Positions 1-64,000 of a stretch of 64,000 bases of DNA are shown piece after piece (position 1 is the stretch's first letter; the number at the start of each line of letters is the position of its first letter). Below the pieces are notes generated by a model. It searched no databases. It was not told the origin of the DNA and saw only the letters and a list, made by a program, of their open reading frames with translations. The DNA is from a virus, in the IMG/VR virus record IMGVR_UViG_3300035701_000016, positions 1 to 64,000 of that record. One strand, written 5' to 3'. The position numbers and the translations under genes were made by a program.

Positions 1-162
1 AAAGTTTGGAAACAGCAGGTAAACTCAATTATTGAGGATACTATAGGTCTCAGCTGTGATGACCTGGAAGATTGCTGTTACCGTGACTGGTTTGATGACG
101 GCGTGTCTCCCAAGACTGCTGCCAAGCGTGCCATTCAGAATTCAGGCGGTTCGGTAGCGTGA
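1..162 (+). CDS. C-terminal end of a hypothetical protein, cut by the window edge
   Basis: An open frame begins at base 1 and stops at TGA 160-162, giving 53 residues. The tail is acidic and cysteine-containing, with DDLEDCCYRDWFDDG followed by a basic KTAAKRA stretch. The start lies before the window. The promoter at 194 begins just after its stop, so this is the last gene of the preceding unit. I do not recognise the family. Confidence 0.5.
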   Translation, partial: KVWKQQVNSIIEDTIGLSCDDLEDCCYRDWFDDGVSPKTAAKRAIQNSGGSVA

Positions 163-193
163 TAGCATTACCATATCAATTACCATCAAACAC

Positions 194-222
194 TTGTCAT
201 TACGCTTCATTCGTGCTACTAT
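194..222 (+). promoter_or_regulatory. sigma70-like promoter for the first early gene
   Basis: TTGTCA (194-199), a 17-base spacer, then TACTAT (217-222) preceded by TGC, an extended -10. The spacer end TTCATTCGTGC recurs in three other + strand promoters in this window. A leader with two short hairpins (231-243 and 255-270) and the shared motif GAAACGACTA (245-254) follows before the gene at 298. Confidence 0.8.
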
Positions 223-297
223 AAATGTAGCGGCAGCCTGCCGCGAAACGACTAGGGGTTTGAATACCCCGCCAGGACAAACCTAAAGGAGGTTTAC

Positions 298-759
298 ATG
301 TCCACACAAGCTCGGTGTTTAGTTTGTAAAAAGCCACTCACAAGTGGCGATATCGGAGGCACCTGCTCTGCTCACCAGGGCAAGATCCGCCTCTTCGCCA
401 ATACGGCGACCATTGTGCCTGAAGGGTTCCTCAAGATGTCCGTTGTTTGCCGTGCCTACGAGAAGGCTGGTTTCACCACCCGCCAGATCGTCAAAGCCTG
501 CGGCGGCGACGCCTGCACGGAGCAACCGTTCGGCGGAGAAGATCCCAAAGGGCTGTTCTACGTGACCTACGTTGGCAACCGGAAATACTTGGCTCCCGCC
601 ATTCTCACCACCGGCATGGAGCAGTTCAAGAAAGCAACTGCAGCTCCGGCCGAAGCTCCCAAGGCTTTGGTTTCCGGCAAAGACAACGGCAAGGAAGTCA
701 ACGCAATTGCCGTCGCCCTCCAGACCAAGGTTATCAAGGCTCCGGTCTCCGTCAAGTAG
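298..759 (+). CDS. early protein with N-terminal Zn-ribbon-like motif, paralogue of the gene at 5812
   Basis: 153 residues. The start is fixed by AAAGGAGG eight bases upstream. Residues 8-26 hold C-x2-C and C-x2-H pairs spaced like a small zinc ribbon. Residues about 40-105 (VPEGFLKMSVVCRAYEKAG to YVGNRKYLAP) align by eye with the protein at 5812, so the two share a domain of about 65 residues that I cannot name. The C-terminal third is Ala/Lys/Val-rich. Codon use is GC-richer than its neighbours, as in the capsid gene, which suggests high expression. It is transcribed from the promoter at 194. DNA or RNA binding is possible but unproven. Confidence 0.75.
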   Translation: MSTQARCLVCKKPLTSGDIGGTCSAHQGKIRLFANTATIVPEGFLKMSVVCRAYEKAGFTTRQIVKACGGDACTEQPFGGEDPKGLFYVTYVGNRKYLAPAILTTGMEQFKKATAAPAEAPKALVSGKDNGKEVNAIAVALQTKVIKAPVSVK

Positions 760-774
760 CCATCCAGTATTAGT

Positions 775-805
775 GAGGTGGGCAAGCGAATAGCCAGCCC
801 ACCTC
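775..805 (+). terminator. intergenic hairpin
   Basis: GAGGTGGGC (775-783) pairs perfectly with GCCCACCTC (797-805) across a 13-base loop. No strong T-run follows. It separates two early genes and could act as a weak terminator or an RNA-processing and stability element. Confidence 0.5.
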
Positions 806-830
806 AAACCATTTGTTCAAGGAGGTTATC

Positions 831-1031
831 ATGCCTTTGGATCCCAAAGTTTTAGCAGAGTTTGAAAACTCTTGCGACGAAGCAGATAACGATCTGCAAC
901 TCAAGTACGAAAAAATGACTCCTGAGCAACGACAAGGAGCCGACACCTTCCTCGCCTGGTACAAGATGTGGTTTGGGAAATGCACCTACACTCACATCGG
1001 CAAGCATCTCAAGGAGTTTAGGTTTCATTAA
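831..1031 (+). CDS. small early hypothetical protein
   Basis: 66 residues. The ATG at 831 is chosen because AAGGAGG lies directly upstream; an in-frame TTG at 813 lies before that ribosome site. The protein is acidic in its first half (ENSCDEADNDLQ) and aromatic/basic at the end. There is no recognisable family. It lies between two hairpins in the early region. Confidence 0.65.
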   Translation: MPLDPKVLAEFENSCDEADNDLQLKYEKMTPEQRQGADTFLAWYKMWFGKCTYTHIGKHLKEFRFH

Positions 1032-1085
1032 TTTGCAAGAAATCGGCGGACGCAGGGTGTCCTCCGCACCCTGAATCCGGATTTG

Positions 1086-1127
1086 GAGCCTACCGTCTTC
1101 CCCGCTGGCGGTAGGCTCTTCTAGTTT
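1086..1127 (+). terminator. stem-loop terminator-like element
   Basis: GAGCCTACCG (1086-1095) pairs perfectly with CGGTAGGCTC (1109-1118), followed by TTCTAGTTT. The 10-bp GC-rich stem with trailing T residues fits a modest intrinsic terminator after the gene at 831. Confidence 0.6.
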
Positions 1128-1230
1128 CCCTTTGCTGCGAGTCCCCGTCCTGCCACGAATATCCACTGGCAAGGATGCGAATTCCCAGGAGTGGGAAACA
1201 CCACTCACAATACCACAAAAGGAGGTGTTT

Positions 1231-1506
1231 ATGAGTCTTGAAGAATATAGTTCTTTTGATCTCTACCCCTGTCCAATATGCGGTCAACTGCATGACGAAT
1301 TCGAAGAGGCCTTGATCTGCTGGGATGACTACAATGATACCACCACGATGACTATTTATCTCTGGACTGAGTTTCCGTTCAAGATGGCAGAGTTTAGCAT
1401 GATCATGGCACAGGCCAGGGAAATTCGTGGAAGAGTCACGAGCTATACCACATGGGGATCCACAAATTTCTTGATAAGAACGTCAATTGTGGTAGAATCT
1501 AATTGA
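1231..1506 (+). CDS. small early protein with CPIC motif
   Basis: 91 residues from the ATG at 1231, which has AAAAGGAGG seven bases upstream; the open frame extends further upstream but without a ribosome site. CPICGQLH at residues 14-21 resembles half a zinc ribbon, followed by acidic and then hydrophobic segments. Function unknown. It sits at the end of the first group of early genes, just before the promoter at 1522. Confidence 0.6.
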   Translation: MSLEEYSSFDLYPCPICGQLHDEFEEALICWDDYNDTTTMTIYLWTEFPFKMAEFSMIMAQAREIRGRVTSYTTWGSTNFLIRTSIVVESN

Positions 1507-1521
1507 CATGGTATCAAATAC

Positions 1522-1550
1522 TTGTCACAAAGGCTCATTTGTGCTACACT
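1522..1550 (+). promoter_or_regulatory. sigma70-like promoter, second of the family
   Basis: TTGTCA (1522-1527), exactly 17 bases, then TACACT (1545-1550) with an extended TGC before it. The spacer ends in TCATTTGTGC. The leader motif GAAACGATTA lies at 1574-1583, matching that downstream of the promoters at 194 and 4513. It drives the membrane peptide at 1602 and probably the ATPase gene at 1791. Confidence 0.8.
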
Positions 1551-1601
1551 ATAACTAGGTAGAACTATATCTGGAAACGATTACAAAGAAAGGAGGTTGC
1601 A

Positions 1602-1703
1602 ATGTTTCTTGAAGGACTTTGGTACGCATTCTGCTTATTTATTACGATAGCTTTGCTGGCATCTCTGTGGGCAGCCTTCAGCCAGCCCTATCATCGTAAA
1701 TGA
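1602..1703 (+). CDS. 33-residue membrane peptide
   Basis: ATG with AAAGGAGG seven bases upstream. The peptide has one hydrophobic helix (residues about 8-26, including CLFITIALLASLWAAF) and a basic tail HRK, so it is a likely single-pass membrane microprotein. It is the first gene after the promoter at 1522. Many phages encode early membrane peptides that act on the host envelope, but nothing here shows that role. Confidence 0.6.
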   Translation: MFLEGLWYAFCLFITIALLASLWAAFSQPYHRK

Positions 1704-1717
1704 TTCCTTGGTTGCAT

Positions 1718-1767
1718 CCTACCCTAGTCCTCCTGGACTACGGTAGGCTAGAGCTAAGGAAGCTCTA
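1718..1767 (+). terminator. double stem-loop
   Basis: A two-part stem, CCTACC (1718-1723) with GGTAGG (1742-1747) outside and TAGTCC with GGACTA inside, is followed by a second hairpin TAGAGCT/AGCTCTA (1749-1767). It lies between the membrane peptide and the ATPase gene. There is no T-run, so attenuation or processing is as likely as termination. Confidence 0.5.
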
Positions 1768-1790
1768 AATTATCTAAAGGAGGTATCAAA

Positions 1791-3311
1791 ATGGAAAACC
1801 GAAAGGCAGAGGTTACGGTAGATCCGTCACTGTTCAGTATGGTTGCAAGAACCATGTACAGCTCAGATCCTACCATAATTGTTCCAAGAGAACTTCTGCA
1901 AAATTCTGTGGATGCTTGCAAGAGAGCGGGCGTCATACCAGAGATATCCATGATCATAGAAACTCACTGGTCTTCTACAGAAGGTGAGAGTTGGACATCC
2001 ATTGTTTGTGAAGACAATGGTTGTGGCATGGATCAGGATGAGCTGGTTGACAAATTCTTGAAGCTCGGTGCGTCTTCAAAACGTGGAGATAGCCAGTCTA
2101 CCGGAAAGTTCGGGATTGCTAAAGCGGCAATCATGTCCGGTAAGGATTGGTCTGTTGAAACTAACGAAATAGCCGTAAGTTTTGAAGATGTGCGAGAAGG
2201 CAATCTTGTAAGAGATCTTCCGGAACCCAGAGTAGGAACCAGAGTTTATGTGATGCTAGATAGATATTGCTACAGCAAACAGACAATTGTTCGTCTGATT
2301 GAATCCTCAGAAGTAGATATCAAACTTATCCTCACGGAACGCTCCGATACCTGCTACAATATTGAACACTGTGGGCTTCTGGTCAATCCTCAGAATGAAG
2401 TAGTTCTTGTAGAAGACAAGTTGTGGAAAGGTACATCCATAGAAAAGCTTCCGTCAAACGAAGCAGATGGATATACTTTTGTTCGCTTGAATGGATTGAC
2501 CCAGTTTGAATTAAAAGGCCACTGCTCGGAAAGAGAAACCAATCTTCTCATAGATATGTTTCCTTCTACCGCAGATCCTGGAAATGACGAGTATCCATTC
2601 ACAATGTCCAGAGAAAATCTTCGTGGATCTAGCAAAGACAAGATCGACTCCTGGGTTGACGAGTGCAACAGAAATCCGTACACTACCGATTCCTTGCGAG
2701 AGGATCTTACCAACCAGGAAAAGCAGAATTTCATTCCAGGATATTCTCTGAGGGGCAAACGATCCAGACTTCATGGTGGAACTGAAGAGCAGGATAATGA
2801 TCAAGATAACATTAGAGATTCGAAAATAGTAGATGCTCTAAGAAAGATCAAGAATTATCCCTACGGTACAGATGCCATGAAGTTTATTGACGAAAATGCC
2901 ATCTCTCCTATAATTCGTCTTGACAGATATACGGTAACAGATGAAACCTTCCCTCGTGATTCTAAGATCATGCAGGCATGGGCTATGATGCTAACGTATG
3001 TAGTTGACAATGAAATAAAGTTCGGAGTTGGTTTGATCGGTGCATCTCTAACGACATCTCAGTTAGACACATCTTCCGGAATGTATTTCTTCTCAATCAA
3101 TCCTGGCTTTGTCTGCTTTGAGAAAACTCCGTTCGGTAGAGCTTTGGCTATGTGGGGAATGGCTTCTCATGAAGCTTCTCATCTGCATATTCAAAACCAT
3201 AACGAAAGTTTCACGATGGCAGAGTTGATGGTTCAGCATGAATCTGCGGATGATATCTATCCAATAGTAGCTAAGGTTGCGAGAATTCTATCCGGACCTG
3301 AGTTCTTCTAG
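1791..3311 (+). CDS. GHKL (HSP90-like) ATPase with C-terminal HExxH motif, possibly rIIA-like
   Basis: 506 residues; RBS AAAGGAGG. The N-terminal Bergerat-fold ATP site is clear: N-box RELLQNSVDA (33-42), G1 EDNGCGMD (74-81) and G2 GKFGIAKAA (105-113). The middle resembles the second domain of HSP90/MutL-type ATPases. Near the C-terminus HEASH (460-464) is a HExxH zinc-protease-type motif, with further His and Glu residues downstream that could be ligands. GHKL ATPases in early phage regions include T4 rIIA-like proteins; a topoisomerase-like or chaperone role is also possible. It follows a membrane peptide in the same unit. The ATPase fold is solid; the protease activity is inference. Confidence 0.75.
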   Translation: MENRKAEVTVDPSLFSMVARTMYSSDPTIIVPRELLQNSVDACKRAGVIPEISMIIETHWSSTEGESWTSIVCEDNGCGMDQDELVDKFLKLGASSKRGDSQSTGKFGIAKAAIMSGKDWSVETNEIAVSFEDVREGNLVRDLPEPRVGTRVYVMLDRYCYSKQTIVRLIESSEVDIKLILTERSDTCYNIEHCGLLVNPQNEVVLVEDKLWKGTSIEKLPSNEADGYTFVRLNGLTQFELKGHCSERETNLLIDMFPSTADPGNDEYPFTMSRENLRGSSKDKIDSWVDECNRNPYTTDSLREDLTNQEKQNFIPGYSLRGKRSRLHGGTEEQDNDQDNIRDSKIVDALRKIKNYPYGTDAMKFIDENAISPIIRLDRYTVTDETFPRDSKIMQAWAMMLTYVVDNEIKFGVGLIGASLTTSQLDTSSGMYFFSINPGFVCFEKTPFGRALAMWGMASHEASHLHIQNHNESFTMAELMVQHESADDIYPIVAKVARILSGPEFF

Positions 3312-3320
3312 GAGGGCAAG

Positions 3321-3416
3321 ATGAATACTAAGAACGATAGCAGATATGAGTTTATACTCATCATGCTGGCTTTGATTCTGTTGTGCTACATCGGCTGTCT
3401 GTCGGTGCATCCATGA
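3321..3416 (+). CDS. 31-residue membrane peptide
   Basis: ATG preceded by GGAGGGCAAG. A polar N-terminus is followed by one hydrophobic helix (FILIMLALILLCYIGCL). Its stop overlaps the ATG of the next gene (ATGA), implying translational coupling. It starts ten bases after the ATPase gene, so it probably shares its transcript. Function unknown. Confidence 0.6.
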   Translation: MNTKNDSRYEFILIMLALILLCYIGCLSVHP

Positions 3417-3619
3417 ACGCATCAGACAAACCAGACCCAATTCTGCCAGCGGATCTGATCTACCGTGCCTTCAAGGACAAGCACACTGGATTGAACGGTA
3501 TGCCAGTCCCACTCTATAAGATCGGTCTTGAGACCATTACCAAGAGTGAATATTTCCGTAGGGTACTAGTCCTCAAAGTAGCGGCTAAACGAGCCGAACG
3601 AGAAAGAGGGATTCAATGA
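3413..3619 (+). CDS. small basic hypothetical protein
   Basis: 68 residues from the ATG overlapping the upstream stop. The C-terminal half is strongly basic and helical (RRVLVLKVAAKRAERERG). Its stop overlaps the next start (ATGA), so three small genes are coupled in a row. No family recognised. A nucleic-acid contact is plausible from charge only. Confidence 0.55.
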   Translation: MNASDKPDPILPADLIYRAFKDKHTGLNGMPVPLYKIGLETITKSEYFRRVLVLKVAAKRAERERGIQ

Positions 3620-3825
3620 GCGGTGTAGCAGTCATAGCAATAAGAAAACAAGATCTCGAACTCCTTATAGAAAGTCTAATGATGGAATCTACGGCATTAG
3701 GTCACTTTGTAGATAATAAAGTGGGATCTGCAAAATCAATCACTGATGCCAAGGATAAATTTCGAAGAAGTATATTTCTACGGCAGGAGTTAGAGTCCCA
3801 AAGAAGATTGTGGTTTATTGACTAG
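3616..3825 (+). CDS. small hypothetical protein, helical
   Basis: 69 residues, coupled to the previous gene by an ATGA overlap. Predicted to be largely helical with heptad-like hydrophobics (LELLIESLMMES) and a basic C-terminus. It is the last gene before the structured noncoding region at 3826-4270. Function unknown. Confidence 0.55.
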   Translation: MSGVAVIAIRKQDLELLIESLMMESTALGHFVDNKVGSAKSITDAKDKFRRSIFLRQELESQRRLWFID

Positions 3826-3909
3826 ATATTCGGCCGGCGGAGTAGACGCAACGAGATTTTTACATCTCCTTTTTCGTAAGGACAGGGCAGGGCTGTCCTC
3901 GGCCACAAT

Positions 3910-4003
3910 CCGGAATAAGCACGGAAGGGTAGCGTGCAGAAATCAGACTTCAATCTGGTTTTCTGACTTGATCAGTCATCTGGTTCAATTCCAGAATTCC
4001 GGT
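3910..4003 (+). tRNA. class II tRNA-like fold with UCA in the anticodon loop, atypical
   Basis: Acceptor CCGGAAT (3910-3916) pairs perfectly with ATTCCGG (3996-4002). D stem GCAC/GTGC (3919-3937). Long variable arm TGACT/AGTCA (3964-3978). T arm TCTGG-TTCAATT-CCAGA (3979-3995). The anticodon loop CTTCAA has only six bases, closed by an unusually long stem (AAATCAGA with TCTGGTTT). The loop carries UCA, the anticodon of tRNA-Sec and of opal suppressors, but one base is missing against the normal seven. It may be a decayed or specialised tRNA, or the tRNA-like domain of a longer RNA. No CCA is encoded. Confidence 0.5.
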
Positions 4004-4199
4004 CTCGGTAGAACTGAAGACACGTGGAAATCGTAAGGTGTAACAGAGGTAGAAAAGCGGTATCCAATCCTGCTGAGTACATCGGCGACGGTAGGGATAT
4101 AAGAACCCTCAACGTGAGCGATCCACGATAAAGGACACCAGAAGGTTCTACCGGACTTGATGCGGAAGTCTCTGACTCCAAGGAGCGGAGTATGGTGCG

Positions 4200-4219
4200 G
4201 TCTCTGACGAGAGACTTTT
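4200..4219 (+). terminator. intrinsic terminator
   Basis: GTCTCT-GACG-AGAGAC followed by TTTT: a perfect 6-bp stem, a tetraloop and a T-run. It ends the structured noncoding region and precedes the gene at 4273 by about 50 bases. Confidence 0.7.
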
Positions 4220-4272
4220 ACTTGATGGTGTAATTTGCACACCGCATCAATTATATAAGAGGAAAAAAAATT

Positions 4273-4494
4273 ATGTCCAAAAAGAAATCAAATTTGCGAA
4301 GAAAAGATCCACCATGTCTGGGATGTCTACATATGTCAGAATTAGTATGTGATATTTTAGGTATAGTGGATGAAGATTCACTGAAGATATGCAATAGAGC
4401 AGGTTACAAAGAAATTCGTAGTCTAAATAGTAGGACTGGACACTATCATGAGGGTGCTTACTGGACATCAAAAGATAGAGGATATGGACGTTAA
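4273..4494 (+). CDS. small basic Cys-containing protein
   Basis: 73 residues. A weak upstream purine stretch (AAGAGGAAAAAA) serves as ribosome site. The N-terminus is very basic (SKKKSNLRRKD), then CLGCLHMSELVC gives C-x2-C with another Cys, compatible with a small zinc-bound fold. It lies between the terminator at 4200 and the promoter at 4513. Family unknown. Confidence 0.55.
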   Translation: MSKKKSNLRRKDPPCLGCLHMSELVCDILGIVDEDSLKICNRAGYKEIRSLNSRTGHYHEGAYWTSKDRGYGR

Positions 4495-4512
4495 ATCAAT
4501 TTATGTCGGGTA

Positions 4513-4541
4513 TTGTTCCGTCGGTTCATTTGTGCTATTAT
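4513..4541 (+). promoter_or_regulatory. sigma70-like promoter, third of the family
   Basis: TTGTTC (4513-4518), 17 bases, TATTAT (4536-4541) with extended TGC; the spacer contains TTCATTTGTGC. The leader motif GAAACGACTA (4564-4573) and AAAGGAGG precede the gene at 4591. Confidence 0.8.
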
Positions 4542-4590
4542 AAGTGTAGGCGCATAATGCCACGAAACGACTATACCAAAGGAGGTTACT

Positions 4591-4992
4591 ATGAATGATG
4601 ATCCGAGTAAAGCATGGGATCGCTACTGCCAGCAGCAAGAGGATATAGAGCTCTGGGAGAGTGTTGTAGACGTTGGTGTTGTCATGCAGGAGAGAGGTAT
4701 CGATTTCTCTCCCATAGATGCCAGTAACGACTTCATCTGGTTTATCAACGCCAAGATAACTGACTGCAAATTCTCCACCGACGTTATTACCGGAGAGCGT
4801 GTTTGCATCAACCACCCGACTCTCAAGGCTCCCTGGAACAGAAGTGATGGAGAGATTGACTTAGCTGCTACCGCTGATGCTGTTGTTGAAGCTATCTGTG
4901 TTGCTTCGGGACCTAAGACTCCACCTTTTCCTGAGAATTGGAGTTTACCTCAATCACTTCCGAATCCTCCAGATAACTACGATCCTGCCTAG
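4591..4992 (+). CDS. early hypothetical protein
   Basis: 133 residues; AAAGGAGG seven bases before the ATG. Acidic, with a Trp-rich N-terminus (SKAWDRYCQQQEDIELWESV) and a Pro-rich C-terminal tail. No motif recognised. It is the first gene behind the promoter at 4513; an imperfect GC-rich inverted repeat (about 5009-5041) follows its stop. Confidence 0.65.
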   Translation: MNDDPSKAWDRYCQQQEDIELWESVVDVGVVMQERGIDFSPIDASNDFIWFINAKITDCKFSTDVITGERVCINHPTLKAPWNRSDGEIDLAATADAVVEAICVASGPKTPPFPENWSLPQSLPNPPDNYDPA

Positions 4993-5063
4993 ACTTCCAA
5001 TCTGTTACTGCTCCCCACCCCGAAAAGAGGTGGAGGGCAGGAAGGAGAAAGGAGGTAATTATA

Positions 5064-5441
5064 ATGTCAAGTGAAATAACCAAACTCGAGTCTTATGATG
5101 TAGGCCACCGTATCGTAGTTATGGATACAGATGGCAAGACTGTTCTGGTGATTATCAGAGTAGCTAGATTGAGCAATAGAGAGGTCAATTTGGATATTAG
5201 TTTCTCGGACGGTAGAACGGTGGAGTTTATCCAACAATGGGATAACGGTAGACCAAATCTATCTCAACTGGTGATTGAAGAGATTGTCTCCAGTGTTACT
5301 AACGGATCTCTTACCGTTCAGTCTTCAACTCCTAAGTTGAATAGTGTGATATATCAACAGGAAATTATAGACTCCGACCGAGATCAGAATAGACCTCAAT
5401 ATGGTAACGATGAAGAACGACTCTGTCCAGACTGTGACTGA
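5064..5441 (+). CDS. early hypothetical protein
   Basis: 125 residues with a strong AAAGGAGG site. The first 80 residues look like an all-beta fold with alternating hydrophobics (HRIVVMDTDGKTVLVIIRVA). The tail is polar and ends with CPDCD. Its last 41 bases overlap the next gene in another frame. No family recognised. Confidence 0.6.
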   Translation: MSSEITKLESYDVGHRIVVMDTDGKTVLVIIRVARLSNREVNLDISFSDGRTVEFIQQWDNGRPNLSQLVIEEIVSSVTNGSLTVQSSTPKLNSVIYQQEIIDSDRDQNRPQYGNDEERLCPDCD

Positions 5442-5697
5442 CAGTCCTGGCTATGTAGGTCGTGATAAATTTGTCCAGCTCTGGGATCAGCCAGATGGCT
5501 ATGACTATCTCATGGATCCCAAGCGACGTCGTCGAGAAAGGAGATTTACATCACGGGAAGAAGCTTTACGATACCTTCGGGAAGAAATGTACTATGCGAC
5601 TGACGATATGCGATTCTTCTATTGGTTTCCATATTCTGATGACCTGCCATATCATATCTTAGACGGGTCGCCAGTCGAAAAATTGAAACCAAATTGA
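5401..5697 (+). CDS. early hypothetical protein
   Basis: 98 residues from 5401; a second in-frame ATG at 5410 is equally possible because neither has a good ribosome site, so translation is probably coupled to the overlapping upstream gene. Rich in Arg, Tyr and Asp (MDPKRRRRERRFTSREEALR), with an aromatic C-terminus. It ends just before the promoter at 5711. Function unknown. Confidence 0.55.
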   Translation: MVTMKNDSVQTVTDSPGYVGRDKFVQLWDQPDGYDYLMDPKRRRRERRFTSREEALRYLREEMYYATDDMRFFYWFPYSDDLPYHILDGSPVEKLKPN

Positions 5698-5710
5698 AGA
5701 AAAATAGGGC

Positions 5711-5739
5711 TTGCATTAGTCGTTCATTTGCTGTATAAT
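5711..5739 (+). promoter_or_regulatory. sigma70 promoter, fourth of the family
   Basis: TTGCAT (5711-5716), 17 bases, consensus TATAAT (5734-5739). The spacer keeps CGTTCATTTGCTG, like the other three. A GGGG...CCCC stem follows in the leader (about 5752-5775). Confidence 0.85.
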
Positions 5740-5811
5740 GTATATGTAACTGGGGAGCGACACATTCTAACCCCGACAAAAATCTTGGTTCAAAACGAAA
5801 GGAGTTTCAAA

Positions 5812-6330
5812 ATGGGTGACAATCCTGTTGTAACTGCTCCGGCTGTTGAGCAGAAAGTCGTAAAGGTAAAAGTGGCGAAACCGCCAAAAGAGGCCAAGCC
5901 GCCTCGCCTCGGTAAAGGTTGGACCGAGGAAAAATGGAAAGCACGTCTGGCCGAACTTACAGTCCCTGCAATTCCCGAGGGCTGGCTCAACATGGCCGAT
6001 GTCTGCAAAAAATTCAACGATGCTGGAGTTAAGATCTCCCGTGTGGTTTCGGCCAGCGGTGGTGATCGGTGTGCTAACGAACCCTGGGACGCTGTATTCC
6101 AGGTCAAGTACGTGGGTGGACGTAAGTATCAGTCGCCCGACGTCCTGGTGAAGGGTATGGCTCTTCTGAACGACCCCACATTCCATCCGGTCGTGAGAAT
6201 TGGTCGCAAGAAAGCCACCAACCCCGACGGTACGACCAAAGAACCTGCTCCTAAGGGAGTTAAGGTGAAGGTTGAAATGGACACTAATAAGTCCAAAGTT
6301 TGGGTTGCTCCGACCAGCGATAAGAAATAA
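5812..6330 (+). CDS. early protein sharing a domain with the gene at 298
   Basis: 172 residues from the ATG at 5812 (AAAGGAG upstream); the frame stays open further 5' but those starts lie in the promoter leader. The N-terminal 45 residues are Lys/Pro/Val-rich. Residues about 57-125 (IPEGWLNMADVCKKFNDAG to YVGGRKYQSPDVL) match the domain of the protein at 298. The tail is Lys-rich and repetitive. The basic flanks suggest binding to nucleic acid, by inference. Codon use is GC-rich, as in other probably abundant proteins here. It has its own promoter and downstream hairpin. Confidence 0.75.
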   Translation: MGDNPVVTAPAVEQKVVKVKVAKPPKEAKPPRLGKGWTEEKWKARLAELTVPAIPEGWLNMADVCKKFNDAGVKISRVVSASGGDRCANEPWDAVFQVKYVGGRKYQSPDVLVKGMALLNDPTFHPVVRIGRKKATNPDGTTKEPAPKGVKVKVEMDTNKSKVWVAPTSDKK

Positions 6331-6357
6331 CTGCTCCACCTGCGTGATCCTGTATTA

Positions 6358-6392
6358 GTATCCCCACTAGCTGAATAAGCCGGTGGGGATAC
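6358..6392 (+). terminator. intergenic hairpin
   Basis: GTATCCCCAC (6358-6367) pairs perfectly with GTGGGGATAC (6383-6392). There is no T-run. It is placed after the gene at 5812 exactly as the hairpin at 775 is after its paralogue. Confidence 0.5.
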
Positions 6393-6416
6393 GCCATTCT
6401 AGAGGAGAATGGGACT

Positions 6417-6701
6417 ATGATGGATAAAAAGACATCCAAGCATGATCTAATGGCAACCTACAATCTCTTAAAGGAAGAGGCCAAAACTAACTCCCACATT
6501 GAAGAAGGTAGGCTGAATAGGGCTTTGGGCATAGCCATGAGAAAAGAGTCGTATGAAAAATACTACACAACTTTTACAGGTTGCACATGTCCTGATCAAG
6601 CCAACAGATCTCAATTTATCTGCAAGCATCGCCTATCCTTCATGTTGGAGCATGGTGATGATATTAGCCTCATGCTATTTGAGGGAACTCCAATTTCTTA
6701 G
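6417..6701 (+). CDS. SWIM-type zinc finger protein
   Basis: 94 residues; GAGGAG upstream. After a helical N-terminus, residues 57-74 contain CTCPDQANRSQFICKH, a C-x-C-xn-C-x-H pattern typical of SWIM zinc fingers, which bind DNA or proteins. The preceding YEKYYTTFTG and following hydrophobic helix fit that fold. Its partner and role in the phage are unknown. It is the first of three closely spaced genes ending at the terminator at 7273. Confidence 0.65.
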   Translation: MMDKKTSKHDLMATYNLLKEEAKTNSHIEEGRLNRALGIAMRKESYEKYYTTFTGCTCPDQANRSQFICKHRLSFMLEHGDDISLMLFEGTPIS

Positions 6702-6709
6702 GAGGGATT

Positions 6710-6964
6710 ATGTTAATAAATGACGTTAAGAAAGGTATGAAGATCCGTACCAAGGATGGAATTACTGGTACGATGATGGATAATCAGAAGGGTATTATTA
6801 GAACTATACAGATTCCGATGATCTTTGATTCACGGCAGATGGATATAGGAAGCTGCTATGTTGATACCATCCGGTGGGTCATGGTGAAGAATGAATGGGA
6901 AAAAGTTGAGCTGTCTGAGGCTAATCGTAAACAGCTCTCCAAAATTCCATCAAGTTTTCGGTAG
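6710..6964 (+). CDS. small hypothetical protein, SH3/KOW-like
   Basis: 84 residues; TAGGAGGGATT precedes the ATG. The N-terminal half (INDVKKGMKIRTKDGITGTM) resembles short beta-barrel phage proteins that start with V-K-x-G-x-x-V; assignment is tentative. Eight bases separate it from the SWIM gene, so they are probably co-transcribed. Confidence 0.6.
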   Translation: MLINDVKKGMKIRTKDGITGTMMDNQKGIIRTIQIPMIFDSRQMDIGSCYVDTIRWVMVKNEWEKVELSEANRKQLSKIPSSFR

Positions 6965-7283
6965 GAATAACCGCAGATTCAGGATATACTTTTGGCTGAT
7001 TCTAATATTATGGGAAATAGTAATATGCTCAACCCCAAGGCAAGATGTCCGTACGGATCTGCCCCCTCCAAAAAGTACATTAGTCGCTACTGCCACGACT
7101 AATGACTGTCATAACAAACTGGATCCTCTCATATATAGTTTCCTAGCCGGTAATGGAGATAGAGGTATCTACGATGCGGCTCTTAGATGCAAGGATCCAG
7201 AAGTTGCGATAAAAGTAGAATGGGGGTTGGCGAAGAGAGATTATTTAGTTCTTCAGAGGTTGATAAAAAGACAGACTCCATGA
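6891..7283 (+). CDS. possible membrane-anchored protein, start uncertain
   Basis: The frame is open from 6891 but the true start probably lies after the upstream stop near 6964; no clear ribosome site decides it. A hydrophobic segment (WLILILWEIVIC) precedes a soluble tail (residues about 50-130). The stop codon sits inside the terminator hairpin, as is common for the last gene of a unit. It overlaps the convergent gene on the other strand by about 100 bases. Function unknown. Confidence 0.45.
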   Translation: MNGKKLSCLRLIVNSSPKFHQVFGRNNRRFRIYFWLILILWEIVICSTPRQDVRTDLPPPKSTLVATATTNDCHNKLDPLIYSFLAGNGDRGIYDAALRCKDPEVAIKVEWGLAKRDYLVLQRLIKRQTP

Positions 7284-7830
7284 AATTTATGGAGTCTTTC
7301 TTTATTCTCTTGGCAAGACTTTCAATTGTCCCTTCTTCCAGACCTACGGTTTCATCAACACATGGGTCCAGAGATTGCAGATATCCATATGCGTGATCAC
7401 AACATATGTGTTCAGACTCTGTACAGTTGCGATAGTCAGGAGAAAGATCTCTTCTCCATAATCTTGAGTCACAGGGTCTACCGTTGTCTAAATCGAGTAA
7501 TGCTTGCAGTATCGTCTGGAATAGTATTTGTCTAAGAAATTCCCCATCACAATCAGTTTCTCGGCGTAAACCTGATGATGGACTTATTCCTCTCATCAAG
7601 TACCATAGATCTACTCCAAGGTTGGGACTACCGTAGAATGGAGAGATCAGATCTTGATCTTTGAGGTCATGCAGAATATCCAGGGGAGAATTCCAGCAGT
7701 TCACAAAGTTGGTTATATCTGTATGAAACGTTACTGTTCCTGCGGCAGCATTCACCATTCCTCTATTAGTTATTATCCAACAATGAAGATAGTTTAGCCT
7801 GACAGATCTCTTTTGTTTCCAGTTCAGCAT
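7183..7830 (-). CDS. hypothetical protein
   Basis: 215 residues, starting at an ATG with AAGGAGG upstream. No motif recognised; several Cys residues and a hydrophobic C-terminus. The last 100 bases run through the terminator hairpin and overlap the convergent + strand gene, so the annotated C-terminus could be trimmed if transcription stops at the hairpin. There is no alternative gene on either strand between 7300 and 7830. Confidence 0.55.
   Translation of the reverse strand: MLNWKQKRSVRLNYLHCWIITNRGMVNAAAGTVTFHTDITNFVNCWNSPLDILHDLKDQDLISPFYGSPNLGVDLWYLMRGISPSSGLRRETDCDGEFLRQILFQTILQALLDLDNGRPCDSRLWRRDLSPDYRNCTESEHICCDHAYGYLQSLDPCVDETVGLEEGTIESLAKRIKKDSINFMESVFLSTSEELNNLSSPTPILLLSQLLDPCI
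7273..7303 (+). terminator. intrinsic terminator at the convergent junction
   Basis: AGACTCCAT (7273-7281) and ATGGAGTCT (7289-7297) form a 9-bp stem, followed by TTCTTTATT. On the other strand it is followed by GTCTTTTTAT, so it could work in both directions. It ends the early + strand block. Confidence 0.75.
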
Positions 7831-7994
7831 AGTGTTTTCCTCCTTGACAATAGCCTAAAATTGGCGCACAACAGGCATTTCAAATGGCTACTACGAACTC
7901 TACAATGCCCCTACAACGCTTCATTTTGTATACTGGCACATAATGTACACCTAAAATACTTATCAGTTTAAACAGAATTTATATCCCAATAATT
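7831..7994 (-). promoter_or_regulatory. intergenic stretch with GTAGGGGC-type repeats
   Basis: Read on the - strand this 164-base gap carries CGTTGTAGGGGCATTG, then GTAGAG, GTAGTAGCC and an imperfect palindrome GCCATTTGAAATGCC. A related set occurs at 11794-11939. No promoter of the 17-base-spacer family is evident. It may be a leader, a regulatory site or a replication signal; the sequence does not decide. Confidence 0.35.
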
Positions 7995-8477
7995 CTATTC
8001 ATCTTCATATCTGAAGTATATATCTTTTTCAGGATAATCTCTAAGAATCGGATCTCCAGTTTTACATGATCTGATTATTTCGGATCGATTTATTCCGGTA
8101 ATATCTGAGGCATTGTATACTGAGCTATAGATGTATCCAGTTTCCATATTTATAACCTTCTTATACTCAGTAAATCCCGATGATCTTCCTTTTCTGCTCA
8201 TATCCTGACCATTATCTTCATGAGTACCTTGAAATAGATGGGTAGGATTGACACACCAGGGATGATCACACTTATGACATACTAATAGAGTAGAATCAAA
8301 GCTCTGAATTGATAACTTGAAAGATAATACATGAGCTCTCACAACTCTTCCTTCATATCCGAAACATCCATATTCTTCCTTGAATGGTCCTATCCATTCC
8401 CAACAGTCATCAATTCCCTTTATGATAACTTTGGACCAGAATCTTTCTTCATCTTTCTCAGACAATGAAAATTTCAT
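7995..8477 (-). CDS. HNH homing endonuclease with C-terminal NUMOD1-like domain
   Basis: 160 residues. The HNH core runs from CWEWIG (about 28) through HKCDHPWCVNPTHLF to GTHEDNGQDM, the HNH_3 pattern. The C-terminal 50 residues (VINMETGYIYSSVYNASDIT onward) form a NUMOD1-type DNA-recognition module ending YFRYED. It sits between genes and interrupts nothing visible, so it is freestanding. Its stop side abuts the repeat-bearing gap and its start overlaps the stop of the gene upstream (ATGA). Confidence 0.85.
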   Translation of the reverse strand: MKFSLSEKDEERFWSKVIIKGIDDCWEWIGPFKEEYGCFGYEGRVVRAHVLSFKLSIQSFDSTLLVCHKCDHPWCVNPTHLFQGTHEDNGQDMSRKGRSSGFTEYKKVINMETGYIYSSVYNASDITGINRSEIIRSCKTGDPILRDYPEKDIYFRYEDE

Positions 8478-9415
8478 TCGTACTCCACGAATCTAAAGTA
8501 CAAGAAATCCAAATCTGATATGATTCTAGGGTGGACAAATTCCACATCTCCGTAACACGACCATTTTACCCAACGTGGAGGAACTCCTGTGATCCTACCG
8601 GCAGCTTCAACACTGTCAAATATCCTGCCATTGTTGAGACATATTACAGGAAATCCTGTGTATATCAGAGATCTTACACGATAGGAAGCCTCGTCATCGT
8701 ATTTGATGACCTCTTCACGAGTTAATTCCACGGTAGGATAGAAGAATTTGCACTGAAGTTGCCAGCATGACTTTTTGGAATTGTAGACTTTTCTAAATTG
8801 AGCATTGAATAATCTTTCATATTTCATTGAATGAGATGCAATATGTTTAGATAATGACTTATTGTCCATAGTCCAGGGTTCATCGTTATACTCTTCGTGC
8901 TCTTTGTATTTATTTCCTACCACCAGATTTAGATAGTCAACTGGAATCCACAAATCAACTCCAATTTTATTTTCGTCCATCAATTCCTTGATCAGACAAG
9001 ATATGGTATACACTCTGGAAGACCACTCTAGCTTCGTTATGCCGCTATCCCGAAGATATTTTCTTTGAGACCATTCTTCAACTTTCAGTTTCTTTACGAC
9101 TATTACCTGCGGAATGGATGGAATTATTGGATTTTCAGTATTTTTCAAATAACTGCTATACCATTCAAATTCCATGTCACTACCACATTTCTTCAACCAT
9201 TTCTCGCAAACATTCACTATATCCATGTAGAATAGTTTAAGATCCAAGGAAGCACTATCAGGACCGAGATAAATTTTTCCGGTAGTAGTGCAGATAACTC
9301 TCCAGTCTCCGTCGGGTCTTCTCACCCATGATCGCGGATTGACTCTCTTGGAAAGTTTGTCTCCTCGTAACCACTCAGAGTAGTCATGACCTCTTTGGTT
9401 TCTTATCTTAGTCAT
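8474..9415 (-). CDS. unknown protein with NUMOD1-like C-terminus
   Basis: 313 residues; AAGGATG lies just upstream of the start. The first 240 residues match no family I know; a segment with DNKSLSKHIASHSMKYERLF resembles a winged-helix DNA-binding region. The last 60 residues (VICLNNGRIFDSVEAAGRIT to YFRFVEYE) are clearly related to the C-terminal modules of the HNH protein at 7995 and the GIY-YIG protein at 23472. It is probably a DNA-binding or mobile-element-derived protein without a recognised nuclease core. Confidence 0.6.
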   Translation of the reverse strand: MTKIRNQRGHDYSEWLRGDKLSKRVNPRSWVRRPDGDWRVICTTTGKIYLGPDSASLDLKLFYMDIVNVCEKWLKKCGSDMEFEWYSSYLKNTENPIIPSIPQVIVVKKLKVEEWSQRKYLRDSGITKLEWSSRVYTISCLIKELMDENKIGVDLWIPVDYLNLVVGNKYKEHEEYNDEPWTMDNKSLSKHIASHSMKYERLFNAQFRKVYNSKKSCWQLQCKFFYPTVELTREEVIKYDDEASYRVRSLIYTGFPVICLNNGRIFDSVEAAGRITGVPPRWVKWSCYGDVEFVHPRIISDLDFLYFRFVEYE

Positions 9416-9425
9416 ACAACATCCT

Positions 9426-9454
9426 TCCCTCCCAAGGCACTACCCTGGGAGGGA
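9426..9454 (-). terminator. intergenic hairpin
   Basis: TCCCTCCCA (9426-9434) pairs perfectly with TGGGAGGGA (9446-9454). It lies between the genes at 9479 and 8474 with no T-run; a weak terminator or processing stem. Confidence 0.5.
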
Positions 9455-9478
9455 TTTGGAACCGGCTAGACCGTCACT

Positions 9479-9799
9479 CTATTTATTTTTGCTGGCGGCA
9501 GCTCTGGCCTTTTCTTCTTCCGTAATATGAGTTTTGCGGAAGTAGATGGTGGTTTCTTTGGCAGATGTCTGACACTCCAGGCGAATGCCCTGCTTGCGAT
9601 ACTTGGCCTGAGGTCCGTTCTTACCGTTGCGAATGTAGCGGGTGATGCGTTTGATTTCCGGACCGTCCAGGATTCCTCCCAGTTTGTACCATTTGTCAAA
9701 CGGCATGGGATCCAAGTACTCCCACAATTCATTGTACTCTCCATGTGGCCTGAGTTCAACAGGCGGAGCTTCAACCTCTTCAAATGTGAATTTTGGCAT
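9479..9799 (-). CDS. early-type hypothetical protein, probably abundant
   Basis: 106 residues; AAAGGATT upstream. Acidic N-terminus, then basic segments (RITRYIRNGKNGPQAKYRKQ) and a Lys/Ala-rich tail. Codon use is GC-rich, as in the genes at 298, 5812 and 27249. It has its own extended -10 promoter and a downstream hairpin, the same single-gene cassette design seen on the + strand. Function unknown; nucleic-acid binding is possible from charge. Confidence 0.7.
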   Translation of the reverse strand: MPKFTFEEVEAPPVELRPHGEYNELWEYLDPMPFDKWYKLGGILDGPEIKRITRYIRNGKNGPQAKYRKQGIRLECQTSAKETTIYFRKTHITEEEKARAAASKNK

Positions 9800-9842
9800 A
9801 TCGTTTAATCCTTTCTTTTCAATTATGGTTGCCCTACAATTT

Positions 9843-9871
9843 ATTATAGCACAGGCGAGCTACTTTTTAAT
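9843..9871 (-). promoter_or_regulatory. extended -10 promoter on the - strand
   Basis: On the - strand TGTGC-TATAAT (the -10 is complementary to 9843-9848) matches the family, but the -35 (ATTAAA) is poor. It drives the gene at 9799. ATTGTAGGG follows the -10, as in other - strand promoters here. Confidence 0.65.
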
Positions 9872-9875
9872 CATT

Positions 9876-11021
9876 TTATTTAGTCAGTTTAGTAAAGTGA
9901 TTGGTATTTTCCTCAAGATATTCTTCAACATGAGCCAGTCTATCCTCAACGGTAGGAACCCATCCGGAAGGAGACTCGGGAGATGGAGATGCTGATAAAG
10001 ATGGAGATGAAGATACTGAGGAGGATGGAGATGAAGATGGGGAAGATACGGTTGGTTCTTTGTAATTTATCCAAGAATACAGATCTTTCTTGGATAGGGT
10101 AGATATGTTCAAATCAAATCCATTATTGGGATATTTTCCGTTGGGAACTTTTATAGTTCCTCCCGAGAACTGCCAAAATACAGGATCTACAGTCATTCCC
10201 ATCCGGTTAGGTATTCCACTCGGTAGATATTTGGATCTAACTTCTTCCCATGATGCCACAACTGAAGGTGCGGTATAGCTGGCTAGATATGTTCTGACAT
10301 TGGCAGCTTGTAGATTAGGAGCCCACTGAGTAAACATATTAGTTCCATCCGTATTCATGTAAGAATTTATGAACCAAGGAGCAGAATAGACAAAGATCGG
10401 TACGGTACGAATTTCGTGAGCTTTCATTCCGGACCATAGATGCTCAACAAGCATCTTAAAGCTCGAGAATATCCAGTTGGAGGAAATGATCTCTACATTT
10501 TCCAATTTTCTATTTCCGTTGAGAAGTTCAAGATATTGGTTGTAATATCTCCAATATCGCTCAAGATCGAGAACTATACCATAGTAGAGTTTATTGCTGA
10601 GAACTTCTGCCAATTTCATATACTCTAGATCTTGTTTGGGTGGAAGATTTCTGAATCCATCCAGGGTATAATCTGCATGTAGTCCCCATGCTCCGCTATT
10701 GCAGAAGATATATGCTAGAGCCGGAATACCTGCTTTACACATTCCATCTACATTTCCTGCAAAAGTTTTATCATGCCATAAAGATGGGTCAACTTCTTCC
10801 AGAACTTCTGCACATTTGGCAATGCCAAATCTGCAATATTTGGATAAGTATTGCCAGTCAACGTCAGGTTGCCAGTGACTGACATCAGGTCCTATAGGAT
10901 TATCTCCATAAATTCCCATAGCCTGTATTCTTCCCGAAAGTTTCGACAGAGGAGATTGATTAGTTCTTCTCTGAACTTCCTGTCGATGAAGTTGGTACAT
11001 TTCTTGGCTCGTAAACATCAT
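9876..11021 (-). CDS. GH25 lysozyme (endolysin) with Ser-rich linker
   Basis: 381 residues. The GH25 muramidase pattern covers residues about 40-310: GPDVSHWQPDVDW with its Asp, FGIAKCAE, the acidic VLDLERYW strand, and FWQFSG near the end. These enzymes cleave peptidoglycan glycan strands to release progeny. A linker (about 325-355) of alternating Ser (SVSSSPSLSASPSPES) follows, then a short helical C-terminal piece (TVEDRLAHVEEYLEEN). The linker closely resembles the long repeat of the protein at 56232. No signal peptide is seen, so it probably depends on a holin; candidates lie at 31661-32773, far away. Overlap with the next gene upstream is 62 bases. Confidence 0.85.
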   Translation of the reverse strand: MMFTSQEMYQLHRQEVQRRTNQSPLSKLSGRIQAMGIYGDNPIGPDVSHWQPDVDWQYLSKYCRFGIAKCAEVLEEVDPSLWHDKTFAGNVDGMCKAGIPALAYIFCNSGAWGLHADYTLDGFRNLPPKQDLEYMKLAEVLSNKLYYGIVLDLERYWRYYNQYLELLNGNRKLENVEIISSNWIFSSFKMLVEHLWSGMKAHEIRTVPIFVYSAPWFINSYMNTDGTNMFTQWAPNLQAANVRTYLASYTAPSVVASWEEVRSKYLPSGIPNRMGMTVDPVFWQFSGGTIKVPNGKYPNNGFDLNISTLSKKDLYSWINYKEPTVSSPSSSPSSSVSSSPSLSASPSPESPSGWVPTVEDRLAHVEEYLEENTNHFTKLTK

Positions 11022-11223
11022 CTTTCTCCAATCTTATCATGAATAATATGGTAACTCCCTTGGCATCATTCTTTGCGAACAAGTTCATGATCATATCGTG
11101 CATAGCCACTTCGGATACCTTGGGAATCTCCACGATGCCGTTGCTGAATATGGTTCTACCATCTTTGGTGTTGATCAGGTAGGTTATGAAATATCTTCTC
11201 TTATCTCCGTTATTGCTGCTCAT
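10960..11223 (-). CDS. small hypothetical protein
   Basis: 87 residues beginning at an ATG that overlaps the upstream stop by ATGA. The N-terminal 60 residues read as a beta-alpha-beta fold (RRYFITYLINTKDGRTIF), the tail is Ser/Thr-rich. Its 3' end overlaps the lysozyme start. No family recognised. Confidence 0.6.
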   Translation of the reverse strand: MSSNNGDKRRYFITYLINTKDGRTIFSNGIVEIPKVSEVAMHDMIMNLFAKNDAKGVTILFMIRLEKDDVYEPRNVPTSSTGSSEKN

Positions 11224-11681
11224 GTTAGATCTATTTCTCCTGTTTTCTCCAAATATTCGATTATAAGATTCTCTGCTTCCAAAGCATTCTTTGGATACTT
11301 ATTTCCATTACCTACGGTACGACATTCGGCTAGAAGCTGCTTTACCTCCATCAGTACTTCCACTGAGGGATCCATCAAACCTGAACCAGGAGTCTTCAGC
11401 CACATTTTCCATTTGAGAGAAGATATCGGATCACCATCCTCGGCTACACCTGCCATGATCAACATCATGATCGCATCACCCAGTTCTTCTTGAAGTTTTT
11501 TATTATTTACTTCTTTGTGATCATCAGGATTGTTACGAACCCATCCGCCCATCTGAGCTAATTTTATCTCATAAGCTTCTGCAATCTCGGTATGAGCCCA
11601 CATCATAGCTTCCTGAAAATTGGGTTTCTTGAGTTGCCTCAACTCCCAGTACTTCTTAATCATTTCAGTTAAAGAATCCAT
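11220..11681 (-). CDS. MazG-like NTP pyrophosphohydrolase
   Basis: 153 residues, all helical. The paired acidic motifs of the all-alpha NTP-pyrophosphatase fold are visible: HTEIAEAYE (about 30-38) and EELGDAIMM (about 65-73), which bind Mg and hydrolyse (d)NTPs to NMPs. The C-terminal third has no known motif. It is one of three MazG/dUTPase-like proteins in the window, which points to control of the nucleotide pool. The start overlaps a membrane peptide gene. Confidence 0.7.
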   Translation of the reverse strand: MDSLTEMIKKYWELRQLKKPNFQEAMMWAHTEIAEAYEIKLAQMGGWVRNNPDDHKEVNNKKLQEELGDAIMMLIMAGVAEDGDPISSLKWKMWLKTPGSGLMDPSVEVLMEVKQLLAECRTVGNGNKYPKNALEAENLIIEYLEKTGEIDLT

Positions 11682-11793
11682 ATACTACTCCTATTAGCTT
11701 TACCACAGCCCAAACTATGAGAATGACTAATGCCCAAGATCCGATCAATCCGAATGACCAAACTAGACAAATATCCCAGCGAAAATTCTTCAT
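11665..11793 (-). CDS. 42-residue membrane peptide
   Basis: ATG at 11793 with AAGGTAGG upstream. Residues about 8-30 are hydrophobic and Trp-rich (CLVWSFGLIGSWALVILIVW), giving one membrane helix or a short hairpin. The stop lies inside the start region of the MazG-like gene, so the two are coupled. Function unknown. Confidence 0.55.
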   Translation of the reverse strand: MKNFRWDICLVWSFGLIGSWALVILIVWAVVKLIGVVYGFFN

Positions 11794-11939
11794 GAAAACC
11801 TACCTTGCACCAACTAACAAAACCGAAGCAAAATAGGGTACTGTGGCATTCTAAATGCCCCTACGAGGCACTACAACGTTCGACAACAAACGCCCTACGT
11901 TTACCCATACTAGGTCGCCTTGGGCAAAGAATTACAGAA
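11794..11939 (-). promoter_or_regulatory. intergenic stretch with GTAGGGGC-type repeats
   Basis: On the - strand this 146-base gap reads GTAGGGCG, GTAGTGCC and GTAGGGGC within 60 bases, followed by the hairpin GGCATT-TAG-AATGCC. The gap at 7831-7994 has the same elements. Function unknown. Confidence 0.35.
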
Positions 11940-12260
11940 CTATAATAACCTTCTCATTTCCTTTGAAGACTTGATCTTAGACTTACTTTTCTTCTTGCCA
12001 GGATTTACGGGAATATGATGATAAGGATTGCAACAGACACTAGTCTCACAAGTATGCACAAGATCAAATCCATGAGGAATAGGTCCAACGGTAAGCTCAT
12101 AAGCGAGTCTGTTACCCGCCATGAGCTTACCGTTGACTGCTACCGAGCCTATTCTGGTATGACTTCCACTCCAGGATATCCAAGGCCAACACTTGTCCTT
12201 ATCCTGGACATAGATGTGTCTCCAAAATCTACGGATTTCCTGCTCGGTCATCTGGATCAT
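11940..12260 (-). CDS. HNH endonuclease, short form
   Basis: 106 residues. CWPWISW, then HTCETSVCCNPYHH align with the HNH_3 proteins at 7995, 14470 and 16389, but the usual GTxxDN motif after the last His is replaced by a Lys/Ser-rich tail (PGKKKSKSKIKSSK), so it may be truncated and inactive. A perfect 15-base inverted repeat lies inside the gene (12086-12100 with 12121-12135). Freestanding between two small genes. Confidence 0.75.
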   Translation of the reverse strand: MIQMTEQEIRRFWRHIYVQDKDKCWPWISWSGSHTRIGSVAVNGKLMAGNRLAYELTVGPIPHGFDLVHTCETSVCCNPYHHIPVNPGKKKSKSKIKSSKEMRRLL

Positions 12261-12499
12261 TTTGCTACGGGATTTACCTCGATCAAAAACTTTTCCATAG
12301 ATATTTCATCATATCCAGGCTTGGATCTATTCCACATGAAGATCCTTTCTCCTACCGAGAGGAAGACTGGAATTACCAAAGCATAATTCCAACCTTCGTT
12401 GTTGGCAACGACTTCGATATGCTGGAGAAGATCCAGTACGGGATCGACTACTTCAACAATCTTATAATCTTTCTTTTCAGGAACTGGTGAATGATTCAT
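12257..12499 (-). CDS. small hypothetical protein
   Basis: 80 residues; both ends overlap neighbouring genes by ATGA, implying coupling with the HNH gene and the LPxTG-like protein. A helical middle (VVDPVLDLLQHIEVVANN) is followed by a strand-rich part. No motif recognised. Confidence 0.55.
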   Translation of the reverse strand: MNHSPVPEKKDYKIVEVVDPVLDLLQHIEVVANNEGWNYALVIPVFLSVGERIFMWNRSKPGYDEISMEKFLIEVNPVAK

Positions 12500-12882
12500 T
12501 TCTTGTATCCTTTGGAGGAAAAATATCCTAGAATGATTATGAATATTACCATTAGACAGACTAATCCCAATGGTAGAAACCAGTCAGGAATGTAATACCA
12601 GATGTTGGGATTTCCACCGCCAGTATCTGGTAAAGTTTCTACAGCATTACCGGCATCATCACCTTTCGGACCAGCTTTTCCTCCCTTACGAGGAGGAACC
12701 TTAATGCCATCAATCACGGTAGGAGTGGTGACTGGTTCTACCGTATCCGTCGGAGATGGAGGAGAAACTGTATCTGTAGGAGGAATTGCTGTCTCTGTAG
12801 GTTCAGGTGGTGGAGGACAATTCACTACTGCCATGCCGAGCAAGGCTAAAACAAATATGAGTACAAATGAAACTCTTAACAT
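12496..12882 (-). CDS. surface protein with signal peptide and LPDTG sorting-like signal
   Basis: 128 residues from the ATG at 12882, preceded by GGGGAAAG; ten further in-frame residues upstream lie over the ligase gene end. The N-terminus is a signal peptide (RVSFVLIFVLALLGMAVVNC), perhaps with a lipid-accepting Cys. A Pro/Thr/Ser-rich stalk follows (residues about 23-60), then LPDTGGG, a hydrophobic helix (PLGLVCLMVIFIIILGYF) and a KGYKK tail. That order matches a sortase LPxTG signal. Such a protein would sit on the host envelope, perhaps for superinfection exclusion; this role is inference. If the Cys is not lipidated it may be a simple two-helix membrane protein. Confidence 0.65.
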   Translation of the reverse strand: MLRVSFVLIFVLALLGMAVVNCPPPPEPTETAIPPTDTVSPPSPTDTVEPVTTPTVIDGIKVPPRKGGKAGPKGDDAGNAVETLPDTGGGNPNIWYYIPDWFLPLGLVCLMVIFIIILGYFSSKGYKK

Positions 12883-12883
12883 A

Positions 12884-13774
12884 TTACTTTCCCCATTCTG
12901 TGTGAAATACACACTCTTCTTTTCTTTTATCTTCTCTTAGCCAGCCACGTTTTTGATCAATGGCTGGATGACGTAAGGCTCCGGTAGAGAATCTTACCTT
13001 ACCGTAGACTTTCATTACACGACCCATGAGCTGATCACGATTTGCCCAGACCCAGGCTCTCAAACCATCATCAAATCCACCTCCTACAGTACAGACTGGT
13101 GTTAAAGAACCGTTGATATAAAGACCGCCAATGATGGATCCCAGGGTTCCGTCAAGTCTATTCTTGCCTTCGTTAAATCCAATTATAACATAGTCCATGT
13201 CGACTTCTTTCTTCATTCTACCGAGGGACATTCCTGGGGAAAGAAAGTCACTTTCCTTCTTCCAGACAATTCCTTCGAATCCATCCTCAATATTTACCAT
13301 GGAATTCCAGATCTCATCAAATTCCTCTAATTTCCAGTTGTTTATTGCCATAAAAATTTGACCGAGATTTTTGCCTTCTCTCTCAATGAAATCTGCTATC
13401 ATAATATTTCTAGCACTAAGACAGTGAATACTTACCACTATTCCATCAATCTCAAATGCATCAAATATTATAAATTTTCCTTTTCTACCAGGTTTCTGAG
13501 ACCAGTTTGTTCCGTACATCCATTCGCACAAGAACAGAGATGTACCCCTATAGTCAACATTCTGAGCAAGACGAATGTCACCACCTGAGGTCATTACTCT
13601 CATTATGCCATCGCAGAAATCAACAAGAGTAAACCAACCGTCATATTTGAGTTGAAATGTATCATAAGTAAGTGAGAGATGGATCAGATGCTGTATGGAT
13701 ACATCTGGTTCTATATCTTGCATAGACATCTTGTATGTCCCCAACAGTTCTCTTAACTGATCTTCAGTTCTCAT
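12884..13774 (-). CDS. ATP-dependent DNA ligase
   Basis: 296 residues, the size of small phage ligases. The nucleotidyltransferase motif I is KYDG (Lys43, the AMP acceptor), followed by motif IV GFEGIVWKK and motif V DYVIIGF. The C-terminal part is an OB-fold-like segment containing the GKVRFSTGALRHP stretch that ends many ligases. It seals nicks during replication and recombination. Its start overlaps the exonuclease gene by ATGA, so both are co-expressed. Confidence 0.9.
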   Translation of the reverse strand: MRTEDQLRELLGTYKMSMQDIEPDVSIQHLIHLSLTYDTFQLKYDGWFTLVDFCDGIMRVMTSGGDIRLAQNVDYRGTSLFLCEWMYGTNWSQKPGRKGKFIIFDAFEIDGIVVSIHCLSARNIMIADFIEREGKNLGQIFMAINNWKLEEFDEIWNSMVNIEDGFEGIVWKKESDFLSPGMSLGRMKKEVDMDYVIIGFNEGKNRLDGTLGSIIGGLYINGSLTPVCTVGGGFDDGLRAWVWANRDQLMGRVMKVYGKVRFSTGALRHPAIDQKRGWLREDKRKEECVFHTEWGK

Positions 13775-14304
13775 TTTAGCATCTCCAGCATTCTCTTGAA
13801 TAACCTCATGGTAAGCATAGCATCAACATGAGCACCATGTAATTCATCTCTGCTATATTGTATTCTCAATGATTCGCAGGCATCTGATAGAGTTAACCAT
13901 CTCTTTGATCCAGTAACGTATTGAAGATACTGCATTACGTCGATGACCAGGACAGGAGCCAGATATCTCTTCAACTCTTTGAATCTGTAGGAGGATTGGT
14001 TCAATACCCTCAGATCAAAATGGACATTATATCCTAACACAATATTTTCTCCGACGAGCTTACCGGTTATATATGACCAGAAGTAGCGAATATCTCTGCA
14101 TCTTACCACCATCTCATCGGTTATGTGGTGGATATGAGAGACCTCTTCCGATATAGGATCTACCGGTTTTATCAACTCATTGAAGATAAGTCTCTCATCC
14201 CACGATACCACAGCCAATTGGATAACCTCAGCCTGAGAATCAATTCCGGTAGTCTCAGTGTCTATGAAAACTATTTTATCCGTATTGAGATAGAAAGGAA
14301 TCAT
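13771..14304 (-). CDS. DnaQ-like 3'-5' exonuclease (DEDDh)
   Basis: 177 residues. ExoI FIDTETTG (Asp15, Glu17), ExoII GYNVHFDLRVL, and ExoIII HGAHVDAMLT with the His-x4-Asp of the DEDDh class are all present. HHITDEMV is the usual intermediate motif of the epsilon/DnaQ family. It probably proofreads or processes DNA or RNA ends. The family A polymerase here carries its own DEDD exonuclease, so this is a second, separate enzyme. Confidence 0.9.
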   Translation of the reverse strand: MIPFYLNTDKIVFIDTETTGIDSQAEVIQLAVVSWDERLIFNELIKPVDPISEEVSHIHHITDEMVVRCRDIRYFWSYITGKLVGENIVLGYNVHFDLRVLNQSSYRFKELKRYLAPVLVIDVMQYLQYVTGSKRWLTLSDACESLRIQYSRDELHGAHVDAMLTMRLFKRMLEMLK

Positions 14305-14456
14305 TTGCCCTCCTTGCTAGGCGGGGCATTCGCATAAAGTGCTTTCTGTTGATCTTGTGCATCCTTACGAGTAGGATGAGTTCCATAAACTTTTCCGGTA
14401 TCTGGATTATAGACTATCCATTTTCCTGTTTTTAATTTCTTAATATTATATGGCAT
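14301..14456 (-). CDS. small basic hypothetical protein
   Basis: 51 residues from the ATG at 14456, preceded by GAGG at nine bases. The sequence PYNIKKLKTGKWIVYNPDTG and THPTRKDAQDQQKAL resembles short phage and plasmid proteins of a strand-strand-helix kind. Ends with an ATGA overlap to the exonuclease gene. Function unknown. Confidence 0.6.
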   Translation of the reverse strand: MPYNIKKLKTGKWIVYNPDTGKVYGTHPTRKDAQDQQKALYANAPPSKEGK

Positions 14457-14469
14457 GATAATATCCTCG

Positions 14470-14970
14470 CTATAGGAATGAAAAATTATGAGGTGTGAGG
14501 TCAACTGATCTTATCCATTCTCCGGTATTGCAAGAATATGCAATCATAGATCGGTATAATCCTGTACTGGTAGAAGCTTCATTTATAGAATTGAATATAT
14601 CTCCTGTAACATTATCTAACACTTTCTTTCTTTTTCCTCCGTTATGATGAATTTTTCCTCTGGCTCTTCCTTTACTAACCATATCCTGACCATTATCTTT
14701 TTGGGTTCCCGGAAATAGGTGATTGGGATTAACACAACAAGGATTATCACATTTGTGAAGAATACCTTTTCTTTCTGGTATAATTCCTACATATATTTGA
14801 TATGATATTCTATGAGCATAATCTCTATAACCTCTGAAGTAGAATTGACCATATCCTGCTCTAGTTCTGCCACCAGACCATTCCCAGCACTCATCGTCAT
14901 CTTTCCTCACAAATTTTTGCTCGAAATTCAAAACGTCAATAACTAAAATATCATACATTTTATTAGTCAT
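14470..14970 (-). CDS. HNH homing endonuclease with NUMOD1-like C-terminus
   Basis: 166 residues. CWEWSG, HKCDNPCCVNPNHLF and GTQKDNGQDM mark the HNH_3 core; KKVLDNVTGDIFNSINEAST begins the NUMOD1-like recognition module. It is closely related to the protein at 7995. Freestanding between small genes, with an ATGA-type overlap at its start. Confidence 0.85.
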   Translation of the reverse strand: MTNKMYDILVIDVLNFEQKFVRKDDDECWEWSGGRTRAGYGQFYFRGYRDYAHRISYQIYVGIIPERKGILHKCDNPCCVNPNHLFPGTQKDNGQDMVSKGRARGKIHHNGGKRKKVLDNVTGDIFNSINEASTSTGLYRSMIAYSCNTGEWIRSVDLTPHNFSFL

Positions 14971-15325
14971 TTCCTCCTTTATTCCCCATGTTTAGAGTTA
15001 TCATTGCCGAGAACTGTTCAGATGCAGATGAATTTTCATTGAAAGCTTTCATGACTATAGCCTGAAGATTTTCTACAGCCTCTGCTATATATTTCTGATC
15101 TGGCAATTCGGCTAGAAACAGGGCTTGAGCTATCATAGAGGCAATACCGATCATACAGATATTGCCATAGCAGTTGTCGGAAAGAAGTTGTACTCTCTCC
15201 AGAAGTATTTCTCTGGACTCAATAAATATATTCATGGATTTTACCATGTCTTCAGGAGATATTCCGAAGGAAGCTCCTGCATCTACCCATTCTTGCTCTA
15301 GATTCTTTCTTTCGAATTCGTTCAT
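14963..15325 (-). CDS. hypothetical helical protein
   Basis: 120 residues, nearly all predicted helix, with a hydrophobic middle (CMIGIASMIAQALFLAELP). The ribosome site AAGGAGTTAAA precedes the ATG. First gene after the tRNA. No family recognised. Confidence 0.6.
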   Translation of the reverse strand: MNEFERKNLEQEWVDAGASFGISPEDMVKSMNIFIESREILLERVQLLSDNCYGNICMIGIASMIAQALFLAELPDQKYIAEAVENLQAIVMKAFNENSSASEQFSAMITLNMGNKGGND

Positions 15326-15355
15326 TTTAACTCCTTACTAACAGATTTGTTACAG

Positions 15356-15429
15356 TGTCCCCGGTGAGACTCGAACTCACAACCTACAGATTAGAAGTCT
15401 GTTGATCTATCCAGTTGATCTACAAGGAC
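15356..15429 (-). tRNA. tRNA-Arg (anticodon TCT)
   Basis: The 74-base cloverleaf is complete: acceptor GTCCTTG with CGGGGAC and discriminator A; D stem GATC/GATC; anticodon stem ACAGA/TCTGT with 7-base loop CTTCTAA (anticodon TCT); T stem GTGAG/CTCAC with loop TTCGAGT. CCA is not encoded. It reads AGA, an arginine codon used often in this window, so it probably helps translation where the host has few such tRNAs. Confidence 0.93.
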
Positions 15430-15488
15430 AAACCGGTTACTACGCACTTGACAGCCTATGCACCGGAAACAGTCAGTTGGGCATTAAC

Positions 15489-16076
15489 CTAAGTATTACA
15501 CTTAGGATTTAACGAGTTAGGGCAGGCATCTGGAAACATCTGTATGTTGATAGAGTCCAGTATTTCCTGATTGAGATCATTGACATCAGTTATCGGTAGA
15601 TAGAGAAGACTAATAAGACCAGGATTCTTGGTGACGGCAGCAAGACCTACAACTATAATCTTGTATCCATTTCCCGGAGATTGTAGAACCTCCTTGAATC
15701 TTTCTGCCAATTCATTGCTTACTCTGAAGGCATAACCTGAGGATCCTTCCTTTAGCAAATGTCCAGTGGAATTGGCAAACATTACCGTCTTCTGCCCCTG
15801 TCCAGACTCCCAGAAATAAGCCCATCTTCCTAGTACTTCGCTGCGCATGGCAAAGTTACCAGGAACTCCCGTTCTTATGGCTTCAACTGCTTGCTCAATT
15901 TCTGCCTGAGATACTGCTCCTCTGGACTCCAGAAGTGGCTTGATTATAGGAGCACCAGCTCTTTCGACTTGAGTAAGCCCCTGCGAGCTTTCCTGAATGG
16001 CGGCACAACCTGTCGAAAGTAACAGGGTGATTAGCAGAGCTAATCTGAATACAAATGACACGTATTGCTGAATCAT
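15489..16076 (-). CDS. phage lipoprotein
   Basis: 195 residues from the ATG at 16076, preceded by GGGAG; the frame is open further 5' but overlaps the upstream gene. The N-terminus is a lipoprotein signal with lipobox LLSTGC (Cys about 24). The mature part is polar, with no enzyme motif seen. Phage lipoproteins often block superinfection or DNA entry, but nothing specific supports that here. It lies downstream of the promoter at 16351, two bases after the small gene at 16078. Confidence 0.7.
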   Translation of the reverse strand: MIQQYVSFVFRLALLITLLLSTGCAAIQESSQGLTQVERAGAPIIKPLLESRGAVSQAEIEQAVEAIRTGVPGNFAMRSEVLGRWAYFWESGQGQKTVMFANSTGHLLKEGSSGYAFRVSNELAERFKEVLQSPGNGYKIIVVGLAAVTKNPGLISLLYLPITDVNDLNQEILDSINIQMFPDACPNSLNPKCNT

Positions 16077-16077
16077 A

Positions 16078-16287
16078 TTAAGTCTCCCTTTTGTTGCTTG
16101 GAATTTTGAATACCCACCTTCGGAAATCATCAAGAGTTTCAAACCCATGTTGTTTTCCTTGGTATGATGCCACGAAATATCTTTTGCCGTCTTTTCCTGT
16201 AACTCGGACAGGGTTGAATAGAACTTCTATACTTTCACAATATCTTTCCAACTGACGTTTTCCCAACCTTTTCTTATGACTCTTCAT
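16078..16287 (-). CDS. small basic hypothetical protein
   Basis: 69 residues; the start codon follows a weak purine-rich site. Very basic N-terminus (KSHKKRLGKRQLERYC), then a beta-rich segment with a DFRRWVF end. First gene after the - strand promoter at 16351. Possibly nucleic-acid binding; unproven. Confidence 0.6.
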   Translation of the reverse strand: MKSHKKRLGKRQLERYCESIEVLFNPVRVTGKDGKRYFVASYQGKQHGFETLDDFRRWVFKIPSNKRET

Positions 16288-16350
16288 TATGTCTCCATAC
16301 CCTAGTCGTTTTTATCCGGTATTATTTCAAACCTGTTTGGCTACAATTTT

Positions 16351-16379
16351 AGTGTAGCACTAATGAAGGTATTTTGCAA
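16351..16379 (-). promoter_or_regulatory. sigma70-like promoter on the - strand
   Basis: Read on the - strand: TTGCAA, 17 bases, TACACT with extended TGC. The spacer ends TTCATTAGTGC, as in the + strand promoters. It reads toward the genes at 16287 and 16076. Confidence 0.8.
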
Positions 16380-16388
16380 TCATTTGAG

Positions 16389-16850
16389 TTAATCAATTTT
16401 TGGTCGGTTTACATCTGGTCTCTTATCTTTATTTCTCATCATGAAACCTAGATATGAACTGCTAACTCCATACTTCTTTCCCAAAGTATAGTAACTAATT
16501 CCTCCCCTAGAATATTCTTCAAGAATTTTCTCCAGCAAATCTTTGGATAAGGTAATAGATCTAAATTTTCTGCTCATGTCATCCATGTTATCCTGGTCAG
16601 TTCCCTTAAATAGATGATTGGGATTACAGCAAGAGTGATTATCACATTTGTGAAGAACGCATAGATTATCATCTATATCCTCTACATACCATTCATATAC
16701 TATTCTATTGCATCTAGCCATTTTCCCGTTAACTCTGAATAATCCGTATCCGTCGGTATTAGTTCCTAACCAGTTCCAACAATCATCAATTCCCCTAATA
16801 TCTACTTTTCTCCAGAATCTATCCAGATCATTCTGAGTCATGTCTATCAT
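16389..16850 (-). CDS. HNH homing endonuclease with HTH-like tail
   Basis: 153 residues. CWNWLGTN, HKCDNHSCCNPNHLF and GTDQDNMDDM give the HNH_3 core. The C-terminal 50 residues (LEKILEEYSRGGISYYTLGK plus a YLGF end) look like a helix-turn-helix rather than the NUMOD1 module of its relatives. Freestanding, directly downstream of the primase gene. Confidence 0.85.
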   Translation of the reverse strand: MIDMTQNDLDRFWRKVDIRGIDDCWNWLGTNTDGYGLFRVNGKMARCNRIVYEWYVEDIDDNLCVLHKCDNHSCCNPNHLFKGTDQDNMDDMSRKFRSITLSKDLLEKILEEYSRGGISYYTLGKKYGVSSSYLGFMMRNKDKRPDVNRPKID

Positions 16851-16860
16851 ATCTAATCTC

Positions 16861-19350
16861 CTACATGCGTACTCTGAATCTAATTTTAGTCATATCTTTT
16901 CCAGTGCTGGCAGAGAACTTCTCATCGAATTCAGCGTTAAAATCCTGCTCGAGACGAGATCTGAGAGTAGATAGATGTCTACCGAGAGCAACTGCATTTC
17001 TCCATTTAAAGTCATTTCTTTGTGCAGATGCTATGCCTTGCAAGTATTGATATAATTCTTGATATGTATGCCATTGTTCTGCCTCATCTGGTCTTATTGA
17101 TATCCATTCCTCAAGAAAAGTTATTGCCTGAGAAGATTCCTTCAGCTGTCTTAGCTGAGCATCCACCATGCTAAGAAGTCCAAGATTTAGTTTCTCTCCA
17201 TCTACTGCGGTAGATGTTCTTATTCTGGCGCAGAATACATTAAAGTCAACCAACCTACTCTTGGTGGGAGGAAGAACTACTCTATTTTTCTTCAGATTAA
17301 CAATTACATCATTCAGTTTACGCATGATATCCGCCCAGATAGCCGGACCGAATTCTCGTATCTTTCTCTGTATGATATGTTCGGCTATGGGATTTTGTAG
17401 CTGTGCCATTTCAAGAACCAACAATCTGGAGAACAAAGTTTCATCACTGAATGGCATATTGACTGCGGTACATGCCACAAAACATCTAGGAATGATTGTG
17501 TGTTTGGCATTAGTCTTATATAGTTCTCTCAGCTCTATATTATTTCCCGTGGCTAGTTTATTAAGAATATCTACCATCCACCAGGACCCTGACTTCTCAA
17601 GATTGTCCAATACTAACAGTCTGTGAGATGCTATGCTGGCTCTGAAAGCATCCTGCTTATCGGTAGGAATACCCAATACATCGGCGTCGGGATTTTCAAA
17701 TATTCTAAGAACTCTTCGTATAGCTGTAGTCTTTCCGCTACCGGCAGCTCCTAACATGCTGAGAATAGGTTTCGTTGGCATCAATTCCTGGAAGAAGAAT
17801 GCTAGAAGCCATGCCTTCAATAACTCACGTTGCTCCTCAGGCTGAGACGGGGCTTCTATAGAGGATGTAAATGACAGATCATTAACTAGATAATCCCACG
17901 CATCTATACGAGGAGCTGTAAAATCTGGAACCATATACTTGCCATTTTCATTGGTTATGAACATATAACCACATTCACCGTTATGACTTATTTCTACCTC
18001 ATCTCCATCTAAAATATATACCTCAGGTCCTCCAAGATTTATGAATAATTTTGCACTCTCATCACTCCAGTAGGATCTATTCTGAACAGGAATTATGGGA
18101 GCTTCTCTGACTATTCTTAATCTCAATTCAGTAGTTACCAGTCTACTAAAACTATCGCACGGATTCATACCGAACATGCCGTTTAGAATAGATTTCCAGA
18201 ACTCTGTTCCTTCCTGAGTTACGGTAAAATCCTTAGAATTATACCAGTAAGCATCATTGAAGTCAGTCTGAAATAGTTTACTACCCTCATCATTAAGAAT
18301 ACTCCATATCGTATTGCTGGCTAATCTGGCATTATCCAGCGGAGACTTTCCTGACGTATATCTAATCTCATCTATTTGTGCTACCGTATCTGGAGTTCTC
18401 ATGCTGGAGGCTAACTCGGTTAATCTCTGCATGGCACTTACGGGAAGCATTTCTCCTAGACCCTGTCTACCTCTTACACTTTTTCCTTCGCTCAATTTCT
18501 GAAACGTAGAATTTACTGTTTCATCCCTATTGTAGGGATCATCATCTCCAGCGGCTACCACAATCTTAGCAACGAGTTCTCTTACAGCATCTACACCCCA
18601 TCCCTCGTGAGCAAGAAAACCGCTGAGAAACAATGCCATCTCATGGCGATTTCCTGATTTCCAGAATGGAGTAAGTAGCTGAATTAGTTGATCTGCTGCG
18701 GTAGGACCGGCTTCCGATACTACGGTAAGAGAATCCAAGGATGCACGAGACTGAAGAGATAATATGGGATCAAATTCAGGACCCTCTTCCCAACCATTGA
18801 AGGGATCTACGAACTTAGATCTTCTCTCAGTTCTAGCATGTATGCCCAGAGGAATCTTTAGAAGACTTCCCTTAGGACGAGCTTTGGATAGTTTGTCCTG
18901 TTTAGGAAAACATTCCACATGAGAGTCACCGATAGAAGAGTGACCCTCACGTTCTCGTATAGCATCAACTATCTTCTTAGCTTTGAAAGCTGGAACAGGT
19001 ATATCAAGAAATACCAGAACGTGATATCCTTTTCCTCCAGAGAATTCTACAGAATAAGGAACACGATCCAAATGCTTTATAATTGATAGAACTATGGCTC
19101 TTGCAACAGTTATATCTGTGCTATCTACATCCCAACCTATCCATTTTACTGCATCAGATCCCATCAGTAACTGGTAGGATCCTAGAATTATATTTCCCTC
19201 AAGATGATTATGTATGTCGTTTAGACTTAACGACACCTCAATGGGAGAGTAGTAAATATCTTTCTCATGCCTGTTGCATCGTGCATGATAAGGATTTCCT
19301 CCGAATATCTCGAGAAGTAACTCTTCAACCTTCTGTGTGTTGGTTATCAT
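16861..19350 (-). CDS. primase-helicase (AEP primase fused to a D5-like P-loop ATPase)
   Basis: 829 residues from the ATG at 19350 (AGAGGATCC upstream); a start five codons earlier is possible. The N-terminal archaeo-eukaryotic primase shows D-x-D in GWDVDS (Asp74, Asp76) and SGGKGYH (104-110). A long linker domain follows. The C-terminal ATPase has Walker A GAAGSGKTT (534-542) and Walker B LLVLDNLE (578-585), as in D5/superfamily 3 replicative helicases. The C-terminus is helical and basic. It unwinds DNA and lays down primers at the fork, working with the polymerase encoded next to it. Overlaps a zinc-ribbon gene at its 5' end. Confidence 0.88.
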   Translation of the reverse strand: MITNTQKVEELLLEIFGGNPYHARCNRHEKDIYYSPIEVSLSLNDIHNHLEGNIILGSYQLLMGSDAVKWIGWDVDSTDITVARAIVLSIIKHLDRVPYSVEFSGGKGYHVLVFLDIPVPAFKAKKIVDAIREREGHSSIGDSHVECFPKQDKLSKARPKGSLLKIPLGIHARTERRSKFVDPFNGWEEGPEFDPILSLQSRASLDSLTVVSEAGPTAADQLIQLLTPFWKSGNRHEMALFLSGFLAHEGWGVDAVRELVAKIVVAAGDDDPYNRDETVNSTFQKLSEGKSVRGRQGLGEMLPVSAMQRLTELASSMRTPDTVAQIDEIRYTSGKSPLDNARLASNTIWSILNDEGSKLFQTDFNDAYWYNSKDFTVTQEGTEFWKSILNGMFGMNPCDSFSRLVTTELRLRIVREAPIIPVQNRSYWSDESAKLFINLGGPEVYILDGDEVEISHNGECGYMFITNENGKYMVPDFTAPRIDAWDYLVNDLSFTSSIEAPSQPEEQRELLKAWLLAFFFQELMPTKPILSMLGAAGSGKTTAIRRVLRIFENPDADVLGIPTDKQDAFRASIASHRLLVLDNLEKSGSWWMVDILNKLATGNNIELRELYKTNAKHTIIPRCFVACTAVNMPFSDETLFSRLLVLEMAQLQNPIAEHIIQRKIREFGPAIWADIMRKLNDVIVNLKKNRVVLPPTKSRLVDFNVFCARIRTSTAVDGEKLNLGLLSMVDAQLRQLKESSQAITFLEEWISIRPDEAEQWHTYQELYQYLQGIASAQRNDFKWRNAVALGRHLSTLRSRLEQDFNAEFDEKFSASTGKDMTKIRFRVRM

Positions 19351-19507
19351 CAGGATCCTCTGCAATCCAGAAAAGAAAAGATGTTGGCATTTTCTCGAAA
19401 TACTCCCCGAGAGATATTATCTGCCCCTCCATCCCACAATAGGGGCATCGGTCATCGGTAGGAATAGTAACAAAGATGGAGAAACAGAAGGTGCAGATTA
19501 CCATCAT
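19325..19507 (-). CDS. small zinc-ribbon protein
   Basis: 60 residues with C-x2-C (CTFC) and C-x2-C (CPYC) pairs about 16 residues apart, a zinc ribbon. It overlaps the polymerase stop at its start and the primase start at its end, so it is tightly coupled to both. It could be a replication accessory factor; otherwise unknown. Confidence 0.6.
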   Translation of the reverse strand: MMVICTFCFSIFVTIPTDDRCPYCGMEGQIISLGEYFEKMPTSFLFWIAEDPDDNQHTEG

Positions 19508-20142
19508 TCCTCCGAGTCTTCGTCGTCTATATCCTCAAATTCTGCATCTATGATATCATCTTTTTCTTCTGGCTCTTTCAGCCCTGCCTGTTCATCATGA
19601 ATGAATGCTTGGAGAGGAATCTCTTTATCCTCCAGCAATGACTCTTTTGGAATCTTAAACATTTCTCCGTAGGAAGGTCCAACCTTGGCATCAGTAGCGA
19701 ACGGTATACCCACCAGATCAGGAACCTGCATAATGGTAGATATATTCTTCGCATTGTAGATTATCTTATCCCAAGGAATTTCGGTAATAGTTTCGTCGTG
19801 TACAAGACTGACAAGAGATGATCCTGGACTGTTCCCTATAATCCAATCAGTAACTCGTATAGCCGCAATTGACAGAAGGTCTGCACAACCTCCCTGAATG
19901 AGAGCGTTACAACCCTTGTAGCAATCTATAGGATTATCCTCTCTCCATATACGACCACTCCAGTATTTGACATATCCATCCATCTTGCAAGAATTTATGA
20001 CCTCTGACATCCAGGGCTTTATTCTAGGAAACTGCGCCCAATATTGATCAGTTACCCTTGAAGCCTGCATTCTGTTCATATTCAATTTGTACATTAAACT
20101 ACCGATTGTCATTCCATATATTAGCATGTTGTTCACATCTTT
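19504..20142 (-). CDS. DNA polymerase family A, exon 2 (palm and fingers end)
   Basis: The second exon begins with AAA-GAT-GTG (KDV) at 20142 and codes for 212 residues. It starts in the middle of polymerase motif B and continues NNMLIYGMTIGSL; ALIQGGCADLLSIA and motif C LVSLVHDETI supply the second catalytic Asp. The C-terminus is very acidic (DAEFEDIDDEDSEE), an uncommon extension that could bind a partner. Read alone from the GTG at 20136 it would lack the conserved Lys of motif B; joining to exon 1 at 20894 restores it. The full product is about 674 residues. Confidence 0.88.
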   Translation of the reverse strand, partial: KDVNNMLIYGMTIGSLMYKLNMNRMQASRVTDQYWAQFPRIKPWMSEVINSCKMDGYVKYWSGRIWREDNPIDCYKGCNALIQGGCADLLSIAAIRVTDWIIGNSPGSSLVSLVHDETITEIPWDKIIYNAKNISTIMQVPDLVGIPFATDAKVGPSYGEMFKIPKESLLEDKEIPLQAFIHDEQAGLKEPEEKDDIIDAEFEDIDDEDSEE

Positions 20143-20893
20143 CGATGTGCATGGACTATACCTTCAATTTGGTAAATCTTCCACTAGAGTCTACGCAACT
20201 GTGATTAAGTTGATGACAACTTTTGCACAAGAGAGTAAGATTGGAGACGTCGTTATTTGCATGATCTCCATCCTCATGATGAACACACCATAAGTTAGTC
20301 ATCTCAGGATCTGCAATTATTTCAGTCAAATCCTTTCCACAATATTCGCAGTTGAACTTTTCCATGGAAGACAACTTTATTTCGCGGAACTTTGTTACTC
20401 CGCCTTTCCAGTTGTTGTTGAGTTCTCCTGACTGATATCTACCAGTCATTCCTGTATAGGAAGAATCCGTAATATATCGTGGAAGACTACAAGTTTTACA
20501 GATAACTTGCCAATATCTTACTGGTTTGAATTCATTTCCGCATCTTGAGCAAATAGCTGACTCGGGAGCTTTCTGATGGACTACTCTGCAGTTAGGACAA
20601 TTTTTCACAGTTTGATAAGAAGGTACGAACATCTTGCCACATTTTCTGCATGATATTTCAGGGAATTTTCCATCAGAATCTAGTTTCATAACTTACCTCA
20701 TGCTCGCTTGGTTATACCGATTGGTATCCCAGACCGTAACCGTTCTGGTTACGCTGTGAGTCTCTGAACCATTTATTCTCATTCCTGAGAATTCTGGCTG
20801 CTGATTGCCATGCGACTTGTCGTTTAGGTTTCCAGCAATTGAGCGAGTTTTATTTTGGCCTGACTTTACAGGTTGACCAAAGCTTATCGTTTT
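20143..20893 (-). mobile_element. group I intron in the DNA polymerase gene
   Basis: 751 bases. Conserved elements in order on the - strand: P-like CAATTGCTGGAAACC (about 20827-20841), Q-like AATCAGCAGCC (20796-20806), R-like GGTTCAGAGACTCAC (20756-20770) and S-like GGTATAGTCCATGC (about 20149-20162); GACT and AGTC pair as P7. A P9-like stem CACATC-GAAA-GATGTG spans the 3' junction. The 5' site follows TGGTCT with P1 CTAAA/TTTGG and a U-G pair; the 3' end is G before AAAGAT. CTTT of the guide can pair with AAAG of exon 2 (P10). The endonuclease gene lies between R and S, in P8. Confidence 0.88.
20156..20689 (-). CDS. intron-encoded HNH homing endonuclease
   Basis: 177 residues; GAGGTAAG precedes the ATG. 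Two N-terminal zinc ribbons (CRKCGK with CPNC, and CSRCGN with CKTC) lead to an HNH core, CEYCGKDL then CVHHEDGDHANNDVSNLTLL and CKSCHQLNH. This architecture suits a homing enzyme that cuts intron-less polymerase alleles. Its stop codon lies in the intron S element. The HNH domain differs from the freestanding HNH_3 proteins of this phage, so the intron arrived independently. Confidence 0.88.
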   Translation of the reverse strand: MKLDSDGKFPEISCRKCGKMFVPSYQTVKNCPNCRVVHQKAPESAICSRCGNEFKPVRYWQVICKTCSLPRYITDSSYTGMTGRYQSGELNNNWKGGVTKFREIKLSSMEKFNCEYCGKDLTEIIADPEMTNLWCVHHEDGDHANNDVSNLTLLCKSCHQLNHSCVDSSGRFTKLKV

Positions 20894-22279
20894 AGACCAC
20901 TCTCTGTGAACTTGATTCATGTCATAACCACAATCACCCCAGACCTTCAATGCAATTTCCAGATGGACATCTTTACCTGCCAACAAAGCATCCAACATGA
21001 AGGGATCTCTGGATAGAACTCCAAACATTCTCATTTCCATCTGCTTGTAATCTATGCTTAGGAATAGCATACCCTTTCTTGGGATGATAGCCTTTCTCAT
21101 GTTATACTCATCGGTTCTTTTCACCGAGCCGGTATATACTGATTGAGTAAACCTACCGCGAACATTAGAGGCTACATTCTGCAGATTTGGTTTGGAGGAA
21201 CTTAGTCTACCGGTTCTTGTACCGGTGATATTGAAGCTGGTATGCAATACTTCATCGTCATCTATCTGATCTAACCATTTGAGATAATTACGTCTCAACT
21301 TATCCGCTTCTCTTAGTGCAGATATCAATTCACCAAGGGGATGATGGATTTTTTCGGTGAGAATAAATGTAGCTGTGCAAGTTGACTTATACTTGCCAGC
21401 ATCAGCAAATCTTGATCTATCCACACCATCTGCATCAGCAAATGGATTCTTGGGTTTGGGAATTCCTAGACCTGCATAGATTGCGTTACTAAGTTGCTGA
21501 GGACTACGCCAGTTGAACTCGTTACCGCACGAATCCCATAGGGTTTCCTCCATGGTTTGAATATGTTCATGCAATCTGTGCTCAGCCCAATCTGTAAAAT
21601 CTACGTCGAGACTAACTCCATGTTCCTCTGCATCGTACAGAGTTTTTATGTAGTTCATATCCTTCCAGAATAAATCTTCCAAACCTATTTTGCATAAGGT
21701 GGGAAAAAGTTTTTCGGCAAGTTGATAGGTGACCATACAGTCATTGGCGCAGTACGCACTTACTAGATGAAGAGGCCAGTCCCATATTTTGGTTCTTGCA
21801 GGTCCTTGATCAACAAAAGATCTCTTGGATGACGATCCCAGAAATCTTGTTTCAGCATCTTTCAGATTCTTCTTATATCTACTGTCTAACAGATGGATCA
21901 TAACGGTAGTATCCATTATAGTCCAGCCACCCGCACGAGGATCCATCTTCATGAAGTGAAGATCGAATTTGGAATTGTGCATGAGTATGGTGGTATCAGA
22001 TGATAGACTGTTTACTGCATTGATTACATCTATTCTGTCTTTGTCATCAAGAGTGGGAATATATCCTATCTTACCGTTGGATTTGCAGAAGAATCCAACT
22101 CCTATGATGTGATTTTGCCACGGATTGAGTCCCGTGGTTTCCGTATCCAGTGCAACCATTCTACCCTCACAGGACATCAAATCCTGGATGGTAGCAATAT
22201 AATTATGATCTACGCTTAGAACAGGATAATCGTCATCCTGTATTCGAGCCAGCTGAGTTATCGGGACAATTTCGTCCAT
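20894..22279 (-). CDS. DNA polymerase family A, exon 1 (exonuclease and N-terminal polymerase)
   Basis: 462 codons from the ATG at 22279, with GGAGG upstream. The proofreading domain has ExoI ALDTETTG (Asp45, Glu47), ExoII HNSKFDLHFM and ExoIII YCANDCMVTYQL. The polymerase domain starts about residue 220: TGTRTGRLSSSKPNLQN, motif A LSIDYKQMEMR with the first catalytic Asp, and HREWS, the opening of motif B. The exon ends after TGG-TCT; without splicing, translation runs 67 codons into the intron and stops at 20693. It would be the replicative polymerase. Confidence 0.88.
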
Positions 22280-22721
22280 CTGTAGTTTCCTCCACATGAG
22301 TTATTATGACATCCACCTGAACTAATTTTGTTTCATGAAGTTCTATCTCACGACCACAATTTTCACAGGTGAATTGATGAAGTTTTCCTCCGCATATTAT
22401 ATGCTCGGAATCGCAATACCTACATTTCAAAACAATCATTATTTCGTCATCCTTTCTTAATCTGACATTATTCTTCAGCAGATTGTAGCTCATTTGCAAC
22501 ATTTTGACGGTCCATCCTAACTCATAATTTTCACGAGTATAGTCAGACAGTGCTTCTCTAACATTACCTATGGCGGATTCCAATTCTTTTATTTCCGTTT
22601 CTTTTCTATCAACCATATATATCAGATCTTGATAGGATTTTATAGCAGACTCAGGAATTTCTCTTCCGTCTGCCATCAATGCACAAGTATCGTGTATTGC
22701 TTCCTTCAGGTTTTCTTTCAT
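22233..22721 (-). CDS. coiled-coil protein with zinc ribbon
   Basis: 162 residues. The first 95 are helical with heptads (YMVDRKETEIKELESAIGNV). A zinc ribbon CRYC...CENC follows (about 99-121). Its stop overlaps the polymerase start and its start overlaps the ThyX stop, so it belongs to the replication operon. Role unknown; DNA binding is plausible. Confidence 0.6.
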   Translation of the reverse strand: MKENLKEAIHDTCALMADGREIPESAIKSYQDLIYMVDRKETEIKELESAIGNVREALSDYTRENYELGWTVKMLQMSYNLLKNNVRLRKDDEIMIVLKCRYCDSEHIICGGKLHQFTCENCGREIELHETKLVQVDVIITHVEETTDGRNCPDNSAGSNTG

Positions 22722-23467
22722 TTCTTATTCTTCCATATACAGGGACGATCTGTTCTTGAATGATATCCACAATCCTCACCTCTTTCAAAAGGAGCTTCCA
22801 ATAAGACTACACCGTATTGATTGGTCAGTAGATCTTTTATTTTTTTCATCACTACCTGCCACTCTCCTCTTTGGGCTTCGCAGCACATACGTTGAGCATA
22901 CATTCTTTGAAGTGTGCTGAGAGCTGCTCCAAAGAATACACTGGTCATAATATTGGTAGGAAGAATTCCTCTTGCCTCTTCAGATGAAACTCCTGCGTAT
23001 AGCAATTCTTCATAGGCATCTATGGAGTCTATTACTGATTTTTTGTACTCTTCCAACCTTACCGGAATTGATGGGTCCAGGATTTCCTTCCCCACAAGAA
23101 CTCTGTAGACATCTTTAGATCCCAGAAATCTCATAGATTGTTGTACGAAAGATGCTCCTACCCTAGTACGAACCAGTTGATGAGTAAATGCTCTGCTAAC
23201 ATTGGATATCAGGAATACGAAATACTGCATCTCGAATGGAGTTTGTAATTTCGTTGAGTTGAGATCCTTGATAGCCATAACAACTTCTTCGTCGGTAATA
23301 TCGTCATTGGTGTAGATGCCACTATATCCACGAGTGACTTTACCGATGGTCTGTAGAGGTTGCATCGGTCCATCAATAAATTCAACGGTAGCACAAGGAT
23401 TAGAATGAAGTTCAATGATGAACTTATGCTGTCCAACCTTCCATTTGATCTCCTCTATACAAGTCAT
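22718..23467 (-). CDS. thyX: ThyX-like flavin-dependent thymidylate synthase, divergent signature
   Basis: 249 residues, the usual ThyX size. Region 97-113 (HQLVRTRVGASFVQQSMRF) corresponds to the ThyX signature, and ARGILPTNIMTS with STLQRMYAQR to the second conserved block. ThyX uses FAD and methylenetetrahydrofolate to methylate dUMP. The signature is unusual: the central His of RHR is Thr (R-T-R), spacing to the Ser is one residue longer, and the N-E pair is V-Q. The enzyme could still make dTMP or could act on a modified substrate. It sits beside nucleotide-pool genes. Confidence 0.8.
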   Translation of the reverse strand: MTCIEEIKWKVGQHKFIIELHSNPCATVEFIDGPMQPLQTIGKVTRGYSGIYTNDDITDEEVVMAIKDLNSTKLQTPFEMQYFVFLISNVSRAFTHQLVRTRVGASFVQQSMRFLGSKDVYRVLVGKEILDPSIPVRLEEYKKSVIDSIDAYEELLYAGVSSEEARGILPTNIMTSVFFGAALSTLQRMYAQRMCCEAQRGEWQVVMKKIKDLLTNQYGVVLLEAPFERGEDCGYHSRTDRPCIWKNKK

Positions 23468-23471
23468 AGTA

Positions 23472-23969
23472 TCATTCCTTATCTACGAATCTGAAGTTTG
23501 AAATATGTCCAAGAGTTACGTTATCTCTTCTGCACGACATGGAGATGGCGGTACAACTTACTCCAGTAATAATTGAGGCTTCCTTTACAGATTCGAATAT
23601 AATTCCGGTATTCATGTCAAGAACTCTCTTTGCTCTGTTAGATTTCTTTCCAAGATGAGAAATACTCATTCTTTCTCTTGAGTCATCTGATATAATTTTT
23701 CCTACCAACTCATTTCTTGTTTTTAAGGAATGATTAAAAGATATGAATCCTCCACTCTGAAGATTGAATCCATTCGGATGGAGTGAATTGTATTTTAATA
23801 TGTAGAGTCTTTCCATCTCATCAAGATGATCATAAAATCTTACATCCTTAGCTATTAGTATATTTCTCGATAGAAGAGTATGAATTCTATTGCTCAATTT
23901 TGCTTGAGTTTGACCGATGTAAGACTTTCCTGTGCTAGTATTGTAGAATCTATATATTATTCTAGTCAT
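23472..23969 (-). CDS. GIY-YIG homing endonuclease with NUMOD1-like C-terminus
   Basis: 165 residues. The GIY-YIG core reads IIYRFYN then KSYIGQT, followed by an Arg (SNRIHTL) and a Glu (DEMERLYILKY). KRVLDMNTGIIFESVKEASI starts the NUMOD1-like DNA-binding module, related to those of the HNH proteins at 7995 and 14470. The gene is inserted between ThyX and a glycosyltransferase with 4-base spacing or overlap. Confidence 0.88.
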   Translation of the reverse strand: MTRIIYRFYNTSTGKSYIGQTQAKLSNRIHTLLSRNILIAKDVRFYDHLDEMERLYILKYNSLHPNGFNLQSGGFISFNHSLKTRNELVGKIISDDSRERMSISHLGKKSNRAKRVLDMNTGIIFESVKEASIITGVSCTAISMSCRRDNVTLGHISNFRFVDKE

Positions 23970-24751
23970 AATGTTCTTCCCCTACTGTCACTATATCCCA
24001 GAACTTTTCCAAATCTTTTGATCGGATATTGTATCATTTTATTCCAATCATATCGGGTCGTGAAGGTTCTATTGGAACTTCCCATCGTTATTGAAGTGAC
24101 GATATCACCATGAAGACTGGCAAACTCTACCAAAGCTTCATATAATCTTTCATCTCTACCGGACTTTTCTTGACCACCATCTGAGTTACCAGTACGAGCA
24201 ATAAATGGATTATGGGTCAAATTAATATCAATTTGAAGATTACCTATTGCATAACCCGACTTCCATAGTCTTGCTCCAAATTCCCTATCCTCCAGATATT
24301 CTAGAGTCCATGGACCTATTTCTGCCATGACTGCAGTACGAGCCGCCCAGAGCTGCGCTCCGCATGGAGAAAGAACAAAATTCTTAGTTGACTGTAATTT
24401 CTCTGACCAATGGAAATATGCTCGTGATGAGCTGGCAATTGTACCGAGAGTTTGATTGTCAACAACTTCCTTTACCATAGCCTCAACAATCTCAGGACGG
24501 TAAGCAAGATCATCATCACTTTGAATTATGATATCGAAGTCATGGACAATAGCATACTGAGCAATACAGTTTCTAGCCGGAACTAGACCATAATTTACAT
24601 TTCGCTCCAGTATCTTAACCTTGCTGGAGTTAGCATGAACTTCAGCACCCTGCGATACCACGATAACTTCATCGCAAACTTCAGCAAGAACGTCAGCAAT
24701 CTTACCGGATGTGTTACGCAGTCTGGTCGGTATACCGCCTAGAATTCTCAT
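23966..24751 (-). CDS. GT-A type glycosyltransferase
   Basis: 261 residues. A Rossmann-like start (VIVVSQGAEV) and ERNVNYGLVPARN lead to SDDDLAY, the metal and sugar-nucleotide binding DxD motif. EDREFGARLWKSGY resembles the acceptor-side acidic motif of family 2 enzymes. It differs from the other seven by lying in the ThyX/nucleotide operon, so modified DNA bases are a possible acceptor; a virion or host glycan is the alternative. Overlaps both neighbours by ATGA. Confidence 0.75.
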   Translation of the reverse strand: MRILGGIPTRLRNTSGKIADVLAEVCDEVIVVSQGAEVHANSSKVKILERNVNYGLVPARNCIAQYAIVHDFDIIIQSDDDLAYRPEIVEAMVKEVVDNQTLGTIASSSRAYFHWSEKLQSTKNFVLSPCGAQLWAARTAVMAEIGPWTLEYLEDREFGARLWKSGYAIGNLQIDINLTHNPFIARTGNSDGGQEKSGRDERLYEALVEFASLHGDIVTSITMGSSNRTFTTRYDWNKMIQYPIKRFGKVLGYSDSRGRTL

Positions 24752-25041
24752 TCACGATCCTTTCCCAACCAGTTTTCTTCTTCCATCATCATGAGAGCAA
24801 TATTCGCATAATTATGCACATCCACGAATAGATTTCGTAAACTCTTAGGATCAGCACCCTTACCGCCATCTCCGGTAGATAATACCATCTGCCTCAGTCT
24901 GGCTATTGCTCCTACTAACTCTACGCTGGCTCCTAGAACACCAGTCTCAACTATAGCATCTCCATATTCCTGATTCTTCTTGACGAATACTGCTGTTGCT
25001 CTACCGCATTCCATATTGAAGTGCATTCTTCTTTCGTCCAT
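24748..25041 (-). CDS. Nmad1/MazG-like small helical protein
   Basis: 97 residues. KKNQEYGDAIVETGVLGASVEL with DVHNYANIALMMMEE resembles the nucleotide-modification-associated domain 1 (DUF1599) group, all-alpha proteins related to NTP pyrophosphatases. The family link is from memory of its K-N-x-x-Y-G and D-x-x-N-Y patterns. It is packed between the glycosyltransferase and the dUTPase/HAD fusion. Confidence 0.55.
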   Translation of the reverse strand: MDERRMHFNMECGRATAVFVKKNQEYGDAIVETGVLGASVELVGAIARLRQMVLSTGDGGKGADPKSLRNLFVDVHNYANIALMMMEEENWLGKDRE

Positions 25042-25043
25042 TT

Positions 25044-25979
25044 TTACTCCAGATATTTTTCCAGATCTATATCAGTGAATTTATTCACTATTTTCACATT
25101 GCCATTCACAATGTTTTGATTATAGTTATGTCTTCTAACGAAAACTCTGAATCCTGAATTGGCTCCTCTGAGAATCAAACCAGGATCGTCCTCGAGAAGT
25201 ATAATCTTTTGATTGCTACCTTTTCTTAGTTTATCAGCTAACAATAATCTTGGTTCTGCTGTTATGATTAATTTATCTATACAAAGTTTGTTATCCTCTA
25301 TCCATTCCCATGTGTCAAGCCATATTCTCTTATACTTGTCCGCAGGTCTAGCGGTAACTGCTATGATATAGGCGTCCAAATCCTTCAAACTTTCCAAGAG
25401 AAGTGCTGCGTCAGGATATACCGGAATATTACGATATCCTCCACTTCGTTCAAATTCATCTTTAAGCTCATAATAGTCTGGGAATCTCATGGAAAGATCC
25501 GTGTCCATCGCCAAAGAAGTTTCGGGAATTTCGGTAAGAGCCGTAACTCCTTTGTTCATAATGAAATTCATGAAAGCCCATCTCCAGTTTCCAACAGTTC
25601 CATCTAGATCAGTTATCACAACAGATCTATCTTTTGGAATCTCAGCAAATTCTTGATCATATCGTAATTTAAGAATGTCATTCTTTTGACCGACATAGAA
25701 TAGTAAATCCTCTGCAGTGAAACCCCACAATTCCCACAGAGAAAAAGCGTATTTTGTCAGATCGGCCAACTCCATTGCCATGGAAACTTTGTCGAATCTT
25801 CTTGGAATATCAGATTTACGATGACGTTTCCAATTTATTTCCCGAAGAACCTCATCAACTTCTGCTATCATTCCTAGAAGATATTTTTCAGTCCAGTGAT
25901 CCTTGTTCTCGAATCCTTTATTTCGTATTTCTTCATTGTACTCAATCTGCTCAGCAAAGATATCGTAGAGATTTTTCAT
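25044..25979 (-). CDS. MazG/dUTPase-like domain fused to a HAD phosphatase
   Basis: 311 residues. Residues 1-110 are helical with EVDEVLREINWK (about 40-51) and MELADLTKYAF (69-79), the acidic pairs of dimeric dUTPase/MazG enzymes. Residues 118-300 are a HAD hydrolase: DLDGT (Asp124, Asp126), TARPADKYKR and LLEDDP. A pyrophosphatase joined to a nucleotidase would take a dNTP through dNMP to deoxynucleoside, or clear unwanted nucleotides. The fusion is uncommon to my knowledge. Gene overlaps on the upstream side show operon membership. Confidence 0.75.
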   Translation of the reverse strand: MKNLYDIFAEQIEYNEEIRNKGFENKDHWTEKYLLGMIAEVDEVLREINWKRHRKSDIPRRFDKVSMAMELADLTKYAFSLWELWGFTAEDLLFYVGQKNDILKLRYDQEFAEIPKDRSVVITDLDGTVGNWRWAFMNFIMNKGVTALTEIPETSLAMDTDLSMRFPDYYELKDEFERSGGYRNIPVYPDAALLLESLKDLDAYIIAVTARPADKYKRIWLDTWEWIEDNKLCIDKLIITAEPRLLLADKLRKGSNQKIILLEDDPGLILRGANSGFRVFVRRHNYNQNIVNGNVKIVNKFTDIDLEKYLE

Positions 25980-26785
25980 AATTCCCTCAATATTTCTTCT
26001 ACCAGATAATAGGTATCATGAGCCAACACGGTACGATCAAACCTACCAAGTCTTCCTATAGGAATGATATTATAGGCAAGATATGGAACAGTATATGTAA
26101 GATTGGTAGGTTTAAGATCATCTATGTATACTACATTGTCATGTTTAGAAAATTTATTAGTTTTAGCATCCAAATCTTTAGAGTCCATATAGTGAGCTGA
26201 ATATTCTGTAGATTTCTTTCCGAAGAGATAGGATACCCTTACCACCATATCCTTTTCCCTACCGTTATAGATCACACGATTACCCTGTTTGACATCATAG
26301 GTTGATACTGATACGGGAATCTTCGCCATCATATATCCCAAATGTTTTCTACCTAATTCAGAAGGAAAAGAATGAAATACCAACTCAGCTTGTTTCGATC
26401 TAGTTATTATTTCCTTATCCGTTAAGTTACCACAAGGAAAGTGTTCGAAATCGCATTTGGACAGAATGTAGGGAATGGTATGTTGAGGATTGTAACCATA
26501 TTCTACATGCTCATATTCTGGAAATGATGACTTATATCCCCTAGGAAATTCTCCCCACTGTTTCTTGATGTAATTTTCTCTTTCCCCTACTCTGGTTACA
26601 ACTATTCTTTCCTGTTTTGATCCCTCAGCGAATCTTTCAGGTATTGAATGAAGCCACATGGCTCCGGGATTTAGATTGATACCAGAGGACAGAACGGTAG
26701 GAACTATACCGTAATCATTACAAGCGACTATGGCATATACAGCAGACGGACCGCCTCCAATTATGGTTACTCTTTTGAGGGGCAT
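25976..26785 (-). CDS. FAD/NAD(P)-binding oxidoreductase-like protein
   Basis: 269 residues from the ATG at 26785 (AAAAGGATT upstream). VTIIGGGPSAVYAIVACND (5-23) is a dinucleotide-binding Rossmann motif of flavoproteins. The rest has no obvious second cofactor motif; several His, Tyr and Cys residues cluster around 85-125. Flavoproteins near ThyX and nucleotide enzymes occur in base-hypermodifying phages, so a DNA-modification role is conceivable; amino-acid or sugar oxidation is the alternative. Confidence 0.6.
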   Translation of the reverse strand: MPLKRVTIIGGGPSAVYAIVACNDYGIVPTVLSSGINLNPGAMWLHSIPERFAEGSKQERIVVTRVGERENYIKKQWGEFPRGYKSSFPEYEHVEYGYNPQHTIPYILSKCDFEHFPCGNLTDKEIITRSKQAELVFHSFPSELGRKHLGYMMAKIPVSVSTYDVKQGNRVIYNGREKDMVVRVSYLFGKKSTEYSAHYMDSKDLDAKTNKFSKHDNVVYIDDLKPTNLTYTVPYLAYNIIPIGRLGRFDRTVLAHDTYYLVEEILREL

Positions 26786-27183
26786 AATAAATCCTTTTTC
26801 CAGGTTTTCCAAATATAATATCGTAATAAAAGATAGGCATCAGATTCATGAACGGTAGAGGCCTCTTTGAAACTCCATTCTCTTGCCTTAGCCACAGGTT
26901 TCCATTCAGAGGGAGCAACATATTTGAACTCAACACCTAGAACAGATATACTTATCAATATAGTTCTTTCAATAAGAACCATATCCTGACTTTTTTCTGC
27001 GGGAAGTCTCTCAAGAATTGCCAAATCACAGATAGTCAGTTCATCCGGAACTTTGAGTTCATGAGCTTTAACCGTTCTATGCGAGATGATATTTCCCGGA
27101 TAGAAATATTCAAGATCCTCCGGAAATATTTCCGCACTTACTATTCCTGTTAACCATCCGGTATCAAACGCTACAATATTCAT
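26767..27183 (-). CDS. RuvC-like Holliday junction resolvase
   Basis: 138 residues from the ATG at 27183, which has GGAG at seven bases; a start nine codons upstream lies inside a hairpin. MNIVAFDTGWLTGIV matches the opening of RuvC/RNase H-fold resolvases, with the first acidic residue. ILERLP may carry the second and HESDAYLLLRYY the last acidic pair. The size is near that of phage RuvC proteins. It would resolve branched DNA made by the recombination genes next to it. Confidence is limited because the middle motifs are weak. Confidence 0.6.
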   Translation of the reverse strand: MNIVAFDTGWLTGIVSAEIFPEDLEYFYPGNIISHRTVKAHELKVPDELTICDLAILERLPAEKSQDMVLIERTILISISVLGVEFKYVAPSEWKPVAKAREWSFKEASTVHESDAYLLLRYYIWKTWKKDLLCPSKE

Positions 27184-27196
27184 ATCTACTCCAACG

Positions 27197-27230
27197 ACTT
27201 TAGTCCCCATATTGCTATGGGGACTAAAGT
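27197..27230 (-). terminator. 14-bp perfect hairpin between SSB-like and RuvC-like genes
   Basis: ACTTTAGTCCCCAT (27197-27210) and ATGGGGACTAAAGT (27217-27230) pair perfectly around a 6-base loop. No T-run follows. It could partly stop transcription, protect the 3' end of the abundant SSB-like message, or be an RNase site. Confidence 0.6.
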
Positions 27231-27248
27231 AGTGTATTGAATACTATA

Positions 27249-27692
27249 CTAACCGCTGAAGGTTACTTTTCCTGGCTTGGAAGCATCAGCAGGAATACCA
27301 GTGTTTCCACCAGAAAGAGCAGGCTTCTGGGGAGCTTGAGCTCCTGGAGCAAGATAGCGATTGATTTCTGATCGTTCAGTTCCTTCGAACTGACCGGTGG
27401 TAACTACTCCTCGGAAGGTTGATCCGACGAACTTCTCACAACTCCACTCACCCTTGCGGGGCGCACCGATCGCGTCGAGAAGAGCATCAACCTTGAATCT
27501 TGCCTGGGGAGTAAGAGATACAAACATGGTAATTGTTCTTCCCTGATCCTCACCTGCATCCTGGCAAGTGGCGGTAAGAACATACATCTCGTTACCTGTT
27601 CCGCTCAACTGCTCCTTGGAGGCTGTAATCTTGAAGGTATGAGTTCCTTCTGATACCAAACCTGACGTTCTATTGAGATCTAACTTAGGCAT
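27249..27692 (-). CDS. SSB-like protein (DUF669 type)
   Basis: 147 residues, OB-fold size. KLDLNRTSGLVSEGTHTF opens like phage DUF669 proteins, followed by strands LTATCQDAGEDQGRTITMFV. The C-terminus is Pro/Gly/Ala-rich and flexible. Its place next to a Sak4-like ATPase and a Cas4-like nuclease agrees with single-strand binding. Codon use is GC-rich, fitting an abundant protein. AAGGAGTT precedes the start. Confidence 0.65.
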   Translation of the reverse strand: MPKLDLNRTSGLVSEGTHTFKITASKEQLSGTGNEMYVLTATCQDAGEDQGRTITMFVSLTPQARFKVDALLDAIGAPRKGEWSCEKFVGSTFRGVVTTGQFEGTERSEINRYLAPGAQAPQKPALSGGNTGIPADASKPGKVTFSG

Positions 27693-27695
27693 AGT

Positions 27696-28445
27696 CTAAC
27701 TCCTTATAGATGACTGACTCCAATACTTGTAGAGTTCCTCATAAGTCGGATCCTCTACGATTGGTGGAAGTAACCAAGAACGATCCTTGGTCACGTGGTT
27801 CACTGCATCAAATGTCATAAATCTTGTCTTGCTGTTGTTTCCTCCTTCCGAACTATCCTTCTTGTCAAGATAGCCAATTTCATCCATCATTCGACTCAGA
27901 TTACGAGCTGTCTGCTTACCTGTGAGTTGAGGTTGTACGGGATCAGTTTCGTATGCTCTGGGAGCAACCTGAGCAATTAAGATGACATTCAAGGGAAGAC
28001 TCTTCAAATCTCTTATCTTCTTCTCAAAGTCATCCATCATCTTCCCATAATCGGCCAAAGCTGGTAAACTATCATATGGTCTTCTAACCTGGAAGGTATT
28101 CACCACATGTCTCATGGTAAGATACTGTAACTCATTAAGAGAATCCAACACAACAGTTTTAAACGGATGCTGTCCTGACATCAACCAATCTAAAGACTGA
28201 AGAAGAGATTCCCAAGAATCTATATCCAATCTGTGTACTGTTCTTCTTACCGAGGCCATACCATGATCTATATCCAGAAATACAGGCGTAGGCCATGTTG
28301 ATGCGAATACTGTTTTACCCACACCACTTTCTCCATACACTAGGAATTTAACTTGCTCAGGATTGAATTTTCCTTCCATAACTGAGAACTTCTCTTCCAG
28401 AGAAACTGGAATTTCAAACGGATCCATCATATTAGGTTCTGCCAT
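27696..28445 (-). CDS. Sak4-like RecA-family ATPase
   Basis: 249 residues. Walker A GESGVGKT (38-45), VFLDIDHG, Walker B TVVLDSLNE, and a Gln-containing strand VILIAQVAPR that fits motif III of RecA-fold ATPases. Phage Sak4 proteins are small ATP-dependent recombinases or annealing factors that work with an SSB, here the adjacent gene. Start preceded by AGGAGTAACT. The next gene upstream ends three bases before it. Confidence 0.82.
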   Translation of the reverse strand: MAEPNMMDPFEIPVSLEEKFSVMEGKFNPEQVKFLVYGESGVGKTVFASTWPTPVFLDIDHGMASVRRTVHRLDIDSWESLLQSLDWLMSGQHPFKTVVLDSLNELQYLTMRHVVNTFQVRRPYDSLPALADYGKMMDDFEKKIRDLKSLPLNVILIAQVAPRAYETDPVQPQLTGKQTARNLSRMMDEIGYLDKKDSSEGGNNSKTRFMTFDAVNHVTKDRSWLLPPIVEDPTYEELYKYWSQSSIRS

Positions 28446-28447
28446 AG

Positions 28448-29290
28448 TTACTCCTCTGCCTTCTCTTGAATAGGCTCTTCCACTCTAGGAATTATTGGAA
28501 ACTGCCTCAAAACAGGTTCCGGATTACCGTCATCATTTATTGCCAGACACGCTCCGTAGAAGGGACAATCCCAACTGCAATCCTTGGTTTCGTTACGGTA
28601 GATGAAACCTCCATTGGTATGAAAGTTTGCCATTTCAGTAACCTGATTGGCTACTTCTCTTTCTATAGCAACCAGACCCTCTTGATTGCGATATACCTTG
28701 GTTCTCACTACCGGCTCTGTTGCAGCTATCCCACCTTCAGCAACCCTGATTACATTGAACAAAACTCCCCTGACGTCTATTCCCAACTTGTAGGCTGCCA
28801 ACAGATACAGGCTCATTTGGGGATCCAGATCTATATGACCCAGGGAGACACGTTTATTGAACTTATGTTCCATAAGCCACAATGACTCGCCTACTCTGAC
28901 GACACCATCAATGTAGCCTATGACTCGTTGACCACCGATTTCAACTTCGAATTTCTGCTCGAGAGATATAATCTCTTCAATACTCTCGTGCATCCTTGCC
29001 CAGTCAAAGTATCTTCGAATGATCAGCTCGGTAAGTTCCCAGTAATCGGAACAATCGTCTCCCGTATTTATTTCGTACTGATTGTAAACCTCAGCAGCAG
29101 ATTTCATGGCAAGTTCGTCTGCTTCCTCGGTACAACCATTCCCGTACCAGGTCGCCAAAGCCGCATGACCGGCTGATCCACGATTCTGTCCAGGTCCTGA
29201 GAAGGGTGCATAGTTATCTACATACTGAAGCTTGTACTTATATCTGCAACGTCTCCATGTGTACATGGAAGAGTGCGAGAATGCTCTCAT
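28448..29290 (-). CDS. Cas4/RecB-like PD-(D/E)XK exonuclease
   Basis: 280 residues. Nuclease core: GYIDGVVRVG (Asp128), EHKFN (Glu141-x-Lys143) and the QMSLYLLA helix (motif QxxxY). Cys15 in WRRCRYKYK, together with the C-terminal TKDCSWDCPFYGAC, gives four Cys positioned as in the Fe-S clusters of Cas4 and AddB-type nucleases. It probably resects DNA ends to feed the Sak4-like ATPase. The stop touches the next gene. Confidence 0.85.
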   Translation of the reverse strand: MRAFSHSSMYTWRRCRYKYKLQYVDNYAPFSGPGQNRGSAGHAALATWYGNGCTEEADELAMKSAAEVYNQYEINTGDDCSDYWELTELIIRRYFDWARMHESIEEIISLEQKFEVEIGGQRVIGYIDGVVRVGESLWLMEHKFNKRVSLGHIDLDPQMSLYLLAAYKLGIDVRGVLFNVIRVAEGGIAATEPVVRTKVYRNQEGLVAIEREVANQVTEMANFHTNGGFIYRNETKDCSWDCPFYGACLAINDDGNPEPVLRQFPIIPRVEEPIQEKAEE

Positions 29291-29601
29291 TAGATATTCT
29301 CCAATTCTATAAATTGATATTTTTCGTTACCGTATATTCCTACGGTTACTCCAATACTAGGAAACATTTTTCCAAGAACTACTCCGGTTACGAATGATAC
29401 CACAACTTTTCCCATAGGAATTATGGCATCACATGCCGGATCAAAGTCAGCTAAGGACTTGACTATAGTTTCCTCTATATCCTCAGATCTTTCGTCCCCT
29501 CTGGTTATCAACTTAATCTCTGACGTATGCTGTTTCAACTTTGACACGTCATGAGAAGGGTCGATCACAAATATTCTTCTGAACTGATCTACTCTATCCA
29601 T
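29290..29601 (-). CDS. small hypothetical protein
   Basis: 103 residues; overlaps helicase and nuclease genes by one and eight bases. A hydrophobic stretch (IPMGKVVVSFVTGVVLGKMF) could be a buried strand-helix or a weak membrane segment. No family recognised. It is co-transcribed with the recombination genes. Confidence 0.6.
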   Translation of the reverse strand: MDRVDQFRRIFVIDPSHDVSKLKQHTSEIKLITRGDERSEDIEETIVKSLADFDPACDAIIPMGKVVVSFVTGVVLGKMFPSIGVTVGIYGNEKYQFIELENI

Positions 29602-31510
29602 TTAGACCTCCTTTCTTTAGGACTTCTCTAACCAGAGAGGAAGTAATCTGAATCGCACTTTCTCTTCTGTAATCTAACACTTGATGAATTACATGATCTA
29701 TAGTCTGTCCGCCATCTTCTCTGCAAGCCAGCAAGTGAATTACAGTTGGCGATTGAGTAGTACCTATTCTACGAATACGGTAGAGACTCTGATAATAGTC
29801 ATCTCCGTTGAATGAGCGTTCAAGATAGACTGCAGTCCTTGCTTTTGTTAGCGTAAGACCGAACTTGCCTACTCCAGGATGTGCTACGATAACACTAAGC
29901 TCACCATTCTGAAACATGTCCACTATGGTCTGTCTATCATCTGTTGAAGTGCTTCCGGTAAGAGCAGCCACCTTTATATTCTTTTCCTCAAGAATGGCAG
30001 CTATGTAGTGTGCAGTCTTGATAAAGTTTGTCCATATTATGATGGGAAATTCTACCCACTGTAGCATTTCCTCCAAAGCCTTCCATTTAGCTCCATCGTT
30101 AGCTCCACCTATAAGAATGGGATTGCTGGCAATCTGTACCAACCTTAGCATCTGACTCAACACATTAGGAGAAAGAACTTCATCTCCATCTGGTAGGGAC
30201 GCTACAAATTCTCTTTCCATCTGAGCGTACAGTTCATCCTGTCCATTACCCATCTGTATTTCTATGTCCTGGAATATCCAGGGTGGAAGATCTAAGTCCT
30301 CCTCCCCAGGAATAGTAAAGTAGATATCCCTAAAGTTTTCCATGATGCGGCTATACGCATCTGGTTGATTTCCTACTACAGCTGTCCCCCACTGATTAGT
30401 TTCCAAAGAGCAATAGGATCTGGCAAATTTCCAGTAGGATGAAAATCTGCCGTGATCCAATATGTTGAGCTGAGCCCACATGTCGTCATAGAATTTGGTT
30501 ATGGGACTACCGGATAGAAACCATACATATCTGGGATTCTTGCATACTTTCTTAATCTGCTTTACTCTGCTCGTATCCCTATTCTTGAGCAGAACAGATT
30601 CATCGCATATTACTACATCAAAATTTTGATTGATGATATCTTCATAGTTATTGACAACTGTATTATAGTTCGTTACTACCCATCTGTCATATGAGTCCCA
30701 GGTATTAACAGATCCATGCCAAATCACGGCTGGCCTACCGCACCACTTATTGATTTCTTTCTTCCAGTTGAGACAGAGAGAAAGAGGACAGATTACCAGG
30801 ATTCTTTGAGCCTGTAAATCTTCTGCTGCCAGAATAGCTGCCGCTGATTTACCCCTTCCTGGTTTCAATCCGACTAATACTCTCTCGTAATGGGTCATGA
30901 AGGCTGAGCCTTTCTTTTGAAAGGCATATAATGGACTTTCCGCAACCACATCTGATAACTCCAACGGTTTTGATAGTGTGGCTAGATATTCATCCACGGT
31001 AGGATCTGCCATCAAGTCGGAAAACATAGCCTTAACTCCGGATATATTCTCCAATGAGATCTTTCCTATCCAACCTACATCGTTTCCTCCCCATGTAAAT
31101 CCTAACGTTTTTATCTGGGCAGATGGATAAACGTTAGGTTTGAAAAGTAACTTTCCATGTGCTACCCGCAACGTTCCAGAGCTCTTTGGTGCGGCATGAC
31201 CAATGCCCACTACCCGTAGGTCGTTTAATGTCGAATGTTGTAGGGGTTCGTATGGGGCTAAAGACTCTAGTTGGGATTTATATTTAATCAAAACTTGCTT
31301 TGCTACCCCCACCTGTTTCATGGTGATAAAATTCTTCTCAAGAATTTGTTCCGCGATACTGGACATGAATGGAGCATCAACAGCATTGAACCCAACTCCG
31401 TTCAATTCCCTAGTCGTTTCTGTATACTTTTCATCCTGGGTTTGTAGACCATAGAGGGTGAGAATCTTGAGTGCTACTTCTTTGGCATTTTCCAAATCGT
31501 CTTCTTGCAT
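29594..31510 (-). CDS. SF2 (SNF2-like) DNA helicase
   Basis: 638 residues. Motif I GLKPGRGKSAAA (about 215), Ia ILVICPLSLCLNWKKE, motif II VICDES, motif III WFLSGSPI, and in the second RecA domain motif V AHPGVGKFGLTL with motif VI YRIRRIGTTQ. The N-terminal 200 residues have no known fold. Phage helicases of this group remodel or unwind DNA in replication restart and recombination. First gene behind the - strand promoter at 31541, so it heads the replication block. Confidence 0.85.
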   Translation of the reverse strand: MQEDDLENAKEVALKILTLYGLQTQDEKYTETTRELNGVGFNAVDAPFMSSIAEQILEKNFITMKQVGVAKQVLIKYKSQLESLAPYEPLQHSTLNDLRVVGIGHAAPKSSGTLRVAHGKLLFKPNVYPSAQIKTLGFTWGGNDVGWIGKISLENISGVKAMFSDLMADPTVDEYLATLSKPLELSDVVAESPLYAFQKKGSAFMTHYERVLVGLKPGRGKSAAAILAAEDLQAQRILVICPLSLCLNWKKEINKWCGRPAVIWHGSVNTWDSYDRWVVTNYNTVVNNYEDIINQNFDVVICDESVLLKNRDTSRVKQIKKVCKNPRYVWFLSGSPITKFYDDMWAQLNILDHGRFSSYWKFARSYCSLETNQWGTAVVGNQPDAYSRIMENFRDIYFTIPGEEDLDLPPWIFQDIEIQMGNGQDELYAQMEREFVASLPDGDEVLSPNVLSQMLRLVQIASNPILIGGANDGAKWKALEEMLQWVEFPIIIWTNFIKTAHYIAAILEEKNIKVAALTGSTSTDDRQTIVDMFQNGELSVIVAHPGVGKFGLTLTKARTAVYLERSFNGDDYYQSLYRIRRIGTTQSPTVIHLLACREDGGQTIDHVIHQVLDYRRESAIQITSSLVREVLKKGGLNG

Positions 31511-31540
31511 TCTTTAATCCTTATTTTAGGTTGTAATTTT

Positions 31541-31569
31541 ATTATAGCACAACGGAACCAATTGAACAA
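31541..31569 (-). promoter_or_regulatory. sigma70 promoter heading the replication block
   Basis: On the - strand: TTGTTC, 17 bases, consensus TATAAT with extended TGC. The spacer ends TTCCGTTGTGC, close to the early family. It lies directly after the late-operon hairpin and 31 bases before the helicase start. Confidence 0.85.
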
Positions 31570-31602
31570 CAGCCAATATGTATCAATTTACTTCCAGATG
31601 AA

Positions 31603-31630
31603 AGTAGGCGGAGGTTCGGCTCCGCCTACT
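31603..31630 (-). terminator. hairpin ending the late operon
   Basis: AGTAGGCGGAG (31603-31613) pairs perfectly with CTCCGCCTACT (31620-31630); on the - strand TTTC follows. It sits between the last late gene and the replication promoter. Confidence 0.7.
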
Positions 31631-31660
31631 CAGGCTCTGTTGTTACCGATAAACTGAAAT

Positions 31661-32029
31661 CTATTTGAGAGCCTGCTTCCTAAGAGCCAGGGCTTTATCG
31701 TATGAAAATGATTTACCTACCATAGGAATACCCTTAACGGCGAAATGCGTTACCTTAGAAACGAGCAGTTGGCTCACATAGGCAAGAATAAAGGTCGCTA
31801 CGGTAGCAGCCTCAGCTGCGATAGGATTTAGGGTAGTGAAGTCAAACTCAGGTTTGAAAATCCGGAGTCCGTACATTACCAGAATACAAATCAAGTTGGC
31901 ACCTCCAACCCAGAGCGGAGCTTGATCTTCTTTCACCAGATTGAAAATTTTGAGAATATTCACGACTACCGCAATAAGAGCGGAAAACCCTGCGAGGGCT
32001 GCGAACTGAGCAACAACATCTAGAAACAT
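31661..32029 (-). CDS. holin-like membrane protein
   Basis: 122 residues from the ATG at 32029, correctly spaced from AAGGAGA. Three hydrophobic helices (FAALAGFSALIAVVVNIL, GGANLICILVMYGL, AATVATFILAYVSQLL) and a basic C-terminal tail fit a class I holin. Last gene of the late operon, next to two other small membrane proteins, which supports a lysis cassette separated from the lysozyme at 9876. Confidence 0.6.
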   Translation of the reverse strand: MFLDVVAQFAALAGFSALIAVVVNILKIFNLVKEDQAPLWVGGANLICILVMYGLRIFKPEFDFTTLNPIAAEAATVATFILAYVSQLLVSKVTHFAVKGIPMVGKSFSYDKALALRKQALK

Positions 32030-32031
32030 GG

Positions 32032-32451
32032 TCATTCTCCTTTTAAGGGAGTTGTTATCTCCCCATCAACTAAAATCTGCTGAATTTTGGATTTTAGATT
32101 CCAGTCAGCAGCTAAACATTCGGAACATCCAGGAATATTATGAAGTTTTACCTGTCTTTCCTTAAGATAGTCGTCAATGGCTTTCACCAGTTGAGTTTGT
32201 CTATTAGAATAAATTCTTAATTCTAATTTAGATCTTCCCAGTTCTAATCTTAGAGGATCCATCAATTCTTTTGCAGCATTCACAATGGAATCCATATCGG
32301 ATCTACCGGAGTTTTTATTCTCCAATCTCAATCTTTCTTTATTCAAAATATCTTCATTCTTTCTGGCTTCTCTGGTGTTGACATATACAAGATATCCAAG
32401 AATAAATGACGATACTATAGAAACTATAGCCGTTATTCCTGACCAGTCCAT
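32032..32451 (-). CDS. membrane-anchored coiled-coil protein
   Basis: 139 residues from the ATG at 32451, which overlaps the upstream stop; a longer frame overlaps that gene. One N-terminal membrane helix (ITAIVSIVSSFILGYLVYV) is followed by about 80 residues of charged coiled coil (ARKNEDILNKERLRLENKN) and a C-x2-C near the end. The shape recalls inner-membrane spanins or holin partners, but no pair is evident. Confidence 0.55.
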   Translation of the reverse strand: MDWSGITAIVSIVSSFILGYLVYVNTREARKNEDILNKERLRLENKNSGRSDMDSIVNAAKELMDPLRLELGRSKLELRIYSNRQTQLVKAIDDYLKERQVKLHNIPGCSECLAADWNLKSKIQQILVDGEITTPLKGE

Positions 32452-32452
32452 T

Positions 32453-32773
32453 TTAGTGTATTCCACCTTTTGGTCCAAAGTATATGATCCATGCTCTAGA
32501 AGCACTAAGAACAGAATAGAGTAATACAATAGGTCTTCCAAGAATTCTTCCGATATCTGGAGGTGCGACGAAAGAATTTATTTGAGGTTGGAAAAATATA
32601 TAGATATAAACAATCATGGTGGCAAGATTTACTACGGTAGAAGCCACATAGAGAAAATTCCAATTATTGGGATAGGAGTTTCTTTTCATGATCATTGCGT
32701 ATATTATCGTAGATAGTGTAGAGAAGAATAATATCATTATAGTTATGATCGTACCAAGAATAGAATCTATCAT
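32453..32773 (-). CDS. small three-helix membrane protein
   Basis: 106 residues; helices at about 4-28 (ILGTIITIMILFFSTLSTII), 42-62 and 82-98. The start overlaps the stop of the beta-propeller gene (ATGA). A second holin candidate in the lysis group. Confidence 0.55.
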   Translation of the reverse strand: MIDSILGTIITIMILFFSTLSTIIYAMIMKRNSYPNNWNFLYVASTVVNLATMIVYIYIFFQPQINSFVAPPDIGRILGRPIVLLYSVLSASRAWIIYFGPKGGIH

Positions 32774-33852
32774 TTTGCTACTCCTGCTACCGTTCTTATG
32801 TCAGATGTCATATCCTCTTCCATAATATTGTGAATATCCGTAGATAAATACCAGTCTACATCAGAGACCTTTTTTATTATTCCTCCCCTTAATCCCGTAT
32901 ATAATCTTCCGTTACGATAATCTATAACTACAAATTCTCCTGAAGCACTCATATCACAACCTCTCCAGGCTAGATCAATATTTCCAGCCGGTTGTGTTTC
33001 ATACCAATTAGATCCAGAATCTTCTGAGTAGTGAACTCTTCCACTATATATAGCATGGATTAAATTTACTCCCAACGCATCGCAACATATTATCTGATGA
33101 TTCTCATCCTGAAATATACCCGTAGGAGCAATCTCTGTCCAATTAGCTCCTGAATCTGTAGATTTCCATGCTCTTCCTTGACTGGCAACTGCGAACATTT
33201 TACTTCCATCTGCACTGACTGCAGCCTCTATCCAGTAACAATCTGTATCTCCAGCAGGTTGTCTTTCAGTCCAATTTGCTCCCGAATTAGATGAGGTATA
33301 TAATCTTCCAGATCCTGCAGATATACCATATTCACCTACTATGAGATTAGTTCCTGTAGAATCACATGCCAATAGAGACCAATTTCTCTCAACATTTCCT
33401 GCAGGTTGAGTTTCTGACCAGTTAGCTCCAGAATCAGTAGTAAGATATAGTCTAGCCAAAGCAGGAAGAATACGCTTGGCGATAGCCATCATGAAACTTG
33501 CATCACTATCACAACATACTCCTACCCAGTCAAAAGTGGATCCCCATCCTGACGGATCAATTTGAGTCCATCCTGCTCCATAATTGCTTGATACATACAG
33601 TTTTCCCTGAGCTAGAGTATTCTGTTCTCCCAATATTATAAAAGATCCACTATCGGTACAATCTACCTGGAATGATCTATGATCTGCCGCAGGTTCTATT
33701 CCACCCCAGTTAGCTCCTGAATTTACCGATATCTGTAAATCACTTCCAGGAACCGTAGCAACTATAGTAGATCCATCGTAATCGCAACATGGATGTTCCC
33801 ATGCTTTGTTTATATCTCCAAATGGTCTTCTCTCAGTCCAATAGTAACCCAT
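32770..33852 (-). CDS. BNR/Asp-box beta-propeller protein
   Basis: 360 residues with at least six S/T-x-D-x-G-x-x-W boxes (SVNSGANW, SSNYGAGW, TTDSGANW, SSNSGANW, STDSGANW, SEDSGSNW) spaced about 45-55 residues apart, the sialidase-type propeller pattern. The repeats are alike (WTERQPAGD, WSETQPAGN), suggesting recent duplication. No catalytic sialidase set (Arg triad, Tyr) is evident. Located after the tail-tip genes, so it is likely a tail-tip or fibre protein binding host surface sugars. Confidence 0.7.
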   Translation of the reverse strand: MGYYWTERRPFGDINKAWEHPCCDYDGSTIVATVPGSDLQISVNSGANWGGIEPAADHRSFQVDCTDSGSFIILGEQNTLAQGKLYVSSNYGAGWTQIDPSGWGSTFDWVGVCCDSDASFMMAIAKRILPALARLYLTTDSGANWSETQPAGNVERNWSLLACDSTGTNLIVGEYGISAGSGRLYTSSNSGANWTERQPAGDTDCYWIEAAVSADGSKMFAVASQGRAWKSTDSGANWTEIAPTGIFQDENHQIICCDALGVNLIHAIYSGRVHYSEDSGSNWYETQPAGNIDLAWRGCDMSASGEFVVIDYRNGRLYTGLRGGIIKKVSDVDWYLSTDIHNIMEEDMTSDIRTVAGVAK

Positions 33853-34766
33853 TATACATGCTCCACTTGGACTAGTTGAGGATTCCAGAATATTCTGGTA
33901 ACATCTATGGCAACCCCAAGAATTTGAATAACATCATCCGTACCTGAAGGTCTAACCTGGGTGAGAGTATTTCCTGTAGTTCCCACTACAGATAGATAGA
34001 TCAAACCTCCTACAGTCCATGACCAACCAGAATCTCTAGCAAATCCATACAATAGATACAATCCAGGAGTGTCATGATCTATAGATTCCAATGCCAATCC
34101 AAAAGAACTGGAGGTAGCAATACCATTAGCATCAGCTATTGCCATCTCACCAGTAGAATTTATTCTGCAAGCATCTCCGAACCCTTGTACATCGTGAGCT
34201 GTAAAAGTTGCCGAGAGCCCACTGTAATCATGATCTGCAGGAGATGGATTCAATTCGATCTGATCTCCACCGACACCACCTGCGATTGTTACGACAGTCT
34301 CTCCAGCACCTCCATCATCAGTAACAGCTACCCCGGAACCTTCAAAATGAATAATGGCCTCATAAGGCATTAACGATCCACCTTCATCATAAATATCGTG
34401 AGGAGGAAGAATATCAACCGTAGTAAGAGTATTACCAGGATCATCAGCAACAGTAACTCCTGATCCACTAAAATTCAAAATGGGTTGTTGAGGAAAAGGA
34501 ACATAATTTCCCTCTATTATGTGACCTCCGCTAGAAGCATCAGCCCATTCTACTCCATTCGGAAGTGAAGAATTAACGGTAAGAACCTGAGCGTCTATAC
34601 CCAACGGAAGAACTACAGCCGTATTAAGACCAGTACCTACCGCAGTATCTCCCTTATTCTTCCAAATAAGATCATTGGCAATAGTAACTCTCGGAAGAGC
34701 CTCTATTGTTCTTATCCTTTTGGAAATAGCAACTAATGTTTCGGCAAGTTCTAGGAGAATATTCAT
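33852..34766 (-). CDS. tail fibre / tip protein
   Basis: 304 residues from the ATG at 34766, which overlaps the upstream stop (TAATGA). A helical N-terminus (NILLELAETLVAISKRIRTI) precedes strand-rich repeats FSGSGVTVADDPGN and FEGSGVAVTDDGGA, a pattern common in phage fibres. The C-terminal third reads as a small beta domain. Likely an adsorption protein attached to the tail tip. Confidence 0.6.
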   Translation of the reverse strand: MNILLELAETLVAISKRIRTIEALPRVTIANDLIWKNKGDTAVGTGLNTAVVLPLGIDAQVLTVNSSLPNGVEWADASSGGHIIEGNYVPFPQQPILNFSGSGVTVADDPGNTLTTVDILPPHDIYDEGGSLMPYEAIIHFEGSGVAVTDDGGAGETVVTIAGGVGGDQIELNPSPADHDYSGLSATFTAHDVQGFGDACRINSTGEMAIADANGIATSSSFGLALESIDHDTPGLYLLYGFARDSGWSWTVGGLIYLSVVGTTGNTLTQVRPSGTDDVIQILGVAIDVTRIFWNPQLVQVEHV

Positions 34767-35644
34767 TATGATGGACCGATTGCTAACCAACTGACTAATC
34801 TAGCTATTCTTATTCCAGATCCTGCTGGAGTAGATTCCCAACCCCAGACCTCCAATTCATTACCAGGAGTAAGGTCATGTCTTACCATTAGAAAACTATT
34901 GTAGTCATCACTCAGTATATCGTAGTCTCCGGTTATAAAACACAGAGGATCTCCGGAAAAATGCTCAGAAAATGCTGCATACGCATGAGTATACATATCT
35001 CCTGAACCCCCCTCATTGGTAACAAAATATCCGCACTGAATTTTCATTCCAGAAGGAGTATATGTAGTAACTCCGGTAGAACGCCAATCTGTAGAACTTC
35101 CTCCCTGTCTCTTTTCTACGAAGGATTTAAATGCAGCTATTGCTCCACTACTAATTGGAATCTGTCCCTCAGATCCTGCAGGTTTTATATCCTCAGCTTT
35201 TGGACGATTGGAAAACTTACAGAATGTTCTCAGATCGGTTACGGTAGCAACTCCAGCAGCTACGGTAACAGAAGCTAACAAAACTTCCCATGTAACTCCT
35301 GGAGTTTGAACCAACGGTAGAGCATGAGCGGTTGCAGTAATAGTTTTTCCTGCATAATCTATTTTCAATACCACGATATAATTATTCAATACAGCTACAG
35401 GTTTTGATGCGGTATTGATGTATAATCTTCCATTCACCAGAGCTGATCCTGTATCTACCAGAACTTCAGATGAGGCTATTCCTCGGTCAGTTACAATAAG
35501 CTCATTGGCTTTTCCAGTAAGAACGGAATCAAGAGTTATGTCATTGTTGAGAAGTCTAGCCATATTCTCAGCAAATGTATTGCTGTGATAACTACCGTGA
35601 TCTCCATGAGTAACTCCTCCCCAGAAGAATGAAATTTCTGTCAT
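34766..35644 (-). CDS. tail tip / receptor-binding protein, paralogue A
   Basis: 292 residues. Aligns by eye over its length with the next protein: SFFWGG opening, ALVNGRLYIN, SEGQIPISSGA, KRQGGSSTDWRSTG, YTPSGMKIQCG and the end VSWLAIGP. The C-terminal 90 residues resemble H-type lectin-like domains of phage fibres. Probably attaches to the baseplate by its N-terminus and binds a receptor by its C-terminus. Confidence 0.65.
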   Translation of the reverse strand: MTEISFFWGGVTHGDHGSYHSNTFAENMARLLNNDITLDSVLTGKANELIVTDRGIASSEVLVDTGSALVNGRLYINTASKPVAVLNNYIVVLKIDYAGKTITATAHALPLVQTPGVTWEVLLASVTVAAGVATVTDLRTFCKFSNRPKAEDIKPAGSEGQIPISSGAIAAFKSFVEKRQGGSSTDWRSTGVTTYTPSGMKIQCGYFVTNEGGSGDMYTHAYAAFSEHFSGDPLCFITGDYDILSDDYNSFLMVRHDLTPGNELEVWGWESTPAGSGIRIARLVSWLAIGPS

Positions 35645-35647
35645 AAT

Positions 35648-36511
35648 TTACCTCGGACCGATAGCCATCCAGAATACGACTCTGTCAGTATCCACTGACT
35701 GTTTGATATCAATTACAAATGTAGTCGTAGTTATAGTATTCACTCCGAAAGAAACATGAGTAACGTCAGACGAAGCAAAATTTCCCACCGTAATCAAAAC
35801 AATGGGAGCAAAAGCAAATGCCTCCGGAAATGTTACAGTAGCAGTTCCCAAATGAGTTCCGTTATCTACAACAACTGCCTTGGATCCGCATTGAATTAGG
35901 CATCCTACAGGAGTGTAGTCAGTATCTCCTTCAGTACTCCAAACGGTAGCAGATCCACCCTGTCTCTTGTCAATTATAGGAGCCCATGCAGAAGCTAAGC
36001 CGTCAGATTTTATGATCTGACCATTGGATCCTACGGGGCTTATATCTCCTACGGATACCTCGGTTGAGAAATTGCAGAAATCTCGAGCGTCTAGAGTCAA
36101 GGCACGAACTCCGGCAGCAGTCACAGTAGCTCTAGCAATCTCAATCTCCCAAGTTGCTCCAGGAGTATGCGTAGTGGCTACATATCCTGCGGCATTCGTG
36201 AGAAGAGCGGCTCTTACCGTTTGAGTTCCAAAATCTTTTCTCAGAACTACTGTATGATAATATATTCCTACTGCCGGAGTAGTAAGAGCTACAGATAGAG
36301 GAGCATCATTCACATAGATCTTTCCGTCAACTAGAGCAACTCCACTCTGTATTACTATATTGGATCCTACCAGAGATGGTGCTAATTCATTTAGTTGACC
36401 TACAAGAACTCCTTCTGTATCGAGATCTCGTTGAAACAGATATCTGAAGATATCTGAGAATTGATCGTCACTGTAAGCGGGTCCATTCCAATAGTATGAT
36501 AACTCAGCCAT
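35648..36511 (-). CDS. tail tip / receptor-binding protein, paralogue B
   Basis: 287 residues; a tandem paralogue of the gene just downstream (SYYWNG opening, ALVDGKIYVN, SNGQIIKSDGL, KRQGGSATVWSTEG, YTPVGCLIQCG, VFWMAIGP). The N-terminal halves agree better than the C-termini, which suggests a conserved attachment part and a diverging lectin-like tip. Three bases separate the pair. Confidence 0.65.
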   Translation of the reverse strand: MAELSYYWNGPAYSDDQFSDIFRYLFQRDLDTEGVLVGQLNELAPSLVGSNIVIQSGVALVDGKIYVNDAPLSVALTTPAVGIYYHTVVLRKDFGTQTVRAALLTNAAGYVATTHTPGATWEIEIARATVTAAGVRALTLDARDFCNFSTEVSVGDISPVGSNGQIIKSDGLASAWAPIIDKRQGGSATVWSTEGDTDYTPVGCLIQCGSKAVVVDNGTHLGTATVTFPEAFAFAPIVLITVGNFASSDVTHVSFGVNTITTTTFVIDIKQSVDTDRVVFWMAIGPR

Positions 36512-36520
36512 AATAATCTC

Positions 36521-37666
36521 CTACGTATTCATATCCGAGAATGTAACGGATAAACTATCAATAGATGATTTCACATCGTTACCGATCTCAACTACTCTCA
36601 TGGTAACAGATTCTTCGTCATCTATCATAGTAATTTTATCTCCGAGAAAGAAATGTTTGCCATAACAACATGAAGGTTGCATAAGAGGAGTAAAAGTAAC
36701 TTTCTTCTTCGGAGACTCCTCATTCAGGACACCATCTCCAAATGTTTCCATTTCTGATTCAAACCCATCCTGAGATCTAGATATTTCTATTCTATTCCAC
36801 GGAGAGTCCAGTACAGAAGGTTTGTATCTTGCAATCTTTTCTCTGGTAGATTCATCCCCACTTCCCAGAACAGTAATGACATTATGTTCAGATATTCTGT
36901 CATATGTATTGTTAAGATCAGAGATATTTCCTCTGTCAAGAGAGAATATGACAGGAAAATTTCCTGCCGTATTCAAACCAGTGGTATGATCTAATCCTGA
37001 AGTAGTTCTATTTTCACCCAATTGATCTGTATAGGTTTGAAATACAAATTCGTTGGAAGTCCAATCGAAGTATACTGCAAAATCTATAGATGAGAAGTCG
37101 GCTATTTCTGACACTACATCAAGCAGATTAGCGTAGGCTCTGTCACCTTCCCATACAATTCCAAGTCCGGTAGTAGGTTCTACACGAAAGTTAGGAAGAA
37201 CACCCGATATCACTCTACCATTTGCTACAGTAGCTGAAGGACCGCAGTTTTCTTCCACATACTCCTTCATAGCGGTCTCAGAATACTGGTATTTATAAGA
37301 TCTAATGGTAGCGGCAGGATAATTTATAATTGTTCTAGCTAGTAAATCATTCAATCCTACCCCGGAACTCTCGAATGTAACCACTCCAGTACTACTCACA
37401 TCTCTTGATCTTTTTCTATGGAATCCTAGAAATTCTTCGTAGAAATCAATACCAAGTCCCGGAAGAGATCTTAGTACTTGAATAGTACCATCTAGTTCGA
37501 ATAGAAATCTTCTCTGATCATCTCCGGATATTTTGAAGGAATATGATCCAACGCCATTTACCTGCTTCTTGTACGAAAGATATTCCCAGGAATCAAATAC
37601 AGCCACTACATTAAAGGACTGATTCCTGAGAACAACTTTGCATTTTGAAGCAATAGAATCCATCAT
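36521..37666 (-). CDS. tail hub protein (Gp37-like)
   Basis: 381 residues. The domain order and motifs (VFDSWEYLSYKKQVNGVGSY, LGFHRKRSRDVS, FAVYFDWTSNEFVFQ) resemble the siphovirus ReqiPepy6 Gp37-like group of tail-associated hub proteins. Its place right after the Dit-like gene agrees. It overlaps that gene by ATGA. It would form the tip to which the receptor-binding proteins attach. Confidence 0.65.
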   Translation of the reverse strand: MMDSIASKCKVVLRNQSFNVVAVFDSWEYLSYKKQVNGVGSYSFKISGDDQRRFLFELDGTIQVLRSLPGLGIDFYEEFLGFHRKRSRDVSSTGVVTFESSGVGLNDLLARTIINYPAATIRSYKYQYSETAMKEYVEENCGPSATVANGRVISGVLPNFRVEPTTGLGIVWEGDRAYANLLDVVSEIADFSSIDFAVYFDWTSNEFVFQTYTDQLGENRTTSGLDHTTGLNTAGNFPVIFSLDRGNISDLNNTYDRISEHNVITVLGSGDESTREKIARYKPSVLDSPWNRIEISRSQDGFESEMETFGDGVLNEESPKKKVTFTPLMQPSCCYGKHFFLGDKITMIDDEESVTMRVVEIGNDVKSSIDSLSVTFSDMNT

Positions 37667-38607
37667 ATTCCTATGTATCTAACGTAGTATTCAAGAGTGA
37701 CGGTAGAAGTAATGGTTGTACCGGAACCCGATATGGTAAAATCGTTACGACCACCGGTAGAAGCTGGTAGTGGAGCCTCCGGATCCGGAGCTATGTGGAA
37801 AGTGGTTATACTACTTTCCTCAGTTATAGATCCCATAAGATTTATGCCGAGATCATTGACGACCGATTTGTTACCGTAGGGTAGATCAATATAAATAGTC
37901 TCTCCAGACATAATAGCATAATTCAACTCAATAAATTCACCTGTGGTAACGTTAGTGATCTTGAATCCAGTCATAGGTCCTGTGATTATTATCTTGGGAT
38001 AAGATAACCAGGATCCAGGATATATCACGTATTTTGAGTCAGAGTATGATTCTTCTGACAGAGTAAATGAGAAGGTGAAAGGAAGAATCCAGAATGATGA
38101 CAATGCCGGATCGTATAGTAATGACCATGACAGTCGGTCAATATCCGGATCAAAGAATACGGGATCATGAGCTACAAATCTTAGAGTCTCCGCATAACCG
38201 AACTCATCCCATCGATCAAGATTTCTTGCATTGAATATTGGACCCTGCTCTATGAAAACATAAATATCTCTCATGGAACCGTCAGGAAATTTCTTTCTGA
38301 GAACTCCTGTATTCATCTTATGGATAAGATTTCTGTTGGGTCTGATGGCGTTAAGTAGAGCAGTTCTATTGATCCAGAACTCATCTCGTGAACAACTATT
38401 CTGTCTTACCAGCATTTGTATTGTTCTCTTACCAAGTCTATAGTCTAGAACAGTTTCTCCATGCTGATATGGACCCTGTTGAGTAATATACTCAATAGGT
38501 GGCATTCCCAAACCCTCTTCGGTAAGAAGGAATCTGGTACTGGTATCGAAGTGGTACTCCTTGCCGTCAGGAGATATGTATGAGGTAAATTCTAATACAT
38601 CTGTCAT
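37663..38607 (-). CDS. distal tail protein (Dit-like)
   Basis: 314 residues. The N-terminal half (TSYISPDGKEYHFDT, YQHGETVLDYRLGKRTIQML, FWINRTALLNAIRPNRN) follows the pattern of phage Dit/tail components; the C-terminal half is a beta-sandwich-like part. Lies between tape measure and hub genes, the standard siphovirus position, with one-base overlap to the former. Confidence 0.7.
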   Translation of the reverse strand: MTDVLEFTSYISPDGKEYHFDTSTRFLLTEEGLGMPPIEYITQQGPYQHGETVLDYRLGKRTIQMLVRQNSCSRDEFWINRTALLNAIRPNRNLIHKMNTGVLRKKFPDGSMRDIYVFIEQGPIFNARNLDRWDEFGYAETLRFVAHDPVFFDPDIDRLSWSLLYDPALSSFWILPFTFSFTLSEESYSDSKYVIYPGSWLSYPKIIITGPMTGFKITNVTTGEFIELNYAIMSGETIYIDLPYGNKSVVNDLGINLMGSITEESSITTFHIAPDPEAPLPASTGGRNDFTISGSGTTITSTVTLEYYVRYIGI

Positions 38608-41600
38608 TAAGACCTCGCTAATGCCAAAGCCGCTCTAACGTCATAATATACAGATGATGGAGATTGCATATTTTCGTAGTTGGCATTCATGCTGACAAAT
38701 GTTCTATTGTCATTACTCACATTGGTGATCTGAGACATCACTCCACCTATGGCAGATATCGGAGAATAAGCATTGTCTCTAATTCCCTGATACATTCCTT
38801 CCATTATGTTAGCACCTATGTCGTAGAATACTCTAGATGGAGATCCCATGTCTAGGATCTTATTTACTTGAGCTATAATTCCATGCCAGAAATCTGAAAG
38901 ATTGGTAACAATCCAATCTTTAGCGGACAGTACTCCATCCCATAATCCATGAACCATATTCGCACCAGCATCAAAGAAACCTTTGATCCAGGTGGATATC
39001 GTACCTTTATCTCCGAATAGATAATTAACAAATCCATCTATTACTAAACGTAATCCACCTTTTTCACCAAATAGGAAATCCCAATTTTCCCTGAATGTTT
39101 TTACAAATTCCTCTACTTTCCACTTCAACTTATCAAACTCCATATACATAATTCCTCCCATATCCATTATGGTTCTCCACGCCTGAGGTCCTGCATTCTT
39201 AATGGTATATACTAGAAGAATTATAGCTCCAACTAATGCTAGAACCTCGAAGGCAGCTCCGGCAATGAGCAAAACCCAAGGATTCATAGACAGGATTAAT
39301 GCTGTGAAATCTATTCCAACGAATCCGCTCAAGAAATTCATGATGGATACAAATATGGTAGACTTTCCTATTATTTCAAATGCTTTCACAACGATCATAA
39401 TCAAACCTGCAGTCTTCAGCATATCTCCGAATAACTTTCCTGCAGCTCCGAACAATGACTGAAGACCTCCGATGGCAAGAATAACTCCTATTATGGTGGG
39501 AGCATTTTTTACGATATATCCTAGAAAATCCATGAGTGGAGGAATTGCTTTTATAACCAGATCCATGATGGCAGGAATCAACTTTTCAGTTACATTAGTT
39601 ATGACTCCTTTTATCATGGGAAAGAAATCCTCAGAGAAGAAATTTGTAATGGAATCAATAACAGAAACTATTCCATCCTTATTCTTACTCAGAGTTTCCC
39701 CGAAGGTTACGAATCCTTCAGCTAACAACTGAATCACACTTTTATCTCCCGGTTTAGTAAGAAACAAATTTTCAACTATAGTTCCTATTACTGCTCCAAC
39801 TGATTTAGCTATCCTACTTCCATCTTCCTCCCAGAATTTTCTGAGCTGAAGCATACCTTTTCCGATGGTATCTTTTAGAAGATCCCAGGAATACTGTAGT
39901 TTTGGAGTAAGATTTTTGAATGAATTTACGAGATTATCCCACAAACCTTTGAGAGGAGAAAATTTATCTCCTAACTGACCCCAGAATTCCTTAGCCTTAT
40001 CAAGAACGTTATCCCATAGATCCTGCATGGCTTTCTGAATCTCTCCGGTCTTGTCCTTGATACCTTGAGTTATTCCGGTAACAATACTTTTTCCAGCCTT
40101 AACACCATAGTCTTCAAATCCCAGAGCTGACGCAGTAAGATCCTCATTGGCTCCAGCAGCTTTCTTGGCTTCCTTCTCTGCATCAGCTTTGGCTTTGTCG
40201 GCCAGATCTTTCTGTCTCTTTAGTTCATTATTCATGTCAATTTGAGCCTGCAAAGTCTGCTTCAACGCTTCTGCCTGAGCTTTAGCAGCATCTGCATTAG
40301 CCTGAGCAATCTCTTTTATCTGTTGTTTCTCTAACTCAACTCTTTCCTTCAGAGCCTTTTGTTCCTCTTGATATCCTTCTATCTTAGCCTTTATCATATC
40401 CAAAGCAGCTTCTTTTTCTAATTCTTTATCCCTAATCTGCCTCTCAACCATGATTTGGGCTCTTTCATTTATTAATCTTTCCTTTTCCTTCTCTGTAAGA
40501 ATCTTAGTAGCCAAAGCATTATCTATATCCTGAACTCTAGTCATGTCAACTTGCTGATCTTTCAACTTTGTTAGTTGACCATTAAGTAGTCCAAGAATTG
40601 CATCATACATGCTCATAGTACGATTCAATTCTGCCTGAGCAGCAGCAAGTTTCTTGTCAACGGCAGCCAGACGAAGAGAATCAGAGGCATAATTGGATAT
40701 TAAATTGGATAGACCACCAAACATAGAAGCTATATTTTTGATATCTCCGAATGATGATATTCCTTTTCCAAATACATTCACAGATCCGGAACCTGAGAAT
40801 TTCAGCATGGAATTAACAGCCTCTAGGATATTGGCTGCTTTAGTGTACTGAACGGTAGCAAGTATGAAATTACTCATTTCCTGGGATGCGAATCCAGCGG
40901 CATTCATAATGCCATTTATTGCTTCTACCGTTATGTTTCCGAAATGAGAAAACTGATCAACAGCTTGAGCTATAAGTTTTTCAGTTTTTATAATTCTACC
41001 GGAAATTTCTACATCGGTAAGAATGCTTCCCCATGATTTTATAGCTTTAGACATCATGTCAGATATATCAGTAAATACAGAGAAGTCCTGAACTTTCCAT
41101 CCTTCCATGTAAGATGCCATAGCCTGCGTTCCCCATAAGGTAAGTTCAGGTAGAATCTTCGGAGGACTTCCTGCTTGAAGCCAATAAGTAATAGTATCAG
41201 CTACTGATGTAAGAGCATCAACTACGAATATTAACGCATTAGCCATTCCATCGGCAAAAGCTAGAATAATATTCTCTCCCCAGGTGAACATATTCGTCGT
41301 AAGATCAGTAAAGGAAGTTCCGAAGAATCCTAGGACATCTCCTATGAACTGGGTTACTCCGGACAATCCTGCGGATGCATTTTCTGCCAGAAGCTTTATG
41401 TTAGCCGCAAGAGTTAGAACAACCTTGGAGACATCATAGGTGGTAGGTCTACCTATACCTATCATAGCAAAAAATTCACCGAAGGCTGGAACTACTACGG
41501 ATTGAACGGTAGCAGCCAATTTGTCGAATCCGAATAGCAGAGTCTGCCCCAAATTTCCGGCTATTGCATAGTTTTCCGGAGTTAAGACAGATTGCAACAT

Positions 41601-42533
41601 ATCCTGCATTGTTCCAGCAATTCTATCCGCTATAGGACCTAGAACTTCGTATCCTAACAAGGACTGGATTAGATCTTTGATATTATTCTGAACTGCTAGA
41701 AATGTTCTTGACATTCTAGTCATAGCATTGGGAAAATCTTCGTCAACCATTTTCACGAATTCTGCCACGAATGCCTTCGCAGAAATCTTTCCGGTAGAGA
41801 ACATTTTGAGAATTTCTGCTCTTGCGACTCCCATTTGTTTTCCAAATCTGTCGGCAATAGTTCCTATTGGAACGAAACTGTTGGACAGGTCACGCAACTC
41901 ACGACCGGTTGGCTTTCCCTGAGCTACCATCTGACCCATATTATAGATAATTCTTCTAAGAACCTCATCTCCTAGACCCATAGCCGCAGTGAAGTTACCT
42001 ACAGATTCAGTAAGTTTCTTAGATTCAGGAACAGTAAATCCATATGCTTGTGCAAGAGCCAGAACATGACCTACATCCTCTACGGAGAAAGGAGTAGTGA
42101 CAGCTAATTGCCTGACCCAATACAGTAAGTCCTGAGCTTGACCTGCCGTTTCTCTTAGAGCAGTTGCGATGGGAACTCCGAATTGTCTGGCATAGTCTCT
42201 AGCTGCAAGAGTATCAAACTGAATTTTCATAGTTTGAAATACAGATACAGCAGCAACAGCCTCGTTCGCAACTCCTACTATAGCTTTCTCTATATCTCTA
42301 AAAGTATCAGCCACTAGAATACTGAAAGTTACGTCACGAATTCTCTTCAGAGCAGAATCGAGACCTCCCATACTAGCTCCGGCATTCGTCATGCCTTTAG
42401 ACACGGAGTCAGCAAAGGATTTGGTTACAGTGTACATTCCAGATAGTATAGAATTATAGTTCTTAGAATTTTGCTGGACATTAGTTATGTCCATCATAGC
42501 TTTAAGAACGGTTGCTACTTCCTCAATAGCCAT
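38607..42533 (-). CDS. tape measure protein
   Basis: 1,308 residues, the longest gene here. N-terminal part (residues about 90-330) holds the tape-measure core with RELRDLSNSFVPIGTIADRFG. A coiled coil covers roughly 640-800 (RQIRDKELEKEAALDMIKAK; EQKALKERVELEKQQIKEI). Two hydrophobic blocks lie near 1,090-1,150 (LIAGAAFEVLALVGAIILLV), as expected for a protein that enters the host membrane. Its length would set a tail of roughly 190-200 nm by the usual 1.5 A per residue rule. It follows the frameshift chaperone genes. Confidence 0.9.
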   Translation of the reverse strand: MAIEEVATVLKAMMDITNVQQNSKNYNSILSGMYTVTKSFADSVSKGMTNAGASMGGLDSALKRIRDVTFSILVADTFRDIEKAIVGVANEAVAAVSVFQTMKIQFDTLAARDYARQFGVPIATALRETAGQAQDLLYWVRQLAVTTPFSVEDVGHVLALAQAYGFTVPESKKLTESVGNFTAAMGLGDEVLRRIIYNMGQMVAQGKPTGRELRDLSNSFVPIGTIADRFGKQMGVARAEILKMFSTGKISAKAFVAEFVKMVDEDFPNAMTRMSRTFLAVQNNIKDLIQSLLGYEVLGPIADRIAGTMQDMLQSVLTPENYAIAGNLGQTLLFGFDKLAATVQSVVVPAFGEFFAMIGIGRPTTYDVSKVVLTLAANIKLLAENASAGLSGVTQFIGDVLGFFGTSFTDLTTNMFTWGENIILAFADGMANALIFVVDALTSVADTITYWLQAGSPPKILPELTLWGTQAMASYMEGWKVQDFSVFTDISDMMSKAIKSWGSILTDVEISGRIIKTEKLIAQAVDQFSHFGNITVEAINGIMNAAGFASQEMSNFILATVQYTKAANILEAVNSMLKFSGSGSVNVFGKGISSFGDIKNIASMFGGLSNLISNYASDSLRLAAVDKKLAAAQAELNRTMSMYDAILGLLNGQLTKLKDQQVDMTRVQDIDNALATKILTEKEKERLINERAQIMVERQIRDKELEKEAALDMIKAKIEGYQEEQKALKERVELEKQQIKEIAQANADAAKAQAEALKQTLQAQIDMNNELKRQKDLADKAKADAEKEAKKAAGANEDLTASALGFEDYGVKAGKSIVTGITQGIKDKTGEIQKAMQDLWDNVLDKAKEFWGQLGDKFSPLKGLWDNLVNSFKNLTPKLQYSWDLLKDTIGKGMLQLRKFWEEDGSRIAKSVGAVIGTIVENLFLTKPGDKSVIQLLAEGFVTFGETLSKNKDGIVSVIDSITNFFSEDFFPMIKGVITNVTEKLIPAIMDLVIKAIPPLMDFLGYIVKNAPTIIGVILAIGGLQSLFGAAGKLFGDMLKTAGLIMIVVKAFEIIGKSTIFVSIMNFLSGFVGIDFTALILSMNPWVLLIAGAAFEVLALVGAIILLVYTIKNAGPQAWRTIMDMGGIMYMEFDKLKWKVEEFVKTFRENWDFLFGEKGGLRLVIDGFVNYLFGDKGTISTWIKGFFDAGANMVHGLWDGVLSAKDWIVTNLSDFWHGIIAQVNKILDMGSPSRVFYDIGANIMEGMYQGIRDNAYSPISAIGGVMSQITNVSNDNRTFVSMNANYENMQSPSSVYYDVRAALALARS

Positions 42534-42539
42534 ATAATC

Positions 42540-42761
42540 CTACTTCTTTACTTCCATCTCAAAACCTTGCATCATTCCTGATGCTTCAGTCTCAGCTATA
42601 AGAAGTTCCCTGAAGAACTTCGGAAGATTCCAAAACATTCTCGGGTCATGTATTCCCCAAGATTTCATAACCTCGAGATCCCTGAATAGTTCAGAGTATT
42701 CCCAGGATCCATTCTTTATCTTCAAATTTTCTAACTTAGTTCCCTTACCAGCCTGATGCTC
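42540..42761 (-). CDS. tail chaperone frameshift extension (gpT-like)
   Basis: 73 residues read in the +1 frame after the stop of the gene at 42760. No ATG starts it; a TTG at 42725 is the only internal start. The frame is open without interruption from the upstream stop codon: GAG-CAT-CAG-GCT then on to WEYSELFRDLEVMKSWGIHD and MFWNLPKFFRELLIAE. Position just before the tape measure and the Trp/Phe-rich helices fit the T part of a G/GT chaperone pair. The fused product would have 259 residues. Confidence 0.65.
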   Translation of the reverse strand, partial: EHQAGKGTKLENLKIKNGSWEYSELFRDLEVMKSWGIHDPRMFWNLPKFFRELLIAETEASGMMQGFEMEVKK

Positions 42762-43320
42762 AGGATTCCATTCTATCCTGAAAGGAGTTCTTAATCTTGT
42801 TCAGATCCTCCCGATTAACTCCGGTAAGACCTAAAACCAACTCCATTATCTTTGCCATGTCATCAGGATTGCCCAGAAGTTCAGTTTTCTTATACATGAG
42901 AAGTCTATCCTCTGGATCCTCGGGAACGGTGATACCCATCAGGGACATCTTTTTGAGCCATCTATTCTCGTCAGGAATCTCAACATCAACTCCATCAATG
43001 AGAACGATGGTCATAAGTTGTTCCGATGCTTTTGAAGCGGCAGCGTTTACCTTCTCCGTATATTCAATCCACGTAGCCTGCTCCTCCGGAGAGGATTGAG
43101 CTATAGACGCTTCGTCATGCTTATGAACCTCTATGCCTCCACCCTCGGTTTGTACGGTATAGGTAGGAGGCTCGGGCATTTCAAATGACGATGATGTCAT
43201 CTGGATCAAATAGGGAGGAATTGGTCTTAACTTGATCTCAATTCCTCTTGATGTGATATAGGTACTGTTTGAACTTCCATCAATTCTTCGATGAAGTTCA
43301 TCGACATCTTTTCTAGACAT
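42760..43320 (-). CDS. tail assembly chaperone (gpG-like)
   Basis: 186 residues. Helical C-terminal half (RLLMYKKTELLGNPDDMAKI to GVNREDLNKIKNSFQDRMES) and a position between tail tube and tape measure identify it as the shorter chaperone. The gene ends GAA-TCC-TGA; UCC-UGA is the +1 shift site of eukaryotic antizyme messages, and the +1 frame is open here. Chaperones of this type coat the tape measure during assembly and are absent from the virion. Confidence 0.75.
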   Translation of the reverse strand: MSRKDVDELHRRIDGSSNSTYITSRGIEIKLRPIPPYLIQMTSSSFEMPEPPTYTVQTEGGGIEVHKHDEASIAQSSPEEQATWIEYTEKVNAAASKASEQLMTIVLIDGVDVEIPDENRWLKKMSLMGITVPEDPEDRLLMYKKTELLGNPDDMAKIMELVLGLTGVNREDLNKIKNSFQDRMES

Positions 43321-43334
43321 AACTAATCTCCCCG

Positions 43335-43388
43335 AGTCTCGAATTCATGGGGGATCGGGGAGTAATCCTTATCCATGAATTCGAGACT
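43335..43388 (-). terminator. 16-bp perfect hairpin after the tail tube gene
   Basis: AGTCTCGAATTCATGG (43335-43350) pairs perfectly with CCATGAATTCGAGACT (43373-43388) around 22 bases. It lies between tail tube and chaperone genes and probably stabilises or partly terminates the tail tube message, allowing more of it than of downstream genes. Confidence 0.7.
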
Positions 43389-43415
43389 ATTGAAATGTTT
43401 AAAAGATCTCCCCAA

Positions 43416-44879
43416 TTAGGATACTGGTTGGACTTTCCCAATGAAGCCAGTACCGCCAGAAATTTTTCCGACAACATAAGCCAGTTTGGATGAAACTACC
43501 TTGACGTCCAGAAATCCTGCATTAGTAATGGCAGGAAGAGCCATCCAGGAATATCCACCATCAATGGTCATCCAGATAGGAGCACTAGCTGCTGAACCAG
43601 CCGCAACTCCGAATAACTCTCCGTAGAAATCTATAGCAGCTACCACATTGGAGTTACGTTTTGTCCAGACGTCACCACCGTCCAGAGTGCAGAACATTCC
43701 ATCCGTACCCACCACGAAGGCATCCAACGAGGAGGTCATCTTGACATCCATAGCAACTGCGGAACCGGAAACAGCTCCGGCAGCTGACCAGGAAGTTCCA
43801 TCCGAGGTTACAGCAACCTGACCACCGGTATAGACAGCCATACCGTTGTATTCGTCATACATGCTGATGCCCTTGATAGCTGTCGCTGAGATAACTGCGG
43901 CTTCTTGCAAAGTCCAGGTTTCTCCAGCATCAGACGAGAAGTAAATCCTTCCCATATTGCTTCCGACCCAGATATGATAGCGATCAAGAGCAAACAAGGA
44001 ATGAGCTGACGAAACAAATTCCGTATTAACACTTCCAACAGCTACAAGACTCCAGGTTACTCCACCATTGTCTGAATAGGCAATATCCAGAGGACCAGCA
44101 TCGGTAGTACCACGAGCTACGATGATTCGGGTATCGTCTCTGCTCAACTTAAAGCAGACAACACCCTGAATATCCATGGCAGCAGCAAATGGATCAGCAG
44201 CAGCAGAAGCCCATGCACCTTCGTACAAGGAACGAAGAACATTGGCTTTGTTAGACGTGCTGCCTACCAGGAACTTGGATGAAGCCCACAAAGAATCTTC
44301 AGGACTCTGCTCTGCACCGCAGGAACCTTCGCAACGATCCTCTCCGCAGGTGGAGATACCCGTGATGTCTTCCGTATCCGAAATGGAGATTCTGGAGCAC
44401 TCCATGTTGAATACACGAAGAACTTCCTGGACAGATACTGCAAAGGACTGGGTTGATTCGCCCTCATCGGTAGGATTGCGGGATGCAAGTTTCGCAAGAG
44501 TGGCGGTAGTAATTTCAACACCGCCGAGCACGAAGGACCGATCAAAGTTGGTAAACACATCTCTACGACCGCAACTTACCTTGTGTACGAACAAGGTAAA
44601 CGGACACCCCTTGGCAGCAAGATCCTCGAGGTAGTCTGCGGTTGCACGAAGGTCGGTTTCAATGGTGGTTGTGATAGTTCCCGGAGCTCCCTTGAAGCTG
44701 TTCTTGACCTTGAACTTGCCTACCTGGGAAGGATCGGGACAATATAGGAGAGTTGAATCTCCCTTGGGTTCAGCAATATCGGCAACACTGTGACAGCCTA
44801 GATACCGAGTAATAGAGTTAGGACCGTTAGGCTGAACCCATAAAGACGCTTGACCTGCTAAGAAATTAACATCGGACAT
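43416..44879 (-). CDS. major tail (tube) protein fused to an Asp-box propeller
   Basis: 487 residues. Residues 1-165 read as a tail tube domain (SLWVQPNGPNSITRYLGCHS; APGTITTTIETDLRATADYL; FVLGGVEITTATLAKLASRN). Residues about 165-200 are Cys-rich (CGEDRCEGSCGAE). Residues about 210-480 carry five Asp boxes (SDNGGVTW, SSDAGETW, TSDGTSW, TLDGGDVW, TIDGGYSW) of a sialidase-like propeller. Gene order (before chaperones and tape measure) supports the tube call. GC-rich codons fit an abundant protein. If assembled, each tube subunit would show a propeller on the tail surface. Confidence 0.7.
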   Translation of the reverse strand: MSDVNFLAGQASLWVQPNGPNSITRYLGCHSVADIAEPKGDSTLLYCPDPSQVGKFKVKNSFKGAPGTITTTIETDLRATADYLEDLAAKGCPFTLFVHKVSCGRRDVFTNFDRSFVLGGVEITTATLAKLASRNPTDEGESTQSFAVSVQEVLRVFNMECSRISISDTEDITGISTCGEDRCEGSCGAEQSPEDSLWASSKFLVGSTSNKANVLRSLYEGAWASAAADPFAAAMDIQGVVCFKLSRDDTRIIVARGTTDAGPLDIAYSDNGGVTWSLVAVGSVNTEFVSSAHSLFALDRYHIWVGSNMGRIYFSSDAGETWTLQEAAVISATAIKGISMYDEYNGMAVYTGGQVAVTSDGTSWSAAGAVSGSAVAMDVKMTSSLDAFVVGTDGMFCTLDGGDVWTKRNSNVVAAIDFYGELFGVAAGSAASAPIWMTIDGGYSWMALPAITNAGFLDVKVVSSKLAYVVGKISGGTGFIGKVQPVS

Positions 44880-44881
44880 GG

Positions 44882-45271
44882 TTATTTCTCCTTCTTGCTG
44901 AACTCGTTAGCCAAAGCAAGTAAATCAGATAAAGATATTCCAAAAGCTGACATTAAAGAGGATATTACAGCTTGCTGATTCCTCAGTATATCCTCTGAAA
45001 TCCATATACCATTTCTATGAAGAGCATTGGCAACATCCATGGGAGTTACCGTATGCTCTCTCAATCTATACTCAAAAGGAATACCATAAGATATTCCCAG
45101 TTCAAAATCTGAGAGTGAAATTTTTGCTCTGGTATCATCACCATACGGGATAACAGATTCGGTAGGAACTGACTTACGAACAGGATTTCCCTCCGGATCT
45201 GTGAACTCCACGAGAGTTGCAGAACCTTTTCCAAATATGATTGACACGTCTATAAGATTGGATTTTGCCAT
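44882..45271 (-). CDS. hypothetical tail/neck protein
   Basis: 129 residues. A beta-rich N-terminal half (LIDVSIIFGKGSATLVEFTD) and helical C-terminal half (LMSAFGISLSDLLALANEF). It sits two bases before the tail tube gene, where tail-terminator or small accessory proteins usually lie. Family not recognised. Confidence 0.5.
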   Translation of the reverse strand: MAKSNLIDVSIIFGKGSATLVEFTDPEGNPVRKSVPTESVIPYGDDTRAKISLSDFELGISYGIPFEYRLREHTVTPMDVANALHRNGIWISEDILRNQQAVISSLMSAFGISLSDLLALANEFSKKEK

Positions 45272-45280
45272 AATTTCCTC

Positions 45281-45874
45281 TTAACTGAAGAACTTTAGAG
45301 TCTGACTGTCTTCAGCTTTCTTTAATTCCTCATTAATCTGATCTGCAAGAGATTTTTCTTCCTCTAGTTTAGTTTGTATTGACGTAGAAAAATCTCTAGC
45401 TTCAATTCCCGGCCAGTTTATATCCTGATTGAGGCTAAGATAGAACTCTCTAAATTTACTCTGCGAAGAAACCACCGTCAAAGAACCAGGACTGGATCCA
45501 GCTTTGAATGAGGCGTCTATACCATGCTTGAATTTCCATTGCGTTCCAGATTTCCTGGCATCTGCTCTCATCTTACCAGTAACGAAAGGTTTCTTAGACT
45601 TTATTACGTGTGCTGGAACACCTTTGTCAACATAATGAAATACAGGATCTTCCGTTCTTACTGTTACCATTACATATTCAGATCCTGCTCCAGTTCCCGA
45701 TAATTCAAAAGTAAATTGAGGTTTGTTTGTTGTATTCCAAGGTTTTACAATCTTTTCAAATTCTCTAACGGAACGAACTCCATACTTTCTCATTCCCTGA
45801 AGCATATAGAGTCTTCCATTCTCGATCTTAAAGCTAGGAGGTTTGTATGATATGAAACTAATAAGGGAAGCCAT
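45281..45874 (-). CDS. head-tail connector / HK97 gp10-like protein
   Basis: 197 residues. HYVDKGVPAHVIKSKKPF (about 88-105) resembles the W/Y-x-x-x-G-T-x-x-H-x-I-x-P-K core of HK97 gp10-type neck proteins. The C-terminus is a charged helix. Position between adaptor and tail tube genes fits. Overlaps the next gene upstream by 17 bases. Confidence 0.55.
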   Translation of the reverse strand: MASLISFISYKPPSFKIENGRLYMLQGMRKYGVRSVREFEKIVKPWNTTNKPQFTFELSGTGAGSEYVMVTVRTEDPVFHYVDKGVPAHVIKSKKPFVTGKMRADARKSGTQWKFKHGIDASFKAGSSPGSLTVVSSQSKFREFYLSLNQDINWPGIEARDFSTSIQTKLEEEKSLADQINEELKKAEDSQTLKFFS

Positions 45875-46907
45875 GATAAGGTCCTATCAGAGCAGACATT
45901 CTAACCAGAGCCATGCCACAAGCCCACTTCCAAGCAATCCATGCTCCGTCAGATAAACCAAACGGACAATTCAATCTCTCAGCTGTAAGTATCTGAGGAG
46001 TAGTGTTGTCTCTTCTCCACATACTCTTAACAATATCACAACCACATGGTTCAGACGGCATCTTGGTATGAGCCAATCTTACTATGGTCATTTCAGCCTG
46101 TCGGGTCAATTTAGTTAGTCCCGAGTAATAATTCAATAACGAATGAGAATAATTTCTGCAACACGAACTAGAATTTGAATGAATTCCCACTTTTCCAATC
46201 TCTGCATCTTCTATTCTGATACAACCTGAATCATAGTCCGTGAGACAAAAGGATGTACAGTTATCTGAATTGAAATACACAAATTTTGCCTGAACAGAAT
46301 CATCATTGTGAATCCAGTGAACATCCACGGTATCCTGGAAGTTGGCATTATCACTGTAGTCTAAACCTTCTGGAGGATTATCCTGTAGCAGATAGTCTAC
46401 CAATCTACACTTAGGAATTGTGATCACAAGATTACCGCCAGCATAGGTTATATTCTTTACCGTAATCTCCTGATCAGTACCAGGATAGAATACATGAACT
46501 TCGCTCAAATCTGAAGGTACGGAGGCGGTAGCGATAGTAATTGTGCAGGGATCAGTAGCAAGACTGACGGCAGCACCATTTGAGATCACCTCCTCTTTCT
46601 GAACTCCGGCAGATATAAGTTTGCCCCACTTCGTAATAGCTGGAAAATTCAAACCTGATTGTTCATCAGTTGTCCACCTGGGCTTCAGAAAATATCCTAG
46701 AATTTCTTCAATTTCATCCTGAGCCTCAGAAAGATAATACTGAGCATCATCTCTTTGCTTCTTAGTCCATATTTCTCTACAGGCATACTGAATATTGGAG
46801 GGGTGAGAAACGCCGAAGAAGGCACACTCAGTATATCCTATGATCTGAGAATACCTTACTAATGATACAGCACCAGAAATTACTTCCTCACCAAATATAT
46901 CAGTCAT
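45858..46907 (-). CDS. head-tail adaptor candidate
   Basis: 349 residues. The helical N-terminal part (KKQRDDAQYYLSEAQDEIEE ILG) resembles head completion/adaptor proteins, and SLATDPCTITIATASVPSD starts a beta domain. The protein has many Cys residues (CSFCL, SSCCRN, PCGCD). No firm family. It lies between capsid and neck genes. Confidence 0.45.
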   Translation of the reverse strand: MTDIFGEEVISGAVSLVRYSQIIGYTECAFFGVSHPSNIQYACREIWTKKQRDDAQYYLSEAQDEIEEILGYFLKPRWTTDEQSGLNFPAITKWGKLISAGVQKEEVISNGAAVSLATDPCTITIATASVPSDLSEVHVFYPGTDQEITVKNITYAGGNLVITIPKCRLVDYLLQDNPPEGLDYSDNANFQDTVDVHWIHNDDSVQAKFVYFNSDNCTSFCLTDYDSGCIRIEDAEIGKVGIHSNSSSCCRNYSHSLLNYYSGLTKLTRQAEMTIVRLAHTKMPSEPCGCDIVKSMWRRDNTTPQILTAERLNCPFGLSDGAWIAWKWACGMALVRMSALIGPYHGFPY

Positions 46908-47220
46908 TTCTATTACCTGATCTTGACTCCAAAAAGCACTGAATCCCAGTTATTGCAAAGAATCCTAGGATCACATCTCCAACAACAGAAGGTACAAACA
47001 CTAGATAACATAACGGTATCGCAAACCATATTCCCAAGCAGAATGGACAGTTTATAAGTTTTGCGAAACTTACGATGAATCTGTTATCACTAACAGATGC
47101 ATGTCTTCCAGATACTATCCTGAGATTACTGAATATGTCAATCGGTCCTTCATCCAAACTTATCAACTCAGCCAAACGGTAGCAAGCGAGACCAGCAAGA
47201 ATTATTCTTACTATATCCAT
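46900..47220 (-). CDS. DUF1360-type membrane protein
   Basis: 106 residues. Two or three hydrophobic helices and the motif NCPFCLGIWFA, with RLAELISLDEGPIDIF near the start, match the small DUF1360 membrane proteins found in many phages and bacteria. The role is unknown. It is placed inside the virion gene block between adaptor and glycosyltransferase genes. Confidence 0.65.
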   Translation of the reverse strand: MDIVRIILAGLACYRLAELISLDEGPIDIFSNLRIVSGRHASVSDNRFIVSFAKLINCPFCLGIWFAIPLCYLVFVPSVVGDVILGFFAITGIQCFLESRSGNRND

Positions 47221-47221
47221 T

Positions 47222-48523
47222 CTACTCTGTTAATGCCTTCTTTATATCCTCAATCTTGGACTCGGTCATGCCAGTAGTAACGGATAGAAATAAATTATCG
47301 GTTGACATGAATTTCTCCCAGGTATCAATTCCTGTAAATTTCAACTTATCAACTGATTTCTTTCCTACTCCTTCTACATCACCTGGATTAATCGGATGAG
47401 CCACAATATCTTCCACCGGTTTTTCTACAGGTTTCAGAGGAGTCTCCTTGACATTGGATTGAGCAGGAACAGGAACAGGAGCGGGACTCGACATATGTCT
47501 TTCCTGAATCTCAAATAAAGGTTTCTGATACTGCATAAGATCCATGATTCCTGTGTTCTTGTTTGTACTCAGATCCCTGTTGTCAATATTTCCTAGATTC
47601 TTGCTCTTACTGAATGTATAAGCAGCTCCGGTAACAGCACCGAAGAAAGTTTGCTTTCCGTCATTCTCTCCCATGTATCTTACAAGAGTCATTCCCTGAG
47701 ATCCGGCTAACCTCATAGGAGAATTCGCATCATACGATGACGGATTGCTACCGGAACTATTTCTGCTTCTTGCTCTACCACCACAGCAACTCATACTAAA
47801 CCTCCCCGAATAAAGATCAGGAAATTCCTCACGCATTAGAAGATGAAATCTTTCCTGCCATTCTGGCGATGTGTTCGTCAGAGTTCTATTCTGTTTCTCT
47901 CTACGGTAGAGATAACCCGCACCTTCTATGTGCAAACCACAGCAACCGACTGATCCTAGTGCTACATTGAATGACCAGTCATCTCTACCAATTCCAAACT
48001 TTTCTCGATAACCGCCACAAAGTTCCCATGCTTTTCTGGGAAACATTATTCCTGAATGTATTATATTTCTCTCCAAAAGCATGTAAAAGTCATAGTCATG
48101 AAATTTCCATTCCTTCTCTACTCTTGCTCCATCATGAAATACTCTCATGTTGTCATAGATTAGATTGGTAGGATTTTTTGACTGTTCCTCATACATCCTT
48201 TCAAGAGACCACCATTCTCTCATGTCATCTGCATCTATTCTGGCTATAAATTCACATTGTGTATTCTGTATCGCCAGATTGCAGGCGGCAGCAGATCCCG
48301 AGTTTACTGGAGTTCTCAGATATTTTACTGAAGAATATTTCTTGACTATTTCCTCAGTATTGTCAGTTGAACAGTCGTCAACAACTATGACTTCCGTGGG
48401 TAACAGATTTTGTACCGGAAGATCACCCAGGGAAGATACCCCACCAAACAATGATGCAAACAAATCTGGAAGATAGATTGCATGATTGTATGACGGAACT
48501 ATAACGGCTAGGGACACATCCAT
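47222..48523 (-). CDS. family 2 glycosyltransferase fused to a virion-like segment and a HhH domain
   Basis: 433 residues from the ATG at 48523 (AAGGTGG upstream); a GTG four codons earlier is less well placed. Residues 1-240 are a GT-A enzyme: VIVPSYNHAIY, VVDDCSTDN, ARIDADDMR (DxD) and GIGRDDWSF. Residues about 245-330 hold a Cys/Gly turn (SCCGGRA) and LVRYMGENDGKQTFFGAVTG with Y-x-F, a pattern I associate with small phage virion-module proteins. A Pro-rich linker and a helix-hairpin-helix (VEGVGKKSVDKLKFTGI) end it. It lies directly downstream of the capsid gene, so the capsid may be its substrate; inference. Confidence 0.7.
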   Translation of the reverse strand: MDVSLAVIVPSYNHAIYLPDLFASLFGGVSSLGDLPVQNLLPTEVIVVDDCSTDNTEEIVKKYSSVKYLRTPVNSGSAAACNLAIQNTQCEFIARIDADDMREWWSLERMYEEQSKNPTNLIYDNMRVFHDGARVEKEWKFHDYDFYMLLERNIIHSGIMFPRKAWELCGGYREKFGIGRDDWSFNVALGSVGCCGLHIEGAGYLYRREKQNRTLTNTSPEWQERFHLLMREEFPDLYSGRFSMSCCGGRARSRNSSGSNPSSYDANSPMRLAGSQGMTLVRYMGENDGKQTFFGAVTGAAYTFSKSKNLGNIDNRDLSTNKNTGIMDLMQYQKPLFEIQERHMSSPAPVPVPAQSNVKETPLKPVEKPVEDIVAHPINPGDVEGVGKKSVDKLKFTGIDTWEKFMSTDNLFLSVTTGMTESKIEDIKKALTE

Positions 48524-48538
48524 GAGAAATTCCACCTT

Positions 48539-48567
48539 ATGAGTGGGATAACTAATATCCCACTCAT
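48539..48567 (-). terminator. 12-bp perfect hairpin after the capsid gene
   Basis: ATGAGTGGGATA (48539-48550) pairs with TATCCCACTCAT (48556-48567), loop of five. It lies between the capsid and glycosyltransferase genes, without a T-run. Probably reduces read-through or protects the capsid message. Confidence 0.65.
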
Positions 48568-48589
48568 ATAAGGAGGAGACTATGGAACT

Positions 48590-49951
48590 CTATGATCCTA
48601 ATCCGGCATAGTGATAATCCGGAGAATCTTCATCACACGTAATTGTGCAGAAGCTGGTCTCTGGATAGAAGCTGGTAGCCCAAGGATCAGGGCTCAGAAT
48701 CTTTCCGATAACATCGCAACCAACGTCCATAAATCTTGCTTGAGCCCAAGGAGCCCACATCAAGAGACGAGGTTGCATTTCAACTTCTCGGGAAACGCAG
48801 GTCTGAGTTCTGTTGAGCCAGGTGAGCAGACGACCGCCATCAGTATATGAGTACGCAGCTTCCGGATAACTGGCCGGAACACCGGTAAGATCAAGATACT
48901 GACCGGAGATGGTTTTGACGTTGCCAACTCTACCGGTAAGGACATATAGATCGCCATGTCCAGTGACGGCATTGATCATATTCCACTCATATGCTACGAG
49001 AGGAATTTCAAAACCGTCGATGAAGATCTTTCCGTCTCCAAACATACCGCCCATGATGGAGTCACGGAATCGACGACCTTCGTACGAATTCAGAGTAACG
49101 AGAAGATTACCGCTGCTGAAATCTCCAGGACAAACACTCCAGCAGGTGTAAGCATCCAAGAGGCATCGCAGAAGATGCTGAGGAGCCATAATGATGATAT
49201 CACCAACTGACAGAGGCTGTGCAGCCAGAGCAGGAGCCATGCGAATTCTGTCTTTAATCTGACGAACAACCGCGATCAGAACATCAACAAAACCGTAAGT
49301 ATTTCCTACCGGCTTACCGTTCCAAGTAATACCAGCACCGCCAGAAAAATCACGATCATTCCAGTCAATGACGATTGAATCCATTGACCGACAGTGATGT
49401 CCCTTTGAACTATGGTATCCAGTCTTTACCAGAGCCTGGAGTCCGTCGAATTGACCGGTAGTTAGAATACTACCATCAATTAGTTCACGTTTCAGATCCT
49501 GAAGAATGGCTTCGGTAGCAAGCCGCATATCAAACTCAACATCGCTGACGATGGGAGTACCGTCAAGACGATAACGAGGCTGGATCTCACAGAGTTTCAA
49601 ACCTGATCCGGTTCTGGTGGCATTTCGTTCTGGACCGTGACGCCTCAGAAGACCGAAGTCCTCCAGAGTAAAGTCGCAGAAACCCCACTCTACACCATTG
49701 GATTCACCGCACGGATCTGCAATATAGCCGTGTGAACGACCATGCTGAGCAGTTTCCTCTGGCCGGATCCAGGTAATGAAATTCTTTTTGATGATACAAA
49801 CGTTGGTTCTTTCCCATCCTATCCAGTCCATAAACTTGCTGGTTCCCTCGAATGAGAGACTCATCAGGTCCTGGTCTGAGCAGAGATCGAAAAGACCGCA
49901 GCAACCATAGATGGTTGGCAGGGTAGATAAGGTGGTGATTTCGTCGGTCAT
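48590..49951 (-). CDS. major capsid protein
   Basis: 453 residues from the ATG at 49951, with GAGGAG upstream; an earlier in-frame start overlaps this site. It follows a protease/scaffold gene, has GC-rich codons and a following hairpin, all typical of a capsid gene. Central parts (EFDMRLATEAILQDLKRELI, IIIMAPQHLLRCLLDAYTC, ITGHG-type turns and IDGFEIPLVAYEW) suit an HK97-fold shell protein. The many Cys residues are unusual for a phage capsid. Not confirmed by a family motif. Confidence 0.7.
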   Translation of the reverse strand: MTDEITTLSTLPTIYGCCGLFDLCSDQDLMSLSFEGTSKFMDWIGWERTNVCIIKKNFITWIRPEETAQHGRSHGYIADPCGESNGVEWGFCDFTLEDFGLLRRHGPERNATRTGSGLKLCEIQPRYRLDGTPIVSDVEFDMRLATEAILQDLKRELIDGSILTTGQFDGLQALVKTGYHSSKGHHCRSMDSIVIDWNDRDFSGGAGITWNGKPVGNTYGFVDVLIAVVRQIKDRIRMAPALAAQPLSVGDIIIMAPQHLLRCLLDAYTCWSVCPGDFSSGNLLVTLNSYEGRRFRDSIMGGMFGDGKIFIDGFEIPLVAYEWNMINAVTGHGDLYVLTGRVGNVKTISGQYLDLTGVPASYPEAAYSYTDGGRLLTWLNRTQTCVSREVEMQPRLLMWAPWAQARFMDVGCDVIGKILSPDPWATSFYPETSFCTITCDEDSPDYHYAGLGS

Positions 49952-50003
49952 TGGTTCTCCTCTACTATTTAAATAAGCACGATTAATTGGTTTCATAGCA
50001 AAC

Positions 50004-51389
50004 CTACTTTATTCTTGACAGGGTATCTTCTGCAATATCATTAAGAGCAGGTTTCTCACCATCATCAGATGTCAATACTGCCGTTCCTGTTTGACGAGGA
50101 CGATACTGAACTCTGGTAACGGGACGACGTGGCATATCATTTTCTACTTCTTTCTTATCCTGTTCCTGAGTTTTCTTGATCTGATCAACAGTTTCGTTGA
50201 ACTTGTTACTAGCAGCTTGACTGGCAGCTCTGAAATCATTGAACTCTTGGTGAAGATCATTCATCATCTTGAGTGCATCATTGAACTGCTCAATCAACGG
50301 AGCAAGTGCCGCAGTAATCTTTCCAGTAACGTCAGCTTTCTCAACTACAGCTGAAACTACTTCCTCATCAATAATCACCGAGTGTTCTTCTTGAACCGGT
50401 TCTACAACCTGCTCAACAATAGGTTCGGTGGGAGGAGTAACGGATTCGATAGCAGCAGGAGCCGGTGTCTCTGTGGCAGTCCTTCTCACCATATCCTGCT
50501 GGATAATCTCATCATTGACTCCGTCGGCCAGGGCAATGAATCGATCAGCCAATTCCGTGTCATCTCCTGCTAACTTTTTGATTGCATCCTTTACTCTTTG
50601 ATCCATATTGATAATCCTCTCTTTTGACTGAAGTGCAGTCAATATACAACAAGCGATTTCTTTCGGAGCTATAGTTATTTCTTCAAATTCTCCATCTGTA
50701 TAGACGGGAACTACCACATCTTTAGCAATTTCTTCCATATGACCTTCAAGAGGCCAGAATGAAATGGAAGCTCCCCAATAATTAGGATCTGCAGCATAAG
50801 CTCTCTGCATGGCATCTCCTAACTCTGAATTATCATACATACCAGATGCTAACAGAACGAATCCATCCCTGGCAACCCAATCAACCGTTCCCATCTTCAG
50901 ATTGTGTTGATGACAGAAGGCAAGATAGGGAAGTTTTTTATCTTCTTCTGTATGACGAATTAGGTTATCATACAACTGAGTAGAGTCAATTGCCCCGTTT
51001 CTGTTAATCACGGCAGTAGATGAAATCATGAACCATCTTGAGCTGCCGTCTTCCATACGTTTGACCATGAATCTGTTTGCCACTGGTTGGAAGACCTCTT
51101 GTACCTGAATAAATGCCCCTATCGTTATTCCAGACGGATCGACAAGGACATCTGCTTTGTACAGAAGACCATCTTTGGCTACTACGCAGTATATCTGCTT
51201 AGTAGAATCATCAACGTAGGCATCAATCAACCAATACCATTCATCCATTTCTTGAAGTTTGGATGAAATTTGCTGATAAATCATGGGCATACTGATTTGT
51301 TCCTGAGGACGAATACTTTTCCAGATCTCGTTGAGAGATCTTTTTATGAACAAACTAAGCTTCGTAAATATTTCCATGTCCTTATCCAT
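50004..51389 (-). CDS. prohead protease / scaffold fusion
   Basis: 461 residues, directly before the capsid gene. Residues about 60-260 look like an XkdF-type phage protease domain: FMISSTAVINRNGAIDS, HQHNLKMGTVDWVARDG and YWGASISFWP. Residues about 300-345 are Pro/Glu-rich, 350-430 form a coiled coil (IEQFNDALKMMNDLHQEFND) typical of a scaffold, and the end is basic. The protease would trim the scaffold and shell during maturation. The catalytic residues are not certain. Confidence 0.6.
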   Translation of the reverse strand: MDKDMEIFTKLSLFIKRSLNEIWKSIRPQEQISMPMIYQQISSKLQEMDEWYWLIDAYVDDSTKQIYCVVAKDGLLYKADVLVDPSGITIGAFIQVQEVFQPVANRFMVKRMEDGSSRWFMISSTAVINRNGAIDSTQLYDNLIRHTEEDKKLPYLAFCHQHNLKMGTVDWVARDGFVLLASGMYDNSELGDAMQRAYAADPNYWGASISFWPLEGHMEEIAKDVVVPVYTDGEFEEITIAPKEIACCILTALQSKERIINMDQRVKDAIKKLAGDDTELADRFIALADGVNDEIIQQDMVRRTATETPAPAAIESVTPPTEPIVEQVVEPVQEEHSVIIDEEVVSAVVEKADVTGKITAALAPLIEQFNDALKMMNDLHQEFNDFRAASQAASNKFNETVDQIKKTQEQDKKEVENDMPRRPVTRVQYRPRQTGTAVLTSDDGEKPALNDIAEDTLSRIK

Positions 51390-51443
51390 AGTTTACTCCT
51401 ATTTATACCTACATTATACCACTTCAGTATGATACAGACTAGC

Positions 51444-53156
51444 TCAACTTTTTTCCTTTTTGTATTCGTCTATCATGATCTGAAGTTCCTCGACCCTTCT
51501 CTTGAAGGAATGATTATCATCCGTAAATCTTTTTCCTTGTCTTGCTATTATTTCTCGCTCTCTTTCTTTGGGAAGCCACTCTCTGATCTTTTCACCCAGA
51601 TCATCAAAATCTTCCCATACTACCAGATGAACTCCATCTTCAAAACCCATGAAATATTCCATTCCTTCTATCTTTTGTTGGAATACAAAAGCTCCTGCAT
51701 GAAGCATTTGGAATAATCTATTAGACACATAACCTATCGATTTTGGAAATAAATTGTCACCTATAGCAATCTTGGAAGAACGGTAGAGAACGTCTCCTGC
51801 AGAGAAGTCATATATGGTATTTCCGTCTGATCCTATATGAGAAGGCCACTGACCGAATAGACCTACCTTCAGATCCTTTTGTCTTCTCAACAATTCAGCC
51901 ATCTTCTGTCTTCTAGGGTCATAACAATTCCCTAAAAATACAATGTCATATCTGTTCTTATTTATTTCTGAATCGGGAACCCTATTGTAATCCTCATATC
52001 CTATCTGCCAGTATTTATAGTTGATGCCATAATCGACATAATCTTTGGCTATGTCGCCTATGGCAAATGATGCAAGATCGAACATTTTGCATATTTCTTT
52101 GTACTCTTTAGATCCATGAACATTCTCATGATAATCACCGCTCCATGACATGAATATTGTATTCTTATATTCATCTTTCATTCTCATCATGAAGTCATAA
52201 GTAAATATCTTGGGATGTTGGAATTGAACCAAGCAAATATCAGGATTGAAATTATCAATATCATATTCCAATAAATCCAAATGACCCTGATAATTTATTT
52301 CAGATACCAAATATTTCTCTGACAAAGCTTTTCTCAATCCAATCTTGGTTTTTAGCTGATGAGGAAATACTTTATCTTCGTACAGTGGAGCATAGGTAAT
52401 TCTTGGAATTCTTTTGCATGGATTGGTAACGGTAGGAGAAAACTTGATGACTGGACCCAGAACACCATTCCTTGTCCATTTATTTCTCCACTTAGCAGAA
52501 TCAGGATGACCTCCGGTAAGATGGTCAACAGGATTATTTAATTTTCTAAGGTCGTCATCTATCTGGAAATCATTAATACAAGCGCAAGGAATTCCTTCAA
52601 CCTTAAATCCCATCTCTAGAACCTGACAGCTTAAATCTGAATCTCCACCATAGGATACATAATCATTCCATCCGCCACATTTTGTGAGTAACCATCTTGG
52701 AATGATACATACTTGACCATATACTGTAGAAACCTTCTTACCGTTCCTAATAGCTGGCATACTGTCAAGGGTATATTCAGCAGAATGTCTATTTTGATAG
52801 AAACAACCAATTCCTACATCCAGATGATCGTCCATGTAGGCTATGGCAAGTCTTATCCCCTCAAATCTGAACTCAACATCGTCATTCGGCATAATGACAT
52901 ATTTGCCCCTTGACCTATTGAATCCAACATTATATGCCTGAATTAGTCCTAACAAAGCACCCTGCTCTATTAGAACTATGTCATCTTGTTCTCTCATCCA
53001 CTCCAAACTTCCGTCATTGCTTCCACCATCTACCATAACAATCTCGTACGGTATTCCTATACCGACGGATGATCTAACACTATAGATCATTCTCTTAAGA
53101 GATTCAAATCTGTTATATGTTCCTGATACTATTGACACGTATGGATTTTCAATCAT
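51444..53156 (-). CDS. two-domain glycosyltransferase (GT-A plus CgeB-like GT-B)
   Basis: 570 residues. N-terminal GT-A: VSIVSGTYNRFESL, VDGGSNDGS, MPNDDVEFR (DxD-like). C-terminal domain from about 290: YDIDNFNPDICLVQFQHPK, DIVFLGNCYDPRRQKM, and SNRLFQMLHAGAFVFQQ, the pattern of CgeB/glycosyl-transferase group 1_2 proteins. Two enzymes in one chain could add two sugars in sequence. The protease gene lies downstream; a GT2 gene overlaps upstream by ATGA. Confidence 0.8.
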   Translation of the reverse strand: MIENPYVSIVSGTYNRFESLKRMIYSVRSSVGIGIPYEIVMVDGGSNDGSLEWMREQDDIVLIEQGALLGLIQAYNVGFNRSRGKYVIMPNDDVEFRFEGIRLAIAYMDDHLDVGIGCFYQNRHSAEYTLDSMPAIRNGKKVSTVYGQVCIIPRWLLTKCGGWNDYVSYGGDSDLSCQVLEMGFKVEGIPCACINDFQIDDDLRKLNNPVDHLTGGHPDSAKWRNKWTRNGVLGPVIKFSPTVTNPCKRIPRITYAPLYEDKVFPHQLKTKIGLRKALSEKYLVSEINYQGHLDLLEYDIDNFNPDICLVQFQHPKIFTYDFMMRMKDEYKNTIFMSWSGDYHENVHGSKEYKEICKMFDLASFAIGDIAKDYVDYGINYKYWQIGYEDYNRVPDSEINKNRYDIVFLGNCYDPRRQKMAELLRRQKDLKVGLFGQWPSHIGSDGNTIYDFSAGDVLYRSSKIAIGDNLFPKSIGYVSNRLFQMLHAGAFVFQQKIEGMEYFMGFEDGVHLVVWEDFDDLGEKIREWLPKEREREIIARQGKRFTDDNHSFKRRVEELQIMIDEYKKEKS

Positions 53157-53926
53157 GGAAGCTCCCTCTCTTCATCATGCTTAGGTCCGGTAAGAAAATC
53201 ACGATATCTTGTAGTAAGAATTGGAATATTTTTGACCCAACTTTCCTGTGCTATATTCCCACTATTGGTTCTGTGAGAAGTACCCCACTCCCATCTTGAG
53301 AAATTTGGAAGACAATACAAACCTGACAACCAACCATGATTAATATATCCCTTTATGCACAAATCAACTTCCTCAGTATTTAGTGGAGCATATATCTCGT
53401 CAAAATAACCCAAAGTTTCCACCATGCTATGTCTCCACATCAAAGGTCCACGATTTACTGCATCTTTTATGTAGAATATATTTCTCTCGGCATCTTGTCT
53501 TTCAATCAATGATTTTCTCCATCCTATCATACCGTTATCTTCCAAATAGAAATTGAAACATGCCTGAGCAGATACGGCAAGAACTTCACTCCATCTAATG
53601 AATGGTTTAAGTAATCTTTCATCAAAATTTTCCTCCACAGCAATCATATCATCTTGCATGTTGAGTATGAACGGTTCTCTGCATACCCTGTATCCAAGAT
53701 TGCACGCTTTATTCTCGAAAACTCCGTTGGATACTAAGATATTGTAATTGAATTTCTTTTCCGTAGATTCTATGAATTCCCCGGTAATTTCCTGAGATCT
53801 ATCCGTACATCCGTCAAATACTATAACTAATTCTTTAACCAATGGAGAACAGTTATAGTATATTCCATTAAGAACATTTAAAATAATGTCCTCATGATTG
53901 AAAACTGTTAGAACAATGCTAATCAT
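53153..53926 (-). CDS. family 2 glycosyltransferase
   Basis: 257 residues from the ATG at 53926, which overlaps the upstream stop. ISIVLTVFNHEDIILNVLNG, ELVIVFDGCTDRS and NMQDDMIAV give nucleotide-sugar and DxD sites; LNTEEVDLCIKGY is the acidic base region. No membrane helix, so cytoplasmic. It is coupled to the methyltransferase upstream and the two-domain enzyme downstream. Confidence 0.82.
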   Translation of the reverse strand: MISIVLTVFNHEDIILNVLNGIYYNCSPLVKELVIVFDGCTDRSQEITGEFIESTEKKFNYNILVSNGVFENKACNLGYRVCREPFILNMQDDMIAVEENFDERLLKPFIRWSEVLAVSAQACFNFYLEDNGMIGWRKSLIERQDAERNIFYIKDAVNRGPLMWRHSMVETLGYFDEIYAPLNTEEVDLCIKGYINHGWLSGLYCLPNFSRWEWGTSHRTNSGNIAQESWVKNIPILTTRYRDFLTGPKHDEERELP

Positions 53927-54554
53927 AGATAGTGTTTGCCAAGAGAGCATCTCCGCAGACGCCCCCAGGATAGTCCTCTACCACTCTAAATGACGGTAGT
54001 AGCTCAAGAATTCTAGGGAGGGTACAGAATCCTTTGTATAGCTCAACATTCTCATATTCCGTGAAGAAACCCTTTACCTTGGTTCTGAATATCTCGAGAC
54101 CTCCCATAATCATACGTTCTTCAGCCCCTTGTATGTCAGACCATACAAAGTCTATCACGTCAATTCTATGCAAAGCACAAAATGTGTCCAATCGTATAGT
54201 TGGAACTACATATTCTTCAACAAATGGAATCTGATCGAATACAGTTTTATGCAGCATGGGAACTTGAATAGATCCGGAAGCATCTCCATATCTATTAGGA
54301 TTGGAAGATAATCCACCTGCAACATAAAAAGTAGCTTCACCATCCTCATCAGATATTGCTCCCTCGAATAGTGTAGCTTTAAGATTTAGAGCTCTAATCT
54401 TTTTTATGTTCTCTCTATCAGGCTCGAATAGATACAAATGAACATTAGGCCACATAAGGGAGAAATGTTGTGAATCCTCACCATAATGAGAACCAGCTTC
54501 TACTATGGTAGGATCTGATCTCTTTACAAATTGACGAATCAAATCTTTGTTCAT
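53919..54554 (-). CDS. FkbM-type methyltransferase
   Basis: 211 residues. SAM-binding motif I VEAGSHYGEDSQ, then YLFEPDRENIKK, and FVWSDIQGAEERMIMGG, the D-x-Q/E-G-x-E signature of the FkbM family. Such enzymes O-methylate sugars. Tandem with a second FkbM-like gene upstream, so capping of a phage-made glycan is likely; the acceptor is unknown. Confidence 0.82.
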   Translation of the reverse strand: MNKDLIRQFVKRSDPTIVEAGSHYGEDSQHFSLMWPNVHLYLFEPDRENIKKIRALNLKATLFEGAISDEDGEATFYVAGGLSSNPNRYGDASGSIQVPMLHKTVFDQIPFVEEYVVPTIRLDTFCALHRIDVIDFVWSDIQGAEERMIMGGLEIFRTKVKGFFTEYENVELYKGFCTLPRILELLPSFRVVEDYPGGVCGDALLANTIYD

Positions 54555-55192
54555 AGTTTATCCGTTATGTAGATGGCATTCACTCCATCATTTTGAATCA
54601 TATCGTACAAATGAGATTTAGTCCAATTTGTAATCCAATCAAAATTGAATGCAGATTCAATGATCATCATCTTTGGTCTCCAGATATCTGCATTGAATCC
54701 CGAAAGAACAGAAGGTTCACCACCCTCAACATCTATAACGATTAGATCCAGATTGGCTGGAACTTTATGCTGACAAAGTATGGTATCCAATTTCATACCA
54801 TAAGCCTCTATAAATTTTTCTGGAGAATATTTCCAACCCCATCCTCTGGCAAGTTCATTGGCAGCTATACTTTCATTCAGAGTGCAAGCATCATAGAAAT
54901 CTGCGTCACTAAGCCAGAGTTTCACCATTCCTTCGTGATCGGTAGCGGCACATTCAAGAACGATAACTTTATTATTCTTGTGCATTTCTTTGCAATCTTC
55001 CGCCAACTGATGTATGGGCTCAATATAGATACCGTTCCAACCAGCCTCAGCCAATCCCCAAGTATTAGACCAGTTGAAACCATTATGAGCTCCGATCTCC
55101 ACGAAATATCCATCAACCTTATCATTGAAATATTTCGTGTAGAGTTCAAAAAGATTCGTTATCTGACAATCTTTGGCAGATTTATAGCTCAT
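54551..55192 (-). CDS. FkbM-type methyltransferase
   Basis: 213 residues. VEIGAHNGFNWSNTW (motif I), GIYIEPIHQLAEDC and LIVIDVEGGEPSVLSG, the D-x-E-G-x-E signature. Related to but clearly different from the next downstream gene, so an old duplication or separate acquisition. Overlaps both neighbours by ATGA. Confidence 0.82.
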   Translation of the reverse strand: MSYKSAKDCQITNLFELYTKYFNDKVDGYFVEIGAHNGFNWSNTWGLAEAGWNGIYIEPIHQLAEDCKEMHKNNKVIVLECAATDHEGMVKLWLSDADFYDACTLNESIAANELARGWGWKYSPEKFIEAYGMKLDTILCQHKVPANLDLIVIDVEGGEPSVLSGFNADIWRPKMMIIESAFNFDWITNWTKSHLYDMIQNDGVNAIYITDKL

Positions 55193-55722
55193 AGCAGATC
55201 CTCACGGTAGGCAACAAATAGATCTCTGGGCTCGGCATGTTCGTTATTCTCCAGAATAATTTTGAACAGTGGATCGATTTCATGGACAGCTTCTATGATA
55301 TCGTCTACCGTAACATCTACCCAATGTTGAAATCCCATCAGACGCATATCATCTGCAAGAATTGTTACTGGAAATCTATGGAGATCTCTGATTGCTCCTA
55401 TCTCTTCAAGTATAGGAGTACCGGCAGTCCAATGTCCCTCATGAGCATCTAACCAGAACATAGTAGGATACTCTAGATAAGGAATTAGCTCCATTAGAAC
55501 TGAAACAGAATCTCCGGTCAGAAGAGTTACCTGGGGATAATCTTTCAATCTATCCAGGGCAAATTGATGCCATTCTGTACTGATATCGATAGAGTAGATT
55601 GTGTCAAATCCTGCATCAACGGCGGTTTGTACCGTATTTCCGGTCTCTGTTCCAGTTTCCACAAAAATCTTGGACTGCCCTTTATATTTCAACAAAATAT
55701 CCAGAGGAAGACTTGCTGACAT
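55189..55722 (-). CDS. SAM-dependent methyltransferase-like protein
   Basis: 177 residues. FVETGTETGNTVQTAVDAGF (motif I), YSIDISTEWHQFA and MFWLDAHEGHW resemble class I methyltransferases that act with glycosyltransferases. First gene of the methyl/glycosyl group downstream of the hairpin at 55736. Substrate unknown. Confidence 0.7.
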   Translation of the reverse strand: MSASLPLDILLKYKGQSKIFVETGTETGNTVQTAVDAGFDTIYSIDISTEWHQFALDRLKDYPQVTLLTGDSVSVLMELIPYLEYPTMFWLDAHEGHWTAGTPILEEIGAIRDLHRFPVTILADDMRLMGFQHWVDVTVDDIIEAVHEIDPLFKIILENNEHAEPRDLFVAYREDLL

Positions 55723-55735
55723 TTTATTTCTCCCC

Positions 55736-55767
55736 GTACTGGTCGGCCTGGATAGACCGACCAGTAC
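55736..55767 (-). terminator. 11-bp perfect hairpin
   Basis: GTACTGGTCGG (55736-55746) pairs perfectly with CCGACCAGTAC (55757-55767), loop of ten. It separates the coiled-coil gene from the methyltransferase group. Confidence 0.65.
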
Positions 55768-55778
55768 ATATATCCCGA

Positions 55779-56099
55779 CTAAACCGGAGGTTCCACCGGA
55801 GGAGGAACAGGATTGGCTAAAACAGCAGCCTGAATAGCGGCACTTTTCTTATCCAGATCGTCAGCAAGTTTCAGCATCAAGATAGGATCGTAGGCATTGT
55901 TCTTGATGTAAATTGACAGATCTGTAACGAGAGTGATGATACTATCAGCAGCACCCTCAATTGCCGTAACACGAGTAACTAGAAGATCTACTTCACCAGC
56001 CATTTTTCTAATCTCCTTTGCCATAAAAGAAATATTGGTTTCAATTCGATCCAATTCATTGAGGATCTTACGAATCTTTTCGTACAACCATATTTTCAT
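55779..56099 (-). CDS. coiled-coil protein, possibly tail-associated
   Basis: 106 residues from the third of three in-frame start codons, the one properly spaced from AGGAGG. Heptads span most of it (YEKIRKILNELDRIETNISF, MAGEVDLLVTRVTAIEGAAD) with a Pro-rich end. Small coiled coils beside fibre genes often are trimerising or chaperone parts; unproven here. Confidence 0.6.
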   Translation of the reverse strand: MKIWLYEKIRKILNELDRIETNISFMAKEIRKMAGEVDLLVTRVTAIEGAADSIITLVTDLSIYIKNNAYDPILMLKLADDLDKKSAAIQAAVLANPVPPPVEPPV

Positions 56100-56112
56100 C
56101 ATCACCTCCTGT

Positions 56113-56229
56113 TCAATCAGGTTCTACATTATCATCCTCAAACTGATCATCACCACAGTAATCATCATTCTCGGAGTCTACGGTAGAACACTCGTCAAGA
56201 TCAGTCTGGGAAGAATCATTCGGACCCAT
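56113..56229 (-). CDS. 38-residue acidic peptide
   Basis: ATG at 56229 with GGGAG upstream, starting three bases after the end of the Ser-repeat gene. Fourteen of 38 residues are Asp or Glu (SENDDYCGDDQFEDDN) and there are two Cys. No hydrophobic segment. Function unknown. Confidence 0.45.
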   Translation of the reverse strand: MGPNDSSQTDLDECSTVDSENDDYCGDDQFEDDNVEPD

Positions 56230-56231
56230 AG

Positions 56232-59198
56232 CTACTCCCATAAATTTGCCGAGATTAGTAATACTTCTTCATCATCATTTCTTCTCTTCTTCTTCTCCCA
56301 CCAGAATGGTTCCGCATGTCCAGGAGTTACTGCTACGATAGGAGCAGAAGGTGAAGGAGATGCGCTCATGGAAGAAGATATGGACGGTGATGCACTGACA
56401 CTAGCAGAGATGGATGAACTTATCGATGGAGATGCACTTACCGAAGCACTCTTAGAAGAAGATATGGATGGAGAGGCAGAAATTGAAGCACTAATGGAAG
56501 CACTAACAGAAGCACTCTTAGAGGCACTAATTGATACACTTACAGAAGCACTAATAGAAGCACTCAGAGAAGCACTGACAGAAGCACTTATGCTAGGTGA
56601 GGCAGATATTGAGGCAGACATGCTAGCTGATTTGGAAGCACTTATCGATGCACTTACAGAAACAGAAATGCTAGCAGAAATACTAGAAGAAATACTTTCA
56701 GAAATACTAGGTGAAGCACTAACAGATGCAGAAATAGAAGGACTAGCTGAAATTGAAGAAGATAAACTAGCTGAAACAGAGGCTGAAATAGATGGACTAG
56801 CAGATATACTCGCAGATATACTTGCACTTATTGATACTGAAACTGAAGCTGACTCTGATGCTGATACACTAGCACTAATAGATGCACTTTCACTGGTGGA
56901 TACAGAAGCAGAAACCGATGCGGAAATAGAAGCACTAATTGAGGGTGATGCAGAAATTGAAGCCGATTCACTAGACGATACACTGGCTGAGACACTAGCA
57001 CCAATACTAGGTGAAGAACTAACACTAGAAGAAATACTAGGAGAAGCAGATACACTAGCAGAAATAGAGGCACTTATACTCGCAGATACCGAAGCACTAA
57101 TACTTGGTGAAGCCGAGATAGATGCTGAAACAGAAGCACTTACAGAAGCTGAAATACTAAGACTCGCACTAACTGATGAAGATACACTGGCACTAACACT
57201 AGCAGACTTAGATGATGATACAGAAGAGGATATTGAGGGAGAAGCACTAAGTGAAGCACTTAGTGATGCTGATACGGAAGCTGATATACTAAGACTAGCT
57301 GAAACAGAAGAAGAAATAGAAGCGCTTACTGAAGCACTTATACTCAGACTTGCAGAGATAGATGTACTGACCGAAGCGGATATACTAGCACTTATACTGG
57401 GAGAAGCGGATATACTAGCACTAAGAGAAGCACTAACAGAAGAGGATATAGAAGGAGATGATGATACTGATGAACTAACAGAGGAACTCACACTAGCAGA
57501 AATAGAGGGTGAGGCTGATACGGAAGCACTAACACTAGCACTTGTGGAAGCACTTATTGATGGAGAAGCTGAAACTGATCCAGAAACAGACGATGAAATA
57601 CTAGCTGATAAAGATGCAGATACAGATGCACTGATTGAAGGAGATGCAGATACTGATGCACTAATTGATGGACTTGCACTGATACTTGCACTGATGCTAG
57701 GACTAGCTGAAATACTTGCACTCTCAGAAGCACTTTCGGAAGCTGAGATAGAAGGAGATGCACTGATACTAGCAGAGACGGATGCAGATATGGAAGCAGA
57801 TATACTAGCACTTTTCGAAGCTGATATAGAAGCCGAAATTGAAGCACTTTCTGATGCACTGATTGATGGGGAAGCCGAAATAGATGCGCTCTCACTTGCT
57901 GATACTGAAGCGGATATACTGGGACTAGCACTTATTGATGCGCTTTCACTTGCAGATATAGAAGAACTTATACTAGGACTTGCTGACACTGAAGCTGAGA
58001 TGGAAGCACTTACTGAGGCGCTTATACTTGGAGATGCTGAGATACTGGCGCTTTCAGAAGCAGAAATAGAAGCACTAATTGAAAGTGAAGCAGAAATACT
58101 GGCCGAGACTGATGCACTTACGCTGGACGAGATACTTGGGCTGGCACTGATACTTGCAGAAATAGATGCACTAATACTTGCACTTATAGATAGACTAGCA
58201 CTAACACTAGCAGATACTGACGCTGATATTGAAGCACTTATACTAGCCGAAATACTCGGACTTGCCGATACACTAGCACTCACTGAAGCACTAACTGACG
58301 CCGAGATGGAAGGACTTGCACTTACTGACGCCGATTTCGAAGAAGAAACTGAGGAAGATATACTAGGAGAAGCAGAAATTGAAGAGGATACCGAAGAACT
58401 TATTGAAGGTGATGAAGATACAGATGATGAAACTGAAGCACTAATACTAGGAGATGCACTTACGGATTTACTTTCACTTGCTGATACTGAAGATGATGCA
58501 CTTCCCACCACTCCCTTGAATGACTTCTTCATCATGTGGGGGAAGAATATCCTAGGATGGCTGGCAATCGGAACAGTCCCCTGCTCAACCATCTTAGCCC
58601 CGTTCATCAGATCGGGTTCATCCCCACTACTATCCCCACGAATTAGGGGATAGTAGGCGACCAGACTTTCGGGTTTGACAAATAGCGGAGAGTAACCTAC
58701 TGCTAGTTGCTTAATATCCGCCAAGGTTAAAGCCACATTCCAGAAACCGACTTCGGCCAAAATCGCTTCTGCCGCCACTTTCCAATGAGAAGAGGTCGAA
58801 TACAACATAGTACCAAGTGTAGTTCTGCTTACAGTTGTGGCCGGAACTCGACTGGTAGTTTCATCCCCACCGCCTACTCCATTTGTATAACCAGTTCGTA
58901 AAGTAGCAGAGCTAAATACTGCGGCTGCATGATTCCACGCATTAACATTTGTAGCAGGCCCATAAGACGAACTGCTCGCACCTGCCGCCCAAGTTGTCGC
59001 TCCTACTGTTCCCGTTGTTGTTATAAGTCTAAGGCCAAACCCATCAGGGGCAGCATTTGTCGAAGTCAGATATACCAAGGACTGTTCTTGTGTGAATCCT
59101 GATGGATATACCCAACACGCCATAGTCAGCGGCGTGGCTGTAATTAAGCCAGTCGCATTAAGAAAATAATTCGAGGTACTATGAACACCTCGTGCCAT
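56232..59198 (-). CDS. LamG-like domain protein with very long Ser-rich repeat
   Basis: 988 residues. Residues 1-190 form a concanavalin/LamG-like domain ([46 protein letters not shown]). Residues about 235-955 are an alternating-serine repeat ([15 protein letters not shown] and relatives) in which nearly every second residue is Ser. The last 30 residues are Pro/Trp then basic ([14 protein letters not shown]) and acidic. Probably an extended, flexible virion spike with a sugar-binding head; Ser side chains may carry glycans. A long opposite-strand frame here is a by-product of the repeat. Confidence 0.75.
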
Positions 59199-59698
59199 TA
59201 TGTTTCCTTGACTTCTACTGCAAGCAATTCGGCATCCGTAGTTACGTCATCCGTACCTGCTGACCCATCCGCATCCCGGCGAACTTTCAGGCGGAACATT
59301 TCACCAGCCGCCAAACTATCCATTTGTGCCCCATTGGTGAATGTGATTGTTACGAGAGTTGTAACTCCACTTGTTCCGTTTGGATTACCTGCCGCACTCT
59401 GAACTGCGGCAAAACTATCCGCATCCATATCCAGAGAAGCATCATCCATACGCTCAATAGATACCGACCAATAGGCGCTGCCCGATGTGGCCGATGAGAA
59501 CATGACATGCAAGTAGACTGTCAGTCCTCCACCCGCATAATTACGTGGCAGGATACCGGAGAAAACCGCTTCTTCGTCCGCCGCACCATCAAAGTCAAGA
59601 ACTGGATGATAGTTACGTAAATCCAGTGTGGCATAGATAGTTGCCGGAGGTTCATTACAATAAGGATTAAATACTGCTAAAGTATCACCGCTTGCCAT
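59198..59698 (-). CDS. beta-rich hypothetical virion protein
   Basis: 166 residues. Predicted beta-sandwich ([52 protein letters not shown]) resembling phage fibre or carbohydrate-binding proteins whose first line reads [12 protein letters not shown]. It touches the Ser-repeat gene by one base and the next gene likewise, so the three are co-expressed. Confidence 0.6.
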
Positions 59699-59985
59699 TA
59701 GTCTACCTCCCCGAATACCTGTTTGAGGATATTCAGATTAAAACGCATGAGAATTACCGCTACCAACAACAGCGACTTTTGAGAAGTAGTTGCAACGGTA
59801 CGAAATGGGGTTGGAAGAGTGTTATTATAACTGACTGAGTTGGCATCCACCCAGGCATCCGCCGCCACAATCGCCGCCGTGAATTGGGTCTTTGTAAATG
59901 CTCCAGTCTGTTCGCGCAGGTTGGACCAATAACGTGAAAGACCTCGTTTTATTCTATCAATATCCACAGTTGATAATGTTGCCAT
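59698..59985 (-). CDS. hypothetical virion-region protein
   Basis: 95 residues from the ATG at 59985 with GGAGATGAT upstream; the frame is open for some 45 codons further 5' without a good start. Helical N-terminus (IDRIKRGLSRYWSNLREQTG) and a hydrophobic middle. Similar small proteins sit with fibre genes in other phages, from memory only. Function unknown. Confidence 0.55.
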   Translation of the reverse strand: MATLSTVDIDRIKRGLSRYWSNLREQTGAFTKTQFTAAIVAADAWVDANSVSYNNTLPTPFRTVATTSQKSLLLVAVILMRFNLNILKQVFGEVD

Positions 59986-60127
59986 TGTATCATCTCCATA
60001 TGCTGATTGAACGACTTCTTGAAGTGTGTCTCCACGAGTATGACAATCCAAGTATAAGATATTAATTACCGATGTTTGTTCTGGACGATAATATCCAGTT
60101 TTCCAATAATGATCCCAACTGAACCTC

Positions 60128-61042
60128 CTATGGAATAGATTCCCATCCAGGAACAGGCCAGAACTTCTCTACCAACCATGATAGAGAATGAATTTGTTTA
60201 TCCCATTTTCCTTCGAAAAATAATTCTCTACATTGTTTCTTCGAGCGATTTACCTGTTTCTGCGACATATCGTACGGAAAACTGAAGTCTCCACCTTGAG
60301 TTCTAAACAGATGAGCATAATATGTTTTGTGATCAACCATGACCCTTCCACCACTAAGCCACGTCTTAGCAGCTACTTCTATGCCCTGAGATCCCCATGA
60401 TCCAAAACCTTCATCACATATATTCAAATCAAACCACTTATCTTTTGTCAACATAAAACATGATCCCTGAAGAGACATGGTCTCGGTAAGATCTCCTTGT
60501 CCCTCAGGTCTCTTTTTAAAATCATTAAAGTACTGGAAATGCGGTTCTGAATCGAAACAATACGAAGTAGACTGAGGATTCTCTTTAGCCTTCCAAATAA
60601 TCTTTCTGTAAAGATTTGTACCACCACAAACTTCACACTTCTCAGGGGTAGGACCCTGATATGTTCTTTTTCCACATTTCCTACACTTCCAGTCGAAAGC
60701 CCATAAGTTACGCATGATCGGAACTATTGTCCAATCATCCTGTATATCCTCTAACAATACTCTATCAAAACCCTGGGCAAACGAGCAATGAGCATCAGCT
60801 TTCATGATATATTTGGAATCAGCCAACTTAACTCCATCGTTACAGGCTGCTCTCTGTCCTATAGATACGGGATGAAAGAGTACGGTAACATCAGCATTCT
60901 GATCGATAGGAGGATCCGCCCATTGTCCATCCAGAACTACTATCACTTCAGTATTGGCTTCCTTGTGCTGAAGGATATCCTGAACAGTTTTAGCCACAAA
61001 CATTTCGTTTCTGGACGGAATAACTACACTCAAATCATGCAT
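60128..61042 (-). CDS. family 2 glycosyltransferase with zinc-ribbon insertion
   Basis: 304 residues. LSVVIPSRNEMFVAKTVQDI, VIVVLDGQW, KADAHCSF (DxD-like) and EGFGSWGSQGIE give a GT-A core. A zinc ribbon CRKC...CEVC is inserted at about residues 118-140. RTQGGDFSF and the Trp-rich end are conserved in a phage-type polypeptide GalNAc-transferase-like group. Overlaps the methyltransferase upstream by eight bases. Confidence 0.78.
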   Translation of the reverse strand: MHDLSVVIPSRNEMFVAKTVQDILQHKEANTEVIVVLDGQWADPPIDQNADVTVLFHPVSIGQRAACNDGVKLADSKYIMKADAHCSFAQGFDRVLLEDIQDDWTIVPIMRNLWAFDWKCRKCGKRTYQGPTPEKCEVCGGTNLYRKIIWKAKENPQSTSYCFDSEPHFQYFNDFKKRPEGQGDLTETMSLQGSCFMLTKDKWFDLNICDEGFGSWGSQGIEVAAKTWLSGGRVMVDHKTYYAHLFRTQGGDFSFPYDMSQKQVNRSKKQCRELFFEGKWDKQIHSLSWLVEKFWPVPGWESIP

Positions 61043-61640
61043 CTTTCCTCAGTTTGGAAATGATAACTTTTCCGGGATAATCTTCTGTAACATAATTTGT
61101 GAATTTTTCGAATAACGGATCAATAAGCGTAGCATGTCTACTCCATATGAAAAACATACCTCCTGAGATGGGAGATATATTCCATCTATGTTCATTAGCA
61201 TAGTTATGAAGTTTACCGTTATCTACATAGTGTCTAAGATATATCCAACCTCCAACTTTGCAAACTCTATACATTTCTCTAATAGCCAGAAGAGGATTTC
61301 CACAATGATCCAGAGAATTTACGCAATGAACTATGTCAAATTGTTCATTATCATACGTCAATAGTCTCATATCCTGCTTCTCTATCCTAATCTCAGGAAT
61401 AACTCCCTTTTCAACCAGCATAGAATTATATTCATCTGCTAGAAGATCGGATGGATACAGATGAATTTCTGTCTCAGGCCAAGTTGATCCAGTAGTAGAA
61501 AACATACCAGCTCCAAGATCAGCAATATCTACTATCTTCTTATTTCCTATCATCTCCCCGAAATAATAGTCCAACTGAAATATTTTATTGAATTGCTTCT
61601 CTTTGTAAGGAAGCTTATTTCTGTAGAATCTTAAGGTCAT
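61035..61640 (-). CDS. class I SAM-dependent methyltransferase
   Basis: 201 residues. IADLGAGMFSTTG (motif I), YPSDLLADEYN, FDIVHCVNSLDHC (post-I) and CKVGGWIYLRHYV are the pattern of methyltransf_11-type enzymes. Small-molecule or sugar methylation is likely. Overlaps both neighbours. Confidence 0.8.
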   Translation of the reverse strand: MTLRFYRNKLPYKEKQFNKIFQLDYYFGEMIGNKKIVDIADLGAGMFSTTGSTWPETEIHLYPSDLLADEYNSMLVEKGVIPEIRIEKQDMRLLTYDNEQFDIVHCVNSLDHCGNPLLAIREMYRVCKVGGWIYLRHYVDNGKLHNYANEHRWNISPISGGMFFIWSRHATLIDPLFEKFTNYVTEDYPGKVIISKLRKDA

Positions 61641-62124
61641 TCAAGAACTCCAGAGAACACATCTTACTTATGACAGTGGTATGAGGATTGAATATATTAT
61701 AGTCAAATCTATATTTAAATCTTGAGTATATTCCGGAATAATGATAGAAATTATCTTCCTTAGGATTGGAATCATGCAGAACTATGTAATCTACCAAGTC
61801 TTCTATCCTTACAGCTAGATAGGATCTAAATTCCATAGGATTTACATCTATAATTCCTATATCAAAATGTCTACTAAGATCAATAGTTGTCCAATCAGCG
61901 ATTAAATGAGTTTCATGATGAGTATTATTATTTTTTCCGAATAAATTTAAGTATTTCTCATAATTCTCATATGAAACCAAATCCCTATCCTGAGAAACAC
62001 AAGCCCAGAATAGAAGTGGTGTACTATATAATCCCATACCTAATTCAAGAACATTTCCAGTAGTATGCTCTAGAAGTTTTAAAAGAACGGGTATGTGAGA
62101 ACCCCACCTCATTGTAATTTTCAT
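61615..62124 (-). CDS. methyltransferase-like protein
   Basis: 169 residues. VLELGMGLYSTPLLF is SAM motif I-like and IGIIDVNPMEFRSYLAVRI with IVLHDSNPKEDN resembles the phage methyltransferase_24 fold. The catalytic set is not obvious. Overlaps neighbours at both ends. Confidence 0.65.
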   Translation of the reverse strand: MKITMRWGSHIPVLLKLLEHTTGNVLELGMGLYSTPLLFWACVSQDRDLVSYENYEKYLNLFGKNNNTHHETHLIADWTTIDLSRHFDIGIIDVNPMEFRSYLAVRIEDLVDYIVLHDSNPKEDNFYHYSGIYSRFKYRFDYNIFNPHTTVISKMCSLEFLNDLKILQK

Positions 62125-62771
62125 ACTAGACCTAACTTTGTTCTAACAACTCTGGTCGTGCCCCAATACGGTAGGGATCTGGTGGTTTCACCCGCGATAG
62201 TCAGAGTATTGGCTCGCAATCCCAGTCCAGTCTTTATACTCACTACGGGAATATCCGTACCATACCAATTCCAATTCTGATTCAAATTCCTGAAAGGATT
62301 GGTAGGATAATGTCCATTCAACCACAGAGGCTTTCCTTCCAATTCCTTTTCCAACAGATCCAAATAGTATTCTCTGCCTATAATTTGAGCTCCTTCACAC
62401 CATCTCTTCTTGAAGAAGTATCCTCTATGATGCTTCAGAATCCAAACATTACTATATCTATATATTGAATCTAGTTTGCTTGGTTCTATGTCAAAATAGT
62501 CTCTGGGATAAAGATTGTCTGCCTCTGCTGATATAACAAATGGAGTAAATATACTTTGACAGGCTATCTGAATTTGTCTGTATAGATTATGATCATTGGC
62601 TCCAACATCTCCCACACAGATATTTTCTCCGAAATCAATCTGTTTCTGAGATACTGACAGAATAGGAAATCCGGGATTCATTCTCATGAGAACTTTTTGT
62701 ATTTTTTTCTCGAAATTTTCATCCTCTCTGTTGGATGTATAGTAGATAATAGTTGCGTCGTTCTTATTCAT
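62121..62771 (-). CDS. GT-A-like glycosyltransferase, paralogue of the next gene
   Basis: 216 residues from the ATG at 62771, which overlaps the upstream stop. ATIIYYTSNREDE, DFGENICVGDVGANDHNLYR and AEADNLYPRDYF (D-x-D-like A-D-N) parallel the protein upstream. Because the acidic motif differs (EADN against EDDV) the two may use different sugars. Confidence 0.65.
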   Translation of the reverse strand: MNKNDATIIYYTSNREDENFEKKIQKVLMRMNPGFPILSVSQKQIDFGENICVGDVGANDHNLYRQIQIACQSIFTPFVISAEADNLYPRDYFDIEPSKLDSIYRYSNVWILKHHRGYFFKKRWCEGAQIIGREYYLDLLEKELEGKPLWLNGHYPTNPFRNLNQNWNWYGTDIPVVSIKTGLGLRANTLTIAGETTRSLPYWGTTRVVRTKLGLV

Positions 62772-63526
62772 ATAGAGTGACCGCAATAAGGACACTGATT
62801 GACCATATGATTTTCATCATATAATTTCATAACCTGATCAGCTGTACCCCACGGAACCAACTCAGTTCCTCTCAACGGACCGAGAGCCTTATTTTCACCA
62901 ACCGGATGCTCTCTACCTACCGGAGTAGATACATATCCAAGAGCAAGTGGATGAGAGAAGACAACCATTGGTCGTCCACCCCAACCTTCCTCGGTAGAAA
63001 TTGGTTTCAATCCTAACTTTCTATCGTATCGTCCTGGTTCTCCACAGAATTGGGTGTCATAGGCAGGAAATTTTTCAAGACGTTCAGTTAGAGATCTTAC
63101 CAAAAGATCTCTGGTACATATTAGACTAAATATTATCATTCTGTGTCGCCATGAGAATACCATAGGTTTTGACCATGTGAATATACTCCACTTATTCATA
63201 TCGTACCATAAAGTATCGTCACTGATTGGTCTTCCCTGAAAATGCTGTCTAGGATATAGAACATCATCTTCAGCCATAGCCACATATTTCGTTTTTGCAG
63301 CAATCGCACCTGTAAGGATCTGCCAGTAGATATTGCGATTGGATCTACCGATATCTCCTACGCAGATGTTTTCTCCGAAATCCATAGGTTTATGAGATAC
63401 AGATATCAAAGGAGTATCCTGTATAGCTTCCTTTAGAACCCTTTTAGTATTATCTACAAAGTAGGGATTGTGTTCATCCAGATAATTACTGGTATAATAT
63501 ATGATTGTTAGATCAGTATGTATCAT
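62768..63526 (-). CDS. GT-A-like glycosyltransferase with C-terminal zinc motif
   Basis: 252 residues. LTIIYYTSNYLDE, DFGENICVGDIGRSNRNIYW and AEDDVLYPR (DxD-like) are shared with the paralogue at 62121. The C-terminus CPYCGHS looks like half of a zinc ribbon. Overlaps both neighbours by ATGA. Confidence 0.68.
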   Translation of the reverse strand: MIHTDLTIIYYTSNYLDEHNPYFVDNTKRVLKEAIQDTPLISVSHKPMDFGENICVGDIGRSNRNIYWQILTGAIAAKTKYVAMAEDDVLYPRQHFQGRPISDDTLWYDMNKWSIFTWSKPMVFSWRHRMIIFSLICTRDLLVRSLTERLEKFPAYDTQFCGEPGRYDRKLGLKPISTEEGWGGRPMVVFSHPLALGYVSTPVGREHPVGENKALGPLRGTELVPWGTADQVMKLYDENHMVNQCPYCGHSI

Positions 63527-64000
63527 AATTTAATCCAGAACCAACTTGGAACTCTTTCCTTCGTAAGATACCAGGGATCAATTCTGTGTTCCTTGACATA
63601 GGCATCCACAGCAGTTATTACTCCAAATTCCTGTCTATTGAAGTAGTCATGTCCAGACACTATTCCACCAGATCTTACTTTCCTATTCCATTGAATGATA
63701 TCTGTAACAGCATAGTCAAACGTATGATTGGCATCTATGTAAACAAAATCTAAACTACCATCCTCAAACTCAGGAATGGCATCCATGCTACTACATTTCA
63801 TGAAAGTAACGTTATGATGTCTAAGTAACTTCCTAGCCTGATGAAAATGCTCATCATGAAAACCACTGTAGTCCCAGGGATCATTTTCGTCATCTTCCCA
63901 CAAATCTATACAATACAATTTAACTCCTGGTACACTATCGCAAATATATCGTGAGAATTTACCTTTGGCTACACCAATCTCAACTCCAGTCTTGTATCCC
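63523..64000 (-). CDS. SAM-dependent methyltransferase, 5' end beyond the window
   Basis: The frame is open to the window edge, so the internal TTG at 63918 is not the start. The extra residues read TGVEIGVAKGKFSRYI, which is SAM motif I; YCIDLWEDD, DFVYIDANHTFD and GGIVSGHDYF complete a methyltransferase_24 pattern. First of the sugar-modification group seen here; more may lie upstream. Confidence 0.75.
   Translation of the reverse strand, partial: GYKTGVEIGVAKGKFSRYICDSVPGVKLYCIDLWEDDENDPWDYSGFHDEHFHQARKLLRHHNVTFMKCSSMDAIPEFEDGSLDFVYIDANHTFDYAVTDIIQWNRKVRSGGIVSGHDYFNRQEFGVITAVDAYVKEHRIDPWYLTKERVPSWFWIKL

What the first reader, a model, noticed from the sequence alone, without database searches (positions are those of the whole stretch)
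3826..4270. Ornate noncoding RNA candidate containing a UCA tRNA-like fold
Seen: about 445 bases with no credible gene, many stems, a class II tRNA-like cloverleaf with long variable arm, and a terminator. The anticodon loop has six bases with UCA, the Sec/opal-suppressor anticodon, on an overlong stem. Inference: either a specialised tRNA able to read UGA, or a large phage RNA (GOLLD/ROOL-like) with a tRNA-like domain. TGA is used as a normal stop by several genes here, which argues against full recoding.
Basis: partly seen in the sequence, partly recalled or inferred. Interest (0 to 1): 0.75.

Follow-up and report, generated by a model that had tools for sequence, protein, structure and literature searches.

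The report
Phage RNA containing a tRNA mimic
A dsDNA phage carries, between two small genes, about 420 bases that fold into a row of RNA domains, one of them a genuine tRNA-shaped fold whose anticodon arm looks unfit for reading codons; related phages carry different, equally abnormal tRNA-shaped RNAs, which suggests tRNA mimics of unknown purpose.

Summary
Window 3829-4250 (+) is an intergenic, non-coding stretch that folds into four side-by-side domains. The second (3910-4002) is a perfect class II cloverleaf with a canonical T-arm. A cloverleaf descriptor gave no hit in 19.2 Mb of shuffled sequence, and its other hits in 4.2 Mb of real viral DNA are tRNAs or tRNA-like folds. Each domain folds better than shuffles (z about -2.5 to -4.2).

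The anticodon arm (9-bp stem, 6-nt loop) departs from decoding tRNAs. tRNA-Sec is the best covariance-model match but far below cutoff (17.9 vs 47 bits) and its hallmarks fail. TGA is a normal stop, and no interior UGA occurs in 53 genes with homologues. GOLLD, ROOL and every other Rfam family fail to match.

No sequence homologue was found, but relatives of the same phage clade carry other tRNA-like folds with abnormal anticodon arms. One sits in a closely parallel multi-domain RNA ahead of a small gene.

Best reading: an anticodon-disabled tRNA mimic inside a structured RNA co-transcribed with an operon, probably an RNase P substrate and/or a ligand of host tRNA-binding proteins. Expression and function are untested; covariation could not be tested.

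The parts
3829..3906 (+). 5' multi-branched domain: GGCCG/CGGCC (3832-3836/3900-3904) enclosing three hairpins
   Evidence: fold and pair probabilities 0.64-0.99; z -2.5
3910..4002 (+). tRNA-like domain: class II cloverleaf, 7-bp acceptor, 5-bp D arm, 9-bp anticodon stem with 6-nt loop CUUCAA, 5-bp variable arm, 5-bp T arm with loop UUCAAUU; U at discriminator position 4003, no CCA
   Evidence: descriptor hit, none in 19.2 Mb shuffled; z -4.2; tRNA-Sec model 17.9 bits
4002..4156 (+). third domain closed by CGGTAGAACT/GGTTCTACCG (4006-4015/4144-4153), with inner helices 4023-4034/4118-4127 and 4060-4087
   Evidence: pair probability 0.98 for the closing helix; z -2.5
4157..4250 (+). fourth domain closed by TTGATGCGG/CCGCATCAA, containing hairpins 4170-4190 and 4199-4216
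   Evidence: pair probability 0.96; z -4.1
4257..4494 (+). RBS-like AAGAGGA and small ORF (4273-4494, 73 aa) directly after the RNA; no Pfam or PHROG match
1512..1561 (+). nearest upstream match to the phage's own promoter motif (TTG...TGTGCTACACT); would drive the operon that contains the RNA
   Evidence: PWM scan
4503..4552 (+). next phage promoter (TTTGTGCTATTATAA), downstream of the RNA; bounds the operon

Best explanation
A non-coding RNA of about 420 nt, transcribed within the phage's (+)-strand operon (promoter near 1540, next promoter near 4531), made of four domains of which the second is an anticodon-disabled tRNA mimic. The 12-bp acceptor/T helix and the D/T-loop elbow are intact, so host tRNA-binding factors that read only that half (RNase P first, possibly CCA-adding enzyme, EF-Tu or T-arm modification enzymes) should bind it. 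The 9-bp/6-nt anticodon arm should keep it from decoding. Most likely it is a processing and anchoring module: RNase P cuts near 3909/3910, separating the upstream mRNA from a stable structured RNA, and the mimic may also titrate a host tRNA factor. Shown: the fold, its statistical reality, its non-canonical anticodon arm, and other abnormal tRNA-like RNAs in related phages. Inferred: transcription, RNase P cleavage, binding partner and function.
For: Cloverleaf with no chance hits (wider descriptor, none in 12.4 Mb shuffled). All domains fold better than shuffles. All stems intact, which argues against decay. 108 of 117 distinct tRNA folds found by descriptor in the fetched DNA have the canonical anticodon arm; this one does not. 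Phages of the same clade have their own tRNA-like folds with abnormal anticodon arms: G007 L177:1224-1290 (RF00005 48.5 bits, 4 bp/5 nt), G005 54841-54898 (7 bp/3 nt as scored, no variable loop, 4-bp T stem), and more weakly G002 L009:16041-16134 (20.5 bits, 5-nt loop). The G007 RNA has the same layout: structured 5' part, tRNA-like fold, 10-bp-helix domain, 9-bp-helix domain, then RBS and ATG within about 30 nt. No own promoter or terminator.
Against: No sequence homologue anywhere searched, so no covariation test was possible. The locus is absent at the syntenic place in the closest relatives. The flanking domains of window and G007 have no convincing sequence similarity. Expression is unknown. 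The parallel layout rests on two cases and was noticed after the fact.
Confidence: 0.5

Rival explanations
1. A cis-acting 5' leader of the small gene at 4273: the structured RNA, with its tRNA-like domain as a sensor for a tRNA-binding protein, controls translation of the 73-aa ORF.
For: The last helix ends 22 nt before the ATG with an RBS-like AAGAGGA between; in G007 a similar last helix precedes the next RBS-ATG by about 30 nt; in G005 the tRNA-like fold also sits just before an RBS-ATG. Established precedent from general knowledge: the E. coli thrS operator mimics tRNA-Thr arms.
Against: The downstream genes in window, G007 and G005 are not recognisably the same; the RBS is outside the helices, with no evident switch; 420 nt is large for a leader.
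Confidence: 0.2
2. A real but unusual tRNA (tRNA-Sec-like or opal suppressor) that decodes UGA.
For: Loop CUUCAA matches the tRNA-Sec loop except one missing A; class II arm; tRNA-Sec is the best Rfam match (17.9 bits); 12-bp 7/5 acceptor branches exist in some bacterial tRNA-Sec (PMC5330540).
Against: Score far below cutoff 47; U73 not G73; D arm 5 bp/9 nt not 6/4; anticodon stem 9 bp and loop 6 nt; TGA is a normal stop; no gene with homologues has an interior UGA.
Confidence: 0.05
3. A decaying tRNA pseudogene inside phage intergenic DNA, with fortuitous flanking structure.
For: Phage tRNA genes are often gained and lost; the clade has tRNA-Arg and tRNA-Met genes elsewhere; allo-tRNA pseudogenes exist (PMC7609411).
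Against: No stem is broken: 31 of 31 pairs hold; the anticodon stem is longer, not eroded; the flanks are also significantly structured; several relatives show abnormal tRNA-like folds.
Confidence: 0.15
4. A decoy against host tRNA-targeting defences (anticodon nucleases): it binds the nuclease or a sensor but cannot be cut at a normal anticodon loop.
For: Anticodon arms are abnormal in each tRNA-like fold of the clade while acceptor, D and T arms are kept. Phage tRNA countermeasures to tRNA-cutting defences are established in general.
Against: No direct evidence; many anticodon nucleases need the loop for binding; the host is unknown.
Confidence: 0.1

Closest known systems
tRNA-Other of Bacillus cereus (PMC3399842): pseudo-tRNA inside a larger regulatory RNA
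   Same: A tRNA-like element that does not act in translation, within a longer structured transcript
   Different: Chromosomal island rather than a phage operon; no sequence comparison was made here
tRNA-Sec (RF01852)
   Same: Class II arm, CUUCAA loop, long D stem, non-U8 linker
   Different: 7/5 not 8/5 acceptor branch; U73; D arm 5/9; anticodon arm 9 bp/6 nt; 17.9 bits against cutoff 47
allo-tRNAs and irregular tRNA polycistrons (reviewed in PMC7609411)
   Same: 12-bp acceptor branch and non-canonical cloverleaves, some not usable in translation in E. coli
   Different: 7/5 branch here rather than 8/4 or 9/3; embedded in a multi-domain RNA; phage
GOLLD and ROOL RNAs (RF02032, RF03087; PMC12286853)
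   Same: Large structured phage RNAs; GOLLD linkers can contain tRNAs
   Different: No covariance-model match; about half the length of GOLLD; no own promoter or terminator
tRNA-like L177:1224-1290 in related phage G007
   Same: tRNA fold with abnormal anticodon arm within a row of helical domains before a small gene; same phage clade
   Different: Class I, short variable loop, no sequence similarity beyond tRNA elements, different neighbour genes

Membership tests
tRNA (RF00005), decoding | 7-bp acceptor, 5-bp T stem, TTCRANN T loop, G18G19 | tested here: met
   sequence
tRNA (RF00005), decoding | 5-bp anticodon stem with 7-nt loop and U33 | tested here: not met
   9-bp stem, 6-nt loop
tRNA (RF00005), decoding | covariance model at gathering score (29 bits) | tested here: not met
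tRNA-Sec (RF01852) | covariance model at gathering score (47 bits) | tested here: not met
   17.9 bits
tRNA-Sec (RF01852) | G73, 8/5 branch, 6-bp/4-nt D arm (PMC5330540) | tested here: not met
   U at 4003, 7/5 branch, 5-bp/9-nt D arm
tRNA-Sec (RF01852) | UGA-interrupted (selenoprotein) gene in the genome | tested here: not met
   no interior UGA in 53 genes with homologues, 242 alignments; the host was not examined
GOLLD (RF02032) | match to the conserved 3' region model | tested here: not met
   no match at E 10; Rfam scan of the region
ROOL (RF03087) | match to the 574-position model | tested here: not met
   no match at E 10 (where no control genome rang either)
tRNA-like element within a larger RNA | tRNA fold inside a longer structured non-coding stretch | tested here: met
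tRNA-like element within a larger RNA | tRNA part present in a longer transcript | not testable with these tools
   needs RNA-seq or RACE
RNase P substrate | cleavage at the 5' end of the acceptor stem | not testable with these tools
   12-bp acceptor/T helix is present; assay needed

The most novel reading that the evidence does not exclude
A clade of uncultured phages carries a new class of multi-domain RNAs built around anticodon-disabled tRNA mimics that change quickly in sequence while keeping the tRNA elbow and acceptor, used to capture a host tRNA-handling factor during infection.
Probability: 0.22. Interest if true: 0.8.

Novelty: new variant of a known kind. Interest (0 to 1): 0.5.

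Why it matters
If expressed, it would be a phage structured RNA, outside Rfam, that mimics tRNA with the anticodon end altered. That points to a host tRNA-binding factor as its target and gives a simple test, RNase P cleavage. The recurrence of different abnormal tRNA-like folds in related phages suggests that standard tRNA finders overlook such elements: ARAGORN called neither this one nor the G007 one.

Tried and rejected
Sequence homologues: blastn in phages and plasmids, exact and gapped patterns in viral and genome contigs, DNA and covariance search of relatives: none. One weak model match, L102 (27 bits), is another class II tRNA-like fold in a phage tRNA array. Known families: Rfam at gathering and at E 10, GOLLD, ROOL, tRNA-Sec; RF01998, tried by mistake for GOLLD, is a group II intron piece. 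UGA recoding: rejected. A protein in the region: no ORF matches relatives. An own promoter: best local score ranks 688th. Homology of the 860-nt RNA of G003: alignment no better than shuffles. A genome-contig search for the phage primase, to find a host, was empty.

Full report
What is there. The window is the first 64 kb of a 75.1-kb virus record, a tailed dsDNA phage of an undescribed clade: large terminase at best 45% identical to Streptomyces and Thermobifida phages, primase without any match among named phages. The finding lies in a (+)-strand operon after a RIIA-like ATPase gene (1791-3311) and two small ORFs, and before a 73-aa ORF (4273-4494).

The observation. Bases 3829-4250 fold into four consecutive domains. 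Overall z is -2.8; separately the domains give -2.5, -4.2, -2.5 and -4.1, against -0.2 to -2.1 for neighbouring coding sequence. The second domain, 3910-4002, is a complete class II tRNA cloverleaf. Because the eye finds cloverleaves easily, I tested it with a descriptor (T loop GTTCRANNC, 5-bp T stem, 7-bp acceptor, D stem with GG loop, anticodon stem): two hits in the window (this and tRNA-Arg), none in 19.2 Mb of shuffled window, 80 in 4.2 Mb of real viral DNA, which by inspection are tRNAs or tRNA-like folds. A looser descriptor on relatives gave no hit in 12.4 Mb shuffled. So the tRNA fold is real, although ARAGORN and the Rfam tRNA model do not report it.

What it is not. A decoding tRNA has a 5-bp anticodon stem and 7-nt loop (PMC7609411); here it is 9 bp and 6 nt. 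108 of 117 distinct tRNA folds found by descriptor in the fetched DNA are canonical in this arm. Against tRNA-Sec: 17.9 bits with cutoff 47, U73, 7/5 branch, 5-bp/9-nt D arm (features from PMC5330540). UGA ends 28 of 86 ORFs, and among 53 genes with homologues in relatives (242 alignments) no interior UGA occurs, so the phage shows no need for a UGA reader. GOLLD and ROOL models find nothing at E 10.

Relatives. An alignment of the primase brought about a dozen relatives. None has the RNA by DNA or by covariance model, and the region facing it in G003 is filled with small genes. But G007 (and its 99.99% copy G006) has a non-coding stretch of about 460 nt, L177:960-1420, with z -2.9 for 1000-1420. 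It contains a tRNA-like fold of 48.5 bits whose anticodon arm is 4 bp with a 5-nt loop. It is followed by a 10-bp-helix domain, a 9-bp-helix domain and an RBS-ATG, as in the window. G005 has a 58-nt fold with a 3-nt loop as scored (it could also be read as a 5-bp/7-nt arm with CAU but no U33), no variable loop and a 4-bp T stem, just before an RBS-ATG. G002 has a weak one (20.5 bits, 5-nt loop) directly before tRNA-Arg. The sequences are unrelated outside tRNA elements, so common descent is not shown; the recurrence within one clade is the point.

Transcription. The clade has a promoter motif TTG-N17-TGTGSTATWAT. Matches at 1540 and 4531 (+) bracket the RNA; none lies just upstream, and the terminator-like hairpin is at chance level. 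The RNA is therefore probably part of an operon transcript and would need processing to become separate. An intact 12-bp acceptor/T helix is what RNase P recognises (established knowledge), so a cut near 3909/3910 is the simplest prediction.

Mechanism and rivals. I favour a tRNA mimic with a disabled anticodon arm acting as processing and anchoring module and possibly as bait for a host tRNA factor (0.5). Rivals: cis-acting leader (0.2), pseudogene (0.15), defence decoy (0.1), UGA-reading tRNA (0.05).

Closest precedent. tRNA-Other of B. cereus, a pseudo-tRNA proposed to be a structural element in a larger regulatory RNA (PMC3399842), works most like it; no membership is claimed.

Noticed in passing
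window 19504-22297 (-): The family A DNA polymerase gene is split by an insertion carrying an HNH-like ORF (20156-20689); relatives G002, G003 and G004 have it uninterrupted. Probably an intron; no Rfam intron match.
   Followed up: partly
L007:18690-19560 (-), phage G003: About 860 nt non-coding, very structured (z -4.9), with a helix of more than 20 bp and a strong terminator at the 3' end; no Rfam match; lies between homologues of window genes 5728-6330 and 6417-6701, the same neighbourhood as the G007 tRNA-like RNA.
   Followed up: partly
L176:5550-5760 (+), phage G007: Promoter motif followed by about 180 nt of structured non-coding sequence ending in a terminator-like hairpin (GGTCGG...CCGACC, T run): a candidate small RNA gene.
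   Followed up: partly
window 212, 1540, 4531 (+); 9853, 31551 (-): Conserved phage promoter motif TTG-N17-TGTGSTATWAT, shared by several relatives.
   Followed up: partly
window 1030-1210 (+): Intergenic stretch with a 13-bp hairpin (GAGCCTACCGTC/GGCGGTAGGCTC) and others; the gap 760-1131 has z -7.0.
   Followed up: no
window 298-759, 5728-6330; L014:5990-6403: Three paralogues of an undescribed protein family recur in the phage and its relatives.
   Followed up: no
window 56232-59198 (-): 988-aa protein built of serine-rich SAS/SxS repeats among tail and glycosyltransferase/methyltransferase-like genes.
   Followed up: no
L014:9320-9500 (record 73.3-73.5 kb): Long imperfect inverted repeat (ACCAGCGTTATATGCC...GGCATATAACGCTGGT) in non-coding DNA.
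   Followed up: no
L145:545-638, L115:3834-3933: tRNA-Sec genes called by ARAGORN in viral contigs, one in a tRNA row with Ala and Cys.
   Followed up: no
L102:10631-10720 (-): Another class II tRNA-like fold with a very short anticodon loop (UUCAA or UCA) in a tRNA array of a 465-kb viral contig; the only other sequence matching the covariance model (27 bits).
   Followed up: partly
window 3964-3978; L177:1184-1198: Both RNAs have a hairpin loop holding the palindrome GAUC (the variable-arm loop in the window), a possible symmetric kissing loop; may be chance.
   Followed up: no

Follow-up and report, generated by a model that had tools for sequence, protein, structure and literature searches.

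The window, by which we mean the whole 64,000-nt stretch of DNA that was analysed, comes from a virus record of 75,103 bases and carries two overlapping open reading frames, G and T, between the genes for a probable major tail protein and a tape-measure protein, an arrangement that is also found in 27 homologues. The order on the minus strand is probable major tail protein, G, tape-measure protein, then Dit and other tail genes, and the features concerned are as follows.

43416..44879, minus strand: probable major tail protein, 487 aa, from its position upstream of G, which it also holds in relatives
42760..43320, minus strand: gene G, tail assembly chaperone, 186 aa, from the open reading frame, its position and the predicted fold
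42780..42786, minus strand: proposed +1 shift site UCC_UUU_C (UCC 42786-42784, UUU 42783-42781, C 42780)
42760..42765, minus strand: UCC-UGA, the end of unshifted G and not the shift site
42540..42800, minus strand: +1-frame open stretch with the T part, from its translation and the conserved T alignment of 28 sequences
42540..43320, minus strand: predicted GT fusion, 259 aa, with TTTC read as one Phe step
38607..42533, minus strand: tape-measure protein, 1308 aa

The tape-measure gene matches PHROG tape-measure families with E-values down to 1.7e-16 and Pfam TMP_3 with an E-value of 7.9e-22, and the probable major tail protein has a C-terminal BNR/YCF48-like domain (Pfam PSII_BNR, E 4.8e-07). 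This domain is large, probably a beta-propeller, and is kept in three close relatives (L002, L003, and L004). The 3' end of G reads ...AAC TCC TTT CAG GAT AGA ATG GAA TCC TGA, and so G does end GAA-TCC-TGA, as stated in the original prediction, which had been made from the letters of the window alone. The +1 frame is open already from 42800, a point overlooked in that prediction, and any shift between 42800 and 42760 would reach the T extension, the stop codon of which (TAG 42542-42540) lies 6 nt before the ATG of the tape-measure gene (42533). Skipping one base at the stop of G gives 73 sense codons (GAG CAT CAG GCT...) up to this TAG, and the first ATG, GTG, or TTG in the extension frame is the TTG at 42725, both just as had been described.

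Neither G nor T gave a significant match to a PHROGs or Pfam family, and the weak family match of G is to PHROG 17338, a tail assembly chaperone family (E 0.046). The AlphaFold2 model of G, built from 26 homologues, has a mean pLDDT of 87.7, and its best matches in the PDB, YqbN (3klu) and the HK97 tail assembly chaperone (2ob9), score Z 6.4 and Z 6.2, respectively, followed by a next row at 3.8, where a Z near 6 is to be read as a modest fold match. Since the expected family is among the top two PDB fold matches and the gene is in the corresponding position, the identification of G as a tail assembly chaperone (TAC), which depends on gene position and predicted fold together, is secure, and the chaperone assignment in the original prediction is upheld, as is its view of the extension as a gpT-like part. 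A Foldseek search with the model of T gave no significant viral match. A canonical -1 heptamer is usual in chaperone G/GT pairs but is not universal, with Mu and the haloviruses differing. Here the usual -1 heptamer is absent at the end of G. The lambda gpG/gpGT pair and other TACs that use a -1 shift have the same gene position and two overlapping frames (PMC5009743), and the HK97/YqbN-type fold of the -1 TACs reviewed there is predicted here too, whereas those of the lambda type shift by -1 on X_XXY_YYZ heptamers and the shift proposed here is +1.

Because G and T alone match nothing, with single-sequence searches finding no counterpart in isolate phages or viral contigs, the relatives were reached by way of the tape-measure and major tail proteins, and the homologous loci were picked by a match to either of these and not by the shift site. 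The resulting set of 28 genes is that of the window and 27 divergent homologues (L043, an unclear case, was left out), which fall into a close clade (L002, L003, L004, L007, L011, and L015; G 29-41% identical to that of the window), clade 2 (L016, L018, L021, L032, and L057) and clade 3 (16 contigs). No prophage copy turned up in two scans of the genomes of bacteria and archaea. The T proteins are about 10-50% identical across the 28 contigs, and in 28/28 a T frame lies at the same place in the +1 frame of G. That this is the case in 27/27 divergent homologues means that the open +1 frame is not a product of chance, and the predicted shift into the +1 frame is supported.

The frame relation, the invariant UUU-Y and the point at which the frames switch can be read directly from the aligned sequences. 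The last codon common to both frames is UUU in all 28 distinct TAC genes and the base that follows it is always a pyrimidine (C in 24/28, T in 4/28), even though UUU makes up only 19-77% of the codons used for Phe in the contigs concerned. Given each contig's own codon usage, 28 UUU codons would occur with a chance of about 10^-10.5, with the contigs taken as independent though they are related. Where the codon preceding UUU specifies Ser (14 genes), it is UCC in 13 (that of the window and 12 homologues), with a chance of about 10^-10.7 when kinship is ignored, and since related contigs were treated as independent both of these figures serve as ranks rather than probabilities. The Phe itself, F180, is among the six invariant columns of a 26-sequence alignment of G. 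Codon periodicity changes phase at the same place, TTT C, which is 18 nt upstream of the UCC of UCC-UGA: in the close clade conservation is lowest at the 0-frame third position upstream of UUU (permutation P 0.004) and at the +1-frame third position downstream of it (permutation P 0.0016). Clade 3 agrees (P 0.002 upstream, 0.043 downstream), and the five sequences of clade 2 gave no significant downstream periodicity (P 0.35). In-frame UCC_UUU_C occurs once among the 19,858 codons of the long ORFs of the window; as plain DNA TCCTTTC is not enriched (16 found versus 13.9 expected), and it is unique in the window only as an in-frame use. In clade 3 (for example L055:2742-2768 and L048) conservation extends past the slip codon itself, in that the stretch GCC GAG NNN TTT CCT GGG AG[TC] is nearly invariant as DNA and encodes F-P-G-S in one frame and F-L-G-V in the other. 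Dual coding may explain this near invariance, but its GCC codon, too, hardly varies.

Based on these sequence comparisons we put forward, with considerable confidence, a stop-codon-independent +1 frameshift at UCC_UUU_C as the probable means by which the G/GT chaperone pair is made. The original prediction had placed the shift at the end of G instead, at an antizyme-like UCC-UGA site. In such a shift termination at UGA would be slow and the P-site tRNA-Ser would move from UCC to CCU. It is the case that UCC directly precedes the stop of G in the window and that antizyme mRNAs shift on the tetramer UCC_U. However, a stop after UCC is found only in the window and is missing in 6/6 close relatives, where the triplet following UCC or CCC is GAC, GAG, CAG, GAG, GAG, and GAC and where G continues for 2 to 26 codons more, so that on comparison with relatives it is the open +1 frame that proves to be conserved and not the TCC-TGA site. 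Moreover, protein constraint acts on the +1 frame already upstream of this UCC, where each of the seven members (the window and six close relatives) reads F-[RQL]-[IV]-x-W-[NT]-P, and the P of this block varies silently while the same base changes the residue in the 0 frame. The UCC is a by-product because the +1 codons TGG-AAY-CCN force it. A move from UCC to CCU would also cost the first base pair, and a fold test from the UUU site onward found no downstream structure in the window. We regard a shift at UCC-UGA as very improbable; what had been observed and its reading as a +1 shift are right, and the site that was chosen is wrong.

There is likewise only a slender chance that T is a separate small protein with its own start, either the TTG at 42725 or a rare start coupled to termination of G. 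Such a start would be afforded by this TTG, which in the window lies 19 codons inside T, or by a GTG near the slip in a few homologues, but TTG 42725 comes only after the conserved F-x-[IV]-x-W-N-P block, no ATG, GTG, or TTG is present in T for 70, 58, and 35 codons after the slip in L018, L002, and L003, respectively, and both the invariant UUU-Y and the fixed +1 frame in 28/28 would be left unexplained. A -2 slip and a +1 slip end in one and the same frame, and -2 is documented for the gpGT of phage Mu (cited in PMC3498833), but a tRNA-Phe set back from UUU by two bases would face CCU (a codon of the AGU/AAU type in clade 3), with which it cannot pair, and only +1 fits the invariant UUU-Y, making a -2 event very improbable. 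As to the idea that T and G are really one frame, broken by gene decay or by an error in sequencing or assembly, single-base indels are common errors in contigs, but no tool result obtained here favours such an origin, and 28 independent contigs share the break, as do the haloarchaeal virus HF2 and the Methanobacterium virus Drs3. An error is already excluded by the conservation of the break, and the probability that we leave to it is negligible.

The mechanism that we propose is thus a slip at the UUU of UCC_UUU_C. The majority of ribosomes would read through UUU CAG ... UCC UGA and yield G (186 aa), while a minority would lose the frame with UUU in the P site. There tRNA-Phe (anticodon GAA) would release UUU and re-pair with the overlapping UUC (UUU in the UUU_U members), its pairing with UUC being expected to be at least as good as with UUU. 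It is this re-pairing that would require the strict pyrimidine at the fourth position. The next codon after the slip would be AGG, and 79 more residues (42779-42543) would be added to give GT (259 aa), with a predicted junction of ...IKNSF/RIEWNPEHQAGK... in an alignment of five fused proteins. The predicted junction peptide is ...NSFRIEWNPEHQAGK for a slip at UUU_C and ...MES-EHQAGK for a shift at UCC-UGA. We infer both the slippage event and the ratio of its products, and the same applies to the roles in tail assembly. With lambda as the model, these would be the coating of the tape-measure protein by G and the recruitment of the major tail protein by the T part of GT, the rarer product.

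No stimulator was identified for the proposed shift. Slowing in the A site by a rare codon is not supported, as CAG, at 18.6 per 1000, is one of the common codons of the window, and no Shine-Dalgarno-like sequence was seen at the RF2 spacing by the slip site. In a fold test of pseudoknot-free structures, no RNA structure was found in the 90 nt downstream of the UUU site of the window, where the positive z-scores (+1.2 for 60 nt and +2.2 for 90 nt) mean less structure than in shuffled sequences; for the homologue set the mean z was -0.5 (60 nt) and -1.1 (90 nt).

The closest known parallel to the slip codon itself is PA-X of influenza A virus, in which +1 slippage on UUU_C has been established by measurement (PMC3498833). 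The UCC_UUU_C heptamer is identical, the P-site tRNA-Phe likewise slips from UUU to UUC, and no 3' structure is known there; PA-X differs in that it is made by eukaryotic ribosomes from a different gene without homology. As at PA-X-type sites, UUU_C lies in the 5' part of the overlap with the downstream ORF in the +1 frame (42783-42780 in the window), and the E-site codon is UCC. The preference of PA-X-like sites for CGN in the A site is not seen, the A-site codon being CAG in the window and mostly CAG, CCN, CAA, or TCT among the 28. The same 2012 paper predicted UUU_C as a class of +1 sites but described it only in viruses of eukaryotes (PMC3498833). Among viruses of prokaryotes, a +1 shift at TTT-CGC has been proposed for the tail assembly chaperones of the HF1-group haloviruses (PMC7230728). 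In these viruses (HF2, HSTV-2 type), too, the TAC precedes the tape-measure gene, T is in the +1 frame and UUU_C is the proposed slip codon, and in HF2, which we checked, the sequence is ...GAG AAG TTT CGC AGA TAG with T in the +1 frame, in agreement with that proposal. They are, however, a narrow group of archaeal myoviruses, with six genomes and an argument from alignment only, in contrast to the 28 divergent contigs considered here, and they have AAG in the E site and CGC in the A site, whereas here UCC_UUU_C is found in 13 and an A-site CGC in 2/28. The tsh genes of Listeria phages PSA, A118, and A500 and 17.1* of SPP1 are likewise phage tail genes with a +1 slip in the P site, at CCC_UGA or CCC_UAA (PMC5009743, PMC6316719), but in these a Pro codon is followed by a stop and the product is an extension of the major tail protein rather than a chaperone. 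The chaperone of SPP1 itself is a putative -1 case.

Methanobacterium virus Drs3 (MH674343) was found as the rank 4 structure match of G, and although it was not used in building the UUU-C rule, it obeys it. Its chaperone, Drs3_00030, ends GAG AAA TTT CCT GAA GAC GGA TGA, and a T frame of about 50 aa lies unannotated in the +1 frame at 23635-23790 (L068) with an overlap of about 23 nt. This T is shorter than that of the window, and its site is a prediction from sequence.

Among the phage chaperone shifts known so far -1 predominates, and according to a 2024 predictor paper forward shifts lack an identified general motif (PMC10885494). Forward-shift TACs have been annotated in actinophages (PMC10274946, PMC10885494). 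No report of UUU-Y as a bacteriophage chaperone shift site was found in a literature search that had most subscription journals outside its reach. A slip site of the PA-X kind appears to be kept across a wide uncultivated group, and the single motif UUU-Y accounts for every +1 chaperone found in this search, often as the exact PA-X heptamer. It can serve as a simple annotation rule by which overlooked T parts such as that of Drs3 are found, and the 28 natural variants together with HF2 and Drs3 offer material for testing, with a bacterial reporter, what the E-site UCC, the codon in the A site, and the base at the fourth position each contribute. More broadly, UUU-pyrimidine could be a general +1 slip codon of prokaryotic viruses that needs neither a stop codon nor a dedicated stimulator, is conserved in a wide range of TACs from tailed viruses of bacteria and archaea, and was independently reached in eukaryotic RNA viruses, a generalization for and against which we hold the balance to be about even. 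If true, the slip of P-site tRNA-Phe would be a universal weakness of ribosomes.

The direction of the shift has changed within the related set. In two more distant tape-measure relatives from the same search, L020 (2312-2952) and L022 (2194-2993), T is in the -1 frame and the textbook -1 heptamers C_CCC_CCG and A_AAA_AAA are present. The annotated joins of isolate Arthrobacter and Microbacterium phages, which are distant tape-measure matches, are of 599, 602, and 962 nt and fit a -1 shift, and Bacillus phage Staley, the best viral structure match of G, has T in the -1 frame as well.

The best matches of the DNA polymerase and helicase of the virus of the window are from phages of bacteria. 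Elsewhere in the window, glycosyltransferase-like genes with GtrB-like PHROG matches, together with a methyltransferase, adjoin the structural genes (47222-48535 and 51444-54554), and one tRNA-Arg gene with the anticodon TCT is present at 15355-15429. A protein of 988 aa (56232-59198) has an N-terminal Laminin_G_3/ConA-like domain (E 7.7e-11) and is possibly a receptor-binding or fibre protein.
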